A stretch of 35,583 nucleotides of DNA, taken from NCBI RefSeq assembly GCF_001418575.1, contig NZ_LIQR01000266.1, forward strand, positions 1 to 35,583, read 5' to 3'. Source of the stretch: Peterkaempfera griseoplana (GTDB taxonomy: Bacteria; Actinomycetota; Actinomycetes; Streptomycetales; Streptomycetaceae). The notes beneath the pieces were generated by a model. The model did no database searches and was not told the DNA's origin. It saw nothing but the letters and a program-made list of their open reading frames with translations. Both the position numbers and the translations under genes were made by a program. Below are positions 1-35,583 of the stretch, one piece after another (positions within the stretch are counted from its first letter, which is position 1; every line of letters starts with the position of its first letter).

Positions 1-177
1 GCGATCACGCGGCCGGCCGCGGCGGCTGCGCTTCTGGCGCATCCTCGGACCGATCAATGCACGGGAGCTTCCCGCTGCTGGTCGTGAGCGGCCGCTTACC
101 TGAACGCGGGAACGATCTCCGTTGGCGTGGGCTCGGCTATCACGATGGGGATCCTGCCCAGCGGAAAGGGAACACCG

Positions 178-1248
178 TCAGAGGTCCCCGGTGGCAGCGA
201 ACACCGTCCGGGTGCCGTCCGCATCCACGGCCACGGCACCGACCACGTCCAGCCGGCCGGACGGGGCGACGGACAGGCCGTTGATCCAGAGGGTCTGTCC
301 CCCGGCCGACGGGAGGACCAGCGGGGTCCAGTCGCCGCCGGCCAGCCGCGTCACGGACATGCCGCCCGTGGCACGGTCCTCCGCGGTCGCGGTCACGCCG
401 GCGGGGGTGGCCACCAGCCTGTTGATCAGGCGCAGCCCCGAGGGGGTTTCCACCTTGGTCCAGCGGCCGCCGACCAGGTGCAGAAGCAGGGCGTGGCCGG
501 TGTCCTTGCCGGTCAGCAGGGTGCGTCCGGCCGCCCACAGTGTGCCGTCCGGGTCGGCCACCACACTGTGGATCTCGCCGTAGAACCCGGTCCTGGGCAA
601 CTGCACGGAGGTCCAGGTGCGCCCGTCGTAGTGCATCAGCGCGGGCTCGTCCCCCGACGTGTAACCGGCCACCCAGATGTCGTGCGCGCCTCGGGTGACC
701 ACGCTGATCGCGAAGAAGCCGGCCTGGTCCGGCATGTCGACGCGGCTCCACGACGAACCGTCCCAGTGCTCCGCCAGACCCTCCCGGTGCTCGGTGACGA
801 TGGTGCCGCCCGGCTTGTCGGGGTCGGGGATCTCGCTGTCGACGACGTCGGCCCAGCCGACGGCCCACACGTCGTCGCTCGCGACGGCGGACACCGAGGT
901 GAGGTTGCCGAACTCGCTCGACGCCGGGAGCGGGGCGGTCACGGTCCTCCAGGACTGTCCGTCCCAGTGCTCGGTGAGCAGACCGTGCAGGTTGACGCTG
1001 TCGGACATGCCGACCAGCCAGGCGTCACCGCCTTCCGATCCCGGCACCGCGGCAGCGCCGTGCAGTTCGGTGGGGTCGCCGGAGTAGGCGGGCAGCTGCA
1101 CCTCGCGCCAGCCCTTCCCGTCCTGGTCGTCCCTGCTCAGCAGCAGCGGCGTCTGGGGCTGCCCGTCGCCCCGGTGCATACCGAAGGCCCAGGTGGTGTG
1201 TTCGTCCACCTGGTAGGAGTTGAGCAGGTCCCCGCCGATGGCCGGCAC
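178..1248 (-). CDS. Beta-propeller-like protein, probably 5'-truncated
   Basis: The 356-residue product has recurring units of the pattern [small]-x-HWDG-x-SW-x-x-V followed by a DDVWAVG-type strand. Examples are HWDGQSW, HWDGSSW and HYDGRTW, each followed by segments such as DDVWAVGW and HDIWVAGY. This spacing is typical of WD40/YVTN/BNR-like beta-propellers found in secreted actinobacterial proteins. No enzymatic residues can be assigned. The only upstream start in frame is the GTG at 1246-1248. There is no signal peptide, and the coding pattern seems to run upstream of the start without a start codon, so I infer that the 5' end was lost. Directly upstream, in another frame, lies the beginning of a glycosyltransferase gene. 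The family fold is fairly secure; substrate and role are unknown. Confidence 0.7.
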   Translation of the reverse strand: MPAIGGDLLNSYQVDEHTTWAFGMHRGDGQPQTPLLLSRDDQDGKGWREVQLPAYSGDPTELHGAAAVPGSEGGDAWLVGMSDSVNLHGLLTEHWDGQSWRTVTAPLPASSEFGNLTSVSAVASDDVWAVGWADVVDSEIPDPDKPGGTIVTEHREGLAEHWDGSSWSRVDMPDQAGFFAISVVTRGAHDIWVAGYTSGDEPALMHYDGRTWTSVQLPRTGFYGEIHSVVADPDGTLWAAGRTLLTGKDTGHALLLHLVGGRWTKVETPSGLRLINRLVATPAGVTATAEDRATGGMSVTRLAGGDWTPLVLPSAGGQTLWINGLSVAPSGRLDVVGAVAVDADGTRTVFAATGDL

Positions 1249-1268
1249 CAGGGCGGCCGTGAGGGTGG

Positions 1269-1433
1269 CCCGGTCACCCCGTCGGGGAGGGGCGGCAGCG
1301 GCGAGCCGTTGCCGACGACCACCACCCGCGCCGCGGGCGTGCTCTGCACGGCGACTGAGTCGAGCAGCCGGGTCAGCTCGGCGGGCCGATTACCCATCGT
1401 CAGGATGGCGACGCCGATACGCAGGTCTCCCAC
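1269..1433 (-). pseudogene. Glycosyltransferase family 2 N-terminal remnant
   Basis: From a GTG at 1431-1433, preceded by a GAGGAG ribosome binding site, the frame reads about 55 residues of a GT2 N-terminus. It has a beta strand with RIGVAILTMGNRP, a helix ELTRLLDSVAVQ, then ARVVVVGNGSPLP, which is the nucleotide-sugar-binding start of GT-A glycosyltransferases. After the GVTG at about 1269 the similarity stops. The same frame becomes a shadow of the propeller gene, so the DxD motif and the rest of the enzyme (normally about 250-300 residues in all) are missing. The translation start is preserved but the product would be non-functional. This looks like a deletion or recombination joint between two genes. 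Confidence 0.6.
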
Positions 1434-1512
1434 GAACGCTCCGCTCCTCGGGGCCAGTTGCCGCGATGGTAGCCCCCGGGTGAACCCACTATTGACCACA
1501 GGAGGTCACCCT

Positions 1513-1641
1513 ATGTCCCCCCTCCGTCTCGGCGACTACAGTGATCACCTTGAGCGGGATACCACGGCCGTCGACCTCGACCAGGTGGCCAGGGCCGTCA
1601 AGCGCAGCCTGAAGCAGATCCAGTACCGGCCCCACCCCTGA
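1513..1641 (+). CDS. Small ORF (42 aa) with strong ribosome binding site
   Basis: An ATG at 1513 is preceded by AGGAGGT with six bases between, one of the best ribosome binding sites in the window. The 42-residue product is hydrophilic, with an acidic start (SDHLERD) and a basic end (VKRSLKQIQYRPHP). I do not recognise it. It may be a genuine small protein, or the first codons of a longer gene that was cut off by the mobile-element relic beginning about 90 bases downstream. The initiation signal and the in-frame stop are visible; any function would be a guess. Confidence 0.4.
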   Translation: MSPLRLGDYSDHLERDTTAVDLDQVARAVKRSLKQIQYRPHP

Positions 1642-1729
1642 TACGACTACGGTGACATGTATGGGCGATGATGCCGACGCTGTGGGGGGGCAGCCCGTGC
1701 GGCCGAGTACGACCGGGTCTGCGCCGAAC

Positions 1730-2105
1730 GCGCGGACCTGAGGGGCTGCTGCGCGCCCGGCCTTGGCTTTCGTGCACCGTGCGCGCAGGGGGCATCCGGT
1801 GCACAGATCGCTGTAGCTGGCCGCGCGCTGGTTGTGGCGGCCGCGGGGTTGGGCCAGGTCGGCGGTGTGTCCGGCGGGGCAGCTCACCGTGTTGCCGGCG
1901 GTATTGACGGCGAAGTCGTCCAGCGTGAACCCGCCGGGCACCGCGGCCCGCAGTGGTGCGGGTTTGAGGAACAGCCGGTGGCCTGCTCGGGCGAGGGCAT
2001 GGCGGGTCACGCCGGTGAAGTAGGCGGTACAGCCGAAGACGTCCACGGGCTGGTCCTCGCCGGCGAGCAGGTCCACGGCAACGGCAACCTCGTGGTGGTC
2101 GGTTC
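1730..2105 (-). pseudogene. IS1182-type transposase relic
   Basis: The minus-strand frame contains about 125 residues resembling the middle to C-terminal part of actinobacterial IS1182-family DDE transposases. A beta-strand segment EDQPVDVFG is followed by LKPAPLRAAVPGGFTLDDF, then TVSCPAGHT, then a cysteine pair CTGCPLRARCTKAKAGR. That order and the Cys-rich insertion are typical of this family. The N-terminal catalytic half and the C-terminal region with the last acidic residue are absent, and upstream sequence drifts into other frames. It cannot encode an active transposase. No terminal inverted repeats could be identified. It marks an old insertion between the small ORF at 1513 and the secreted protein at 2498. 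Confidence 0.6.
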
Positions 2106-2497
2106 CGGTTCCGGGGGCGAAGAGAGACGGCGGTGTACAGAAGGCAGCCGCGATCGGCCCCGACTGGATCGGCGGCTGCACCCGCCCGTGGGGGCCACTC
2201 ACGTGCCCGCGCGCGTGAAAAAGGTCGACGGTCACAAGAGTCCCACAGCCCGTCAAGTCCCAGAGCCCGTCTGCCCAGCAGCGCCACCCCCGGATGCCAC
2301 TGCTCCACCGCCATCGCCGTCACCGATGGCCCCGGTGCACTTCCGGGGACCCGGGGAAGCCCGCCCATCCGATTCACTACTCTCGTGATTGACCCGTCAC
2401 CCGAACGGACGTATCAGATGGCCGACGCGGAAACGAGCCTCATATGGTTCAGGTGTTCGATTCACCCGAACGCCACCCTCTCAGGAGGTCGACCCCC
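2106..2497. other. Intergenic/degenerate stretch, no gene recognised
   Basis: Open frames exist on both strands but none has a convincing start signal or recognisable domain. The left part may be further decayed transposon sequence. The last bases before 2498 hold the AGGAGGT ribosome binding site of the next gene and presumably its promoter. Confidence 0.4.
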
Positions 2498-2833
2498 ATG
2501 AACCACCTTCGAGTTCTCGCCCTGGCGGCCGCTCCCACCGCACTGCTGATCGGCCTGGCGGCTCCGGCAACAGCCGTGAACGCCTCCGGGACGAAAGCCG
2601 CCTGTGCCGCACCTGCCGCCCACCAGGTTCTCACTGCCAAGCAGGGCATCCAGCTCGTCAAGAACTGCGCCGCTCGTCAGGCGCAGAGCAAGTCGTGGCA
2701 CTGGATGGGCAACTACGGTTCGGTCTACGACGTGGCCTCGGTCGCGAACAGCGCGGGCGTCGGCGCCGGAGAGCTCATCACCCTCCCGAACGCCTCGGGC
2801 GGCGGCCTGCTCCCGACGTTCATGTACTACTGA
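2498..2833 (+). CDS. Small secreted protein of unknown function
   Basis: The product is 111 residues, starting at ATG 2498 after an AGGAGGT ribosome binding site. An earlier in-frame ATG at 2444 lacks such a site and would put charged residues before the signal. Residues 1-27 form a Sec-type signal peptide: a short basic start (MNHLR), a hydrophobic core rich in Ala and Leu, and a likely cleavage after APATA. The mature part is about 85 residues with two cysteines (AAC and KNC) that could form a disulfide, an aromatic cluster SWHWMGNYGSVYDV, and a Gly/Ala-rich end finishing in MYY. No known domain is recognised. A hairpin about 155 bases downstream probably terminates transcription, giving a single-gene unit. 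Confidence 0.75.
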   Translation: MNHLRVLALAAAPTALLIGLAAPATAVNASGTKAACAAPAAHQVLTAKQGIQLVKNCAARQAQSKSWHWMGNYGSVYDVASVANSAGVGAGELITLPNASGGGLLPTFMYY

Positions 2834-2988
2834 GCCCAGGCGGTCGGCAGCCCTGGTCAGCCCGTGAACCGCTGACCAGGACGCTGCGGGCGCACGGCAA
2901 GGGCCCTTCCTCCACGGTCGCTCGGCCGCGGTTTGCCCTGCTCCCGCCGAGGCTGTCAACTGAGTCCGGCAAGAGTGTCGGAACACCT

Positions 2989-3023
2989 GTAGTCCCCGGT
3001 CGCCCACCGCGGCCGGGGACTAC
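2989..3023 (+). terminator. Hairpin terminator, 11-bp stem
   Basis: GTAGTCCCCGG at 2989-2999 pairs perfectly with CCGGGGACTAC at 3013-3023 around a 13-base loop. There is no clear U-tract, which is common in high-GC actinobacteria. It lies between the small secreted protein gene and the Nudix gene, on the same strand. Confidence 0.55.
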
Positions 3024-3139
3024 TGCTGCCCTTACGACTCGGTCCGCGACAGCGGAGCCGTGGCTTTCGGGAGCTTGTAGAGGCCCGGTCAGAACGTGTG
3101 TCTTGGCAGGAGTGAGAGCACTGACGGGGTCGTGCGATC

Positions 3140-3661
3140 GTGGGTGCCGTGAATGAACCGGTGGAGCGCGTAGACGATCAGGATCGGGTGCTGGCGGTGG
3201 TGGACCGCAGTGAGGCCATCCGTCGAGGCTGGCTGCACCGCATCGCGACGACGGTCTGCCGCGATCAGCAGGGGCGGGTGTTGGTCTATCGGCGGCCCGA
3301 AAACCTGTCCCGGTTCCCCGGCCACCACGAGGTGACGTTCGGTGGGGCTGTAGACGTAGGCGAGTCCTATGAGCAGGCGGCAGCCAGGGAGTTGGCTGAG
3401 GAGCTGGGCATTCATGTACCTGTGCGCTTCTTGTTCAAGTTCCTGTGCCGGGGGGCGATCAGCCCGTACTGGCTCGGCGTGCATGAGGCCGTGATCACGG
3501 GCGAGGTGACGCCTGACCCGGGAGAGGTTGCCTGGCACGGTTGGCTGACGGAGACGGAGCTGCAGGAGGCCGTGCGGCAGTGGCGCTTCATTCCGGACGG
3601 GCAGGAGGCGTTCGATCGCTATCTCACGCGTCGCCACGACCTGCCCGAGATCGGGCCGTGA
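3140..3661 (+). CDS. Nudix hydrolase
   Basis: The product is 173 residues with a complete Nudix box at residues 69-91. The Gly-x5-Glu part is GAVDVGE, and the helix RELAEELGI supplies the metal-binding REUxEExGU signature. Nudix enzymes hydrolyse nucleoside diphosphates linked to another moiety, using Mg2+ held by the box glutamates. The N-terminal region (DRVLAVVDRSEAIRRGWLH) and the overall length resemble the IPP-isomerase-like/YfcD group, whose substrates are mostly unknown. The C-terminal half has WHGWLTETEL and FIPDG motifs common in that group. Starts at GTG 3140 or GTG 3149 are both possible. It appears monocistronic. A hairpin follows ten bases after the stop. Confidence 0.85.
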   Translation: MGAVNEPVERVDDQDRVLAVVDRSEAIRRGWLHRIATTVCRDQQGRVLVYRRPENLSRFPGHHEVTFGGAVDVGESYEQAAARELAEELGIHVPVRFLFKFLCRGAISPYWLGVHEAVITGEVTPDPGEVAWHGWLTETELQEAVRQWRFIPDGQEAFDRYLTRRHDLPEIGP

Positions 3662-3670
3662 CGCGAGAGG

Positions 3671-3719
3671 GGCCGCACGGGTCAGGCAAGTTGTGACGCA
3701 AGCCCGGGCCCGTGCGGCC
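3671..3719 (+). terminator. Inverted repeat after Nudix gene, overlapping transposase 5' end
   Basis: GGCCGCACGGG (3671-3681) and CCCGTGCGGCC (3709-3719) are perfect 11-base arms with a 27-base loop. The position ten bases after the Nudix stop suggests a terminator. However, the first possible transposase start (GTG 3693) lies in the loop, so it may instead be part of the insertion sequence that limits read-through into the transposase. Confidence 0.4.
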
Positions 3720-4670
3720 TTGTCCCATTCTGCCTTCTGCGGCCTGTCCCGTGCACATCTCGGCGGTTTGATCGAAGAGTTGGCCAATGCGTGGCTCGCT
3801 CGATGCGAGTCCGCGCTGCGCGAGCGGCGCGGTGTCGAGCAGCAGCGGCAGACCGGTGCCGGGCCGAAGCACGACCTGGTCTTCACCGACCGGGCACTGG
3901 TCGCTCTGGCCCACCTGCGCACCGGACTCCCGCATGCCGCACTGGCCGAGTTGTACGGCACTGCCCGCTCCACGATCTCCCGTGCCATCGGCGAGATCCG
4001 CCCCCTGCTGGCGGCGCGCGGCTTCGCTGTCCCCGACCGTCCCGGCGTACGACTTCGCACCCTGGCAGACGTGTTCGCCTACGCGGAGGCCGGGGGGATC
4101 ACGCTGCGGATCGACGGCGCCGAGACGCAGGTCCGCCGGCCGAAGGCCTACCGGCCCGGACGGCGGGCCTTCGTGTCCGGGAAGAAGAAGCAGAACACCA
4201 TCAAGACCACCAGCATCAGCGACGGCCAGGGCCGTCTGCTGTGGTCGGGCGCGGACCGGCCAGGCCGGATGCACGACCAGACCGCCGTTCGCACCGAGGG
4301 CATCGCCGAGCAGTTCCGGCTTCATTCACAGGTGAAGGCCAAGGTCGAGGAGGGCTACCGGGGCCTGGCCAACGAGTTCCCCGAGCAGGTCAGCGCGCCG
4401 CCGAAGAAGCCGAAAGAGGACACGCCCCTCGGCGAGCAGTACGCGTGGCGAGAAGCGCGCCGACGGCAGTCCTCGGCCCGGATCTGCGTCGAACACGCCA
4501 ACGCCGAGCTGAGGCAGTGGCGCCCGCTCCAGCGTTACACCGGTCGACGCGAGGGCTACGCCGAGACGCACCGCGCGATCGCCTCGCTGGTCTCGGACCG
4601 TTCCGCCCGCCGGGCGACCCGCCGCAAGCCGAGCACCGAACTGGTGCTCGCCCGGCAGAGCGCCTGCTGA
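3693..4670 (+). CDS. IS5-like (DDE_Tnp_4) transposase
   Basis: The 325-residue product matches a common Streptomyces IS5-type transposase architecture. It has an N-terminal helical region, a helix-turn-helix-like segment ALAELYGTARSTISRAIGEI (about residues 85-105), then a DDE RNase-H-like domain. The first catalytic Asp is in LRIDGAETQVRRP, a conserved FVSGKKKQNTIK block follows, then GRMHDQTA, and the final Glu is in RICVEHANAELRQW. Where homologues have an Asp two residues before the conserved GY (as in D-x-GY), this copy reads VEEGYRGL, so the second catalytic Asp is Glu. The length is otherwise complete. The true start may lie downstream of GTG 3693. I could not identify terminal inverted repeats or target duplications. 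Confidence 0.75.
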   Translation: MTQARARAALSHSAFCGLSRAHLGGLIEELANAWLARCESALRERRGVEQQRQTGAGPKHDLVFTDRALVALAHLRTGLPHAALAELYGTARSTISRAIGEIRPLLAARGFAVPDRPGVRLRTLADVFAYAEAGGITLRIDGAETQVRRPKAYRPGRRAFVSGKKKQNTIKTTSISDGQGRLLWSGADRPGRMHDQTAVRTEGIAEQFRLHSQVKAKVEEGYRGLANEFPEQVSAPPKKPKEDTPLGEQYAWREARRRQSSARICVEHANAELRQWRPLQRYTGRREGYAETHRAIASLVSDRSARRATRRKPSTELVLARQSAC

Positions 4671-4990
4671 TCAACCACCAGCCGACCCGCCGGGCCGACA
4701 CGTCCCGACCTCAATCGCGGACCGAGTCGTAAGCCCTTCTTCTGCGCTGCTGTTGGCTGGCCTGCGGTCTTTCCGGCCGGTCCAGCCCTGCGCGGCTGCG
4801 GGTGGCGCTTCGTCTGGACATCGACTGCACTGGGTCCTCGTCGACGTGCCTGGGGGCGGCCTTTCGCACGATGCTGCCGGCGTGACAGGCCAGACGATCC
4901 GTCCGGCGGAAGAAGCACACCGCAGACGAACGCCTCCGAAGGTCGTCAGTCGGGCCGACGTCGCACAGCTGCCGGCGACACGCAGATGCA
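4671..4990. other. Intergenic region, no gene recognised
   Basis: This stretch lies between the convergent transposase and acetyltransferase genes. It presumably contains the right end of the insertion sequence, but no inverted repeat matching the left side is visible. Open frames here show no recognisable domains. Confidence 0.35.
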
Positions 4991-5485
4991 TCAACCGGCC
5001 TGGGTCCCGCCCTGCTTCTTGCTCAGCAAGGTCCCGCGCGGCCCGAAACCCGCTGACGAGTAGAAGCGGACGGCTTCCTTGTTCGGCGCGAAGATCCCGG
5101 CATAGGTGATCGAGACACCATGCTCTGCTGCGGCCTGCTCAGCCGCAGCCAGCAATGCCGTTCCCACACCCTGACCGCGGTGGCCGTCCAGGACGACGGT
5201 GTGGATCTCGGCCGCGCTGCAAGGAGCCAGGATCTGGTGGTCCAGGGGATCAGGCAGGATGACCACCTCCACCATGCCCACCACCTCGCCTGCCGCCTCC
5301 GCCACGAAGATCAATACTTTCGACTCCGCCGAGAGCACCTCCTCGAAGTGCCTACGGACAGCCTGGACATCGGGCAGACGGTAGACGGAGGGGTCGAGTT
5401 GGACATGCCTCTCGGCATTCGCGAGACGCAGGCGGACAAGTCCGGGCACGTCCTCGCACGCGGCGGCTCTGACCGTGATCGGCAT
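4991..5485 (-). CDS. GNAT family N-acetyltransferase
   Basis: The product is 164 residues, starting at the ATG (5483-5485) that gives MPITVRAA. A longer frame to 5521 adds a charged segment not expected in the family. The GNAT fold is seen in order. Beta1 (ITVRAA) leads into helices with RLRLANAERH. Beta strands LIFVAEAAGEVVGMVEV follow. Motif A is VVLDGHRGQGVGTALLAAAEQ, with the acetyl-CoA pyrophosphate-binding pattern RGQGVG. The end VRFYSSAGFGPRG is typical of the C-terminal strand-helix. Such enzymes transfer an acetyl group from acetyl-CoA to an amine; the substrate cannot be read from sequence. It is divergent from the small ORF at 5583. Confidence 0.85.
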   Translation of the reverse strand: MPITVRAAACEDVPGLVRLRLANAERHVQLDPSVYRLPDVQAVRRHFEEVLSAESKVLIFVAEAAGEVVGMVEVVILPDPLDHQILAPCSAAEIHTVVLDGHRGQGVGTALLAAAEQAAAEHGVSITYAGIFAPNKEAVRFYSSAGFGPRGTLLSKKQGGTQAG

Positions 5486-5582
5486 AAGCCGGAGCCTGTC
5501 ATCACACTCGGCCGGCCGCAAGGCACACGGGTCGGCTCAGGCCAGGGCAAACGTGGCCTGCCGCGGTACTAGGATCACGCGC

Positions 5583-5843
5583 ATGGGGCTTCTCAAGGGG
5601 GCCGCTCCGGCGGACTTCGTCCAGGCGGCGGCGGAACGGTACAAGGCGGGAAAGCGCGTCCACACGATCGTGTGGGAGGCGCCCGCCCTCCATGCCGGAT
5701 CGCTGGCCGACCTGTCGGACCTCGTCGAAGAGGTCGAGTCCGTCGGCTGGCAGTTGGACCACACCGAGTCGGCACTCGTCGGCGCGTCACGTCCGGTGAT
5801 TCTGCTTCTCTTCCGCCGTCGCGAGTTCACGCTGCCCCAGTAG
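5583..5843 (+). CDS. Small conserved-type protein, DUF4177-like
   Basis: The product is 86 residues from ATG 5583. It has a Gly/Lys/Ala-rich start, then a segment ADLSDLVEEVESVGWQLDH followed by a hydrophobic strand VILLLFRRREF. The pattern of a helix ending in a Gly-Trp-x-Leu turn followed by a beta strand resembles DUF4177-type small proteins, in which a helix ends in EGWEL. The resemblance is from memory and weak. There is no signal peptide or membrane segment. It is divergent from the GNAT gene about 100 bases away. Confidence 0.6.
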   Translation: MGLLKGAAPADFVQAAAERYKAGKRVHTIVWEAPALHAGSLADLSDLVEEVESVGWQLDHTESALVGASRPVILLLFRRREFTLPQ

Positions 5844-6074
5844 GCTCGCACCGCACTGCTCCCGTTGCAGCGGGCAGCTCTGCGTACGGCCGAGGCATCC
5901 GCGGACGCGCCGGACCGAAGTCACTCCGAGACCCTGACCGGCACCGGGGCTCTCGTCGGCCGGGCGGTGCCCGTGCGTCTGCGCTCGGCCCACGGCTCGG
6001 GCGGCCTGTTCGGCAACCGGGCACGCACCGGTCGTCGTCCCCTCCACGAGACGACGGGCCGGAGGGAGAAGCGG

Positions 6075-6593
6075 GTGACCCGCACAGCGACGGCGGACGC
6101 GGCGGACGCGGCGGACGCGGCGGAGGCACGACGCCGTGGAGGCTGCCTGGTCGGTTGTCTGCCGCCGCTTGCCGGGCTGATGCTCGGGGTGCTGACCGTG
6201 GAGGCGGCCACCGAGGTCATCGGACGCTCCTGGTCGTACTGCATGGACCTCTCCTGGGTTCCGGCCATTGAGACGGCGGACTCCCCACGGTTCGGCCTGA
6301 TAGGCACCTTTCCACTGTTCCTGCTGCTCGACTGCTGCTGTTTCCCGGTCGGCTTCTGGTTGGCGTGGCGGTTCCTGCCGGCGCCCCGGCGCGGGGTCCG
6401 GGCCGTGGCCGGATGCCTGGCGGGAATCCTGCTGCTGGGTGCGGCCTTCACGGCCGACCTGATGCTGAACGTGGGCCCGAAGCAGGGCATGTATGTGCAC
6501 GCGCGCTGCCCCGGCGGCCGGCCTCCGTGGTGGCCGGCGTGGCTGCCGTTGGACACGTCCAGGAGCCCGGTCGACTTCAGGGATCAGCCCTAG
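6075..6593 (+). CDS. Integral membrane protein of unknown function
   Basis: The product is 172 residues from GTG 6075, chosen because GGAGGGA lies just upstream. The frame extends further upstream but into sequence without coding character. The N-terminus has a low-complexity Ala-Asp run encoded by a nine-base tandem repeat. Three hydrophobic segments follow: roughly residues 30-48 (CLPPLAGLMLGVLTV), 78-98 (IGTFPLFLLLDCCCFPVGFW) and 112-132 (AVAGCLAGILLLGAAFTAD). A cysteine triplet sits in the second segment. The C-terminal 30 residues are hydrophilic and rich in Pro and Trp. I do not recognise the family. Confidence 0.65.
   Translation: MTRTATADAADAADAAEARRRGGCLVGCLPPLAGLMLGVLTVEAATEVIGRSWSYCMDLSWVPAIETADSPRFGLIGTFPLFLLLDCCCFPVGFWLAWRFLPAPRRGVRAVAGCLAGILLLGAAFTADLMLNVGPKQGMYVHARCPGGRPPWWPAWLPLDTSRSPVDFRDQP
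6093..6119 (+). repeat. Nine-base tandem repeat (GCGGACGCG)x3
   Basis: Three exact copies of GCGGACGCG plus a partial fourth encode the Ala-Asp-Ala run at the N-terminus of the membrane protein. The unit keeps the reading frame, so copy-number change would only lengthen or shorten the linker. Confidence 0.8.
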
Positions 6594-6715
6594 AGGCTCC
6601 GGGTCCAGGGCTCGCAGGCCCCGGATGCCCACGGTGACGGTCGGCCGCGCCGGACCGGCGCACATCCGGCGGCCCGCGTCCCGGCCGCCTGGCGCGCCCG
6701 GCGGATAATGGCCGC

Positions 6716-6741
6716 TGCCGCAGCCGACAGCGGCTGCGGCA
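6716..6741 (+). terminator. Strong hairpin between two genes (terminator or leader)
   Basis: TGCCGCAGCCG and CGGCTGCGGCA pair over 11 bases around a four-base loop (ACAG). It lies about 120 bases after the membrane-protein stop and 25 bases before the next ATG, so it could terminate the upstream transcript or act in the leader of the downstream gene. Confidence 0.5.
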
Positions 6742-6766
6742 CACATGACCGAGAGACGGAGGACGG

Positions 6767-7141
6767 ATGACCCTGGAGGAGGGCCGGCGCGTCAGACTGG
6801 CGGAGGACCTGGGGATCGGCGAGGCGTTCGCCGGGAACCCCGCGACCGTTGCCGGGTTCCTGTCGCTGGGAGCCGGGCTCGAAGGCACCGTCGAGCGGGT
6901 GGACGGTGAACTGCCGGAGACCGCGGAGGCCCGCGAGTACCAGCGGCTCAGGGCACTGTTCGAGGACTACGGGCACACCATGCCGGAAGCGAGCCGGCAG
7001 CGGCTGCAGACGGAGATCGCGGCGCTGGAGCCGCAGTGGGCCGCGTTCCAGGAGCGCGGGGCCCGGGTGACGGTCCGGGTCCGGCTGGACAACGGCTTCG
7101 TCCTGGACGGGGCACACCAGGACGTCCTCACGCCTCTGTGA
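6767..7141 (+). CDS. Conserved-type hypothetical protein, cytoplasmic
   Basis: The product is 124 residues from ATG 6767 with GGAGG upstream. It begins with a short acidic/basic segment, then GAGLEGTVERVDGEL, which looks like a small beta-barrel strand pair. A central charged helix ETAEAREYQRLRALFEDYG and a second helix ASRQRLQTEIAALEPQW could form a helical hairpin, and it ends with strands VTVRVRLDNGFVLDG. There is no signal peptide or membrane segment. The overall pattern of barrel strands interrupted by helices suggests a single-domain fold. I do not recognise the family. Confidence 0.65.
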   Translation: MTLEEGRRVRLAEDLGIGEAFAGNPATVAGFLSLGAGLEGTVERVDGELPETAEAREYQRLRALFEDYGHTMPEASRQRLQTEIAALEPQWAAFQERGARVTVRVRLDNGFVLDGAHQDVLTPL

Positions 7142-7350
7142 GGGTGGCCGGGCGCAACGGCGGCGGGTCCGGTGTCCGGGAGCGTGGGGCCCACTGCTCG
7201 GTGCCGTCCCTAGGGTGGGCACCCGCATCCGGAGAGGGCCGCGGGACGGCTGACCGTGAGGGAGGGCCGGACGCCGGAGCGGATGAGGGCGAACGCAACC
7301 GCGGGAACGTCACAGCCCGCCGCACGGCGGAGTGGTGTCCGCCCGCCGTG

Positions 7351-7824
7351 TCAGCCCCGGCCTGCCAGGGCGAGGCGTACGGCCTCCGCCGGGGTGTCGG
7401 CCGGGACGACGCCTGGGACGATGGCGCCCAGCGCGTCGATGACCTGCCACCCGCCGAGGCTGACCACGGGCCTGACTCCCCGGCGCATGGCGATGGCCAC
7501 TTCGGAGAGCGTGCCCCACGACCCGCCGACGGCGATGACCGCATCCGCGGAGCCGACCAGGATGCTGTTACGGGCCTGGTCCATGCCGGTGGCGACGCAG
7601 GCGGTCAGGTAGGGCGAAGCCCCGGACCTGTCGGCCCCGGAGAGGATGCCGACGACGAGACCGCCCGCCCCGGCCGCACCCTCCGCGGCGGCGGCCATGA
7701 CACCGCCGTATCCCCCGCAGAGCACGACCACGCCCGAGCGCGCCAGCAGGGCGCCGACTTCCCGGGCCGCCGTCTCCTCCGCGGCGCTGCACTCCGCGGG
7801 CCCGCACACCGCCACCTGGATCAC
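7351..7824 (-). CDS. LOG/TIGR00725-type Rossmann protein
   Basis: The product is 157 residues from GTG 7822-7824, preceded by GGAGGGT; the frame extends to 7977 but without coding features. Motifs are a starting strand MIQVAVCGP, then VVLCGGYGGVM (residues 33-43) and AVGGSWGTLSEVAIA (residues 98-112). The latter is the PGGxGTxxE-like nucleotide-binding loop of the SLOG superfamily, in the GGSWGTLSE form used by TIGR00725 proteins. Related LOG proteins are cytokinin-activating phosphoribohydrolases, but the TIGR00725 subgroup has no firmly assigned reaction and may bind nucleotide-derived ligands. It is monocistronic and convergent with the gene ending at 7141. Confidence 0.8.
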   Translation of the reverse strand: MIQVAVCGPAECSAAEETAAREVGALLARSGVVVLCGGYGGVMAAAAEGAAGAGGLVVGILSGADRSGASPYLTACVATGMDQARNSILVGSADAVIAVGGSWGTLSEVAIAMRRGVRPVVSLGGWQVIDALGAIVPGVVPADTPAEAVRLALAGRG

Positions 7825-7978
7825 TGCGACCCTCCGCCCGTGGTCACGCCGACGACCTGCCCGACGCCGCGGCTGCTCCGCCGCTCCCGTCACCCGTGCT
7901 GAACGGTAGACCGAGGCCCGGGGGCCGGGTGTGCGACGCGCGCCGGCCTCTCCGGCATCCTTGCCGCCGCACGGCACG

Positions 7979-8012
7979 GATGCCGCCGTGCCCGGTGGGG
8001 CACGGCGGCATC
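7979..8012 (-). terminator. Terminator hairpin of the M4 peptidase gene
   Basis: GATGCCGCCGTGCC (7979-7992) and GGCACGGCGGCATC (7999-8012) form a perfect 14-bp stem with a six-base loop. It lies 20 bases beyond the stop codon of the M4 peptidase on the minus strand. It may also serve the opposite direction. Confidence 0.75.
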
Positions 8013-8031
8013 AGGGGCCCGGGGGCCGGAA

Positions 8032-10377
8032 TCAGAAGGTCATGCTCCAGCGCTGGAGGTGTCCGTCGGGGATGTCGAAGAAGCCGGGGGTGCCGTCCGT
8101 GACCCGCAGCTGCCAGGTGCCGTTCGCCGCGACAGCCGACGCGTCCACGGTGTAGGTCTCGTGCAGCTCGGGCGTGAGACCCCAGGGGCCCCAGGGCTTG
8201 ACCGGGATGACGGTGCCGTCGGGGGCGATCAGATCGATCACCTCGGCGTTGCTGAAGCCGTAGTCGAGATCGACCGAGACCTTGAGGTCACTCGGAGCGT
8301 TGCCCTTCTTCCCCGTGACGATCATCGGGGACTGCACGACGCCCCCCATCGAGATCACATACGTCGTGGGGTTGACGAAGAAGTCTCCCCCGGACTGCAG
8401 GACCTTCCAGGCCACCGGGATCTCACGGACGGACCCGGCCGCGTCCGTGATGGTGATGGTGGTGTCGTAGTCCTTGACCTTGTTCGGCGTGCCGGTGATC
8501 AGACCGGTGGCCGAGTTGAGCGACAGGCCCTTCGGCAGGTGCTTGGCCGAGTAGCGCAGCGGGCCGGGCCGGCTGCTGGTCGCCACGATCTGCCGGCTCA
8601 CCGGCTGGCCGAGCGCCACCGGCTCGGTGGGCAGCGACGTCACGGCGATGTGGTTGATGTAGCGTGCGCCGACGTTGACCGCGGCCCAGGAGTTGGCGAC
8701 TGCCTCCCAGGCGTCGCTCTTGGAGCCGTAGAGGTCGGCGGCGGCCTGGAGGGTGGCGGTACGGAAGCCCGCGTAGTCGGTGGTGCTGGTCATGTAGACG
8801 GTGAGCGCGCGGTAGACGACGTCACTGGCGTTGGTCAGCCCGATGCCCGCCACCGGCAGGCCGTCGTAGGTGGGGCTGTCGTAGTGCACACCGTTGATGG
8901 TCTTGGCGCCGCTGCCCTCGGCGAGCAGGTAGAAGAAGTGGTCACCCACTCCCGCCGCCATGTGCGGCTCGTCGCCCTTCGCCTCGGGGGTCCAGTAGTC
9001 CAGAGGCGCGTAGCCGACGGCGCTGACGCCCGCCTTGGAGGGCTGGTCCATGTAGCGGATGGGCTTGCCGTCGCCGTGCAGGTCGGCCAGCTCGCCCATG
9101 GTGTAGTCGGGCACGTCGGCAGGGTTGTTGGCGTAGAACTCGACGGCGGCGGCCATCATGTCGCTGATCGCCTCGTTGAGTGCCGGCGACTCGCCGTTGT
9201 CTCCAAGCCCGGCCGTGCTGGCGGTGACTCCGTGCGCCATCTCGTGGGCGGCGATGTCCAGCTCCGTCACCGGGTGCTGACCGTCCGCACCGTCGCCGTA
9301 GCTCATGCAGAAGCAGCCGTCCTGCCAGTTGGCGTTGGCCAGCGGGACGCCGGCCTGGGCCTCGTAGTGGACGCGGGAGTAACTGGCGCGGCCGTCGCCG
9401 GATATGCCGTTGCGGCCGAAGCGGTCGCGGTAGAAGTTCCAGGTGGTCTGCGCACCGTAGGCCGCGTCCACGGCTGCGGTCTGCGGGTCCGCCGCGGTCC
9501 CGTCGCCCCACACGTCGTCGTCGCCGGTGATCTGGACGCCACTGAAGTTGTTGGTCGAGTCCAGGGTCCGGTGGCCGGTCTGCGGGTCGATCAGGGCGTA
9601 GCTGCCGTCGGCCTGACGGGTGCTGCCGATCTGGACCGTACCGCTGTACATGCTGTTGCCGACGGCGGACTCCACATGCTCCGCGTTCTCCAGCACGGTG
9701 CCGCTTGCGGCGTCGGTGATGACATGCCGCTCGCTGGGGGACCCGTCCGGCTGCACACCGGTGACCACGGTCTCCCACGCCAGGGTCGGCTTGCCGCCGT
9801 GTGCCCAGACGACCAGGCGGGGCGCCTGCTTCGAGGCGGCCTTGTCGGTGTTCTCGGTCTTCGCCGCGCTCATTGCCGACTTCTTGGCCGTGGCCGCGGG
9901 AACCTTGGCCTCGGTGGTCGGCAGGGAGAGCTCGGCCTTGGTGGCCCAGGTGGTGGTGCGGGCACCGGCCCGGTCGTGGACCACCAGGTCGCCGCCGAGC
10001 ACGGGCAGGCCGTCGTAGGTCCGCTCGTAGCGGGTGTGGACGGTGCCGTCGGCGTCCTTGACGACGTCCTTGGCTACCAGCTTCTCCTTGGCTCCCAGCT
10101 TCAGCGCGCGGGCGGTGTCCGGCGCCGACCGGGTCGCCTCGTCGAGCAGCTGCCGGCGCTGTGCCGGCGACAGGGAGACGGTGCGTGCCCCGGGCAGGGG
10201 CTCCGCCGCGATACGCGCCGGAGCCCCGCCCTTTCCGGTGTCCGCCGACACGGCGGCCGAAGCCGGCAACACCGAGACCGCGACCGCGGCGACCGTCATC
10301 GCCGCGACCGCTGCCCGCCGCCCCCGGGAACGGCGAGCGCCATGGGACGCCGAGGCCTTTCTGCTGGAGGTGTTCAC
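8032..10377 (-). CDS. Secreted M4 (thermolysin-type) metallopeptidase with P-domain
   Basis: The product is 781 residues from GTG 10375-10377. A long basic signal peptide (about residues 1-42, cleavage near PASAAVSA) is followed by an FTP-like propeptide (about 60-150) and a PepSY-like segment (about 185-235). The M4 catalytic domain spans about 240-570: HEMAH at 378-382 supplies two zinc ligands and the catalytic Glu, NEAISD supplies Glu402 as the third ligand, and GVGDHFF places the transition-state His at 480. An Ig-like putative domain (about 572-660, with LPKGLSLNSATGLITGTP) and a C-terminal proprotein-convertase P-domain (about 665-781) follow. It is an extracellular neutral protease matured by autoprocessing; the P-domain probably aids folding or substrate contact. 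An inverted repeat lies just upstream and a strong terminator downstream. Confidence 0.93.
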   Translation of the reverse strand: MNTSSRKASASHGARRSRGRRAAVAAMTVAAVAVSVLPASAAVSADTGKGGAPARIAAEPLPGARTVSLSPAQRRQLLDEATRSAPDTARALKLGAKEKLVAKDVVKDADGTVHTRYERTYDGLPVLGGDLVVHDRAGARTTTWATKAELSLPTTEAKVPAATAKKSAMSAAKTENTDKAASKQAPRLVVWAHGGKPTLAWETVVTGVQPDGSPSERHVITDAASGTVLENAEHVESAVGNSMYSGTVQIGSTRQADGSYALIDPQTGHRTLDSTNNFSGVQITGDDDVWGDGTAADPQTAAVDAAYGAQTTWNFYRDRFGRNGISGDGRASYSRVHYEAQAGVPLANANWQDGCFCMSYGDGADGQHPVTELDIAAHEMAHGVTASTAGLGDNGESPALNEAISDMMAAAVEFYANNPADVPDYTMGELADLHGDGKPIRYMDQPSKAGVSAVGYAPLDYWTPEAKGDEPHMAAGVGDHFFYLLAEGSGAKTINGVHYDSPTYDGLPVAGIGLTNASDVVYRALTVYMTSTTDYAGFRTATLQAAADLYGSKSDAWEAVANSWAAVNVGARYINHIAVTSLPTEPVALGQPVSRQIVATSSRPGPLRYSAKHLPKGLSLNSATGLITGTPNKVKDYDTTITITDAAGSVREIPVAWKVLQSGGDFFVNPTTYVISMGGVVQSPMIVTGKKGNAPSDLKVSVDLDYGFSNAEVIDLIAPDGTVIPVKPWGPWGLTPELHETYTVDASAVAANGTWQLRVTDGTPGFFDIPDGHLQRWSMTF

Positions 10378-10402
10378 TTCCGCAGTTCCTTTCGTTCAGC
10401 CA

Positions 10403-10425
10403 TTGGTTGACGATTCATCAGCCAA
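10403..10425 (-). promoter_or_regulatory. Candidate operator upstream of M4 peptidase
   Basis: TTGGTTGA (10403-10410) and TCAGCCAA (10418-10425) form an inverted repeat with one mismatch and a seven-base spacer, 26-48 bases before the GTG start. It is locally AT-richer than its surroundings, so a promoter or repressor site is plausible. No named regulator can be assigned. Confidence 0.35.
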
Positions 10426-11058
10426 AGAGCCGCCGCGCTTCCGAAGTGGAGAACCATTCGGCGCGTACATGGCGAGGGCGATCATGGCAGTGGGGACTTG
10501 TCGATTTCTTGTCGTCCGCCCGCCCTTACGTCCGTCCGCCCGGGCAGCGGCACCGGGCCGTGTTCCGCGGTGCGGCACAGCCGCCCGCCCGCGGCCCGGC
10601 CCAGGTCGTCCTCCGAAGCCGTACGGCGGCACGCCCCTCCGGCAGGCTGCCTGCGCCGCTCCCGACCGCCGGGCTGCACGCGGCCGTGCGCGGAGCGCGG
10701 GTGAGGAGGGGCGCCGCACACCGCGCTGCGACCGGGTGGACCGGGATGCTCGGGCCTGCGAGCCCGTAGCCTGCAGGAGCGGTGCCTCCACCGAGTGCGG
10801 ACGGCACCGGCCTGCGGAACGCCAGCACCCGCCGAGGCCTGCACCGACAGCCCCGGCCGCCCCGGAGGCAGACCGCTCCTGCTCGTCGCCCGCTCCCCCG
10901 AGCCCTCCCCCGACGTCAGCGGCCGCTTCGGCCCGGACCACGGTCTGGTCGAGACGTCCTCAACGACCGGTCGCTCTGCGGGCAGGAGCTACGCACGGCC
11001 CTCCCGACCAGCCTGTGCTTCCCCGCGCACGGGAGCCGGCCAGCCGCGAGGCACCCCT
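10426..11058. other. 633-base region without a recognised gene
   Basis: The left end should hold the promoter of the M4 peptidase. The rest has open frames on both strands, including a 181-codon minus-strand frame, but their translations are Arg/Pro/Gly-rich shadows without domains or ribosome binding sites. It may be decayed coding sequence. Confidence 0.4.
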
Positions 11059-11715
11059 TCAGAGGGACGGCGGCCGGGTGAACCCATGACGCTGGGCGTA
11101 CTGGACCGCCGCGGCCCGGTCCGTGACACCGGCCTTGGCGAAGATCCGGTTGATGTGGGTCTTCACCGTGGCGGTGGAGATGTGCATCCGCCCGGCGATC
11201 GAGGCGTTGCTCAGGCCGGCGGCGACCAGGGCGAGCACCTCGGCCTCCCGCCGGGTCAGGCCGTCGGGGAGGTCGGTGGGCGCCCGTCCGAACCGCGCGG
11301 CGGCCACCAGCCGGGCCTGCACCCCCGGGTCCACCGGGGAGAGACCAGCCGCCGCCGCCAGGATCGCCCGGGAGATCTGCTGACGACCGGCGTCCTTGGT
11401 GAGGAAGCCCAGGGCGCCCGCCTCCAGCGCCGCGAGGACGGTCTCGTCGTCGGCGTGGCTGGTGAGCACCACCACCGCGGTCCCCGGCTGGGAGGCGGCC
11501 AGCTTCTGCGTCGCGGCGACGCCGTCCAGACCCGGCATCCGGACGTCCATCAGCACCACGTCCGGCGCATGCCGCGCGACGACCGCCAGGGCGTCATGAC
11601 CGTCGGCGGCCTCGCCCACCACCTCGATACCGGGCACCAGGGCGAGCAGGGCCGTCAGTCCCTCCCGGACGGCCGTCTGGTCGTCGGCGACGACCACGCG
11701 GACCGGCGGCGTCAT
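11059..11715 (-). CDS. NarL/LuxR-type response regulator
   Basis: The product is 218 residues. The receiver domain (about 1-118) has the acidic pair Asp11/Asp12, the phosphoacceptor Asp57 in VVLMDVRMPG, the Thr/Ser switch in VVLTSHAD, and Lys107 in FLTKDAG. The C-terminal LuxR helix-turn-helix (about 153-205) reads LTRREAEVLALVAAGLSN, then TATVKTHINRIFAKAGVTDR. The start ATG at 11713-11715 overlaps the kinase stop as ATGA, which is translational coupling. An upstream extension to 11766 is shadow. The partner is the kinase immediately upstream; targets are unknown, but the divergent membrane protein beyond the kinase is the natural first candidate. Confidence 0.93.
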   Translation of the reverse strand: MTPPVRVVVADDQTAVREGLTALLALVPGIEVVGEAADGHDALAVVARHAPDVVLMDVRMPGLDGVAATQKLAASQPGTAVVVLTSHADDETVLAALEAGALGFLTKDAGRQQISRAILAAAAGLSPVDPGVQARLVAAARFGRAPTDLPDGLTRREAEVLALVAAGLSNASIAGRMHISTATVKTHINRIFAKAGVTDRAAAVQYAQRHGFTRPPSL

Positions 11716-12851
11716 GCGCCGGCCCGCACGGTGGCCCTGACCGGGACCCGCGCCTCGACCCGCCAACGGCCGTCGATGCGGCCGGCGGTCAGGGTGCCAC
11801 CCACCGCGGCCATGCGTTCGCCCATGCCGAGCAGACCGTGCCCGCCGCCGGCCGCCCCCGAGGCGGCCGGTGAGGTCGCGTTGCCGACCCGGACGGCGAT
11901 CTCCCCCTCCGCATAGGCGAGGTCGACCCGTACGTCCTTCCCGGGTGCGTGCCTGGCCGCGTTGGTGAGGGCCTCCTGCACCACCCGGTAGAGCGCCAGG
12001 GCCGCCGCGCCGTCCAGCGGTCCGGGTGTGCCGGCCACGGAGAACCGGGCCGCGTAGGCGCGGCCCCGATGGGTGTCGATCAGCTCCTCGATCATGGTGT
12101 GCAGGGCGACCTCGCCCTCCCGCAGGGTCCGTACCGCCGCGACGGCCTCCTGCCGGCCCGTGCGGACCAGTTGCCCGGCCCTGGACAGGTGCTCCAGCGC
12201 GCGGCCGGTGTCCTCGCCGGCCTCCAGGGCCGCCGCCGCGGACTCGATCTGCAGGGAGACACCGGTCAGCGAGTGGGCCAGGACGTCATGGAGCTCCCGG
12301 GCGATCCGGGCGCGCTCGGCGAGCATCGCCGCGCGCTCCCGCTCGTCGGCGGCGAGGGTCGCCCCACGGGCCGCGTCGATGTGCAGCTTCCGGTTGCGTC
12401 CCAGGACGTAGCCGATGAGGGTGACCGCCGCGAAGCCGGCCAGTACGGTGCCGCGGTGGTCCAGGTAGCCGGCGGCCAGGATCACCACGCTGCCCCCGGT
12501 CACGGCGGCCCCGGCCCGCTCGGGGAGGTGGGCTCCGGCGCTGACGCACGGCCAGAAGGTGAACCAGAAGACGGCCAGCGCCGGGTGGAGGAGCAGCAGT
12601 GCGCTCCCGCTGAAGGCGGTGACCGCGCTGAGGACGCGGAAGAGCGACGCGTCGCCCTGCGGTCCGACCAGCAGCCAGGCGAGCCAGCCGACGGACGCAG
12701 CGGTCAGGGCCAGGGAGATCTGCAGTCCCCGGCCGTGCAGGCCCGCACCGCCGGGGCGGGCGGTCATGGACCACACCATCAGGGCCAGTCCCGCGCACAG
12801 CACGGACCTCTGGGACCACAGACGCGAACCGGCGACTGCCTCGGACACCAT
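11712..12851 (-). CDS. NarL-family sensor histidine kinase (HisKA_3)
   Basis: The product is 379 residues. The N-terminal half (about 14-155) has about five hydrophobic membrane-spanning segments with short loops and no large extracellular sensor domain, so sensing is probably intramembrane. The dimerisation/phosphoacceptor helix reads RARIARELHDVLAHSL with His188, the HisKA_3 pattern. The ATP-binding domain follows, with N-box VVQEALTNAARHA (Asn297) and a Gly-rich loop GGGHGLLGMGER (about 335-346). The start is ATG 12849-12851, with a G-rich ribosome binding site directly upstream. The stop overlaps the regulator start by four bases. The signal is unknown; such kinases in Streptomyces often respond to cell-envelope conditions, but this is inference. 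Confidence 0.92.
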   Translation of the reverse strand: MVSEAVAGSRLWSQRSVLCAGLALMVWSMTARPGGAGLHGRGLQISLALTAASVGWLAWLLVGPQGDASLFRVLSAVTAFSGSALLLLHPALAVFWFTFWPCVSAGAHLPERAGAAVTGGSVVILAAGYLDHRGTVLAGFAAVTLIGYVLGRNRKLHIDAARGATLAADERERAAMLAERARIARELHDVLAHSLTGVSLQIESAAAALEAGEDTGRALEHLSRAGQLVRTGRQEAVAAVRTLREGEVALHTMIEELIDTHRGRAYAARFSVAGTPGPLDGAAALALYRVVQEALTNAARHAPGKDVRVDLAYAEGEIAVRVGNATSPAASGAAGGGHGLLGMGERMAAVGGTLTAGRIDGRWRVEARVPVRATVRAGA

Positions 12852-12981
12852 GCTCCCCCCAGGCCCGGGTCAGCGGGCCGGCACGGACTACAACCCGACA
12901 TCCTCCCGGAGGGCTGACGATCTCCACCCCCCTTCCTCCCTAGCGTGGTCGTCCTGGTCCGTATCGGCAATGGAGTCGACC

Positions 12982-13530
12982 ATGTCCACCGCCCTCACCC
13001 TGGTGAGCCTCGCCGTCGTCGCACTGGTCCTGGTCAAGGACTGGGGTCACCGGCGGGTCACCCTGTTCGCCCTGTTGCGACCGCTGGTGGCGGCCGCGGT
13101 GGTGGTCCCCTTCGTGGCGCCCGGCTGGGACGCCTCCGGCGACGGTCTCGCTCTGGAGATCGGATCCGTGGTGGTCGGAGCACTGCTCGGCCTCCTCGCG
13201 TCGGCCTTCGTGAAGGTCACCGCCGACGGCGACGGCCAGGCGTGGACCGACGCCGGGGCGGGCTACGCGGCCGTCTGGGTGGTGATCACCGCGCTCCGGC
13301 AGCTCTTCGTCTACGGGTGTCAGCACTGGTACACCCAGGACCTGGGCCGGTTCCTGTTCGACCACCACATCAGCGTGGCCGCCTTCGCCGACTCGATCAT
13401 GTTCCTCGCCCTCGCCCCGGTCATCGGCAACCGGCTCGCCATCCTGGTCCGCAGCCGGAGGGTCACCACCGGCGAAGCCCGGCCGGCCGCCACCCCCGCC
13501 CGGGCACCCAGGGCGGACGCCTCCCGGTAG
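12982..13530 (+). CDS. Integral membrane protein divergent from the kinase
   Basis: The product is 182 residues from ATG 12982, with GGAG eight bases upstream; an ATG at 12970 is also in frame. Hydrophobic segments occur at about residues 2-18 (ALTLVSLAVVALVLV), 30-48, 58-80 (IGSVVVGALLGLLASAFV), 93-110 and 135-150. The C-terminal 30 residues are a Pro/Ala/Arg-rich tail likely in the cytoplasm. The shared intergenic region with the two-component operon (about 130 bases) makes it a likely regulatory target. I do not recognise a named family. Confidence 0.75.
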   Translation: MSTALTLVSLAVVALVLVKDWGHRRVTLFALLRPLVAAAVVVPFVAPGWDASGDGLALEIGSVVVGALLGLLASAFVKVTADGDGQAWTDAGAGYAAVWVVITALRQLFVYGCQHWYTQDLGRFLFDHHISVAAFADSIMFLALAPVIGNRLAILVRSRRVTTGEARPAATPARAPRADASR

Positions 13531-13602
13531 GCCGTCCAGCAGCGGCCGCCACCACCGGCGAGGGCACCCCCGGCCACTACGGCATCAGGCGACGTCTGCT
13601 CC

Positions 13603-14103
13603 TTAGGAGGGGCCGACATACGAGCGCACCTGCGCAATGCGGCCGTCGGCCGCGGTCCAGTCGGCCGCGGACGTGCCGATACAGCGCCACCCGGCACGCT
13701 CATAGAGCTTGATGGCCGCGGTCGCACCGGCCTCCACTTCCAGAACCGGTCTCAGGCCATGGGCTGCCGCTTCGTCGACCGCTCTCTCCAGCAGCTTGGC
13801 CGCTGTCCCCCGTCGGCGAGCAGCAGCGCTGACGAAGAGCCGCGCGACGGATACCAGACGCCGAGCGGGCAACCCGACAACGGACGCAAGTGCCTCGCCC
13901 GGACGCGCCAGGACCACATGTCCCAGGACCTCCGGCCCGTCCACGGCCACCCAGGCGGCCAGCATGTTCCGGGGAGTCAGCCATCCTCCGGGATCGGCAG
14001 GCCAGTGCACCGGGTAGCGATCTGCCGCGTGAACCGAGGCGAGAGCCTCGATGCAGCCCGGCAGGTGACCATCAGCGCGGGAGTGAATCGTCACGTCCGT
14101 CAT
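13603..14103 (-). CDS. GNAT family N-acetyltransferase
   Basis: The product is 166 residues from ATG 14101-14103 (MTDVTIHSRADG). It begins with a GNAT-like first strand and helix (HLPGCIEALASVHAADRYP). A central strand VDGPEVLGHVVLARP follows. Motif A is LVSVARLFVSAAARRRGTAAKLLERA, with the RRRGTA pattern for pyrophosphate binding. The end is LEVEAGATAAIKLYERAGWRCIG, the usual C-terminal motif. The acceptor substrate is unknown; related proteins often modify small amines or antibiotics. It sits alone between a membrane-protein gene and the BTAD regulator. Confidence 0.82.
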   Translation of the reverse strand: MTDVTIHSRADGHLPGCIEALASVHAADRYPVHWPADPGGWLTPRNMLAAWVAVDGPEVLGHVVLARPGEALASVVGLPARRLVSVARLFVSAAARRRGTAAKLLERAVDEAAAHGLRPVLEVEAGATAAIKLYERAGWRCIGTSAADWTAADGRIAQVRSYVGPS

Positions 14104-14623
14104 TCCGAGAGCTTGGCACGCAAACAGCTGTGCCGGACTCTGCGAACCACCCCGCTTCCGGGTGCAGCAACGAACGCCCTCCTCCTCCGCGCACGCCCGC
14201 CATGCGCCGCGCACCGCGTCCGGCGGCGAGTACCGGGTGCTCGGACCCGGCGCAGCAGTGCGGCCAGGGCCTCCGCGCTCTGCGCGGCAGGCCGCGGGTT
14301 CCCCGTCTCAGGCCCCGGCGGGCGGGGGCGCCGGGGCGCACAGGTGACGGGTGCCAGGGCGGTGCGGGCAAGCGGACGCGGGACGGCACGGCACCCGCCC
14401 GGATGGCGCCCAAGTGCCACCGGCCGCCGGGAGCCGCAGTCCCGCTGGGCCGAGACCCCGACGCCTCGCCTCCGGCAGGGGGCGTCCGGGCGGACGCAAC
14501 GGACGCCCCCTCCTCGGAGTGGGCGGTGGCGAACCGGACTACGGGACGACCGCGAAACCCCGGTGCCCTGGACATCACCGCTGACGACGCCCACGGCCGG
14601 TGTGCCGGGCTGCACCGGCGTGG
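14104..14623. other. 520-base intergenic region with a terminator
   Basis: Apart from the hairpin at 14478-14510 nothing recognisable is present. Open frames on both strands are Arg/Pro/Ala-rich shadows. The end near 14104 should hold the promoter of the acetyltransferase gene. Confidence 0.4.
14478..14510 (-). terminator. Terminator hairpin downstream of BTAD regulator
   Basis: GGGGGCGTCCG (14478-14488) and CGGACGCCCCC (14500-14510) form a perfect 11-bp stem with an 11-base loop, about 115 bases past the stop codon of the regulator on the minus strand. Confidence 0.6.
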
Positions 14624-16774
14624 TCAGCGCCGCATCAGCGACCGTCCCCACTCCAGGCGCTGCATCCGCTCCAGCGCCTCGGTGCGCAGGGCGGGATGGT
14701 GTGCGGCGGCCGCGGCGGCCTTCTCGTACCAGCAGGCCGCCTCCTCCCGCCGGCCGTCCTCGGCGCAGTGCCACCCCGCGGTCAGCGCCGCCCGGGCCAG
14801 GCGCTCCGTCGGTATCAGCGGGCCCGCGGCCAGCAGATGACGGGCCGTCCGGGACGGATGGGTGCCCGGCCGGCCCACCAGGGCTCGTGCCACCGCGGCG
14901 TGCAGCATCTGCCTGCGGGCGGGGCTCATGCTCTCCAGCACCACCTCACGGGGCAGTTCGGGGATCCGGTAGCGGCCCGGCCGGCCGGCGGCGGGTTCGT
15001 CGTCCCAGACCACCAGCCGGGCGGTGACGGCCGCGTCGATGAGCAGCAGCAGCTGCTCCCGGGAGATCCCGCAGACCGTCGGCAGCACGTCGGTGTCCAG
15101 GTACTCCCCGGCCACCGCCGCTGTCTCCAGCATCGCCTGGGCGGCCGGGCCGAGCCGGGCGAGGTCGGCCCGGAGCACGGTGGCGACGGAGTCCGGGACC
15201 TGGGCCCGGGGCCCGCTGCGCCGGTCCGCGGGCAGAGCAAGGATCGCCCGGAGCGTGAAGGGAATGCCCTGGCTGCGGCGGTGCAGCGCCGCAGCCTCCA
15301 GCGGGTCGCAGTCGTGGGCGGCGAGGAGTTCGCGGGTGTCCTCCACGGTCAGCGGTCCGAGCCCGAGGCGGCAGGCGCCCTCCCGGGTGAGGTCGGCCAG
15401 CAGCTGCTCGATCCCCTGCTGCTCGTCGTCCCGGACCGTGCACACCATGAGCAGCGGCACCTCACGGAGCAGGGCGGCGGCCAGTCCGAGCAGCCTGGCC
15501 ACGCCGGGGTCGGCCCCGTGCAGGCCGTCGATGAGGCAGAGGACCGGTCTGTGGGCCAGCTCTGCGGCGAGGCGGGTCACCGCCTCCAGCGCGGCGTCGT
15601 CCCGGCGTCCGCAGGGGCGTTCGCCCTGTCCGGCCGGCGTGGGGACGGCCGTCCCGGTGCGCGGCTGGCCGGGGGTCCCGATCCGGCGCAGTCCGGACAG
15701 CAGCTGGGCGACGGGAGAGAGGGGGTCCTGGTCGTCCACCCGGCGGCCGGCGGGGCCGCAGCGGGCCGAGAGCACGGTGAACCCTGCGGTGGCGGCCCGG
15801 TCGGCCAGCTCCTCGGCCAGCCGGGTCTTGCCGGCTCCCCGCGGTCCGGAGATCACCGCCCACTGGGTGCGACCGGCCGCGGCGGCCGGAACCAGCGCGC
15901 CCAGGCGGTCGAGTTCGACGTCGCGCCCCACCAGGGGGAGCGCTCCCATATCGGCGGTCCGCCGGGGGGAGACCGCGTGGAGCGGAGGCGGACCGCTGAC
16001 CGCCGCCGTGTCATGACGCAGCACGGCCACCTGAAGTTCCCGCAGGGCCGGGCCGGGGTCGAGCCCCAGCTCCTCGCCGAGCAGCGTGCGGAACTCCTGG
16101 TAGCGCTGGAGCGCGGCGGTCGGCCGGCCGGACAGGTACAGCGCCCGCATCAGCAGCGCCCATGACGCCTCGCGCAGCGGCGCGGCCGAGGTGAGCCGTT
16201 CGGCGGTGACCACCGCGCGCTCGGGCTCCCCCTGCTGGATCAGGATGGCGGCGTACATCTCCTCGGCGGACTGCCGGATCTCCTCCAGCCGATCGATCTC
16301 CCGCGCCGCGAAGGAGTACCGGACCGCGTCACCGAGGGCGGCGCCCCGCCACAGCCGCAGGGCCGCGGCGACCTCCTGGCGGGCGGCCTCGGTGCGTCCC
16401 CGGGCGAGCAGCTGCCGGGCGCGGTCCACCGCGTCCTCGAACCGGGCGGTGTCCCGGCTCTCCCTGGCGGCGTGCAGGGCGTAGCCCACCTGGCTGCTGA
16501 CCAGCAGGGTGTGGCCGCCGCGCCCGGTCCGCTGCGGCTCCAGGGAGCTGCGCAGCCGGCTGATGTGGGCATGGAGCGAGGACGCGGCCCCCGAGGGCGG
16601 GTGGCCCTCCCAGAGGTCCTGGCACAGCTGCTCCGCCGGGACCGGGCGGCCTTCCGCGAGGAGCAGCCGGATGAGCAGCACCCGTCGCTTGGGCGGTCCC
16701 AGATCCAGAGGGGTGCCGCCACGCCGTGCCTCCAGTGGGCCGAGCAGAGCGAATCGCACTGTGTCGCTGTGCAC
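14624..16774 (-). CDS. SARP/AfsR-type regulator (wHTH-BTAD-AAA)
   Basis: The product is 716 residues. The N-terminal OmpR-type winged helix (about 5-95) contains VRFALLGPLEA, PKRRVLLIRLLLAEGRPV and LHAHISRLRSSL. The bacterial transcriptional activation domain (about 105-250) includes LWRGAALGD and a run ending LGEELGLDPGPALRELQ. A linker leads to an AAA_16-type ATPase: LVGRDVELDRL at 281-291, Walker A GPRGAGKT at 310-317, and a Walker B-like LCLIDGLHGAD at about 412-422. The C-terminal part is helical. Such proteins activate secondary metabolism or other specialised genes by binding direct repeats; the ATPase may gate activity. The start is GTG 16774; a later GTG (16759) giving VRFALLGP is also possible. 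It is divergent from the ECF sigma gene. Confidence 0.92.
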   Translation of the reverse strand: MHSDTVRFALLGPLEARRGGTPLDLGPPKRRVLLIRLLLAEGRPVPAEQLCQDLWEGHPPSGAASSLHAHISRLRSSLEPQRTGRGGHTLLVSSQVGYALHAARESRDTARFEDAVDRARQLLARGRTEAARQEVAAALRLWRGAALGDAVRYSFAAREIDRLEEIRQSAEEMYAAILIQQGEPERAVVTAERLTSAAPLREASWALLMRALYLSGRPTAALQRYQEFRTLLGEELGLDPGPALRELQVAVLRHDTAAVSGPPPLHAVSPRRTADMGALPLVGRDVELDRLGALVPAAAAGRTQWAVISGPRGAGKTRLAEELADRAATAGFTVLSARCGPAGRRVDDQDPLSPVAQLLSGLRRIGTPGQPRTGTAVPTPAGQGERPCGRRDDAALEAVTRLAAELAHRPVLCLIDGLHGADPGVARLLGLAAALLREVPLLMVCTVRDDEQQGIEQLLADLTREGACRLGLGPLTVEDTRELLAAHDCDPLEAAALHRRSQGIPFTLRAILALPADRRSGPRAQVPDSVATVLRADLARLGPAAQAMLETAAVAGEYLDTDVLPTVCGISREQLLLLIDAAVTARLVVWDDEPAAGRPGRYRIPELPREVVLESMSPARRQMLHAAVARALVGRPGTHPSRTARHLLAAGPLIPTERLARAALTAGWHCAEDGRREEAACWYEKAAAAAAHHPALRTEALERMQRLEWGRSLMRR

Positions 16775-17345
16775 TCCGGCTTGCCTTCCGTCGTGTCGTC
16801 AGGGCCGTGGGGACCCGTGGCCGGCTCCCAGCTCTGAGGGACTTGCGCAGTTGGATGGAATCACCCCGCTGTTACCACGGTGCGGTGATGTCACGTCACA
16901 GGTGTTTCGCCGGTGTTGCACCGGTCCTGCGCGGGTGCCGGGCGACCGCGGTGCGGCCGGGGCCGCATGCTGCCGCGCCGGCCGCGCCGGGTTCCTGAAA
17001 CCTTGGCCACCGTGTTTCTCCGATGAATTCACTGGTCCGTCACGAGGAGGTCGTGGCGGGGACGGGAAGGGCTGCACAGCCCCGGAGAAATTCACCTTCC
17101 TCACCCTCGCACTGTCAATGCCCGCAGGTCCGGGACGAGTTGCGGATACGCGAAAGTGCGCACACGAGAAGGCGTGGTGCCGATGAAAATGGCCGGGGAC
17201 ATCTCCGACATTCGGCCGCTGTCCGGCTGGGCACGGCAAGCGGTGGGCAAGGAAGCGGCAAGTGCGTCCGGTGACCCTTGGTCCCGCCGGCCCCGCAGCG
17301 GCGTCGGCGCCCCAGACTCCCCGTCCACGCGAGGTGGCGATCACC
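16775..17345. promoter_or_regulatory. Divergent intergenic region between BTAD regulator and sigma factor
   Basis: No gene is recognised in these 571 bases. Visible elements are a short palindrome CCGGTG-TTG-CACCGG at 16910-16924 and adjacent repeats of GTCAC at 16890-16899, both on the BTAD side. The GAGGTGG ribosome binding site of the sigma gene is at the right end. The promoters of both genes must lie here. Confidence 0.45.
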
Positions 17346-17915
17346 ATGAGATCCGGCCTGGTCCTCGAACCTCCCGGCGATGCCCGGCCCGCCCCCGGCG
17401 GCCCCGCCCAGGAGGTGTTCCTGCAGGAGCTGTACCAGGAGCACCGCCCCGTCGTGCTCCGCTTCGCCGCCGGTCTCTGCCACGGGGACTGGCACCGGGC
17501 GGAGGACATCCTGCAGGAGGCCGCGTTGCGGGCCTGGAAGCACGCCGAGCTCTTCCAGCCGAGAGCGACGGTCGGGCTGCGCCCGTGGCTGTTCACGGTG
17601 GTCCGCAACCTGGTCATCGACCAGTACCGCAGCCTGCGGGCGCGGCCTGCCGAGCGCGTCGAGTGCAGCCCGCCGGAGCCTCTCGTGCCCGACGGGACCG
17701 AGCAGCTGATCACCATGCGGGTGGTGACCGAGGCGATGGAGGACCTGACCGACCACCAGCGGGAGATCCTGCTCTGCCTCCACTACCTGGGGTACACCGT
17801 GCACCAGGCCGCCGGACTGCTCGGGGTTCCGCCCGGGACCGTCAAGTCGCGGGCCTTCCATGCGGCGAGGGCTCTGCGCAGGGCGCTGCGCGCCCGGGGC
17901 GCCCTGGACGACTGA
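17346..17915 (+). CDS. ECF-type RNA polymerase sigma factor
   Basis: The product is 189 residues from ATG 17346; the frame extends upstream to 17262 but the ATG has GAGGTGG at good spacing. Region 2 (about 25-95) includes FLQELYQEHRPVVLRFAAG, AEDILQEAALRAWKH and RPWLFTVVRNLVIDQYRS, contacting the -10 element and core polymerase. Region 4 (about 126-182) includes MEDLTDHQREILLCLHYLG and the helix-turn-helix VHQAAGLLGVPPGTVKSRAF for the -35 element. No anti-sigma gene (zinc-binding or membrane) follows; the next gene is convergent. Control may therefore be transcriptional, perhaps by the divergent BTAD regulator; that is inference. Confidence 0.93.
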   Translation: MRSGLVLEPPGDARPAPGGPAQEVFLQELYQEHRPVVLRFAAGLCHGDWHRAEDILQEAALRAWKHAELFQPRATVGLRPWLFTVVRNLVIDQYRSLRARPAERVECSPPEPLVPDGTEQLITMRVVTEAMEDLTDHQREILLCLHYLGYTVHQAAGLLGVPPGTVKSRAFHAARALRRALRARGALDD

Positions 17916-18221
17916 CGGGGTCCGGCGCCGGGTAGGCACGGACGTGCGGGAGCGCTCTGGATTCCCGTGCCGCGCCGTCGCCGATTCCCAGATGTGCAGT
18001 TGCGCACATTCCCCACCCGTCCGCCGTTGTCCGGACGGAAGAACCGCTGCCACGATTTCCCCGGTCGTGGGCGGGGCTGTCCCCGCAGTGCCGCCCGGAG
18101 GCTTTCCCCGGAATTCCGGTAGAAGGTTTCCCGTCCGGCCGGGTGCGCGTGCAGGCCGCGGAAGCGGAAGGTACGGCCGGAACACGACTTCGGGTGAGGG
18201 GGCGCCGACAGGCGCGGAGTG

Positions 18222-18263
18222 GACGCCGGGGCCGGCTGCTGGGTGGCGGCCGGCCCCGGCGTC
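18222..18263 (-). terminator. Terminator hairpin between sigma and S53 genes
   Basis: GACGCCGGGGCCGG (18222-18235) and CCGGCCCCGGCGTC (18250-18263) form a perfect 14-bp stem with a 14-base loop, 19 bases past the stop of the S53 gene. As the two genes converge, it may work in both directions. The rest of 17916-18281 holds no recognised gene. Confidence 0.7.
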
Positions 18264-18281
18264 TGCGCTTCCCGGTCCGGG

Positions 18282-21200
18282 TTACGAACCGGGCTGCAGG
18301 GTGAAGTTCACCGGCGCTGCGCCTCCCTTGCCGAGGTCCACGGTGCGCCGCTCCGTGCGGTAGCGGTCAGCCGTGACCGTCAGGGTCAGCCCCTTCTGCG
18401 CGGGGAGCCACAACCGGTAGGAGCCGTCCGTCGCCGTGGCGAGCGTGGTGGTGGCCCCTCCCTTGGCGGTCACCGCGACGGTCGCGCCGGCCACCGGCAC
18501 CGTCGACCCGTCGGGCTGCCGGGCGGTGACGGTGCCCGTGAGTTCGCCCCAGCCGCGCGGCGGGGTGACCGTCATGGTGACCGGGACGGACAGGGACGGG
18601 TAGGGCGTGTCGCTGTCCACGACCAGGCGTGCCTGGTGGGCGCCCAGGTCGGCCACGGACATCCCGGAGGCGTCCAGGGTGACCGTGACCGAGGCGGTAG
18701 CGTGCGCCGCGACGGTGACGGTGCGGGCCTTCTCCGACAGCCAGGAGACATCCCCGTGGGACTGGTCCCAGCCGGGCAGCTTACGGACCGCTCCGGTGAC
18801 CCCGGAGTCCGCTCCCTGGCCGCCGACCACGTACCAGCCCTGGGCGCCGGAGGCGTTCACCAGCGGCTCCGGCAGGCCGGGCATCGCCGACCAGGAGTCG
18901 GAGGCCGGGTCGTAGGCGTAGGCCTCGTTGGTGTACACGCCGTCGCCGACCAGCACACCGCCGCCGAGCAGCAGCTTCCCGTCGGCGGTGGCGCCGGCCG
19001 CGCCCCAGACGTCCACCGGCGGGTCGGCCAGCTTCTTCCAGCCGCCCTGCGCCGGGTCGAGGGCGTAGGTGGCCTGCGTGGCCTCCGGCCACGAGCCGTC
19101 GGCCTGGCTCACGCCGCCTGCGCAGTGGAGCACGCCGTCGACGGTTCCGCAGGACTCCCAGGAGGTCGCGACCGGGTAGGACGGTCCGGCCGACCAGGTC
19201 CGCGACGCCGGGTCGTAGACCTGAACATCGGTCGTCCCGCAGTTGTAGGTGTCGCAGCCGCCCACCACGTAGAGCTTGTCGCCGAGGACGGCGGCGCCGG
19301 AGCTTCCGTACGCGACCGGCATGTCGGGGATGCTCGACCAGGTGTCGGTGGCGGGGTCGTAGACCTCACCGCCGGGGATCGGGTTGCCGGCCCGGTCCTT
19401 GCCCCCGGTGACGTACAGCTTGTCGCGGATGAAGCCGTACGCCGGGTTCACCCGCTTGGTCGCGGGCGAGGCCAGGACCCGCCAGGCCGCGCCCGCCGGG
19501 TCGTAGGCGTAGAAGCCCTTGGTCCACTGCGGGTCGGTGGTGGCTCCCAGGCCGGTGTAGAGCACGCCCTTGTCGACGGCGGCGATGCCGCCGGCGCTCG
19601 GGGCCGGCAGGTCGGCGAGGGCCTTCCAGGACTGGCCGACGGCGGTTCCGCCGGTCGTCGCAGCGCCGCCGCTGTTCGTGGTGCCGCCGCTGCTCGTGGT
19701 GCCGCCGGTCTTCGCGGTACCGCTGGATGCGGTCGCGGCGAAGGTGTCGGGCTGCAGGTCGGTCTTCACCCGGCGGACGGGCTCTCCTGCGGTGCGGGCG
19801 CCCGGTGCGGTTCCGGCGATCTCCTGCTCGCCGAGGGTGATGGTGGCCTTGGTGCCACCGGTGTTGCGGATCTTGAGGGTGACCTTCTTGTCGGTACCCG
19901 CCTCCACACCGGCCCCGAGGGCGGCCTGGTCGATCCGGAGCTGCGCGGGCTTCAGCGAGAAGTCCGCCGTGGTGACGCCGTCGGCCTTGATGTCGGCCGT
20001 CTCGGTCACCGCGGGGTAGCCGAAGGCCGCCAGGTCGGCGGAGAACTTCTGCTTGCCGGTGCGGCTGGAGAAGGCCCAGTACAGGCCGTCACCGGCGGCG
20101 GGGTCGCCCTGCGTGGCCACGCTGACGCCGGCGTCCTCGGGCCGCGCGGTGCTGTGGACGGTGGCGCCGGCCACCCCCGCTCCGGTGTTGTGGTCCGTCA
20201 CCTGGCCGACCAGCAGGCCGCCGGGCACGGTCCGCAGATCACGGGTGCCCACGGCGACGTTGTCGATCTCCCACATGGAGGAGAGGGAGCCGGTGTAGTG
20301 GAAGCGCACCTGGACCGACGGCAGGCCGGCGTACGCGGTGAGCGGCACCGTCTCGTGCGACGGCCCGTTGACCACGTCGGTGTGGTGCCAGACGTTGGTC
20401 CAGTTCGCGCCGCCGTCGGTGCTGACGTCCACGTCGGCCGTGGGGTCGGACAGGCGCATGGTGCCGGGCAGCGAGGTGTCGAACTCCAGCTGCGGACGGG
20501 TCTCGTGGGAGAGGTCGTAGCGCGGGCTGATCAGTTCGCTGTCGGCCGAGCCCCAGCCGAGGTAGTAGTCGTCCAGGATGGCGAACCAGCCGTCACCGCC
20601 GGTCTGGTTGCCCCGGTTCAGCGGGTCGTCGAACTCCCACCCCCCTGCGGAGGTGTTGTTCTTCACCGTCCAGCCGTCGGGCCGGGTGTAGGCGGCGAAC
20701 TTCTGCACCCCGCCGCCGTGGTAGGTGAGGTCGTACCCGGGCGGGAGCACTCCGGAGGAGTTGGTCTTCAGGGTCACGTCGGTGGTGACCCGGCTGTCGC
20801 CGAGGTCCACCTGCGCCGTGGCGGGCTGGTAGCCGGGGTAGAGCCCCTCCACCGTGAGCCGGTAGCTGTGGCCACTCGGCAGGGTGACGGAGTACCGGCC
20901 GGTGCTGGGGTCGCTGTAGGTGCTGCCGGGGACTCCGTCCACGGTGATCCGGGCGTAGAGGCCCCACCCGTGTCCGCCGCCGTCGCGGACCGTGCCGGAG
21001 ACGGTCTGCGAGGGCACCGGCTTCAGGGAGACGTCCCGGGTCACGGCGGCGCCGTCGGCCACCTCCACCGTGCCGAGGTCCTGCTCTCCGTAGCCGAACG
21101 CGCTGACCGTCATCGGGTACGAACCGGCCGGCACGGTGATGCGGTAGTCGCCGACGGAGCCGGTCGTGGCATGGTTGCCGCCGAAGGTCACGGTCGCGCC

Positions 21201-22607
21201 GACCACCGGCTTGCCGGTCGCCGCGTCGGTGACCGTGCCGCTGACCGTGCCGTGGGCCGGGGCCTCGAAGGCCCGCAGGCCGTTCGGGGTGCCCAGGCCG
21301 GTGGGCCCGTCGTACCCGGCGCCCGCGACGCAGGAGTAGAGCGGCTCGCAGTCGGGGGTGGAGCCGAAGCCGCACAGGGAACTGTCCGCGCAGCTGGCGT
21401 TGTCACCGGTGACCACGTCGTTCAGGGCGTCCCGCTGCGCATAGGGGTAGGAGGCCGGGTAGGTCCCCGCCGCGGGCGTGCCGGCCACCGCGTAGACACC
21501 GGCGATGATCGGCGCGGAGGCGCTGGTGCCGCCGGCCACCACCCAGCCGTCGCCCGAGTAGCTGTCGTAGACCGAGACGCCGGTACCGGGATCGGCGACC
21601 GCGCTGACGTCCGCCACCGAGCGTCCGGAGCACCCGGTGTCGGTCTGGAAGGACGGCTTGGGCTCGAACTGCGAGCAGCCCGAGCCGGTCGCGCCCCAGC
21701 GGGGGATCCCCAGGGAGTCGGTGCCGGTGCGGTTCCAGACCGACTCCGACCAGCCGCGTGCACTGCCGTCGCGGACCAGCGAGGTACCGCCGACCGAGGT
21801 GACGTACGGGGAGGAGGCCGGGTACTGGACGCCGTAGCCCTGGTCACCCGCGCTGAAGACCAGCGTGGTCCCCGGGTGGTTCATGTACTGCTCGTCGAAG
21901 GGCAGGGTGCCGGGGTCGTCGACCGGGGCGCCGTAGGAGTTGGAGACGTACTGCGCGCCCAGCGACACGGCGGTGTTCAGCGCCTGGCCCAGGTCCTCGA
22001 AGGAGGCCGAGTCCCCCTCGACCAGCAGGATGTCGGCGTTGGGCGCCACAGCGGAGACCATGTCCAGGTCGAGGGATATCTCCCCGGCCCAGCCGTCGTT
22101 GGGCACCGGGTACGCCGCGCCGCCCCGCTGGTCGACCTTGCGGAAGCAGCCGTTCTCGGTGGTGCACGCCGGCAGCCCGTACTGCTCGCGGTAGTGCGCC
22201 AGGTCGCTCTCGGCGTTCGGGTTGTCGTACGCGTCCACGATGGCGATGGTCCTGCCGGCTCCGCCGTCGGCCGGTACGCCGTACGCCGAGCGCAGGTCTG
22301 CCGGGCCGTAGCCGTCCGGCTGGGCAGGGTCGTCGGCCTGCGCGGCCACGTCGGTGCGGCGCAGGGCGAAGCAGCCGAACTCTCCCGGCTTGGGGGTGCC
22401 GCAGAGCGCCTGGGCAGCCTTCTGGCCGCCGCCGGCAGGAGTCGCCGCCCCGGCGGTCTGCTGCGGGAACTGCGCTGCCAGCACAGTCAGCAGGACCGCG
22501 CCGGCCGCCGACGCGATGCGGCGCAGACGCCGGGTGCCGCGGCGGGCACCCGGCGGGGAGGCCGCCGGGAGGCGGTCCTCTCTGAGGGTTCTTTTCGGTG
22601 AGAACAC
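18282..22607 (-). CDS. Secreted S53 (sedolisin-like) peptidase with Kelch and regulatory-like modules
   Basis: The product is 1441 residues. The signal peptide is about 1-55, with a long basic start and cleavage near TAGAA. The peptidase domain is about 100-450. Glu176 and Asp180 (GEISLD) and Ser362 (GGTSASAP) form the sedolisin Glu-Asp-Ser triad. Asp255 (SAGDQG) is the oxyanion residue, and GYDGPTGLGTP near 431 fits the calcium site. The usual pro-kumamolisin prodomain is absent: only about 45 residues separate signal and catalytic domain. Carboxypeptidase-regulatory-like domains (about 453-530, 538-610) follow, then a MAM/jelly-roll-like segment (about 620-780), a third regulatory-like domain (about 790-880), a Ser/Thr/Gly linker (about 960-985), Kelch repeats (about 989-1275), and a final regulatory-like domain. 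The start is ATG 22607. Monocistronic. Confidence 0.9.
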   Translation of the reverse strand: MFSPKRTLREDRLPAASPPGARRGTRRLRRIASAAGAVLLTVLAAQFPQQTAGAATPAGGGQKAAQALCGTPKPGEFGCFALRRTDVAAQADDPAQPDGYGPADLRSAYGVPADGGAGRTIAIVDAYDNPNAESDLAHYREQYGLPACTTENGCFRKVDQRGGAAYPVPNDGWAGEISLDLDMVSAVAPNADILLVEGDSASFEDLGQALNTAVSLGAQYVSNSYGAPVDDPGTLPFDEQYMNHPGTTLVFSAGDQGYGVQYPASSPYVTSVGGTSLVRDGSARGWSESVWNRTGTDSLGIPRWGATGSGCSQFEPKPSFQTDTGCSGRSVADVSAVADPGTGVSVYDSYSGDGWVVAGGTSASAPIIAGVYAVAGTPAAGTYPASYPYAQRDALNDVVTGDNASCADSSLCGFGSTPDCEPLYSCVAGAGYDGPTGLGTPNGLRAFEAPAHGTVSGTVTDAATGKPVVGATVTFGGNHATTGSVGDYRITVPAGSYPMTVSAFGYGEQDLGTVEVADGAAVTRDVSLKPVPSQTVSGTVRDGGGHGWGLYARITVDGVPGSTYSDPSTGRYSVTLPSGHSYRLTVEGLYPGYQPATAQVDLGDSRVTTDVTLKTNSSGVLPPGYDLTYHGGGVQKFAAYTRPDGWTVKNNTSAGGWEFDDPLNRGNQTGGDGWFAILDDYYLGWGSADSELISPRYDLSHETRPQLEFDTSLPGTMRLSDPTADVDVSTDGGANWTNVWHHTDVVNGPSHETVPLTAYAGLPSVQVRFHYTGSLSSMWEIDNVAVGTRDLRTVPGGLLVGQVTDHNTGAGVAGATVHSTARPEDAGVSVATQGDPAAGDGLYWAFSSRTGKQKFSADLAAFGYPAVTETADIKADGVTTADFSLKPAQLRIDQAALGAGVEAGTDKKVTLKIRNTGGTKATITLGEQEIAGTAPGARTAGEPVRRVKTDLQPDTFAATASSGTAKTGGTTSSGGTTNSGGAATTGGTAVGQSWKALADLPAPSAGGIAAVDKGVLYTGLGATTDPQWTKGFYAYDPAGAAWRVLASPATKRVNPAYGFIRDKLYVTGGKDRAGNPIPGGEVYDPATDTWSSIPDMPVAYGSSGAAVLGDKLYVVGGCDTYNCGTTDVQVYDPASRTWSAGPSYPVATSWESCGTVDGVLHCAGGVSQADGSWPEATQATYALDPAQGGWKKLADPPVDVWGAAGATADGKLLLGGGVLVGDGVYTNEAYAYDPASDSWSAMPGLPEPLVNASGAQGWYVVGGQGADSGVTGAVRKLPGWDQSHGDVSWLSEKARTVTVAAHATASVTVTLDASGMSVADLGAHQARLVVDSDTPYPSLSVPVTMTVTPPRGWGELTGTVTARQPDGSTVPVAGATVAVTAKGGATTTLATATDGSYRLWLPAQKGLTLTVTADRYRTERRTVDLGKGGAAPVNFTLQPGS

Positions 22608-22710
22608 GGAAGCCTTTCCCGATCACACAATCGGTGGGACCCCGGCCCGACGGGCTGTCGGTGGACGCGGGGGAAGAGGAGACGGCCCCGCCGTCCACGC
22701 TGTCCAGGGC

Positions 22711-22729
22711 GGACGTCGATGCGACGTCC
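22711..22729. promoter_or_regulatory. Palindrome upstream of S53 gene
   Basis: GGACGTCG-ATG-CGACGTCC is a perfect eight-base inverted repeat with a three-base centre, 104-122 bases upstream of the S53 start. The size fits a dimeric repressor site. The binding protein is unknown. Confidence 0.4.
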
Positions 22730-22791
22730 GGCAGCGCGTGGGCAGGGCCGCCTCTCTCCCCCGGGACGGAGCAACAGGAAAACCGGTTCAT

Positions 22792-22805
22792 GTGGCGTCG
22801 GTCAC
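22792..22805. promoter_or_regulatory. Crp-like site GTG(N6)GNCAC
   Basis: GTGGCGTCGGTCAC matches GTG(N6)GNCAC, the motif I recall for Streptomyces Crp, and the wider TGTGG-N6-TCACA resembles the classical CRP palindrome. It lies in the 508-base divergent region between the S53 gene and the small secreted protein gene. Chance occurrence is possible. Nothing else recognisable lies in 22608-23115 except the palindrome at 22711. Confidence 0.35.
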
Positions 22806-23115
22806 ATCCGCGCCGGAGCCCCGGCGGACACCAACTGCCCCTACCGGCAACGCCGTTGCCGCAAAGGGGTGGGCGCGCTCGCAGCCGCCTCGGGAGGCCC
22901 GTCCGGCGCCGCTGACATCGGCTGTCCGCAACGGCCTGCTCTGGTTCCCGGGGCGACGGCCGACGCGAGCAGCGACTCCAAACGCCAAGCCAACGCCAGG
23001 TCAGCGTCATTCCGCCACCCGATCGTGCTTGGGCAAGCTGCTTCACGGACGAACCAGCAGGGGAACGTCCAACGGCCCCGCCAGGGACCGCCCTTCGAGA
23101 CCGGAGATCGCACCC

Positions 23116-23640
23116 ATGCTCAGGCTTCGCACCGCACACCGCTCCGTCGCCATGACCACCGCTGCCCTGGCACTGGCCGGCGGCGCCACCATCGGACTCG
23201 GAGGTGCCACCGGCGCCCAGGCCGCGGTGAGGCCCGCCACCTGCACGTGGATCAACATCGGGACGCCCGGCAACTACACCCTCAACGGCGTGTACGCGGG
23301 CCAGGTCGAGCAGCAGTACAACGGCTGCGGCACCGCCAGGGCCCACTGGCAGTGGTCCACGGCGTACCGCACCGCCCACCCCAACGCCCGGGTCACGGTC
23401 TCCGTCGAGTCGTGGACCGTTCCGGTCGTCTCGGACACTCCGAGGACCCAGTACGCGTCGGCCTCCGCCGACGCCTACTCCTACGGGGCGGACATCCACA
23501 GTGCCAACCCTGACGAGTGGTTCGCGGACGCCGCGGTCATCGGTGACGACGGGGCCACGTGCCGCTACTCCGCCGGCGGATCGGTTCACGCCTACGCCAA
23601 CGGGAGCGAGATAGTCGCCGCCTCGCCCAGCTCCTGCTGA
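23116..23640 (+). CDS. Small secreted protein, weakly DUF2690-like
   Basis: The product is 174 residues from ATG 23116. Residues 1-36 form a signal peptide with a basic start (MLRLRTAHR), a long Ala/Gly core and cleavage near GAQAA. The mature part has four cysteines (in PATCTW, NGCGTA, GATCRY and the final SSC) that could form two disulfides. The segment VEQQYNGCGTARAHWQW resembles the core of DUF2690 proteins, in which a strand is followed by Ser-x-x-Cys and a Trp. The second half is Ala/Ser/Asp/Tyr-rich with YASASADAYSYGADIHS. The role is unknown. It is divergent from the S53 gene and shares its regulatory region. Confidence 0.75.
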   Translation: MLRLRTAHRSVAMTTAALALAGGATIGLGGATGAQAAVRPATCTWINIGTPGNYTLNGVYAGQVEQQYNGCGTARAHWQWSTAYRTAHPNARVTVSVESWTVPVVSDTPRTQYASASADAYSYGADIHSANPDEWFADAAVIGDDGATCRYSAGGSVHAYANGSEIVAASPSSC

Positions 23641-23699
23641 TGAGGCGATGACCCACCCGCCACTCCGGCGACAGCACGGTGGCTGAGGTGACAGAACGA

Positions 23700-23757
23700 C
23701 GAAGCTCCTGGCGGACGGGTTGCCGACCAAGCGCAACCTTCACCGCCAGGAGCTTCG
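23700..23757. repeat. Perfect 15-base inverted repeat before IS5-type relic
   Basis: CGAAGCTCCTGGCGG (23700-23714) and CCGCCAGGAGCTTCG (23743-23757) are perfect arms; inside the 28-base loop GGTTGC (23718-23723) and GCAACC (23733-23738) also pair. The right arm ends two bases before the GTG at 23759 that begins the transposase-like relic. It could be an insertion-sequence leader hairpin or serve as terminator for the gene ending at 23640. Confidence 0.6.
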
Positions 23758-23758
23758 C

Positions 23759-23864
23759 GTGCTCGTCCACTCGTCCAGCCTGGATCTCCGCGGTGCGGCT
23801 GCAGCAACGAGAGCTTGCCGCTCGGCGCCACCGGCTCGGGGCTCACCGGGGGCGACGGGCATGA
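23759..23864 (+). pseudogene. N-terminal relic of an IS5-type transposase
   Basis: From GTG 23759 the frame reads VLVHSSSLDLRGAAA, close to the VLVHPSSLDLSS start common to a Streptomyces IS5-type transposase group. After about 15 codons the resemblance moves to another frame (LQQRELAARRHRLGAHRG, compare the LRxRRRxLGTRWRRL of intact copies), and then stops. The catalytic domain is missing. Recognition is from memory of the family and the match is short, so this is tentative, but the preceding strong hairpin supports a mobile-element origin. Confidence 0.45.
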
Positions 23865-23901
23865 CCGCTTGGATCCGCGGCCCAACGAGGCCCGTTCGGC
23901 G

Positions 23902-25137
23902 TCAGTCCAGCTGGATGACGCCGGCCTGGATCGGCGCGTCCTCGGCGTAGGGTGCGCCGGTCACCACGAAGACGAGGCCGGGTCGGCGCCACGATCCCGG
24001 GTCGGCCAGCGGGATGGTGAACCGGCTGTAGCCCCTCGGCATCGCCGAAGACAACCGCGTCCACTTGCCGGGGTCACCGAGGGCCCGGTTGACGAAGAAG
24101 TCCTCGTCACTGTTTGCGCTAACAATGATCGTGCCATGAGGGCCACCGGAGTCCGACCACGCCACGGTCGGGGCGGCCGACGGGGCGTACCCGTCCTGGT
24201 CGAGGAGCTCCAGCGCCGGGGCTGAGCCGAACGACTCCGGGTCGCGGGCGAGCTTGTAGCGCACGGGGTAGTAGGTGTCCGAGACGCCGTACTCATAGGT
24301 CATGATCCACAGACTGTGATGCACCTGCGCGACGGTGGTCATACCCGGGCGCCGGCTGTACTCCTCGCCCACGGCGTCGTCGACGACCGGGCCCCAGTGC
24401 CGCAGGTCCCTGCTGGTCTGGTGCGCGAGCTTCTGGCCGTAGTCCGGGTCTCGCTGGTCCGAGTAGTAGCAGACGAGCCGGTCACGGTGCAGCAGCAGGA
24501 ACGGCTCCCACACGGGCGTGTTGCCGTTCTGCGGGTTGGGCGGCCCGCCCACCGCCACCGTGCTCAGGAACTGCCAGGTCAGGCCACGGTCAAGGCTCGC
24601 GTACAGCACGATCCGTGTGCTCGAGGAGTCCAGCGAGTTGGCGGCGCACAGCACCGCGCCCTTGGGAAGGCCGGCGAAGGCGCGCGGCAGCTCGTACAGG
24701 AACGGCTGCAGCCACATCCTTCCGGACTCGCCGTTGTCGGGCACACTGCCCTGCTGGCGCCAGGTACGGCCGTCGTCGTCGCTGCGGAAGATCGGGAACC
24801 CGCCCGGCTTCGAGAAGTCGAACTGCTGGTAGGTCGCCAGCAGAGTCCGCGATCCGCCCGGTCGCCCCTCGCTGAGCCGCACGGCCCGCGCGTACGACGC
24901 GCCCGATCCCGGGTCGGTCACCGTCACCGGACCGAAAGGGACCTCGCCTCGCGGCGCCCCGGATTTCGCCGGTGCCGCCACCGCCGTTCCCGCGCTGCCC
25001 AGAGACAGCGCCACGACCGCGGCTCCCCCTGTCCCGAGCAGCGCCCGGCGTGTCAGGCGCGGGGTTCGGTCAGCCGCACCATCCGCTCGCTGTCCGTCGG
25101 CGGATGCTATCCCTTGCGAGTCACGACCCTTTTGCAT
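23902..25137 (-). CDS. Tat-exported sialidase-fold (BNR-repeat) protein
   Basis: The product is 411 residues from ATG 25135-25137, with GAAGGTG upstream. The Tat signal is LTRRALLGTGGAAVVALSLG with Arg30-Arg31 and cleavage near TAVAA (about 55). Asp-box repeats are SDDDGRTW (119-126) and SLDRGLTW (181-188), placing it in the sialidase superfamily six-bladed propeller. Motifs such as WEPFLLLHRDRLVCYYSDQR and MTYEYG resemble exo-acting glycosidases of the GH33/GH93 type, but the sialidase Arg triad cannot be confirmed by eye. It is probably an extracellular or periphery-bound enzyme acting on plant or host polysaccharide; the substrate is unknown. It appears monocistronic. Confidence 0.82.
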   Translation of the reverse strand: MQKGRDSQGIASADGQRADGAADRTPRLTRRALLGTGGAAVVALSLGSAGTAVAAPAKSGAPRGEVPFGPVTVTDPGSGASYARAVRLSEGRPGGSRTLLATYQQFDFSKPGGFPIFRSDDDGRTWRQQGSVPDNGESGRMWLQPFLYELPRAFAGLPKGAVLCAANSLDSSSTRIVLYASLDRGLTWQFLSTVAVGGPPNPQNGNTPVWEPFLLLHRDRLVCYYSDQRDPDYGQKLAHQTSRDLRHWGPVVDDAVGEEYSRRPGMTTVAQVHHSLWIMTYEYGVSDTYYPVRYKLARDPESFGSAPALELLDQDGYAPSAAPTVAWSDSGGPHGTIIVSANSDEDFFVNRALGDPGKWTRLSSAMPRGYSRFTIPLADPGSWRRPGLVFVVTGAPYAEDAPIQAGVIQLD

Positions 25138-25879
25138 GGTTCACCTTCGCTCTCCCTAGATCGGCGGCCGGGAACGTTACGCGCACCTTTGCTGCCGCGT
25201 CAATGGCGCTGCGCCCGGACGGGATTTCTTCTGGCCTGAGTCGAAGAAGGCCGCACACGCAGCGACGTCGGGTTCTGGTGGTTGTACGGGCCTTTGTCGT
25301 GAGGGGATGGCAGCGATGGGCCGGGGCCTCGCGACAGACCTTGCGGAAGTGCGGATGCCCGTCGAACCCACAGGTCAACGGCTCAGCCCATCAATCGGGC
25401 GGGTGTGGACAAAGAGGTTTCCAGCGGTCATTGCAACCTGCGGTCGATTGTTGGGCCGCAAGGAGTTTGTCCAGGCGCTCGACCGGGAAAGAGCAGCCGA
25501 ACGTTTTGTGCGGACGTCCTTGAGTTCGGTGGTGACGGCAGCCGGGTATGCGGTCCGGGAACGGAATGGTCTGTACCTTTCGAAACTTTTTCGGCAGCAG
25601 GCCGTTGCTGTTCGCGCTGGAGTCGCGCCGTCAGGGACTTGCCTCATTGCAGAAGTAAGCCGGAATGTCAATGGACCGGCCCGGAAAAGCATGACGCGGG
25701 GCCGTGATCTCCGAGGCTCGCCCCGAAGTGGCTACAGGAAGCCGCGCACCGGCTGCCCCGGCCGAGCTTCTTCGGCGGCTGCAGGGAGAGGGCCTGTCCG
25801 CGCGGGCGTTCCACCCAGGCGTTTGCGGAAACGGCAACAGAAGTTGCCGTACCCGTCCGGAGGGCGCATCCTCCCGGAC
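25138..25879. other. 742-base region without a recognised gene, partly AT-richer
   Basis: The left end carries the ribosome binding site and promoter of the BNR gene, with a GGGAACGTTACGC element around 25171-25183. From about 25380 to 25690 the composition is visibly less GC-rich than the surrounding genes and the frames lose the usual GC-biased third positions. The methyltransferase frame is open from 25307, but no domain is visible before ATG 25880. This looks like non-native or degenerate DNA. Confidence 0.45.
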
Positions 25880-26830
25880 ATGAGCCCACACAGCGCATCC
25901 GGAACCGGCCACCAGCACGCCCATGGACCCCGACACGGGCACGGGCACGACCACACGGACATCGACTGGGAGGTCATGGCGGCCCAGCTGGAGAGCAGCG
26001 GCGATCTGCAGCTCCCCGTGCTGCGCCGGACCGCGGCCCGGCTGCGGGAACTGCTCGGCCCGGACAAGGAGGTCCGGCGCATCATCGACCTCGGCAGCGG
26101 GCCGGGCGTGATGACCTGCGTCCTGGCCGAGGCCTTCGGGGACGCGGAGGTCGTGGCCGTGGACGGCGCGCCCGGACTGCTGGAGCGCGCCCTGGCCCGC
26201 GCCGGCCGGCTCGGCCTCGGCGACAGGGTCACCGCCCGGCACGCGGAGCTGCCGGAGGGCCTGGTCGGCGGTGACGAGCACGGGGAGGGCGGTCTCGGCA
26301 CGGCGGATCTGATCTGGAGCAGCAAGGCCGTCCACCACATCGGCGACCAGCAGGGCGTGCTCGACGCGCTGGCGGCGATGCTGAGGCCCGGCGGTCTGCT
26401 CGCCGTGGCGGAGGCCGGTCTGCCGATGCGCTACCTCCCCCGCGACATCGGGGTGGGCAGGCCGGGCCTCCAGGCCCGGCTGGACGCCCTTCTGGAGGAG
26501 TGGTTCGAGGCCATGCGGACCGAACTGCCCGGCAGTACCCGGGTGGTCGAGGACTGGCCCGCGATGCTCGGCCGCGCCGGGCTGAGTGGCACGGGCAGCT
26601 TCACCTCCCTCCTCGACCTGCCGTCACCCCTCGACGAGACGGCCCGCTCCTTCCTGCACGGCCATCTGACCCGGCTGCACGAGACCATGGGCGAGTCCCT
26701 GGACGCCGAGGACCACAAGACCCTCGGGCTGCTGGTCGATCCCGAGGCCCCGGAGGGGATCCTGCGCAGGCCCGACGCCTTCCTCCTCTCCGCCACCACG
26801 GTCTTCACCGGGGTACGCCCGGAGCGGTGA
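25880..26830 (+). CDS. Class I SAM-dependent methyltransferase with His-rich N-terminus
   Basis: The product is 316 residues from ATG 25880. Residues 1-25 contain eight histidines in a spaced pattern (HQHAHGPRHGHGHDH), resembling metal-binding tails. The Rossmann methyltransferase domain follows: motif I IIDLGSGPG at about 68-76, an acidic end of beta2 VVAVDGAPGLLERA, motif for beta4 ADLIWSSKAVHHIGD, and LRPGGLLAVAEAG for motif III. The C-terminal half (about 200-316) is helical with EEWFEAMRTELPGS and likely binds the acceptor. The methyl acceptor is unknown. The frame upstream to 25307 has no coding character. A bulged hairpin follows the stop. Confidence 0.85.
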   Translation: MSPHSASGTGHQHAHGPRHGHGHDHTDIDWEVMAAQLESSGDLQLPVLRRTAARLRELLGPDKEVRRIIDLGSGPGVMTCVLAEAFGDAEVVAVDGAPGLLERALARAGRLGLGDRVTARHAELPEGLVGGDEHGEGGLGTADLIWSSKAVHHIGDQQGVLDALAAMLRPGGLLAVAEAGLPMRYLPRDIGVGRPGLQARLDALLEEWFEAMRTELPGSTRVVEDWPAMLGRAGLSGTGSFTSLLDLPSPLDETARSFLHGHLTRLHETMGESLDAEDHKTLGLLVDPEAPEGILRRPDAFLLSATTVFTGVRPER

Positions 26831-26839
26831 CCGTCCCCC

Positions 26840-26865
26840 GGGACGACGCCTCGGCGTGCCGTCCC
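26840..26865 (+). terminator. Imperfect hairpin after methyltransferase
   Basis: GGGACG plus ACGCC pairs with GGCGT and CGTCCC across a two-base bulge, ten bases after the stop codon. It is a plausible factor-assisted terminator. Confidence 0.4.
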
Positions 26866-27203
26866 CCACCTGACCGGTTCGCCATCACGGCCGCCGGGGG
26901 CGTCCACCGCGCAACGTCCGCGCCGGGACCCCGGCGGCCTGGTGGACGCCGTGCGCGGTGACGGCCTCCATGCCCGGCCTGCCGCCCCCGACGTAGGCGT
27001 TCATCACCATCGGTCGGGTGACGGCAGATCGGCCGCGTCGCACTGAGCCGGCTGCCCAGACCCTGATGCAGAGGGGGCAGGGGGTCAGGCCGGCCTGGGT
27101 GGCTGCTCCTCGTACCCTCCCGGTCCGGCGCGGGGTGCCACCCGGGGGCGTCCACCGAGTCACCCCGCCTGCCTGCGGCCGACGGGGCGCTGTCGCATGC
27201 GGA
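26866..27203. other. Intergenic region, no gene recognised
   Basis: This lies between a plus-strand and a minus-strand gene that converge. The phrase GGGGGCGTCCACCG occurs twice (about 26896 and 27146), so a short duplication is possible. No ORF shows a recognisable domain. Confidence 0.35.
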
Positions 27204-27422
27204 CTACTTCTCGTAAGTGGACAGGGCCAGGCCGAGGCCGAAGAAGGTGGGCGCCCACTCGCCGACGAAGATGCCCCACCGGTCGGCACGTTCGACACCC
27301 TGGCCCGGTTCCGCTTGGAGCGAGGTCGCCCAGGAGAGGACGGACAGGCCGATGGAGGCGATAGCGGCGGCGTAGGCGTGTTCGCTGCGGATACCGCAGT
27401 CGTGCAGCTTCTTGACGATCAT
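27204..27422 (-). CDS. Small membrane protein (72 aa)
   Basis: The product is 72 residues from ATG 27420-27422. It starts with a basic/polar segment (MIVKKLHDCGIRSEH), followed by a hydrophobic helix AYAAAIASIGLSVLSWATSL (about 16-35). A polar loop with RADRWGIFVGEWAP follows, then a second hydrophobic segment TFFGLGLALSTYEK. The motif ADRWGIFVGEWAPTFF is one I associate with short conserved Streptomyces membrane proteins of unknown function. The gene is only part of a longer open frame, so its limits rest on the start codon and coding pattern. Confidence 0.7.
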   Translation of the reverse strand: MIVKKLHDCGIRSEHAYAAAIASIGLSVLSWATSLQAEPGQGVERADRWGIFVGEWAPTFFGLGLALSTYEK

Positions 27423-27810
27423 GTGTCCTGCCTTCCGGCTCGGATTCCCCCCTTGCCTGTGGTCGTGTGCCCACCCCGCCCATGTCGACCCACAGGCCAC
27501 CCGAATGGCGCCGCCGGGTTGCGGCATCGGCCCGGGGCCCGCACCGTCCGCCCAGCCCTTGCCCCCGCGTCTCCGGCATCCGTCATCCCGGGTGCGGGTA
27601 ACGGTGGCCGCCGCCAACGACGGCTCGATCTTTCGCTGGGCTGTGCACCGCCAGGACGACGGCCTCCACCACAGCAGGCCCTGCCCCCAGCAGCCGGGCC
27701 GGGTGGGGCATCGGGGGGAGTCCGCCGTTCGAGCGCCACCGCGTCGGAAGGCCGACGGGCGCCGGGTATTGCCAGGCGCCGTCCGTCCCGGTCGTGCCAG
27801 GATGCTCGGC
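27423..27810. other. Divergent intergenic region, no gene recognised
   Basis: 388 bases between the small membrane protein (minus strand) and the methyltransferase (plus strand). The promoters of both must be here. Open frames on either strand are shadows without recognisable domains. Confidence 0.4.
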
Positions 27811-28575
27811 ATGTCTGCTCGTGCACTGAGCTTCGGCGCGATCGCGGAAGCCTACGAAAAGTTCCGGCCGGGCTATCCCGAAGAGGTCGTCGACCTGGTG
27901 GTGACATATGCGGGCCGGCCGGTTCGGACGGCCCTGGAGATCGGCGCGGGGACAGGGAAGGCAACCCGCCTGTTCGCCGGGCACGGGGTCGCGGTCACGG
28001 CGACGGAACCCGACACCGGCATGCTCGCCGAGTTGGAGAAGACCGCGCCCGCGAACGTGACGACCGTACGGGCCCGGTTCGAGGATCTGCGGCCGGGTGA
28101 GACCTACGGGTTGGTCTATGTGGCCGCAGCCCTGCACTGGACACAGCCGGCGGGACGGTGGCCACGAGTGGCCGCGCTGCTGGAACCGGAGGGTGTGTTC
28201 GCCTCGTTCGCCGGCCCGATCCAGCCGGCCGATCCAGCGGTCGAGGAGTCCGCGCGTGCGGCAAGGGCACCGTTCCTGGAAAGTGACGACATTCCGTCTC
28301 CCGACGGGACTGCTCCGGATGAGGAGATGCAGTGGCCGGGTACGGAACTGCAACGGTCCCCGTTGTTCCATGACGTCCAGCAGAGCGTCATCGAACGGCG
28401 CCTGACGATGAAGCGCTCCGAATACCTCGGCTATCTGTCGACCGTCTCGGCGTACCTCCAGCTGCCGCCGTCGAGGAGGCAGCAAGCGTTCGACGCGATC
28501 GCCCAGGCGCTGCCCGAGACGGTCGAGATCGCCGCCGACATCATCGTCCATCTCGCGCGCCGCGGACCGGAGTAG
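27811..28575 (+). CDS. Class I SAM-dependent methyltransferase
   Basis: The product is 254 residues from ATG 27811 (an ATG at 27802 is also in frame; CCAGGA lies nine bases before 27811). The N-terminus LSFGAIAEAYEKFRPGYP is typical of Methyltransf_11/25 proteins. Motif I is ALEIGAGTG (41-49), the beta2 acidic residue is in VTATEPDTGM, motif II-like YGLVYVAAALHW follows, and LLEPEGVFASF is motif III. The C-terminal region is helical and ends IIVHLARRGPE. The substrate is unknown. It is followed about 100 bases later by a histidine phosphatase and then by a truncated relative of itself. Confidence 0.85.
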   Translation: MSARALSFGAIAEAYEKFRPGYPEEVVDLVVTYAGRPVRTALEIGAGTGKATRLFAGHGVAVTATEPDTGMLAELEKTAPANVTTVRARFEDLRPGETYGLVYVAAALHWTQPAGRWPRVAALLEPEGVFASFAGPIQPADPAVEESARAARAPFLESDDIPSPDGTAPDEEMQWPGTELQRSPLFHDVQQSVIERRLTMKRSEYLGYLSTVSAYLQLPPSRRQQAFDAIAQALPETVEIAADIIVHLARRGPE

Positions 28576-28682
28576 AGGCGCCCCCGCCCCTCGGAGGACA
28601 CGGCGAGTCCCACGGACGCCCCCTCGTCACCGACGCGGCATGACCCTGTCGTTCAGCAGACCCGCACCCCAGGAGTCCCCGT

Positions 28683-29264
28683 ATGGCAGTGGACATCATC
28701 TACGAGACGCACTCGACCACCACGGACAACGAGGCCGGCATCTCCACCGGCTGGCTTCCGGGACGCCTCTCGGCGAAGGGACACCGCGAAGCACGCGAAC
28801 TCGGCGAACGCCGCCGCGGTCAGGACATCGCAGCTGTGTTCACTTCCGACCTCCGCCGCTCCGTCGAGACCGCCCACATCGCCTTCCCCGACGGTCGCCC
28901 CCCGATCCACCAGGATGTCCGTCTGCGTGAGTGCGACTACGGCCGGTTCAACGGCCAACCGTCCCAACTCGTCGCCGCCCGCCGCGCCCGGCACGTCGAC
29001 GACCCCTTTCCCGGTGGCCAGAGCTACCGGCAGGTCCTGGCCGCCACCGACGCCTTCCTCCAGGACCTGGCCCGGGACTGGGACGGCAGGCGAGTCCTGC
29101 TGATCGCCCACACGGCCAACCAGTGGGCACTGGACTGCCTGCTTGCCGGGGCTTCCCTGGACGACCTGCTCAAGGCCCCGTTCACCTGGCAACCGGGCTG
29201 GTCCTACACGCTGCCCTCCGACCGGAGAAGCCAGTCCGGCGAACCCTCCCGGTCACAGGCCTGA
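28683..29264 (+). CDS. Histidine phosphatase family protein
   Basis: The product is 193 residues from ATG 28683. The nucleophilic His10 is in IIYETHSTTTDN; most family members have Arg-His-Gly there, while this one has Thr-His-Ser, a variant form. The other core residues appear present: an Arg pair in FTSDLRRSVETA, Glu83 in RLRECDYGRFNG, and a second catalytic His143 in LLIAHTANQWALD. The segment STGWLPGRLSAKGHREA matches the usual phosphate-pocket helix. Likely a cytosolic phosphatase or phosphoglycerate-mutase-like hydrolase with unknown substrate. It may share a transcript with the preceding methyltransferase (gap of 107 bases). Confidence 0.83.
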   Translation: MAVDIIYETHSTTTDNEAGISTGWLPGRLSAKGHREARELGERRRGQDIAAVFTSDLRRSVETAHIAFPDGRPPIHQDVRLRECDYGRFNGQPSQLVAARRARHVDDPFPGGQSYRQVLAATDAFLQDLARDWDGRRVLLIAHTANQWALDCLLAGASLDDLLKAPFTWQPGWSYTLPSDRRSQSGEPSRSQA

Positions 29265-29473
29265 TCCTCCTGCCCGCGTGGCCGCAGCACCTCCCGTCGG
29301 TATCCACCTCACCTCCAGGGTCGGCTGGAGGGTCGTTCCAGGTGGGTGCAGGTCGTGCCGGCGCCCCAACGCCAACCGCTCGGGTGACGGCGCACGCGGC
29401 CCGCGGCCATCGGCGCGCGCGCGGACTGCCGCCGCGCGGGTACTGCCGGCCGGATCCGGGTACCTGCACGAGC

Positions 29474-29788
29474 ATGTCCAGCCCTGCGCTGTCCTTCGGT
29501 TCCGCTGCCCGCCTCTACGATTCGATCCGGCCTACCTACCCGGTACAGGCGGTCACTTGGGCCATCGGCGCCGAGCCGGTGCGCGTCCTGGACCTGGGGG
29601 CGGGCACCGGGCTACTGACCGGTGCATTGCGCGCCGTCGGCCACGAGGTGATCGCGGTCGAGCCCGACGAGCAGGCCCGCGTGGACCTGGAGATCGGCGA
29701 GTTGGCCGCCACCGACCCGGCCCTGGCCGGCCGCGACAGCGTCGAGATGCCCTACCGGACCTGCGTCTACCGGATGCGGCGGGTCTGA
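29474..29788 (+). pseudogene. Internally deleted SAM methyltransferase
   Basis: From ATG 29474 the frame encodes 104 residues. Residues 1-69 match a class I methyltransferase N-terminus (ALSFGSAARLYDSIRPTYP, motif I VLDLGAGTG, VIAVEPDEQAR). Residues 70-104 (ELAATDPALAGRDSVEMPYRTCVYR) look like the C-terminal end of the same family. The roughly 150 residues that carry motifs II and III are missing, and the two halves are joined in frame, so the event looks like a clean internal deletion. It is related to the intact methyltransferase at 27811 in its first 65 residues. It could not bind SAM and substrate normally. Confidence 0.6.
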
Positions 29789-29946
29789 TTCCGTTGCCCC
29801 GACTCCGTCTGCGGGCCCGCGACGATGCAGGCATGGACCATCCGACGAGGGCACGCGACCGGGCGGAGACGCCGGCATACGGATACGGATGCGGGATCAC
29901 CGGGCTGCCGAGGCCGGGAGCAATGGTCAAAACCTGTGGTCGGGGC

Positions 29947-30588
29947 TCAGCTCGGACCGCCGGCGCGCAGGGCGAGCTTCATCCGTGTGAAGGCTGTGGG
30001 AGTCGGCCGTCGTGGCAGGGTGTTCTTGATCTGTTGGGCGATCTCCTCCGGCGTGTTCTTGCTCGTGTCGCATTCGATGTCGTAGATGCCGTGCGCGTGG
30101 ACCTGGTCGACCTGTCGCGCGGCAAGACCTGGGGTCCGGTCGCCGCGGATCCGTTCCCGTCGCTCCAGCTCCGGCAGCGGGCAGTGAACGCCGACGAGGA
30201 CGACGTTCTCGGCAGAGAACAGGTCGAGGCAGTCGAGGAGGCGCCAGCGCCGGCTCAGCAGGTAGTCCACCACGATGTGATTGCCGGCTGCGGCCATCCC
30301 GGCTACCGCGCGGTGGAAGCCCCTGGCGGTTCGGTCGATCTCGGCCTGCAGGTGTTCGTCGGGAATGTGCCGGTCAGACCGCATGGCATGGAAGGCGTCC
30401 ACCGGCATGTGGAAGAACGACTGGTCCAGGATCCGGAGAAGCTCCCGGGCGATGCTCGTCTTACCGGAACTCGATGCCCCGTTGAGGAAGATGATCAGCC
30501 CGCCCGGCCTCTGGCCGGACATTTCAGGGCCGCTGGGTTCGCTGGGGCTGGCCGGCGCTTCGTTCGGCTCTGCATCGTCATGCGACAT
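29947..30588 (-). CDS. Chloramphenicol phosphotransferase-like P-loop kinase
   Basis: The product is 213 residues from ATG 30586-30588. An acidic, Pro/Ser-rich N-terminal extension of about 30 residues is followed by Walker A GASSSGKTS (37-45). The segment FFHMPVDAFHAMR places Asp64 where chloramphenicol phosphotransferase has its catalytic Asp. Further segments are AGNHIVVDYLLS, VVLVGVHCPLPELERRE and a lid RGDRTPGLAARQVDQVH, all typical of the CPT family. Family members phosphorylate small hydroxylated molecules such as chloramphenicol with ATP; many homologues are of unknown substrate. A role in self-resistance is possible but not shown. It is followed by an IS256 relic on its upstream side. 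Confidence 0.83.
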   Translation of the reverse strand: MSHDDAEPNEAPASPSEPSGPEMSGQRPGGLIIFLNGASSSGKTSIARELLRILDQSFFHMPVDAFHAMRSDRHIPDEHLQAEIDRTARGFHRAVAGMAAAGNHIVVDYLLSRRWRLLDCLDLFSAENVVLVGVHCPLPELERRERIRGDRTPGLAARQVDQVHAHGIYDIECDTSKNTPEEIAQQIKNTLPRRPTPTAFTRMKLALRAGGPS

Positions 30589-30631
30589 GGGCGGATGATC
30601 CCGAAGGTCGCGGCAGGCTCGCCACCGGAAT

Positions 30632-30992
30632 TCATGCCGCTTCGGTCTCCCGCTCGACCAGGACGCCGTTCTCGAACGGGGCTCCAGCGCGAACCAGAGG
30701 CACCAGGTGGGCGCCGGTGATCACGCGCCGGCGGCCTGGGCGGACTCGACAGGCTTGAAGACCAACGCCAGGGCCGCGGCGGGCTGCCGGCTCCGCGGGT
30801 GACCTTGGTGCGGAGCTTGACGGTGGAGAACGTGGACTCCATGAGGTTCGTGGTCCGTAGATGGATCCAGTGCTCGGCCGGGAAGTTGTAGAAGGCCGGC
30901 AGTTCCTCGGCGTCGTCGGTGATCTTCGCGACGGCCTGGGGCCACTCGGCACCGTAGGTCTTCGTGAAGGCCTCGATCGCCTTCTCGGCGTG
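30632..30992 (-). pseudogene. IS256-family transposase C-terminal relic
   Basis: The minus strand reads AEKAIEAFTKTYGAEWPQ, then AVAKITDDAEELPAFYNFP and AEHWIHLRTTNLMESTFSTV, closely matching the C-terminal third of IS256/Mutator transposases, where the FPAEHWxHLRTTNxIESTF block carries the last catalytic Glu. After LRTKVTRGAG the similarity continues in a second frame (ALALVFKPVESAQAAGA) up to a stop, and then in a third (VPLVRAGAPFENGVLVERE). At least two frameshifts and loss of the N-terminal two thirds make it non-functional. It abuts another fragment at about 30995. Confidence 0.8.
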
Positions 30993-30997
30993 GGCGC

Positions 30998-31150
30998 GTG
31001 GTCCAGCAGGTCCTGGCCGCACCGGCATGGGCATCAAGCCTGAGCGACGAGGACCGGCGCGGGCTGACCGCGCTGTTCTGGTCCAACGTCAACCCATACG
31101 GCACCTGCCGTCTGGACATGAACAAACGCCTCGACCCGGGGCCGACCGCC
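30998..31150 (+). pseudogene. Mobile-element-like fragment of uncertain family
   Basis: The plus strand reads QVLAAPAWASSLSDEDRRG, then LTALFWSNVNPYGTCRLDMN and KRLDPG. This looks to me like the tail of a transposase-type protein found in Streptomyces, perhaps Tn3-related, but I cannot confirm the family. It begins exactly where the IS256 relic ends, on the opposite strand, and has no start signal, so it is a truncated remnant. The following 130 bases up to the SDR gene are unremarkable. Confidence 0.3.
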
Positions 31151-31281
31151 CATGCCGCACCCGCGCCCATCAGCGGATGCTGCCGATCGGTCCCGTGCGG
31201 GGCGGCTGGGCGCAGTGGCCAGGAGGTGAGGCGGAGACTTCCTGCTGACGAGGGGACCGCCCGCGGCCTGGCGGGACCTGG

Positions 31282-31947
31282 TCAGCCGCGGGCGTTCCAG
31301 ACCAGGGGCGCTTTGCGGATCCATGCGTCGTCCTCGAGCGTCCGGACGAGGAACTGGGCGAGGTCGGCGCGGTTGATCCGTGCGCCGGGCTTCTCGGTGC
31401 CGGCCTCGGCGGCCCGCACGGGGCCACCGGCGGGCTTGTCGGTCAGGGCGACGGCGCGGGCCAGGGTCCAGTCGATGCCGGACGAGGCGCGGACGACGTG
31501 GTCGACGCCGGTGTGGTCCTCGAAGCCTGCCTTGACGTTCGACAGCTTGATGAACGCCTTGACCAGCGGGTTGAGCCGGGCCCAGTCGTCGCCCGCGCCC
31601 TGCGTAGACGTCAGCACGATGCGGCGGATGCCCTGCTCGCCCATGACGGTGAGAGTGTGGCGGGCGGCGTCGGTCATGAACATCGGCGGGCTGACCGGCT
31701 TGGCCCACGGGTTGTCGGAGGCGCGGCCGTTGTTCAGCACGCTGATCACCCCCTCGGTGCCTTCGGCGGCCCGGCGGATGTCGTCGATGTTCGCCGGGGT
31801 GCCCTGGATCAGCTCGACACCGGCCGGTGCCTGCACCTTGTCGGGGTTGCGGACAAGGGCGCGGACGCGGTGGCCGCGCTGGGCTGCGTGGTCCAGGACG
31901 TGAGCGCCGGTACGGCCGCTGCCGCCGAGGACAAGGAGGGTGCTCAT
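31282..31947 (-). CDS. Atypical SDR / NAD(P)-binding protein
   Basis: The product is 221 residues from ATG 31945-31947 (an earlier TTG at 31954-31956 is possible). The Rossmann start TLLVLGGSGRTGAHVLDHA has the GxxGxxG dinucleotide-binding motif of atypical SDRs, followed by RALVRNPDK at the end of beta2, a region that often selects NADPH. Further segments are GVISVLNNG, RRIVLTSTQGAGDD and SGIDWTLARAVALTD, typical of NAD(P)H-binding NmrA-like or flavin-reductase-like proteins. Family members act as reductases or as redox-sensing regulators. It lies on the same strand as, and downstream of, the DsbA-like gene, so it may be in the same HxlR-controlled unit. Confidence 0.85.
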   Translation of the reverse strand: MSTLLVLGGSGRTGAHVLDHAAQRGHRVRALVRNPDKVQAPAGVELIQGTPANIDDIRRAAEGTEGVISVLNNGRASDNPWAKPVSPPMFMTDAARHTLTVMGEQGIRRIVLTSTQGAGDDWARLNPLVKAFIKLSNVKAGFEDHTGVDHVVRASSGIDWTLARAVALTDKPAGGPVRAAEAGTEKPGARINRADLAQFLVRTLEDDAWIRKAPLVWNARG

Positions 31948-31983
31948 GGTGATCAAACGCCTTTCGGGCAGTACGGGGGTGGA

Positions 31984-32100
31984 TCAGGCGGCCAGTCGGC
32001 CGGTCAGGATCGAGCCCGGGCGGCGGGCCTCGTCGTGCGCCTTGGTCATGGACGCCTCGTGCATCGGAAGCAGCGGGGCCAGCATCGGCACGTCCGACAT
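31984..32100 (-). CDS. Possible small ORF between DsbA-like and SDR genes
   Basis: A 38-codon frame from ATG 32098-32100 reads MSDVPMLAPLLPMHEASMTK and ends TGRLAA. No clear ribosome binding site precedes it, and it sits within the 250-base gap of the presumed operon. It may be a leader or small protein, or the end of a lost gene. Not recognised. Confidence 0.25.
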   Translation of the reverse strand: MSDVPMLAPLLPMHEASMTKAHDEARRPGSILTGRLAA

Positions 32101-32197
32101 GGAAGGTTTCGGGCCTGTCCAGCGTCGGATGATGGGTGTCGTGGTGCTGAGCCGTCGCGGACGGCGGGTGTCCGTGGCTGCCTGGGGGCGGCCGGGA

Positions 32198-32914
32198 TCA
32201 GGCGCGCTCGGGGACGGCGCAGCCGTCCGGCCCGCAGACCGGGGCATCGCCGGCGTCGTCGGCGAGGGTGAGGGGGTGGCTGGCGTCCCAGGCCTTGCGC
32301 AGCAGCTCAAGGAGGCCGTCGCTGTCCTGGGCGCCGGGCACGCCGTAGCGGTCGTCGACGACGATGAACGGGGCGCCGGTCGCCCCCAGGCGCTGGGCAC
32401 GGGCCGCGTCGTCGCGGACCTGTCGGCGGTAGCGGCGGTCGGTGAGGACTTGGTGGGTCTGCTCGCGGTCCAGGCCGAGGTCGTCGGAGAGCCCCAGCAG
32501 ATCGTCCAGGGAGAAGACCGGCTCGGCCTTGCCGAAGTAGGTCCGGAAGATGGTGTCCCAGGCCTCGCGGTTCTTGCCCTGGGCGCTTGCGTGGGCGAGG
32601 AACTCGTGCGCCAGGTCGGTGTTGCCGACCTTGTTGTCCAGCACCTGGTACGGGGCCAGGCCCTCGCTCTCGGCGAGCTTCTCGATCCGCCGGGTCGAGG
32701 TCTCGGCCTGGCTGCCGCCCATACCGTGCCGGCGGAGCAGGGCCTCGCGGACGGAGAAGGTGTCCCCCTCGGGGAAGCTGCTGCTGAGCGGGAACGAGTG
32801 GTGGACCAGTTCCACCTCGTCCGCGTGCTCGAACCGCTCGATGGCCTTGGCCACCCGGTGGTTCCCCAGGCCGCACCAGGGGCAGGTCACCTCGGACCAA
32901 ATGTCCACCTTCAT
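32198..32914 (-). CDS. DsbA-family (FrnE-like) thiol oxidoreductase
   Basis: The product is 238 residues from ATG 32912-32914, preceded by GGAGGTG. The thioredoxin-fold start VDIWSEVTCPWCGLGNHR contains the CPWC active site (Cys11, Cys14). The helical insertion follows, then the cis-proline loop LGATGAPFIVVDDRYGVPGAQ. There is no signal peptide, so it is cytosolic, as for FrnE-type enzymes. Known relatives act as disulfide isomerases or glutathione-type oxidoreductases. A Cys pair CGPDGC near the C-terminus is an additional possible redox or metal site. It is divergent from an HxlR regulator with palindromic sites between them. Confidence 0.9.
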   Translation of the reverse strand: MKVDIWSEVTCPWCGLGNHRVAKAIERFEHADEVELVHHSFPLSSSFPEGDTFSVREALLRRHGMGGSQAETSTRRIEKLAESEGLAPYQVLDNKVGNTDLAHEFLAHASAQGKNREAWDTIFRTYFGKAEPVFSLDDLLGLSDDLGLDREQTHQVLTDRRYRRQVRDDAARAQRLGATGAPFIVVDDRYGVPGAQDSDGLLELLRKAWDASHPLTLADDAGDAPVCGPDGCAVPERA

Positions 32915-32931
32915 TCACGCACCTCCATTTC

Positions 32932-32948
32932 TTACGACTTGTGCGTAA
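32932..32948. promoter_or_regulatory. HxlR-type operator candidate TTACG-N7-CGTAA
   Basis: TTACGACTTGTGCGTAA is an inverted repeat of TTACG with a seven-base spacer, 18-34 bases upstream of the DsbA-like start. Its complement contains ACGCACAAGT, a sequence type I associate with HxlR operators in actinobacteria. It probably overlaps the DsbA-side promoter. Confidence 0.5.
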
Positions 32949-32982
32949 CGCCATGATGGGCCAGCATGGAAGGCGATACAAA

Positions 32983-33000
32983 ACGCACACCGGTGTGCGT
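32983..33000. promoter_or_regulatory. Perfect 18-bp palindrome upstream of HxlR gene
   Basis: ACGCACACCGGTGTGCGT is a perfect 18-base palindrome centred 29 bases before the HxlR start chosen here. The half-site ACGCAC recurs in the operator at 32932, where GTGCGT occurs at 32941-32946. Both may be bound by the same regulator, allowing autorepression. Confidence 0.55.
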
Positions 33001-33020
33001 GCCGGAGAGGAATGTGCGTC

Positions 33021-33434
33021 ATGGAGACGGCCGACGGAGCAGAGGTGACGGCAGGAGCGGCGGCGATCGGGCCGTGCGCGGCCATCCCTGCCGAGCACAT
33101 GGACTTCATCCGCCAGACCCTCGACCGCGTCGGCGACAAGTGGAGCCTGCTGATCATCGCGGTCCTGGAGTCCGGCCCGCTGCGTTACACCGACCTGCAG
33201 CGGCAGGTCCCCGGCATCTCTCAGCGCATGCTCAGTCTCACCCTGCGCCAGCTCCAGCAGGACGGCCTGATCACCCGCACCGCCTACGCCGAGGTCCCTC
33301 CGCGCGTCGAGTACACCCTCGCCCCGCTGGGCCGCGGCCTGCACGAGATCGTCACCTTGCTGATCGGCTGGGCCGCCGACCACCACGACGAGATCCGTGC
33401 CAATCGCGAGCGCGCCGCAACGGCGGGATCCTGA
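33021..33434 (+). CDS. HxlR-family transcriptional regulator
   Basis: The product is 137 residues from ATG 33021; an ATG at 33012 is in frame but lies too close to the GAGAGGA ribosome binding site. The winged-helix domain (about 36-125) shows RVGDKWSLLIIAVLESGPLR, the recognition region GISQRMLSLTLRQLQQDGLI, and the wing PPRVEYTLAPLGRGL. Cys19, in GPCAAIP, sits about 18 residues before GDKW, where redox-sensing HxlR proteins such as YodB, HypR and QorR carry their sensing cysteine. It likely represses itself and the divergent DsbA/SDR genes and is released by thiol-active compounds; this is inference from the family and layout. Confidence 0.9.
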   Translation: METADGAEVTAGAAAIGPCAAIPAEHMDFIRQTLDRVGDKWSLLIIAVLESGPLRYTDLQRQVPGISQRMLSLTLRQLQQDGLITRTAYAEVPPRVEYTLAPLGRGLHEIVTLLIGWAADHHDEIRANRERAATAGS

Positions 33435-33480
33435 CCGCCACGCAAGCGGTCGCGGACGCGAGGCGTTTCCTAGGTGGTCG

Positions 33481-33576
33481 CTCGTGAAACACCCTGCCGC
33501 CCGGTCGCCCACCTGCAGGGATCATGTTTCATGAGTTGTTGCGAACGACTGGGCGTCTGAAACAGCCTCATAAAAC
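33481..33576. repeat. Three copies of a CTCrTrAAAC motif
   Basis: CTCGTGAAAC at 33481-33490, its near-complement GTTTCATGAG at 33526-33535, and CTCATAAAAC at 33567-33576 are related ten-base words in inverted and direct order. The second and third can pair as a hairpin with one mismatch. Possible regulator sites or a transposon-end remnant. Confidence 0.35.
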
Positions 33577-33587
33577 AGTCCGGGCTC

Positions 33588-33755
33588 GTGAGCGACGACT
33601 TCAAGCGCGTGGAATCGCGCGACTGCCCGATGTCCACCTGCGCCGCCCCCGCGGGGTCCCCGTGCCGGACCGGCAAGGGCAAGGGCAAGGGCAAGGGCAA
33701 GGTGACGATCCGATACCACACCGCCCGCTTCCGCCTGCTGCCCCAAAGTGCGTAG
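33588..33755 (+). pseudogene. Zinc-ribbon remnant resembling a resolvase N-terminus
   Basis: From GTG 33588, 55 residues read VSDDFKRVESRDCP, then CAAPAGSPCRTGKG, and TIRYHTARFRLLPQSA before a stop. The pattern C-x-APAGSPCRT followed by YHTxRFxLVP matches a zinc-ribbon domain that I recall fused to the N-terminus of serine resolvases in Streptomyces transposons. Here Cys18, Cys26 and His44 are kept, the recombinase domain is absent, and the Gly-Lys stretch is expanded by a six-base repeat. It is probably a broken resolvase, or a solitary zinc-ribbon protein. Confidence 0.45.
33672..33701 (+). repeat. Hexanucleotide repeat (GGCAAG)x5
   Basis: Five exact tandem copies of GGCAAG encode Gly-Lys repeats inside the zinc-ribbon remnant. 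Related proteins have one or two Gly-Lys units at this position, so the array looks like slippage-driven expansion. Confidence 0.9.
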
Positions 33756-33791
33756 GGCGTCCCCGGACCGATGCCTCGAAGCAACGAGCTG

Positions 33792-34097
33792 TCACCGAAG
33801 GATGACGCTCACCCCTCGTGCCTCAAAGATCTCCAGGAGGAGGTCGAAGGGGACAAGCTCGCGATCACCAGCGGCCACGCACTCCGCCAACCGCGTCCGA
33901 GCCTCGGCCGAGGAGTCCCAGTGCAAGGTGAACGGAGTGGTCGCGCCCCAGCCGCCTCTCAGACAGTCGTCCAGAGCATCCAGGTTCCAGCCGCTGAAGC
34001 CCCCGGGACACCGGGGCCCAATGTGGGCCTCGGTGATCTCGGCAGGGAATGCAGTTGTCGCCCACCCGGCTTCCCTGAATGATCCGGGTGTGAGCAC
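33792..34097 (-). CDS. Barstar-like protein, orphan
   Basis: The product is up to 101 residues; the only plausible start in frame is GTG 34095-34097, which overlaps the start of the divergent kinase gene by eight bases. The core reads CPGGFSGWNLDALDDCLRGG, the signature of the barstar fold, where the helix after the Gly-Trp-Asn-Leu-Asp-Ala-Leu motif enters the RNase active site. Another strand ATTPFTLHW follows, and it ends FDLLLEIFEARGVSVILR. Barstars inhibit barnase-type ribonucleases. No barnase or other toxin is next to it. The N-terminus lacks a typical first strand, so partial loss cannot be excluded. No strong ribosome binding site is visible. Confidence 0.75.
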   Translation of the reverse strand: MLTPGSFREAGWATTAFPAEITEAHIGPRCPGGFSGWNLDALDDCLRGGWGATTPFTLHWDSSAEARTRLAECVAAGDRELVPFDLLLEIFEARGVSVILR

Positions 34098-34614
34098 GCT
34101 GTTCTTGACAGTCGGCCTGCCAGGGGCCGGAAAGACCACCAGGGCTCGGCAGCTGGCCGAGGAGCACCGTGCGCTGCGGCTGACACCCGATGAGTGGATG
34201 ATCCCGCTCTTCGGCCAGTCGCAGCCGCCCGGGAAGCGCGATGTGCTGGAAGGACGGCTGCTCTGGCTCGGTCTTGAGGCGCTGGGACTCGGAACCAACG
34301 TGGTGCTGGACTTCGGATGCTGGTCTCGTGACGAGAGGTCCGCGATCCGCTGGCTGGTGGCGTCCGTTGGCGCGTCCTGTCGCCTTGTGTATGTGCCGGT
34401 GGACCATGAGACCCAACGCGCTCGGGTCGCTCATCGCCAGTCGACCACCCCGGACCGGACCTTCCCGATGAGCGAGGCGGACCTCGTGCAGTGGAGGACG
34501 CTGTTCGAGGAGCCCGACGCGTCAGAACTCGAGGGCCGTCGGGTCGGCGACCCCCCGCCTGGATGGCCGGGATGGCGGGAGTGGGCGGCCGATCGCTGGC
34601 CGTCGCTCGTGTGA
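34090..34614 (+). CDS. AAA/P-loop kinase-like ATPase
   Basis: The product is 174 residues from GTG 34090. Walker A is GLPGAGKTTRARQLA (9-23). Then come a substrate-type segment LTPDEWMIPLFG, a Walker B-like strand NVVLDFGCWSRDER, a lid with RVAHRQSTTPDRTFPMSEAD, and a Pro/Trp-rich end PPPGWPGWREWAADRW. This pattern fits small P-loop kinases related to polynucleotide kinase and zeta-toxin-like proteins. The phosphate acceptor is unknown. There is no strong ribosome binding site, and the start region overlaps the divergent barstar-like gene. Confidence 0.83.
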   Translation: MSTLFLTVGLPGAGKTTRARQLAEEHRALRLTPDEWMIPLFGQSQPPGKRDVLEGRLLWLGLEALGLGTNVVLDFGCWSRDERSAIRWLVASVGASCRLVYVPVDHETQRARVAHRQSTTPDRTFPMSEADLVQWRTLFEEPDASELEGRRVGDPPPGWPGWREWAADRWPSLV

Positions 34615-34734
34615 CCGCCGAGAGATGCCGCCCGGCACAGAAGGCTCACCTCCTTGAGCAGGCCATCGAGGAGATGCTCGGGCGCCGACGCGACACGAGT
34701 CGCGCTTCCCATGAGATGACCCCTTGAGGGCCGA

Positions 34735-34761
34735 CGACTCTGCTCCGCCGCGGCAGAGTCG
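34735..34761. terminator. Bidirectional terminator hairpin
   Basis: CGACTCTGC (34735-34743) and GCAGAGTCG (34753-34761) form a perfect nine-bp stem with a nine-base loop between two converging genes. The rest of 34615-34941 contains no recognised gene. Confidence 0.6.
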
Positions 34762-34941
34762 CCTGCCCGGACGCGTGCGGCAGGAGCGCCCGTGGAGAAT
34801 CGGACAGCCTCAGCCTGCGGAACGACCGTCCTCTTGATGGTCACGCGCGCCGCAGACACAGACCGAGGACGCCCGTGTGCGGCCGAATCGACGACCGTCA
34901 GCCCCGACGAGGTGGCCGGCCCCCGGTCGCAGCGGCCTGAG

Positions 34942-35409
34942 TCAGCCGGCCCCTTCGACGTACGACGCCAGGTTGGCCAGCGACGAGGCGATCCCTGCCT
35001 CGTGCGCTGCCGGGTCGATGCCGGGTGGCACATCCGTGGCGGCGACGGTCACCTCGGTCCCGGCACCGGCGGCGGCAAGGTGCCAGGTCATCGTCATGGT
35101 GCCCGCGTACGACGGGTCGTCGGCCTCGAACACCGCCCGCTGCACCACGCGCTCCGGTGGCACCAGGTCGGCGAACTCGACATCGACGACATCCGTCGCA
35201 TCCGAGGTTTTGCCGGGGCTGTCGGTGGGGTCGAGGTAAGTGAGGACCATCCGGAACCCGCCGCCAGGCCGAGGATCCCATCGCTCGACCTGCCCGCGCA
35301 TGCCGTCCGGCGGCAGCCAGGCCTCGAGGGACTCCCGGTCGAGGAGGGCGCGGTAGACAGTCGCGGGTGGTGCCGCGATCACCCGGCTGGCGCGGTCGGT
35401 CCTGTCCAT
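34942..35409 (-). CDS. SRPBCC/AHSA1-type protein
   Basis: The product is 155 residues from ATG 35407-35409; the frame extends to 35532 without coding character. It opens with RVIAAPPATVYRALLDRESLEAWLPPDGM, the standard first strand and two helices of AHSA1/SRPBCC proteins. The strands GGGFRMVLTYL, VDVEFADLVPPERVVQRAVF and TMTMTWHLAAAGAGTEVTV follow, and the long C-terminal helix is PAAHEAGIASSLANLASYVE. These form a deep ligand-binding cavity for hydrophobic molecules. It may bind or transform a small ligand; no catalytic residues are obvious. Nothing recognisable lies between 35410 and the window end. Confidence 0.88.
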   Translation of the reverse strand: MDRTDRASRVIAAPPATVYRALLDRESLEAWLPPDGMRGQVERWDPRPGGGFRMVLTYLDPTDSPGKTSDATDVVDVEFADLVPPERVVQRAVFEADDPSYAGTMTMTWHLAAAGAGTEVTVAATDVPPGIDPAAHEAGIASSLANLASYVEGAG

Positions 35410-35583
35410 GACCCCCGAGTCTAGGGCCGGGGAGGCGCTCGGGGACCGTCCTCGTCGAACGGCGAAGAGTCCAGCGTGAGGAGTCATGACAGGACCGGAC
35501 CAACAAGCCGCGCTCGCCACCCGGCACGACACCGCCTCCCGCGGTCCCGGGCGGGGCGGAGGAGGGAGCGGGCCCGGGTGGTG

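Follow-up and report, generated by a model that had tools for sequence, protein, structure and literature searches.

Gene content of the locus

The window analysed here, a 35,583-nt stretch of Peterkaempfera griseoplana contig NZ_LIQR01000266.1, encodes an HxlR/DUF24 winged-helix regulator facing a DsbA-family thiol oxidoreductase gene, frnE, with a gene for an NAD(P)-binding protein behind it (Table 1). A preliminary description had reported this arrangement of an HxlR gene, a CPWC oxidoreductase and a downstream NAD(P)-binding gene, and coordinates, strands and domains (PF01638, PF01323 and NAD_binding_10) all agree with it. It had also called the third protein an SDR. That protein matches the NAD_binding_10 (138 bits, Pfam), NmrA and Epimerase profiles but not adh_short, so it is atypical and NmrA-like, and a classical SDR is unsupported. 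Its start is probably best placed at the ATG at 31947. An IS256 transposase fragment adjoins the unit.

Table 1. Positions of genes, motifs and candidate regulatory sites in the window
Feature	Position	Strand	Basis or remark
hxlR, HxlR/DUF24 winged-helix regulator, 137 aa	33021..33434	+	PF01638, 6.8e-29
Codon of Cys19	33075..33077	+	GPC motif, 22 residues before Trp41; alignment A1
frnE, DsbA-family FrnE-type thiol oxidoreductase, 238 aa	32198..32914	-	PF01323, 6.4e-32
frnE CPWC codons	32873-32884	-	residues 11-14
frnE C-terminal CX4C (CGPDGC) codons	32219-32236	-	residues 227-232
azoR relic, C-terminal end of FMN azoreductase	31989..32096	-	tblastn, 1e-5 and 4e-6; blastn
NAD_binding_10/NmrA-like gene (atypical SDR), third in group	31282..31947	-	PF13460, 4.6e-40
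Divergent promoter/operator region between hxlR and frnE	32915..33020		conserved blocks in 38 promoters from 54 loci
Operator A (putative), TTACG-N7-CGTAA (= TAC-N9-GTA)	32932..32948		overlaps putative hxlR -35
Operator B (putative), TACAAAACGCACACCGGTGTGCGT	32977..33000	+	holds perfect palindrome 32983-33000; overlaps putative frnE -35
Putative hxlR promoter	-35 TTGTGC 32939-32944; -10 CAGCAT 32962-32967		17-bp spacer
Putative frnE promoter	-35 TTGTAT 32976-32981; -10 CATCAT 32953-32958	-	17-bp spacer

FrnE matches PF01323 with 111 bits and is similar over nearly its full length to SCO1869 (3gl5, 3e-47) and Deinococcus radiodurans FrnE (5cnw, 6e-44). Besides CPWC it carries the C-terminal CX4C, which the preliminary description did not mention and which is present in most relatives compared. 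For the D. radiodurans protein, a role as a disulfide reductase of the cytoplasm, in which the CX4C is functional, has been proposed (PMC8945050), and a FrnE-like DsbA was reported to give Pseudomonas allicin resistance (PMC7119367). The frames of hxlR, frnE and the third gene are open, with dN/dS of about 0.22 to 0.44 against close relatives. For frnE the ratio, with the L172 comparison left out, is 0.30 to 0.44 against nine close relatives and 0.49 to 0.90 against seven more distant FrnE proteins; values obtained by simple counting at high G+C are approximate. The CXXC has lost one cysteine in two close relatives (CPWY in L167 and YPWC in L170), and frnE is reduced to a stub in several others.

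One explanation of the cassette is self-protection, in which HxlR and FrnE would guard a producer of polyketide or quinone antibiotics against its own quinones. The name frnE was first given in the frenolicin cluster (PMC8945050), and a table of the grecocycline cluster lists the FrnE-like GreD followed by the HxlR regulator GreR2 (PMC4943663). Eight other open reading frames of the window were scanned, however, and the five with Pfam matches (kelch/carboxypeptidase-regulatory, M4 peptidase, BNR-like, methyltransferase and histidine kinase) indicate no polyketide cluster, the other three having no match. We consider self-protection very unlikely.

The regulator and its single cysteine

The regulator matches PF01638 with 100 bits against a curated cut-off of 20.8. 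Its AlphaFold model (pLDDT 90.4) has Foldseek matches that include HypR (4a5n, rank 3), QsrR (4hqe, rank 21), YodB and HxlR. Matches to RrpA and RrpB (NCBIfam) fell far below the cut-offs, and that assignment was set aside. The start at ATG 33021 is favored because of its SD spacing and because the upstream ATG is missing in several relatives; a start at that upstream ATG, 33012, would add Cys2 and would put the SD nearly on the start codon. Read from 33021, the regulator has Cys19 as its sole cysteine.

Conservation of Cys19 had been proposed as a check, and the residue is kept in all 27 rows that share at least 70% identity and in 44 of 47 rows of alignment A1 (47 of 54 loci, the window standing for L001, with six near-copies and one truncated locus left out). 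It is nearly invariant there, and no other position of the N-terminal arm, which varies elsewhere, is as well conserved. One of the three remaining rows, L023, has a cysteine at W-21. The preliminary description had also placed this cysteine like those of redox-sensing HxlR proteins, and here it erred. Cys19 lies at W-22 relative to the DKW tryptophan, as opposed to the canonical W-13/-14 column, where YodB Cys6 and HypR Cys14 probably lie, judging by residue numbering. Within a supported clade of 78 rows (from an analysis that kept 138 of 140 loci, one duplicate being merged), the cysteine is at the shifted position in 70 and at the canonical position in none. Apart from Cys19, the columns of A1 that are invariant or nearly so contain no cysteine, and we found no second redox cysteine of the YodB Cys101 type.

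An N-terminal cysteine is missing from three of the 78 clade rows, L027, L028 and L136. Perhaps the regulator responds to a small-molecule ligand or an aldehyde without forming a covalent bond, or by way of residues other than Cys19, whose role would be structural, and the operon serves general aromatic or aldehyde detoxification. All three Cys-less regulators still face DoxX genes, and the putative operator B described below is strict in L136 and a near copy in L027. Moreover, B. subtilis HxlR is reported to control aldehyde detoxification (PMC6943732), and the active-site cysteines of FrnE are not always retained. Ligand sensing nevertheless seems unlikely to us, as Cys19 is the best conserved position of a variable arm and the rows that lack it are so few.

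The divergent promoter region

The preliminary description drew attention to two inverted repeats sharing GTGCGT/ACGCAC between the divergent genes. A perfect 18-bp palindrome is indeed present, as is a hexamer cluster, with 5 of the window's 18 copies falling within 103 bp (0 of 100,000 random placements). The palindrome is ruled out as evidence on its own, since about one is expected per window by chance (one observed in 35.6 kb; mean 0.92 and maximum 4 in 50 single-base shuffles). The hexamers are largely specific to the window, with five copies in its promoter versus zero to three in the other 37 promoters compared, and they were dropped as an operator. The preliminary description had named absence of the repeats at orthologous loci as grounds for refutation; the hexamer repeats as such are mostly absent there, but in their place a region with two putative sites, operators A and B, is conserved. 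The 38 compared promoters are a choice from 54 loci, and the 16 left out (L022, L024 to L032, L111 to L115 and L117) include loci without operator B.

The outer TAC-N9-GTA of operator A occurs in 21 of 36 promoters tested and in both of two others in the 38-promoter set; among operator-B places, counted in one set only, it occurs in 11 of 34. The strict pattern of operator B, TACAAAAgGCACA-N4-TGT, was derived from the relatives' promoters, and the closest loci match it by construction; DoxX-type and class-wide matches are the more independent part of the recurrence evidence. The window copy departs from the strict pattern, ACAAAAGGCACA-N4-TGT, at a single base and is the sole zero-mismatch match to a laxer pattern in its own genome. 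Strict matches lie at 47 places in the family set (42 of 394 genomes) and at 14 in the class-wide set (14 of 394 genomes), and a reversed-pattern control gave none in either. When the sets are merged, 58 distinct places remain, and at 55 of them an hxlR homologue lies directly downstream, within 350 bp and in fixed orientation. The other three precede frnE (L151) or a gene of the glyoxalase superfamily (L164 and L165); each of these genomes does carry an hxlR homologue of this kind.

Over all 54 loci, operator B is strict in 34, a near copy in 8 and not found in 12, within 250 bp upstream of the assumed start. Six of the 12 (L111 to L115 and L022) have truly different promoters within that distance, and their regulators carry a cysteine at -21/-22 (L022 at -18). 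Of the others, L024 is truncated, L026 and L028 probably have an assumed start too far upstream, L025 and L031 show visible variants, and L032 belongs to the canonical group. Operator B is asymmetric, with TACAAAA on one side only, and it may bind something in addition to HxlR. Each operator overlaps the putative -35 box of one divergent promoter (Table 1); the box expressions, written after the alignment had been viewed and therefore descriptive, fit 22 of 38 promoters on the hxlR side and 21 of 38 on the other.

Exchange of partner genes and comparison with known systems

Between frnE and the NAD-binding gene lies an azoR relic, overlooked in the preliminary description; the rest of azoR is missing. 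By blastn the region matches five loci (L009, L167, L168, L170 and L172), every match ending at 32096, and identity to these loci is 90.5 to 92.3% over 31280-32096 versus 79.9 to 81.8% over 32194-33418. The window has lost azoR, its clearest quinone-reductase candidate. The unit could be a decaying leftover, non-working after loss of azoR and the joining of two lineages; the relic, the shift in identity and the nearby IS256 fragment would fit such a history. Its three frames are open with the dN/dS values given above for close relatives, however, and both operator regions are present, and we regard decay as very unlikely.

The NAD-binding gene follows frnE in the window's order in L009, L167 to L173 and L176. 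In relatives the regulator faces frnE, FMN azoreductase, DoxX, SDR, glyoxalase-type or, in three loci (L109 to L111), quinone-oxidoreductase-like genes. These labels come from seed proteins, with Pfam run on one or two examples each, and for the L010-type SDR partners the L103 SDR served as query (39 to 40%). Across relatives the regulator and its putative operators recur, whereas the adjoining, likely detoxification genes are swapped or lost.

We propose that the locus is probably an autoregulated electrophile or thiol-stress detoxification unit under an HxlR repressor. By analogy, the regulator is best read as an actinobacterial YodB/CatR-like repressor responding to electrophiles (quinones or thiol stress) through a relocated single sensor cysteine. 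The reduced HxlR dimer would bind operators A and B and thereby repress the two divergent promoters, which overlap. The stressor would be an electrophile or disulfide, in the likeliest case a quinone or low-molecular-weight disulfide, and would react with Cys19, just before helix 1, leaving it S-alkylated, S-mycothiolated or in a Cys19-Cys19' disulfide. The modified repressor would release DNA, and synthesis of FrnE (a predicted disulfide reductase/isomerase) and of the NAD(P)-binding protein would follow, presumably from one transcript; in relatives the same switch would control the other partners.

Thiol or electrophile sensing gains indirect support from the conservation of Cys19, the recurrence of the putative operators and the detoxification-type genes that this pair faces in relatives. 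The partners resemble the HypR, YodB and CatR targets azoR1, yodC and catDE (PMC6943732; PMC6212828). Against our proposal we count, from the sequences, the displaced Cys19 without a second conserved cysteine, the Cys-less regulators facing DoxX (two of them with operator B or a near copy), the 12 loci where operator B was not found, the FrnE cysteine losses, frnE stubs and the dN/dS of 0.49 to 0.90 to more distant FrnE proteins, the loss of azoR, and the asymmetry of operator B.

More tentatively, a whole branch of actinobacterial HxlR proteins may have moved its thiol sensor 8 to 9 residues up the arm in a one-cysteine design, probably working by mycothiol or alkylation. Most members would retain the two-site operator code, the switch staying constant while detoxification genes (FrnE, AzoR, DoxX, SDR, QOR-like or glyoxalase-type) come and go beside it, in part through deletions of which frnE or azoR stubs remain. 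If so, the sensor cysteine of a well-studied family can relocate while the switch still works, and the controlled enzyme can be exchanged with the promoter staying in place. The unit can be put to the test as an actinobacterial equivalent of the quinone and thiol-stress regulons of Bacillus, with a predicted sensor residue, operators and target genes in many genomes. Searches of open-licence PMC literature, judged partly from titles and the beginnings of abstracts, turned up no description of an HxlR-FrnE/DoxX/azoreductase unit; the narrower ones brought up a gene-table entry and a formaldehyde review.

YodB and CatR of B. subtilis share the HxlR fold with the window regulator, and among the relatives' partners, too, are a flavoprotein of azoreductase type and a member of the glyoxalase/dioxygenase superfamily. 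The YodB operator at azoR1 is TACT-N7-AGTA (PMC8063818), the spacing of which operator A shares, unlike its inner bases, which are G/C here. In YodB, Cys6 acts with Cys101, whereas the candidate sensor here lies 8 to 9 residues further upstream and has no conserved second cysteine. The window unit also differs in its FrnE partner and its extra operator B, for which we know of no YodB counterpart. HypR of B. subtilis and QsrR of Staphylococcus aureus have the same fold and an N-terminal cysteine, but cysteine position and partner gene differ; moreover, modification of Cys14 is reported to activate HypR rather than inactivate it (PMC6943732). SCO1869 of Streptomyces coelicolor and D. radiodurans FrnE, with its CX4C at residues 239-244 (PMC8945050), share the CXXC and C-terminal CX4C with the window FrnE. 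In contrast to these, frnE here adjoins a divergent HxlR regulator, and in relatives of the locus it is optional or decayed. Finally, QorR of Corynebacterium glutamicum, likewise an actinobacterium, is a redox sensor that regulates a quinone oxidoreductase; the likeness we draw to the present regulator is one of function, L109 to L111 facing a quinone-oxidoreductase-like gene.

Layout of the unit and its promoter region

The unit is genuine and conserved, and belongs to a known kind of regulatory unit; its candidate sensor cysteine is shifted and its operator type is distinctive. As the preliminary description had it, a regulator faces a CPWC oxidoreductase with an NAD-binding gene behind. The closest solved relatives of the oxidoreductase are SCO1869 (3e-47) and Deinococcus radiodurans FrnE (6e-44), and Streptomyces caniscabiei is the nearest named relative at the hxlR/frnE locus. 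Against close relatives, dN/dS of the three genes was about 0.22 to 0.44; against seven distant FrnE proteins, frnE gave 0.49 to 0.90, at a distance that makes synonymous substitutions difficult to count.

Features of the hxlR/frnE unit and other genes of the window
Feature	Position	Strand	Description
hxlR	33021-33434	+	regulator, faces frnE
frnE	32198-32914	-	FrnE-type DsbA oxidoreductase; CPWC and C-terminal CGPDGC
NAD_binding_10/NmrA-like gene	31282-31947	-	behind frnE
operator A (putative)	32932-32948		TAC-N9-GTA, conserved promoter block
operator B (putative)	32977-33000		TACAAAAgGCACA-N4-TGTnCG, conserved promoter block
IS256/Mutator transposase	30495-31037	-	C-terminal fragment, borders NAD-binding gene
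chloramphenicol phosphotransferase-like gene	29947-30588	-	adjoins operon; CPT PF07931 184 bits, under NCBIfam equivalog cutoff
AAA_33 P-loop kinase-like gene	33748-34614	+	Zeta_toxin match weak, under cutoff
1441-aa protein gene	18282-22607	-	Kelch repeats and carboxypeptidase-regulatory-like domains

Comparison of 38 promoters picked out of 54 numbered HxlR-type loci revealed two common blocks, operators A and B. TAC-N9-GTA was present in 21 of the 36 promoters tested (the window included) and in both of those skipped; the strict form lay upstream in 11 of 34 operator B places displayed, against 0.8% of shuffles. In many DoxX-type loci the operator A block is shorter, of the TTACGAACCGTAAG type. 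Putative -35 boxes would overlap operator A (for hxlR) and operator B (for frnE), with 17 bp separating each from a -10 box located between the two operators. The GTGCGT/ACGCAC hexamer, noted earlier as shared by two inverted repeats, is local to the window: it occurs five times in this promoter versus zero to three times in the other 37. Operators A and B, rather than the hexamers, recur in relatives. The clustering in the window was beyond chance (0 of 100,000 random placements were as clustered), but the one perfect 18-bp palindrome of the window is no more than shuffled sequence yields.

Operator B goes with the HxlR regulator. Its strict pattern, ACAAAAGGCACANNNNTGT, was matched 47 times across 42 of 394 family genomes and 14 times across 14 of 394 class-wide genomes, while the reversed pattern occurred nowhere in either sample. 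Three places were common to both, leaving 58 distinct places, all of which were inspected (59 rows, one place being listed twice), and at 55 the start of an hxlR homologue in the same orientation followed no more than 350 bp downstream. Of the remaining three, one precedes frnE (L151) and two precede a glyoxalase-superfamily gene (L164 and L165); these genomes also encode a regulator of this type, either nearby or elsewhere. Operator B of the window is one base off the strict pattern and thus outside the 58 places, and is the only zero-mismatch match to a laxer pattern in its own genome. Of all 54 loci, 34 have the strict core, 8 have a near copy, and 12 have neither. Operator B is really absent from azoR-facing L112 to L115, from QOR-facing L111, and from L022, and thus the operator code is not clade-wide. 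L112 to L115, which have the shifted cysteine, carry another block upstream of hxlR, of the ACATACTGGTAGTGCGGTTGCAC type, a putative different operator version.

A shifted regulator cysteine

Cys19 is the sole cysteine of the window HxlR. It is kept in 44 of the 47 rows of the HxlR alignment (47 of 54 loci), where most adjacent arm positions vary, and in all 27 rows of at least 70% identity (window counted) it stands precisely 22 residues before the DKW tryptophan. Thus, the conserved N-terminal cysteine of the preliminary description stood, but its supposed placement like that of redox-sensing HxlR proteins did not. Among 43 rows below 50% identity, the cysteine is 12 to 14 residues before the tryptophan in 40 and 22 before it in 3; in the seven own-genome paralogues (L002 to L008) it is 12 or 13 before. 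A tree of 137 regulators was built from 12 residues before the tryptophan onward, thereby excluding both cysteine positions, and its deep forks are unsure because of few columns and long branches. The window HxlR fell in a 78-row clade (support, 99/95) with the cysteine at -21 to -23 in 70 rows, elsewhere in 5, absent in 3, and at the canonical position (-13/-14) in none. Three distant rows outside the clade (L066, L077, and L082) also have it at -22, which may be independent relocation. In an AlphaFold model (pLDDT, 90.4; residues 1 to 3 and 6 to 11 under 50), a short helix (17 to 21) directly ahead of helix 1 (24 to 37) contains Cys19.

Changeable partner genes

The regulator with its operator region is more stable than the enzyme genes, which change from locus to locus. 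In flanks of 8 to 9 kb, a common plan has hxlR facing either frnE-azoR-NAD_binding_10 (L167, L168, L170, L171, and L172, and also L009, whose azoR match spans two frames) or frnE-doxX-NAD_binding_10-SDR (L173; also L176, whose doxX is in two pieces and which gave no SDR match, and L169, which gave no doxX match). Further loci have azoR alone, or an SDR, quinone-oxidoreductase-like, doxX, or glyoxalase-superfamily gene (Pfam on examples). An frnE stub remains beside the operators in several azoR/SDR loci, clearest in L010, L099, and L101 and more decayed in L011, L097, and L102; in L012, frnE is spread over two frames. Two full-length FrnE proteins have one CXXC cysteine changed to tyrosine, CPWY in L167 (5377-6087) and YPWC in L170 (5607-6317), suggesting early decay or a non-redox role.

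Window positions 31280 to 32096, taking in the last ~108 bp of azoR, share 90.5 to 92.3% DNA identity with L009, L167, L168, L170, and L172, with each of these five matches stopping at 32096. Over ~32194 to 33418, identity to those five is only 79.9 to 81.8% (L172 in pieces), against about 84.6% for L169 and L173. The identity break indicates that azoR was truncated at a junction, probably along with recombination between two operon versions. Another AzoR homologue (49%) is encoded in the same genome (G000:C222:30295-32044) close to further HxlR paralogues, one of which is interrupted by an in-frame TAG, and that contig possibly holds a second azoR-HxlR locus. The window-type regulator was found in 33 of 394 family genomes (E≤1e-38) and in one of three genomes of its own genus (E≤1e-30), and its distribution is therefore accessory and patchy.

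Comparison with known thiol-stress regulators

In YodB, CatR, and HypR, modification of an N-terminal cysteine senses quinones, diamide, HOCl, or allicin, and azoR1, yodC, and catDE are among the targets named (PMC6943732, PMC6212828). In Pseudomonas, a FrnE-like DsbA conferred allicin resistance by itself (PMC7119367), and in the gene table of the grecocycline cluster the entry after a FrnE homologue is an HxlR regulator (PMC4943663). From these parallels we infer an electrophile/thiol-stress repressor. Such a functional reading is likely, and the sensing chemistry is putative. That the window HxlR is autoregulated and switched through Cys19 we consider somewhat the better bet. Against it stand three clade members without an N-terminal cysteine and members without operator B, and the latter lowered our confidence slightly. 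Were Cys19 the switch, it could act by S-alkylation, S-mycothiolation, or a Cys19-Cys19' disulfide. The YodB operator is given as TACT-N7-AGTA (PMC8063818), equal in spacing to operator A. YodB, however, pairs Cys6 with Cys101', an option closed to the window HxlR because it has Cys19 alone.
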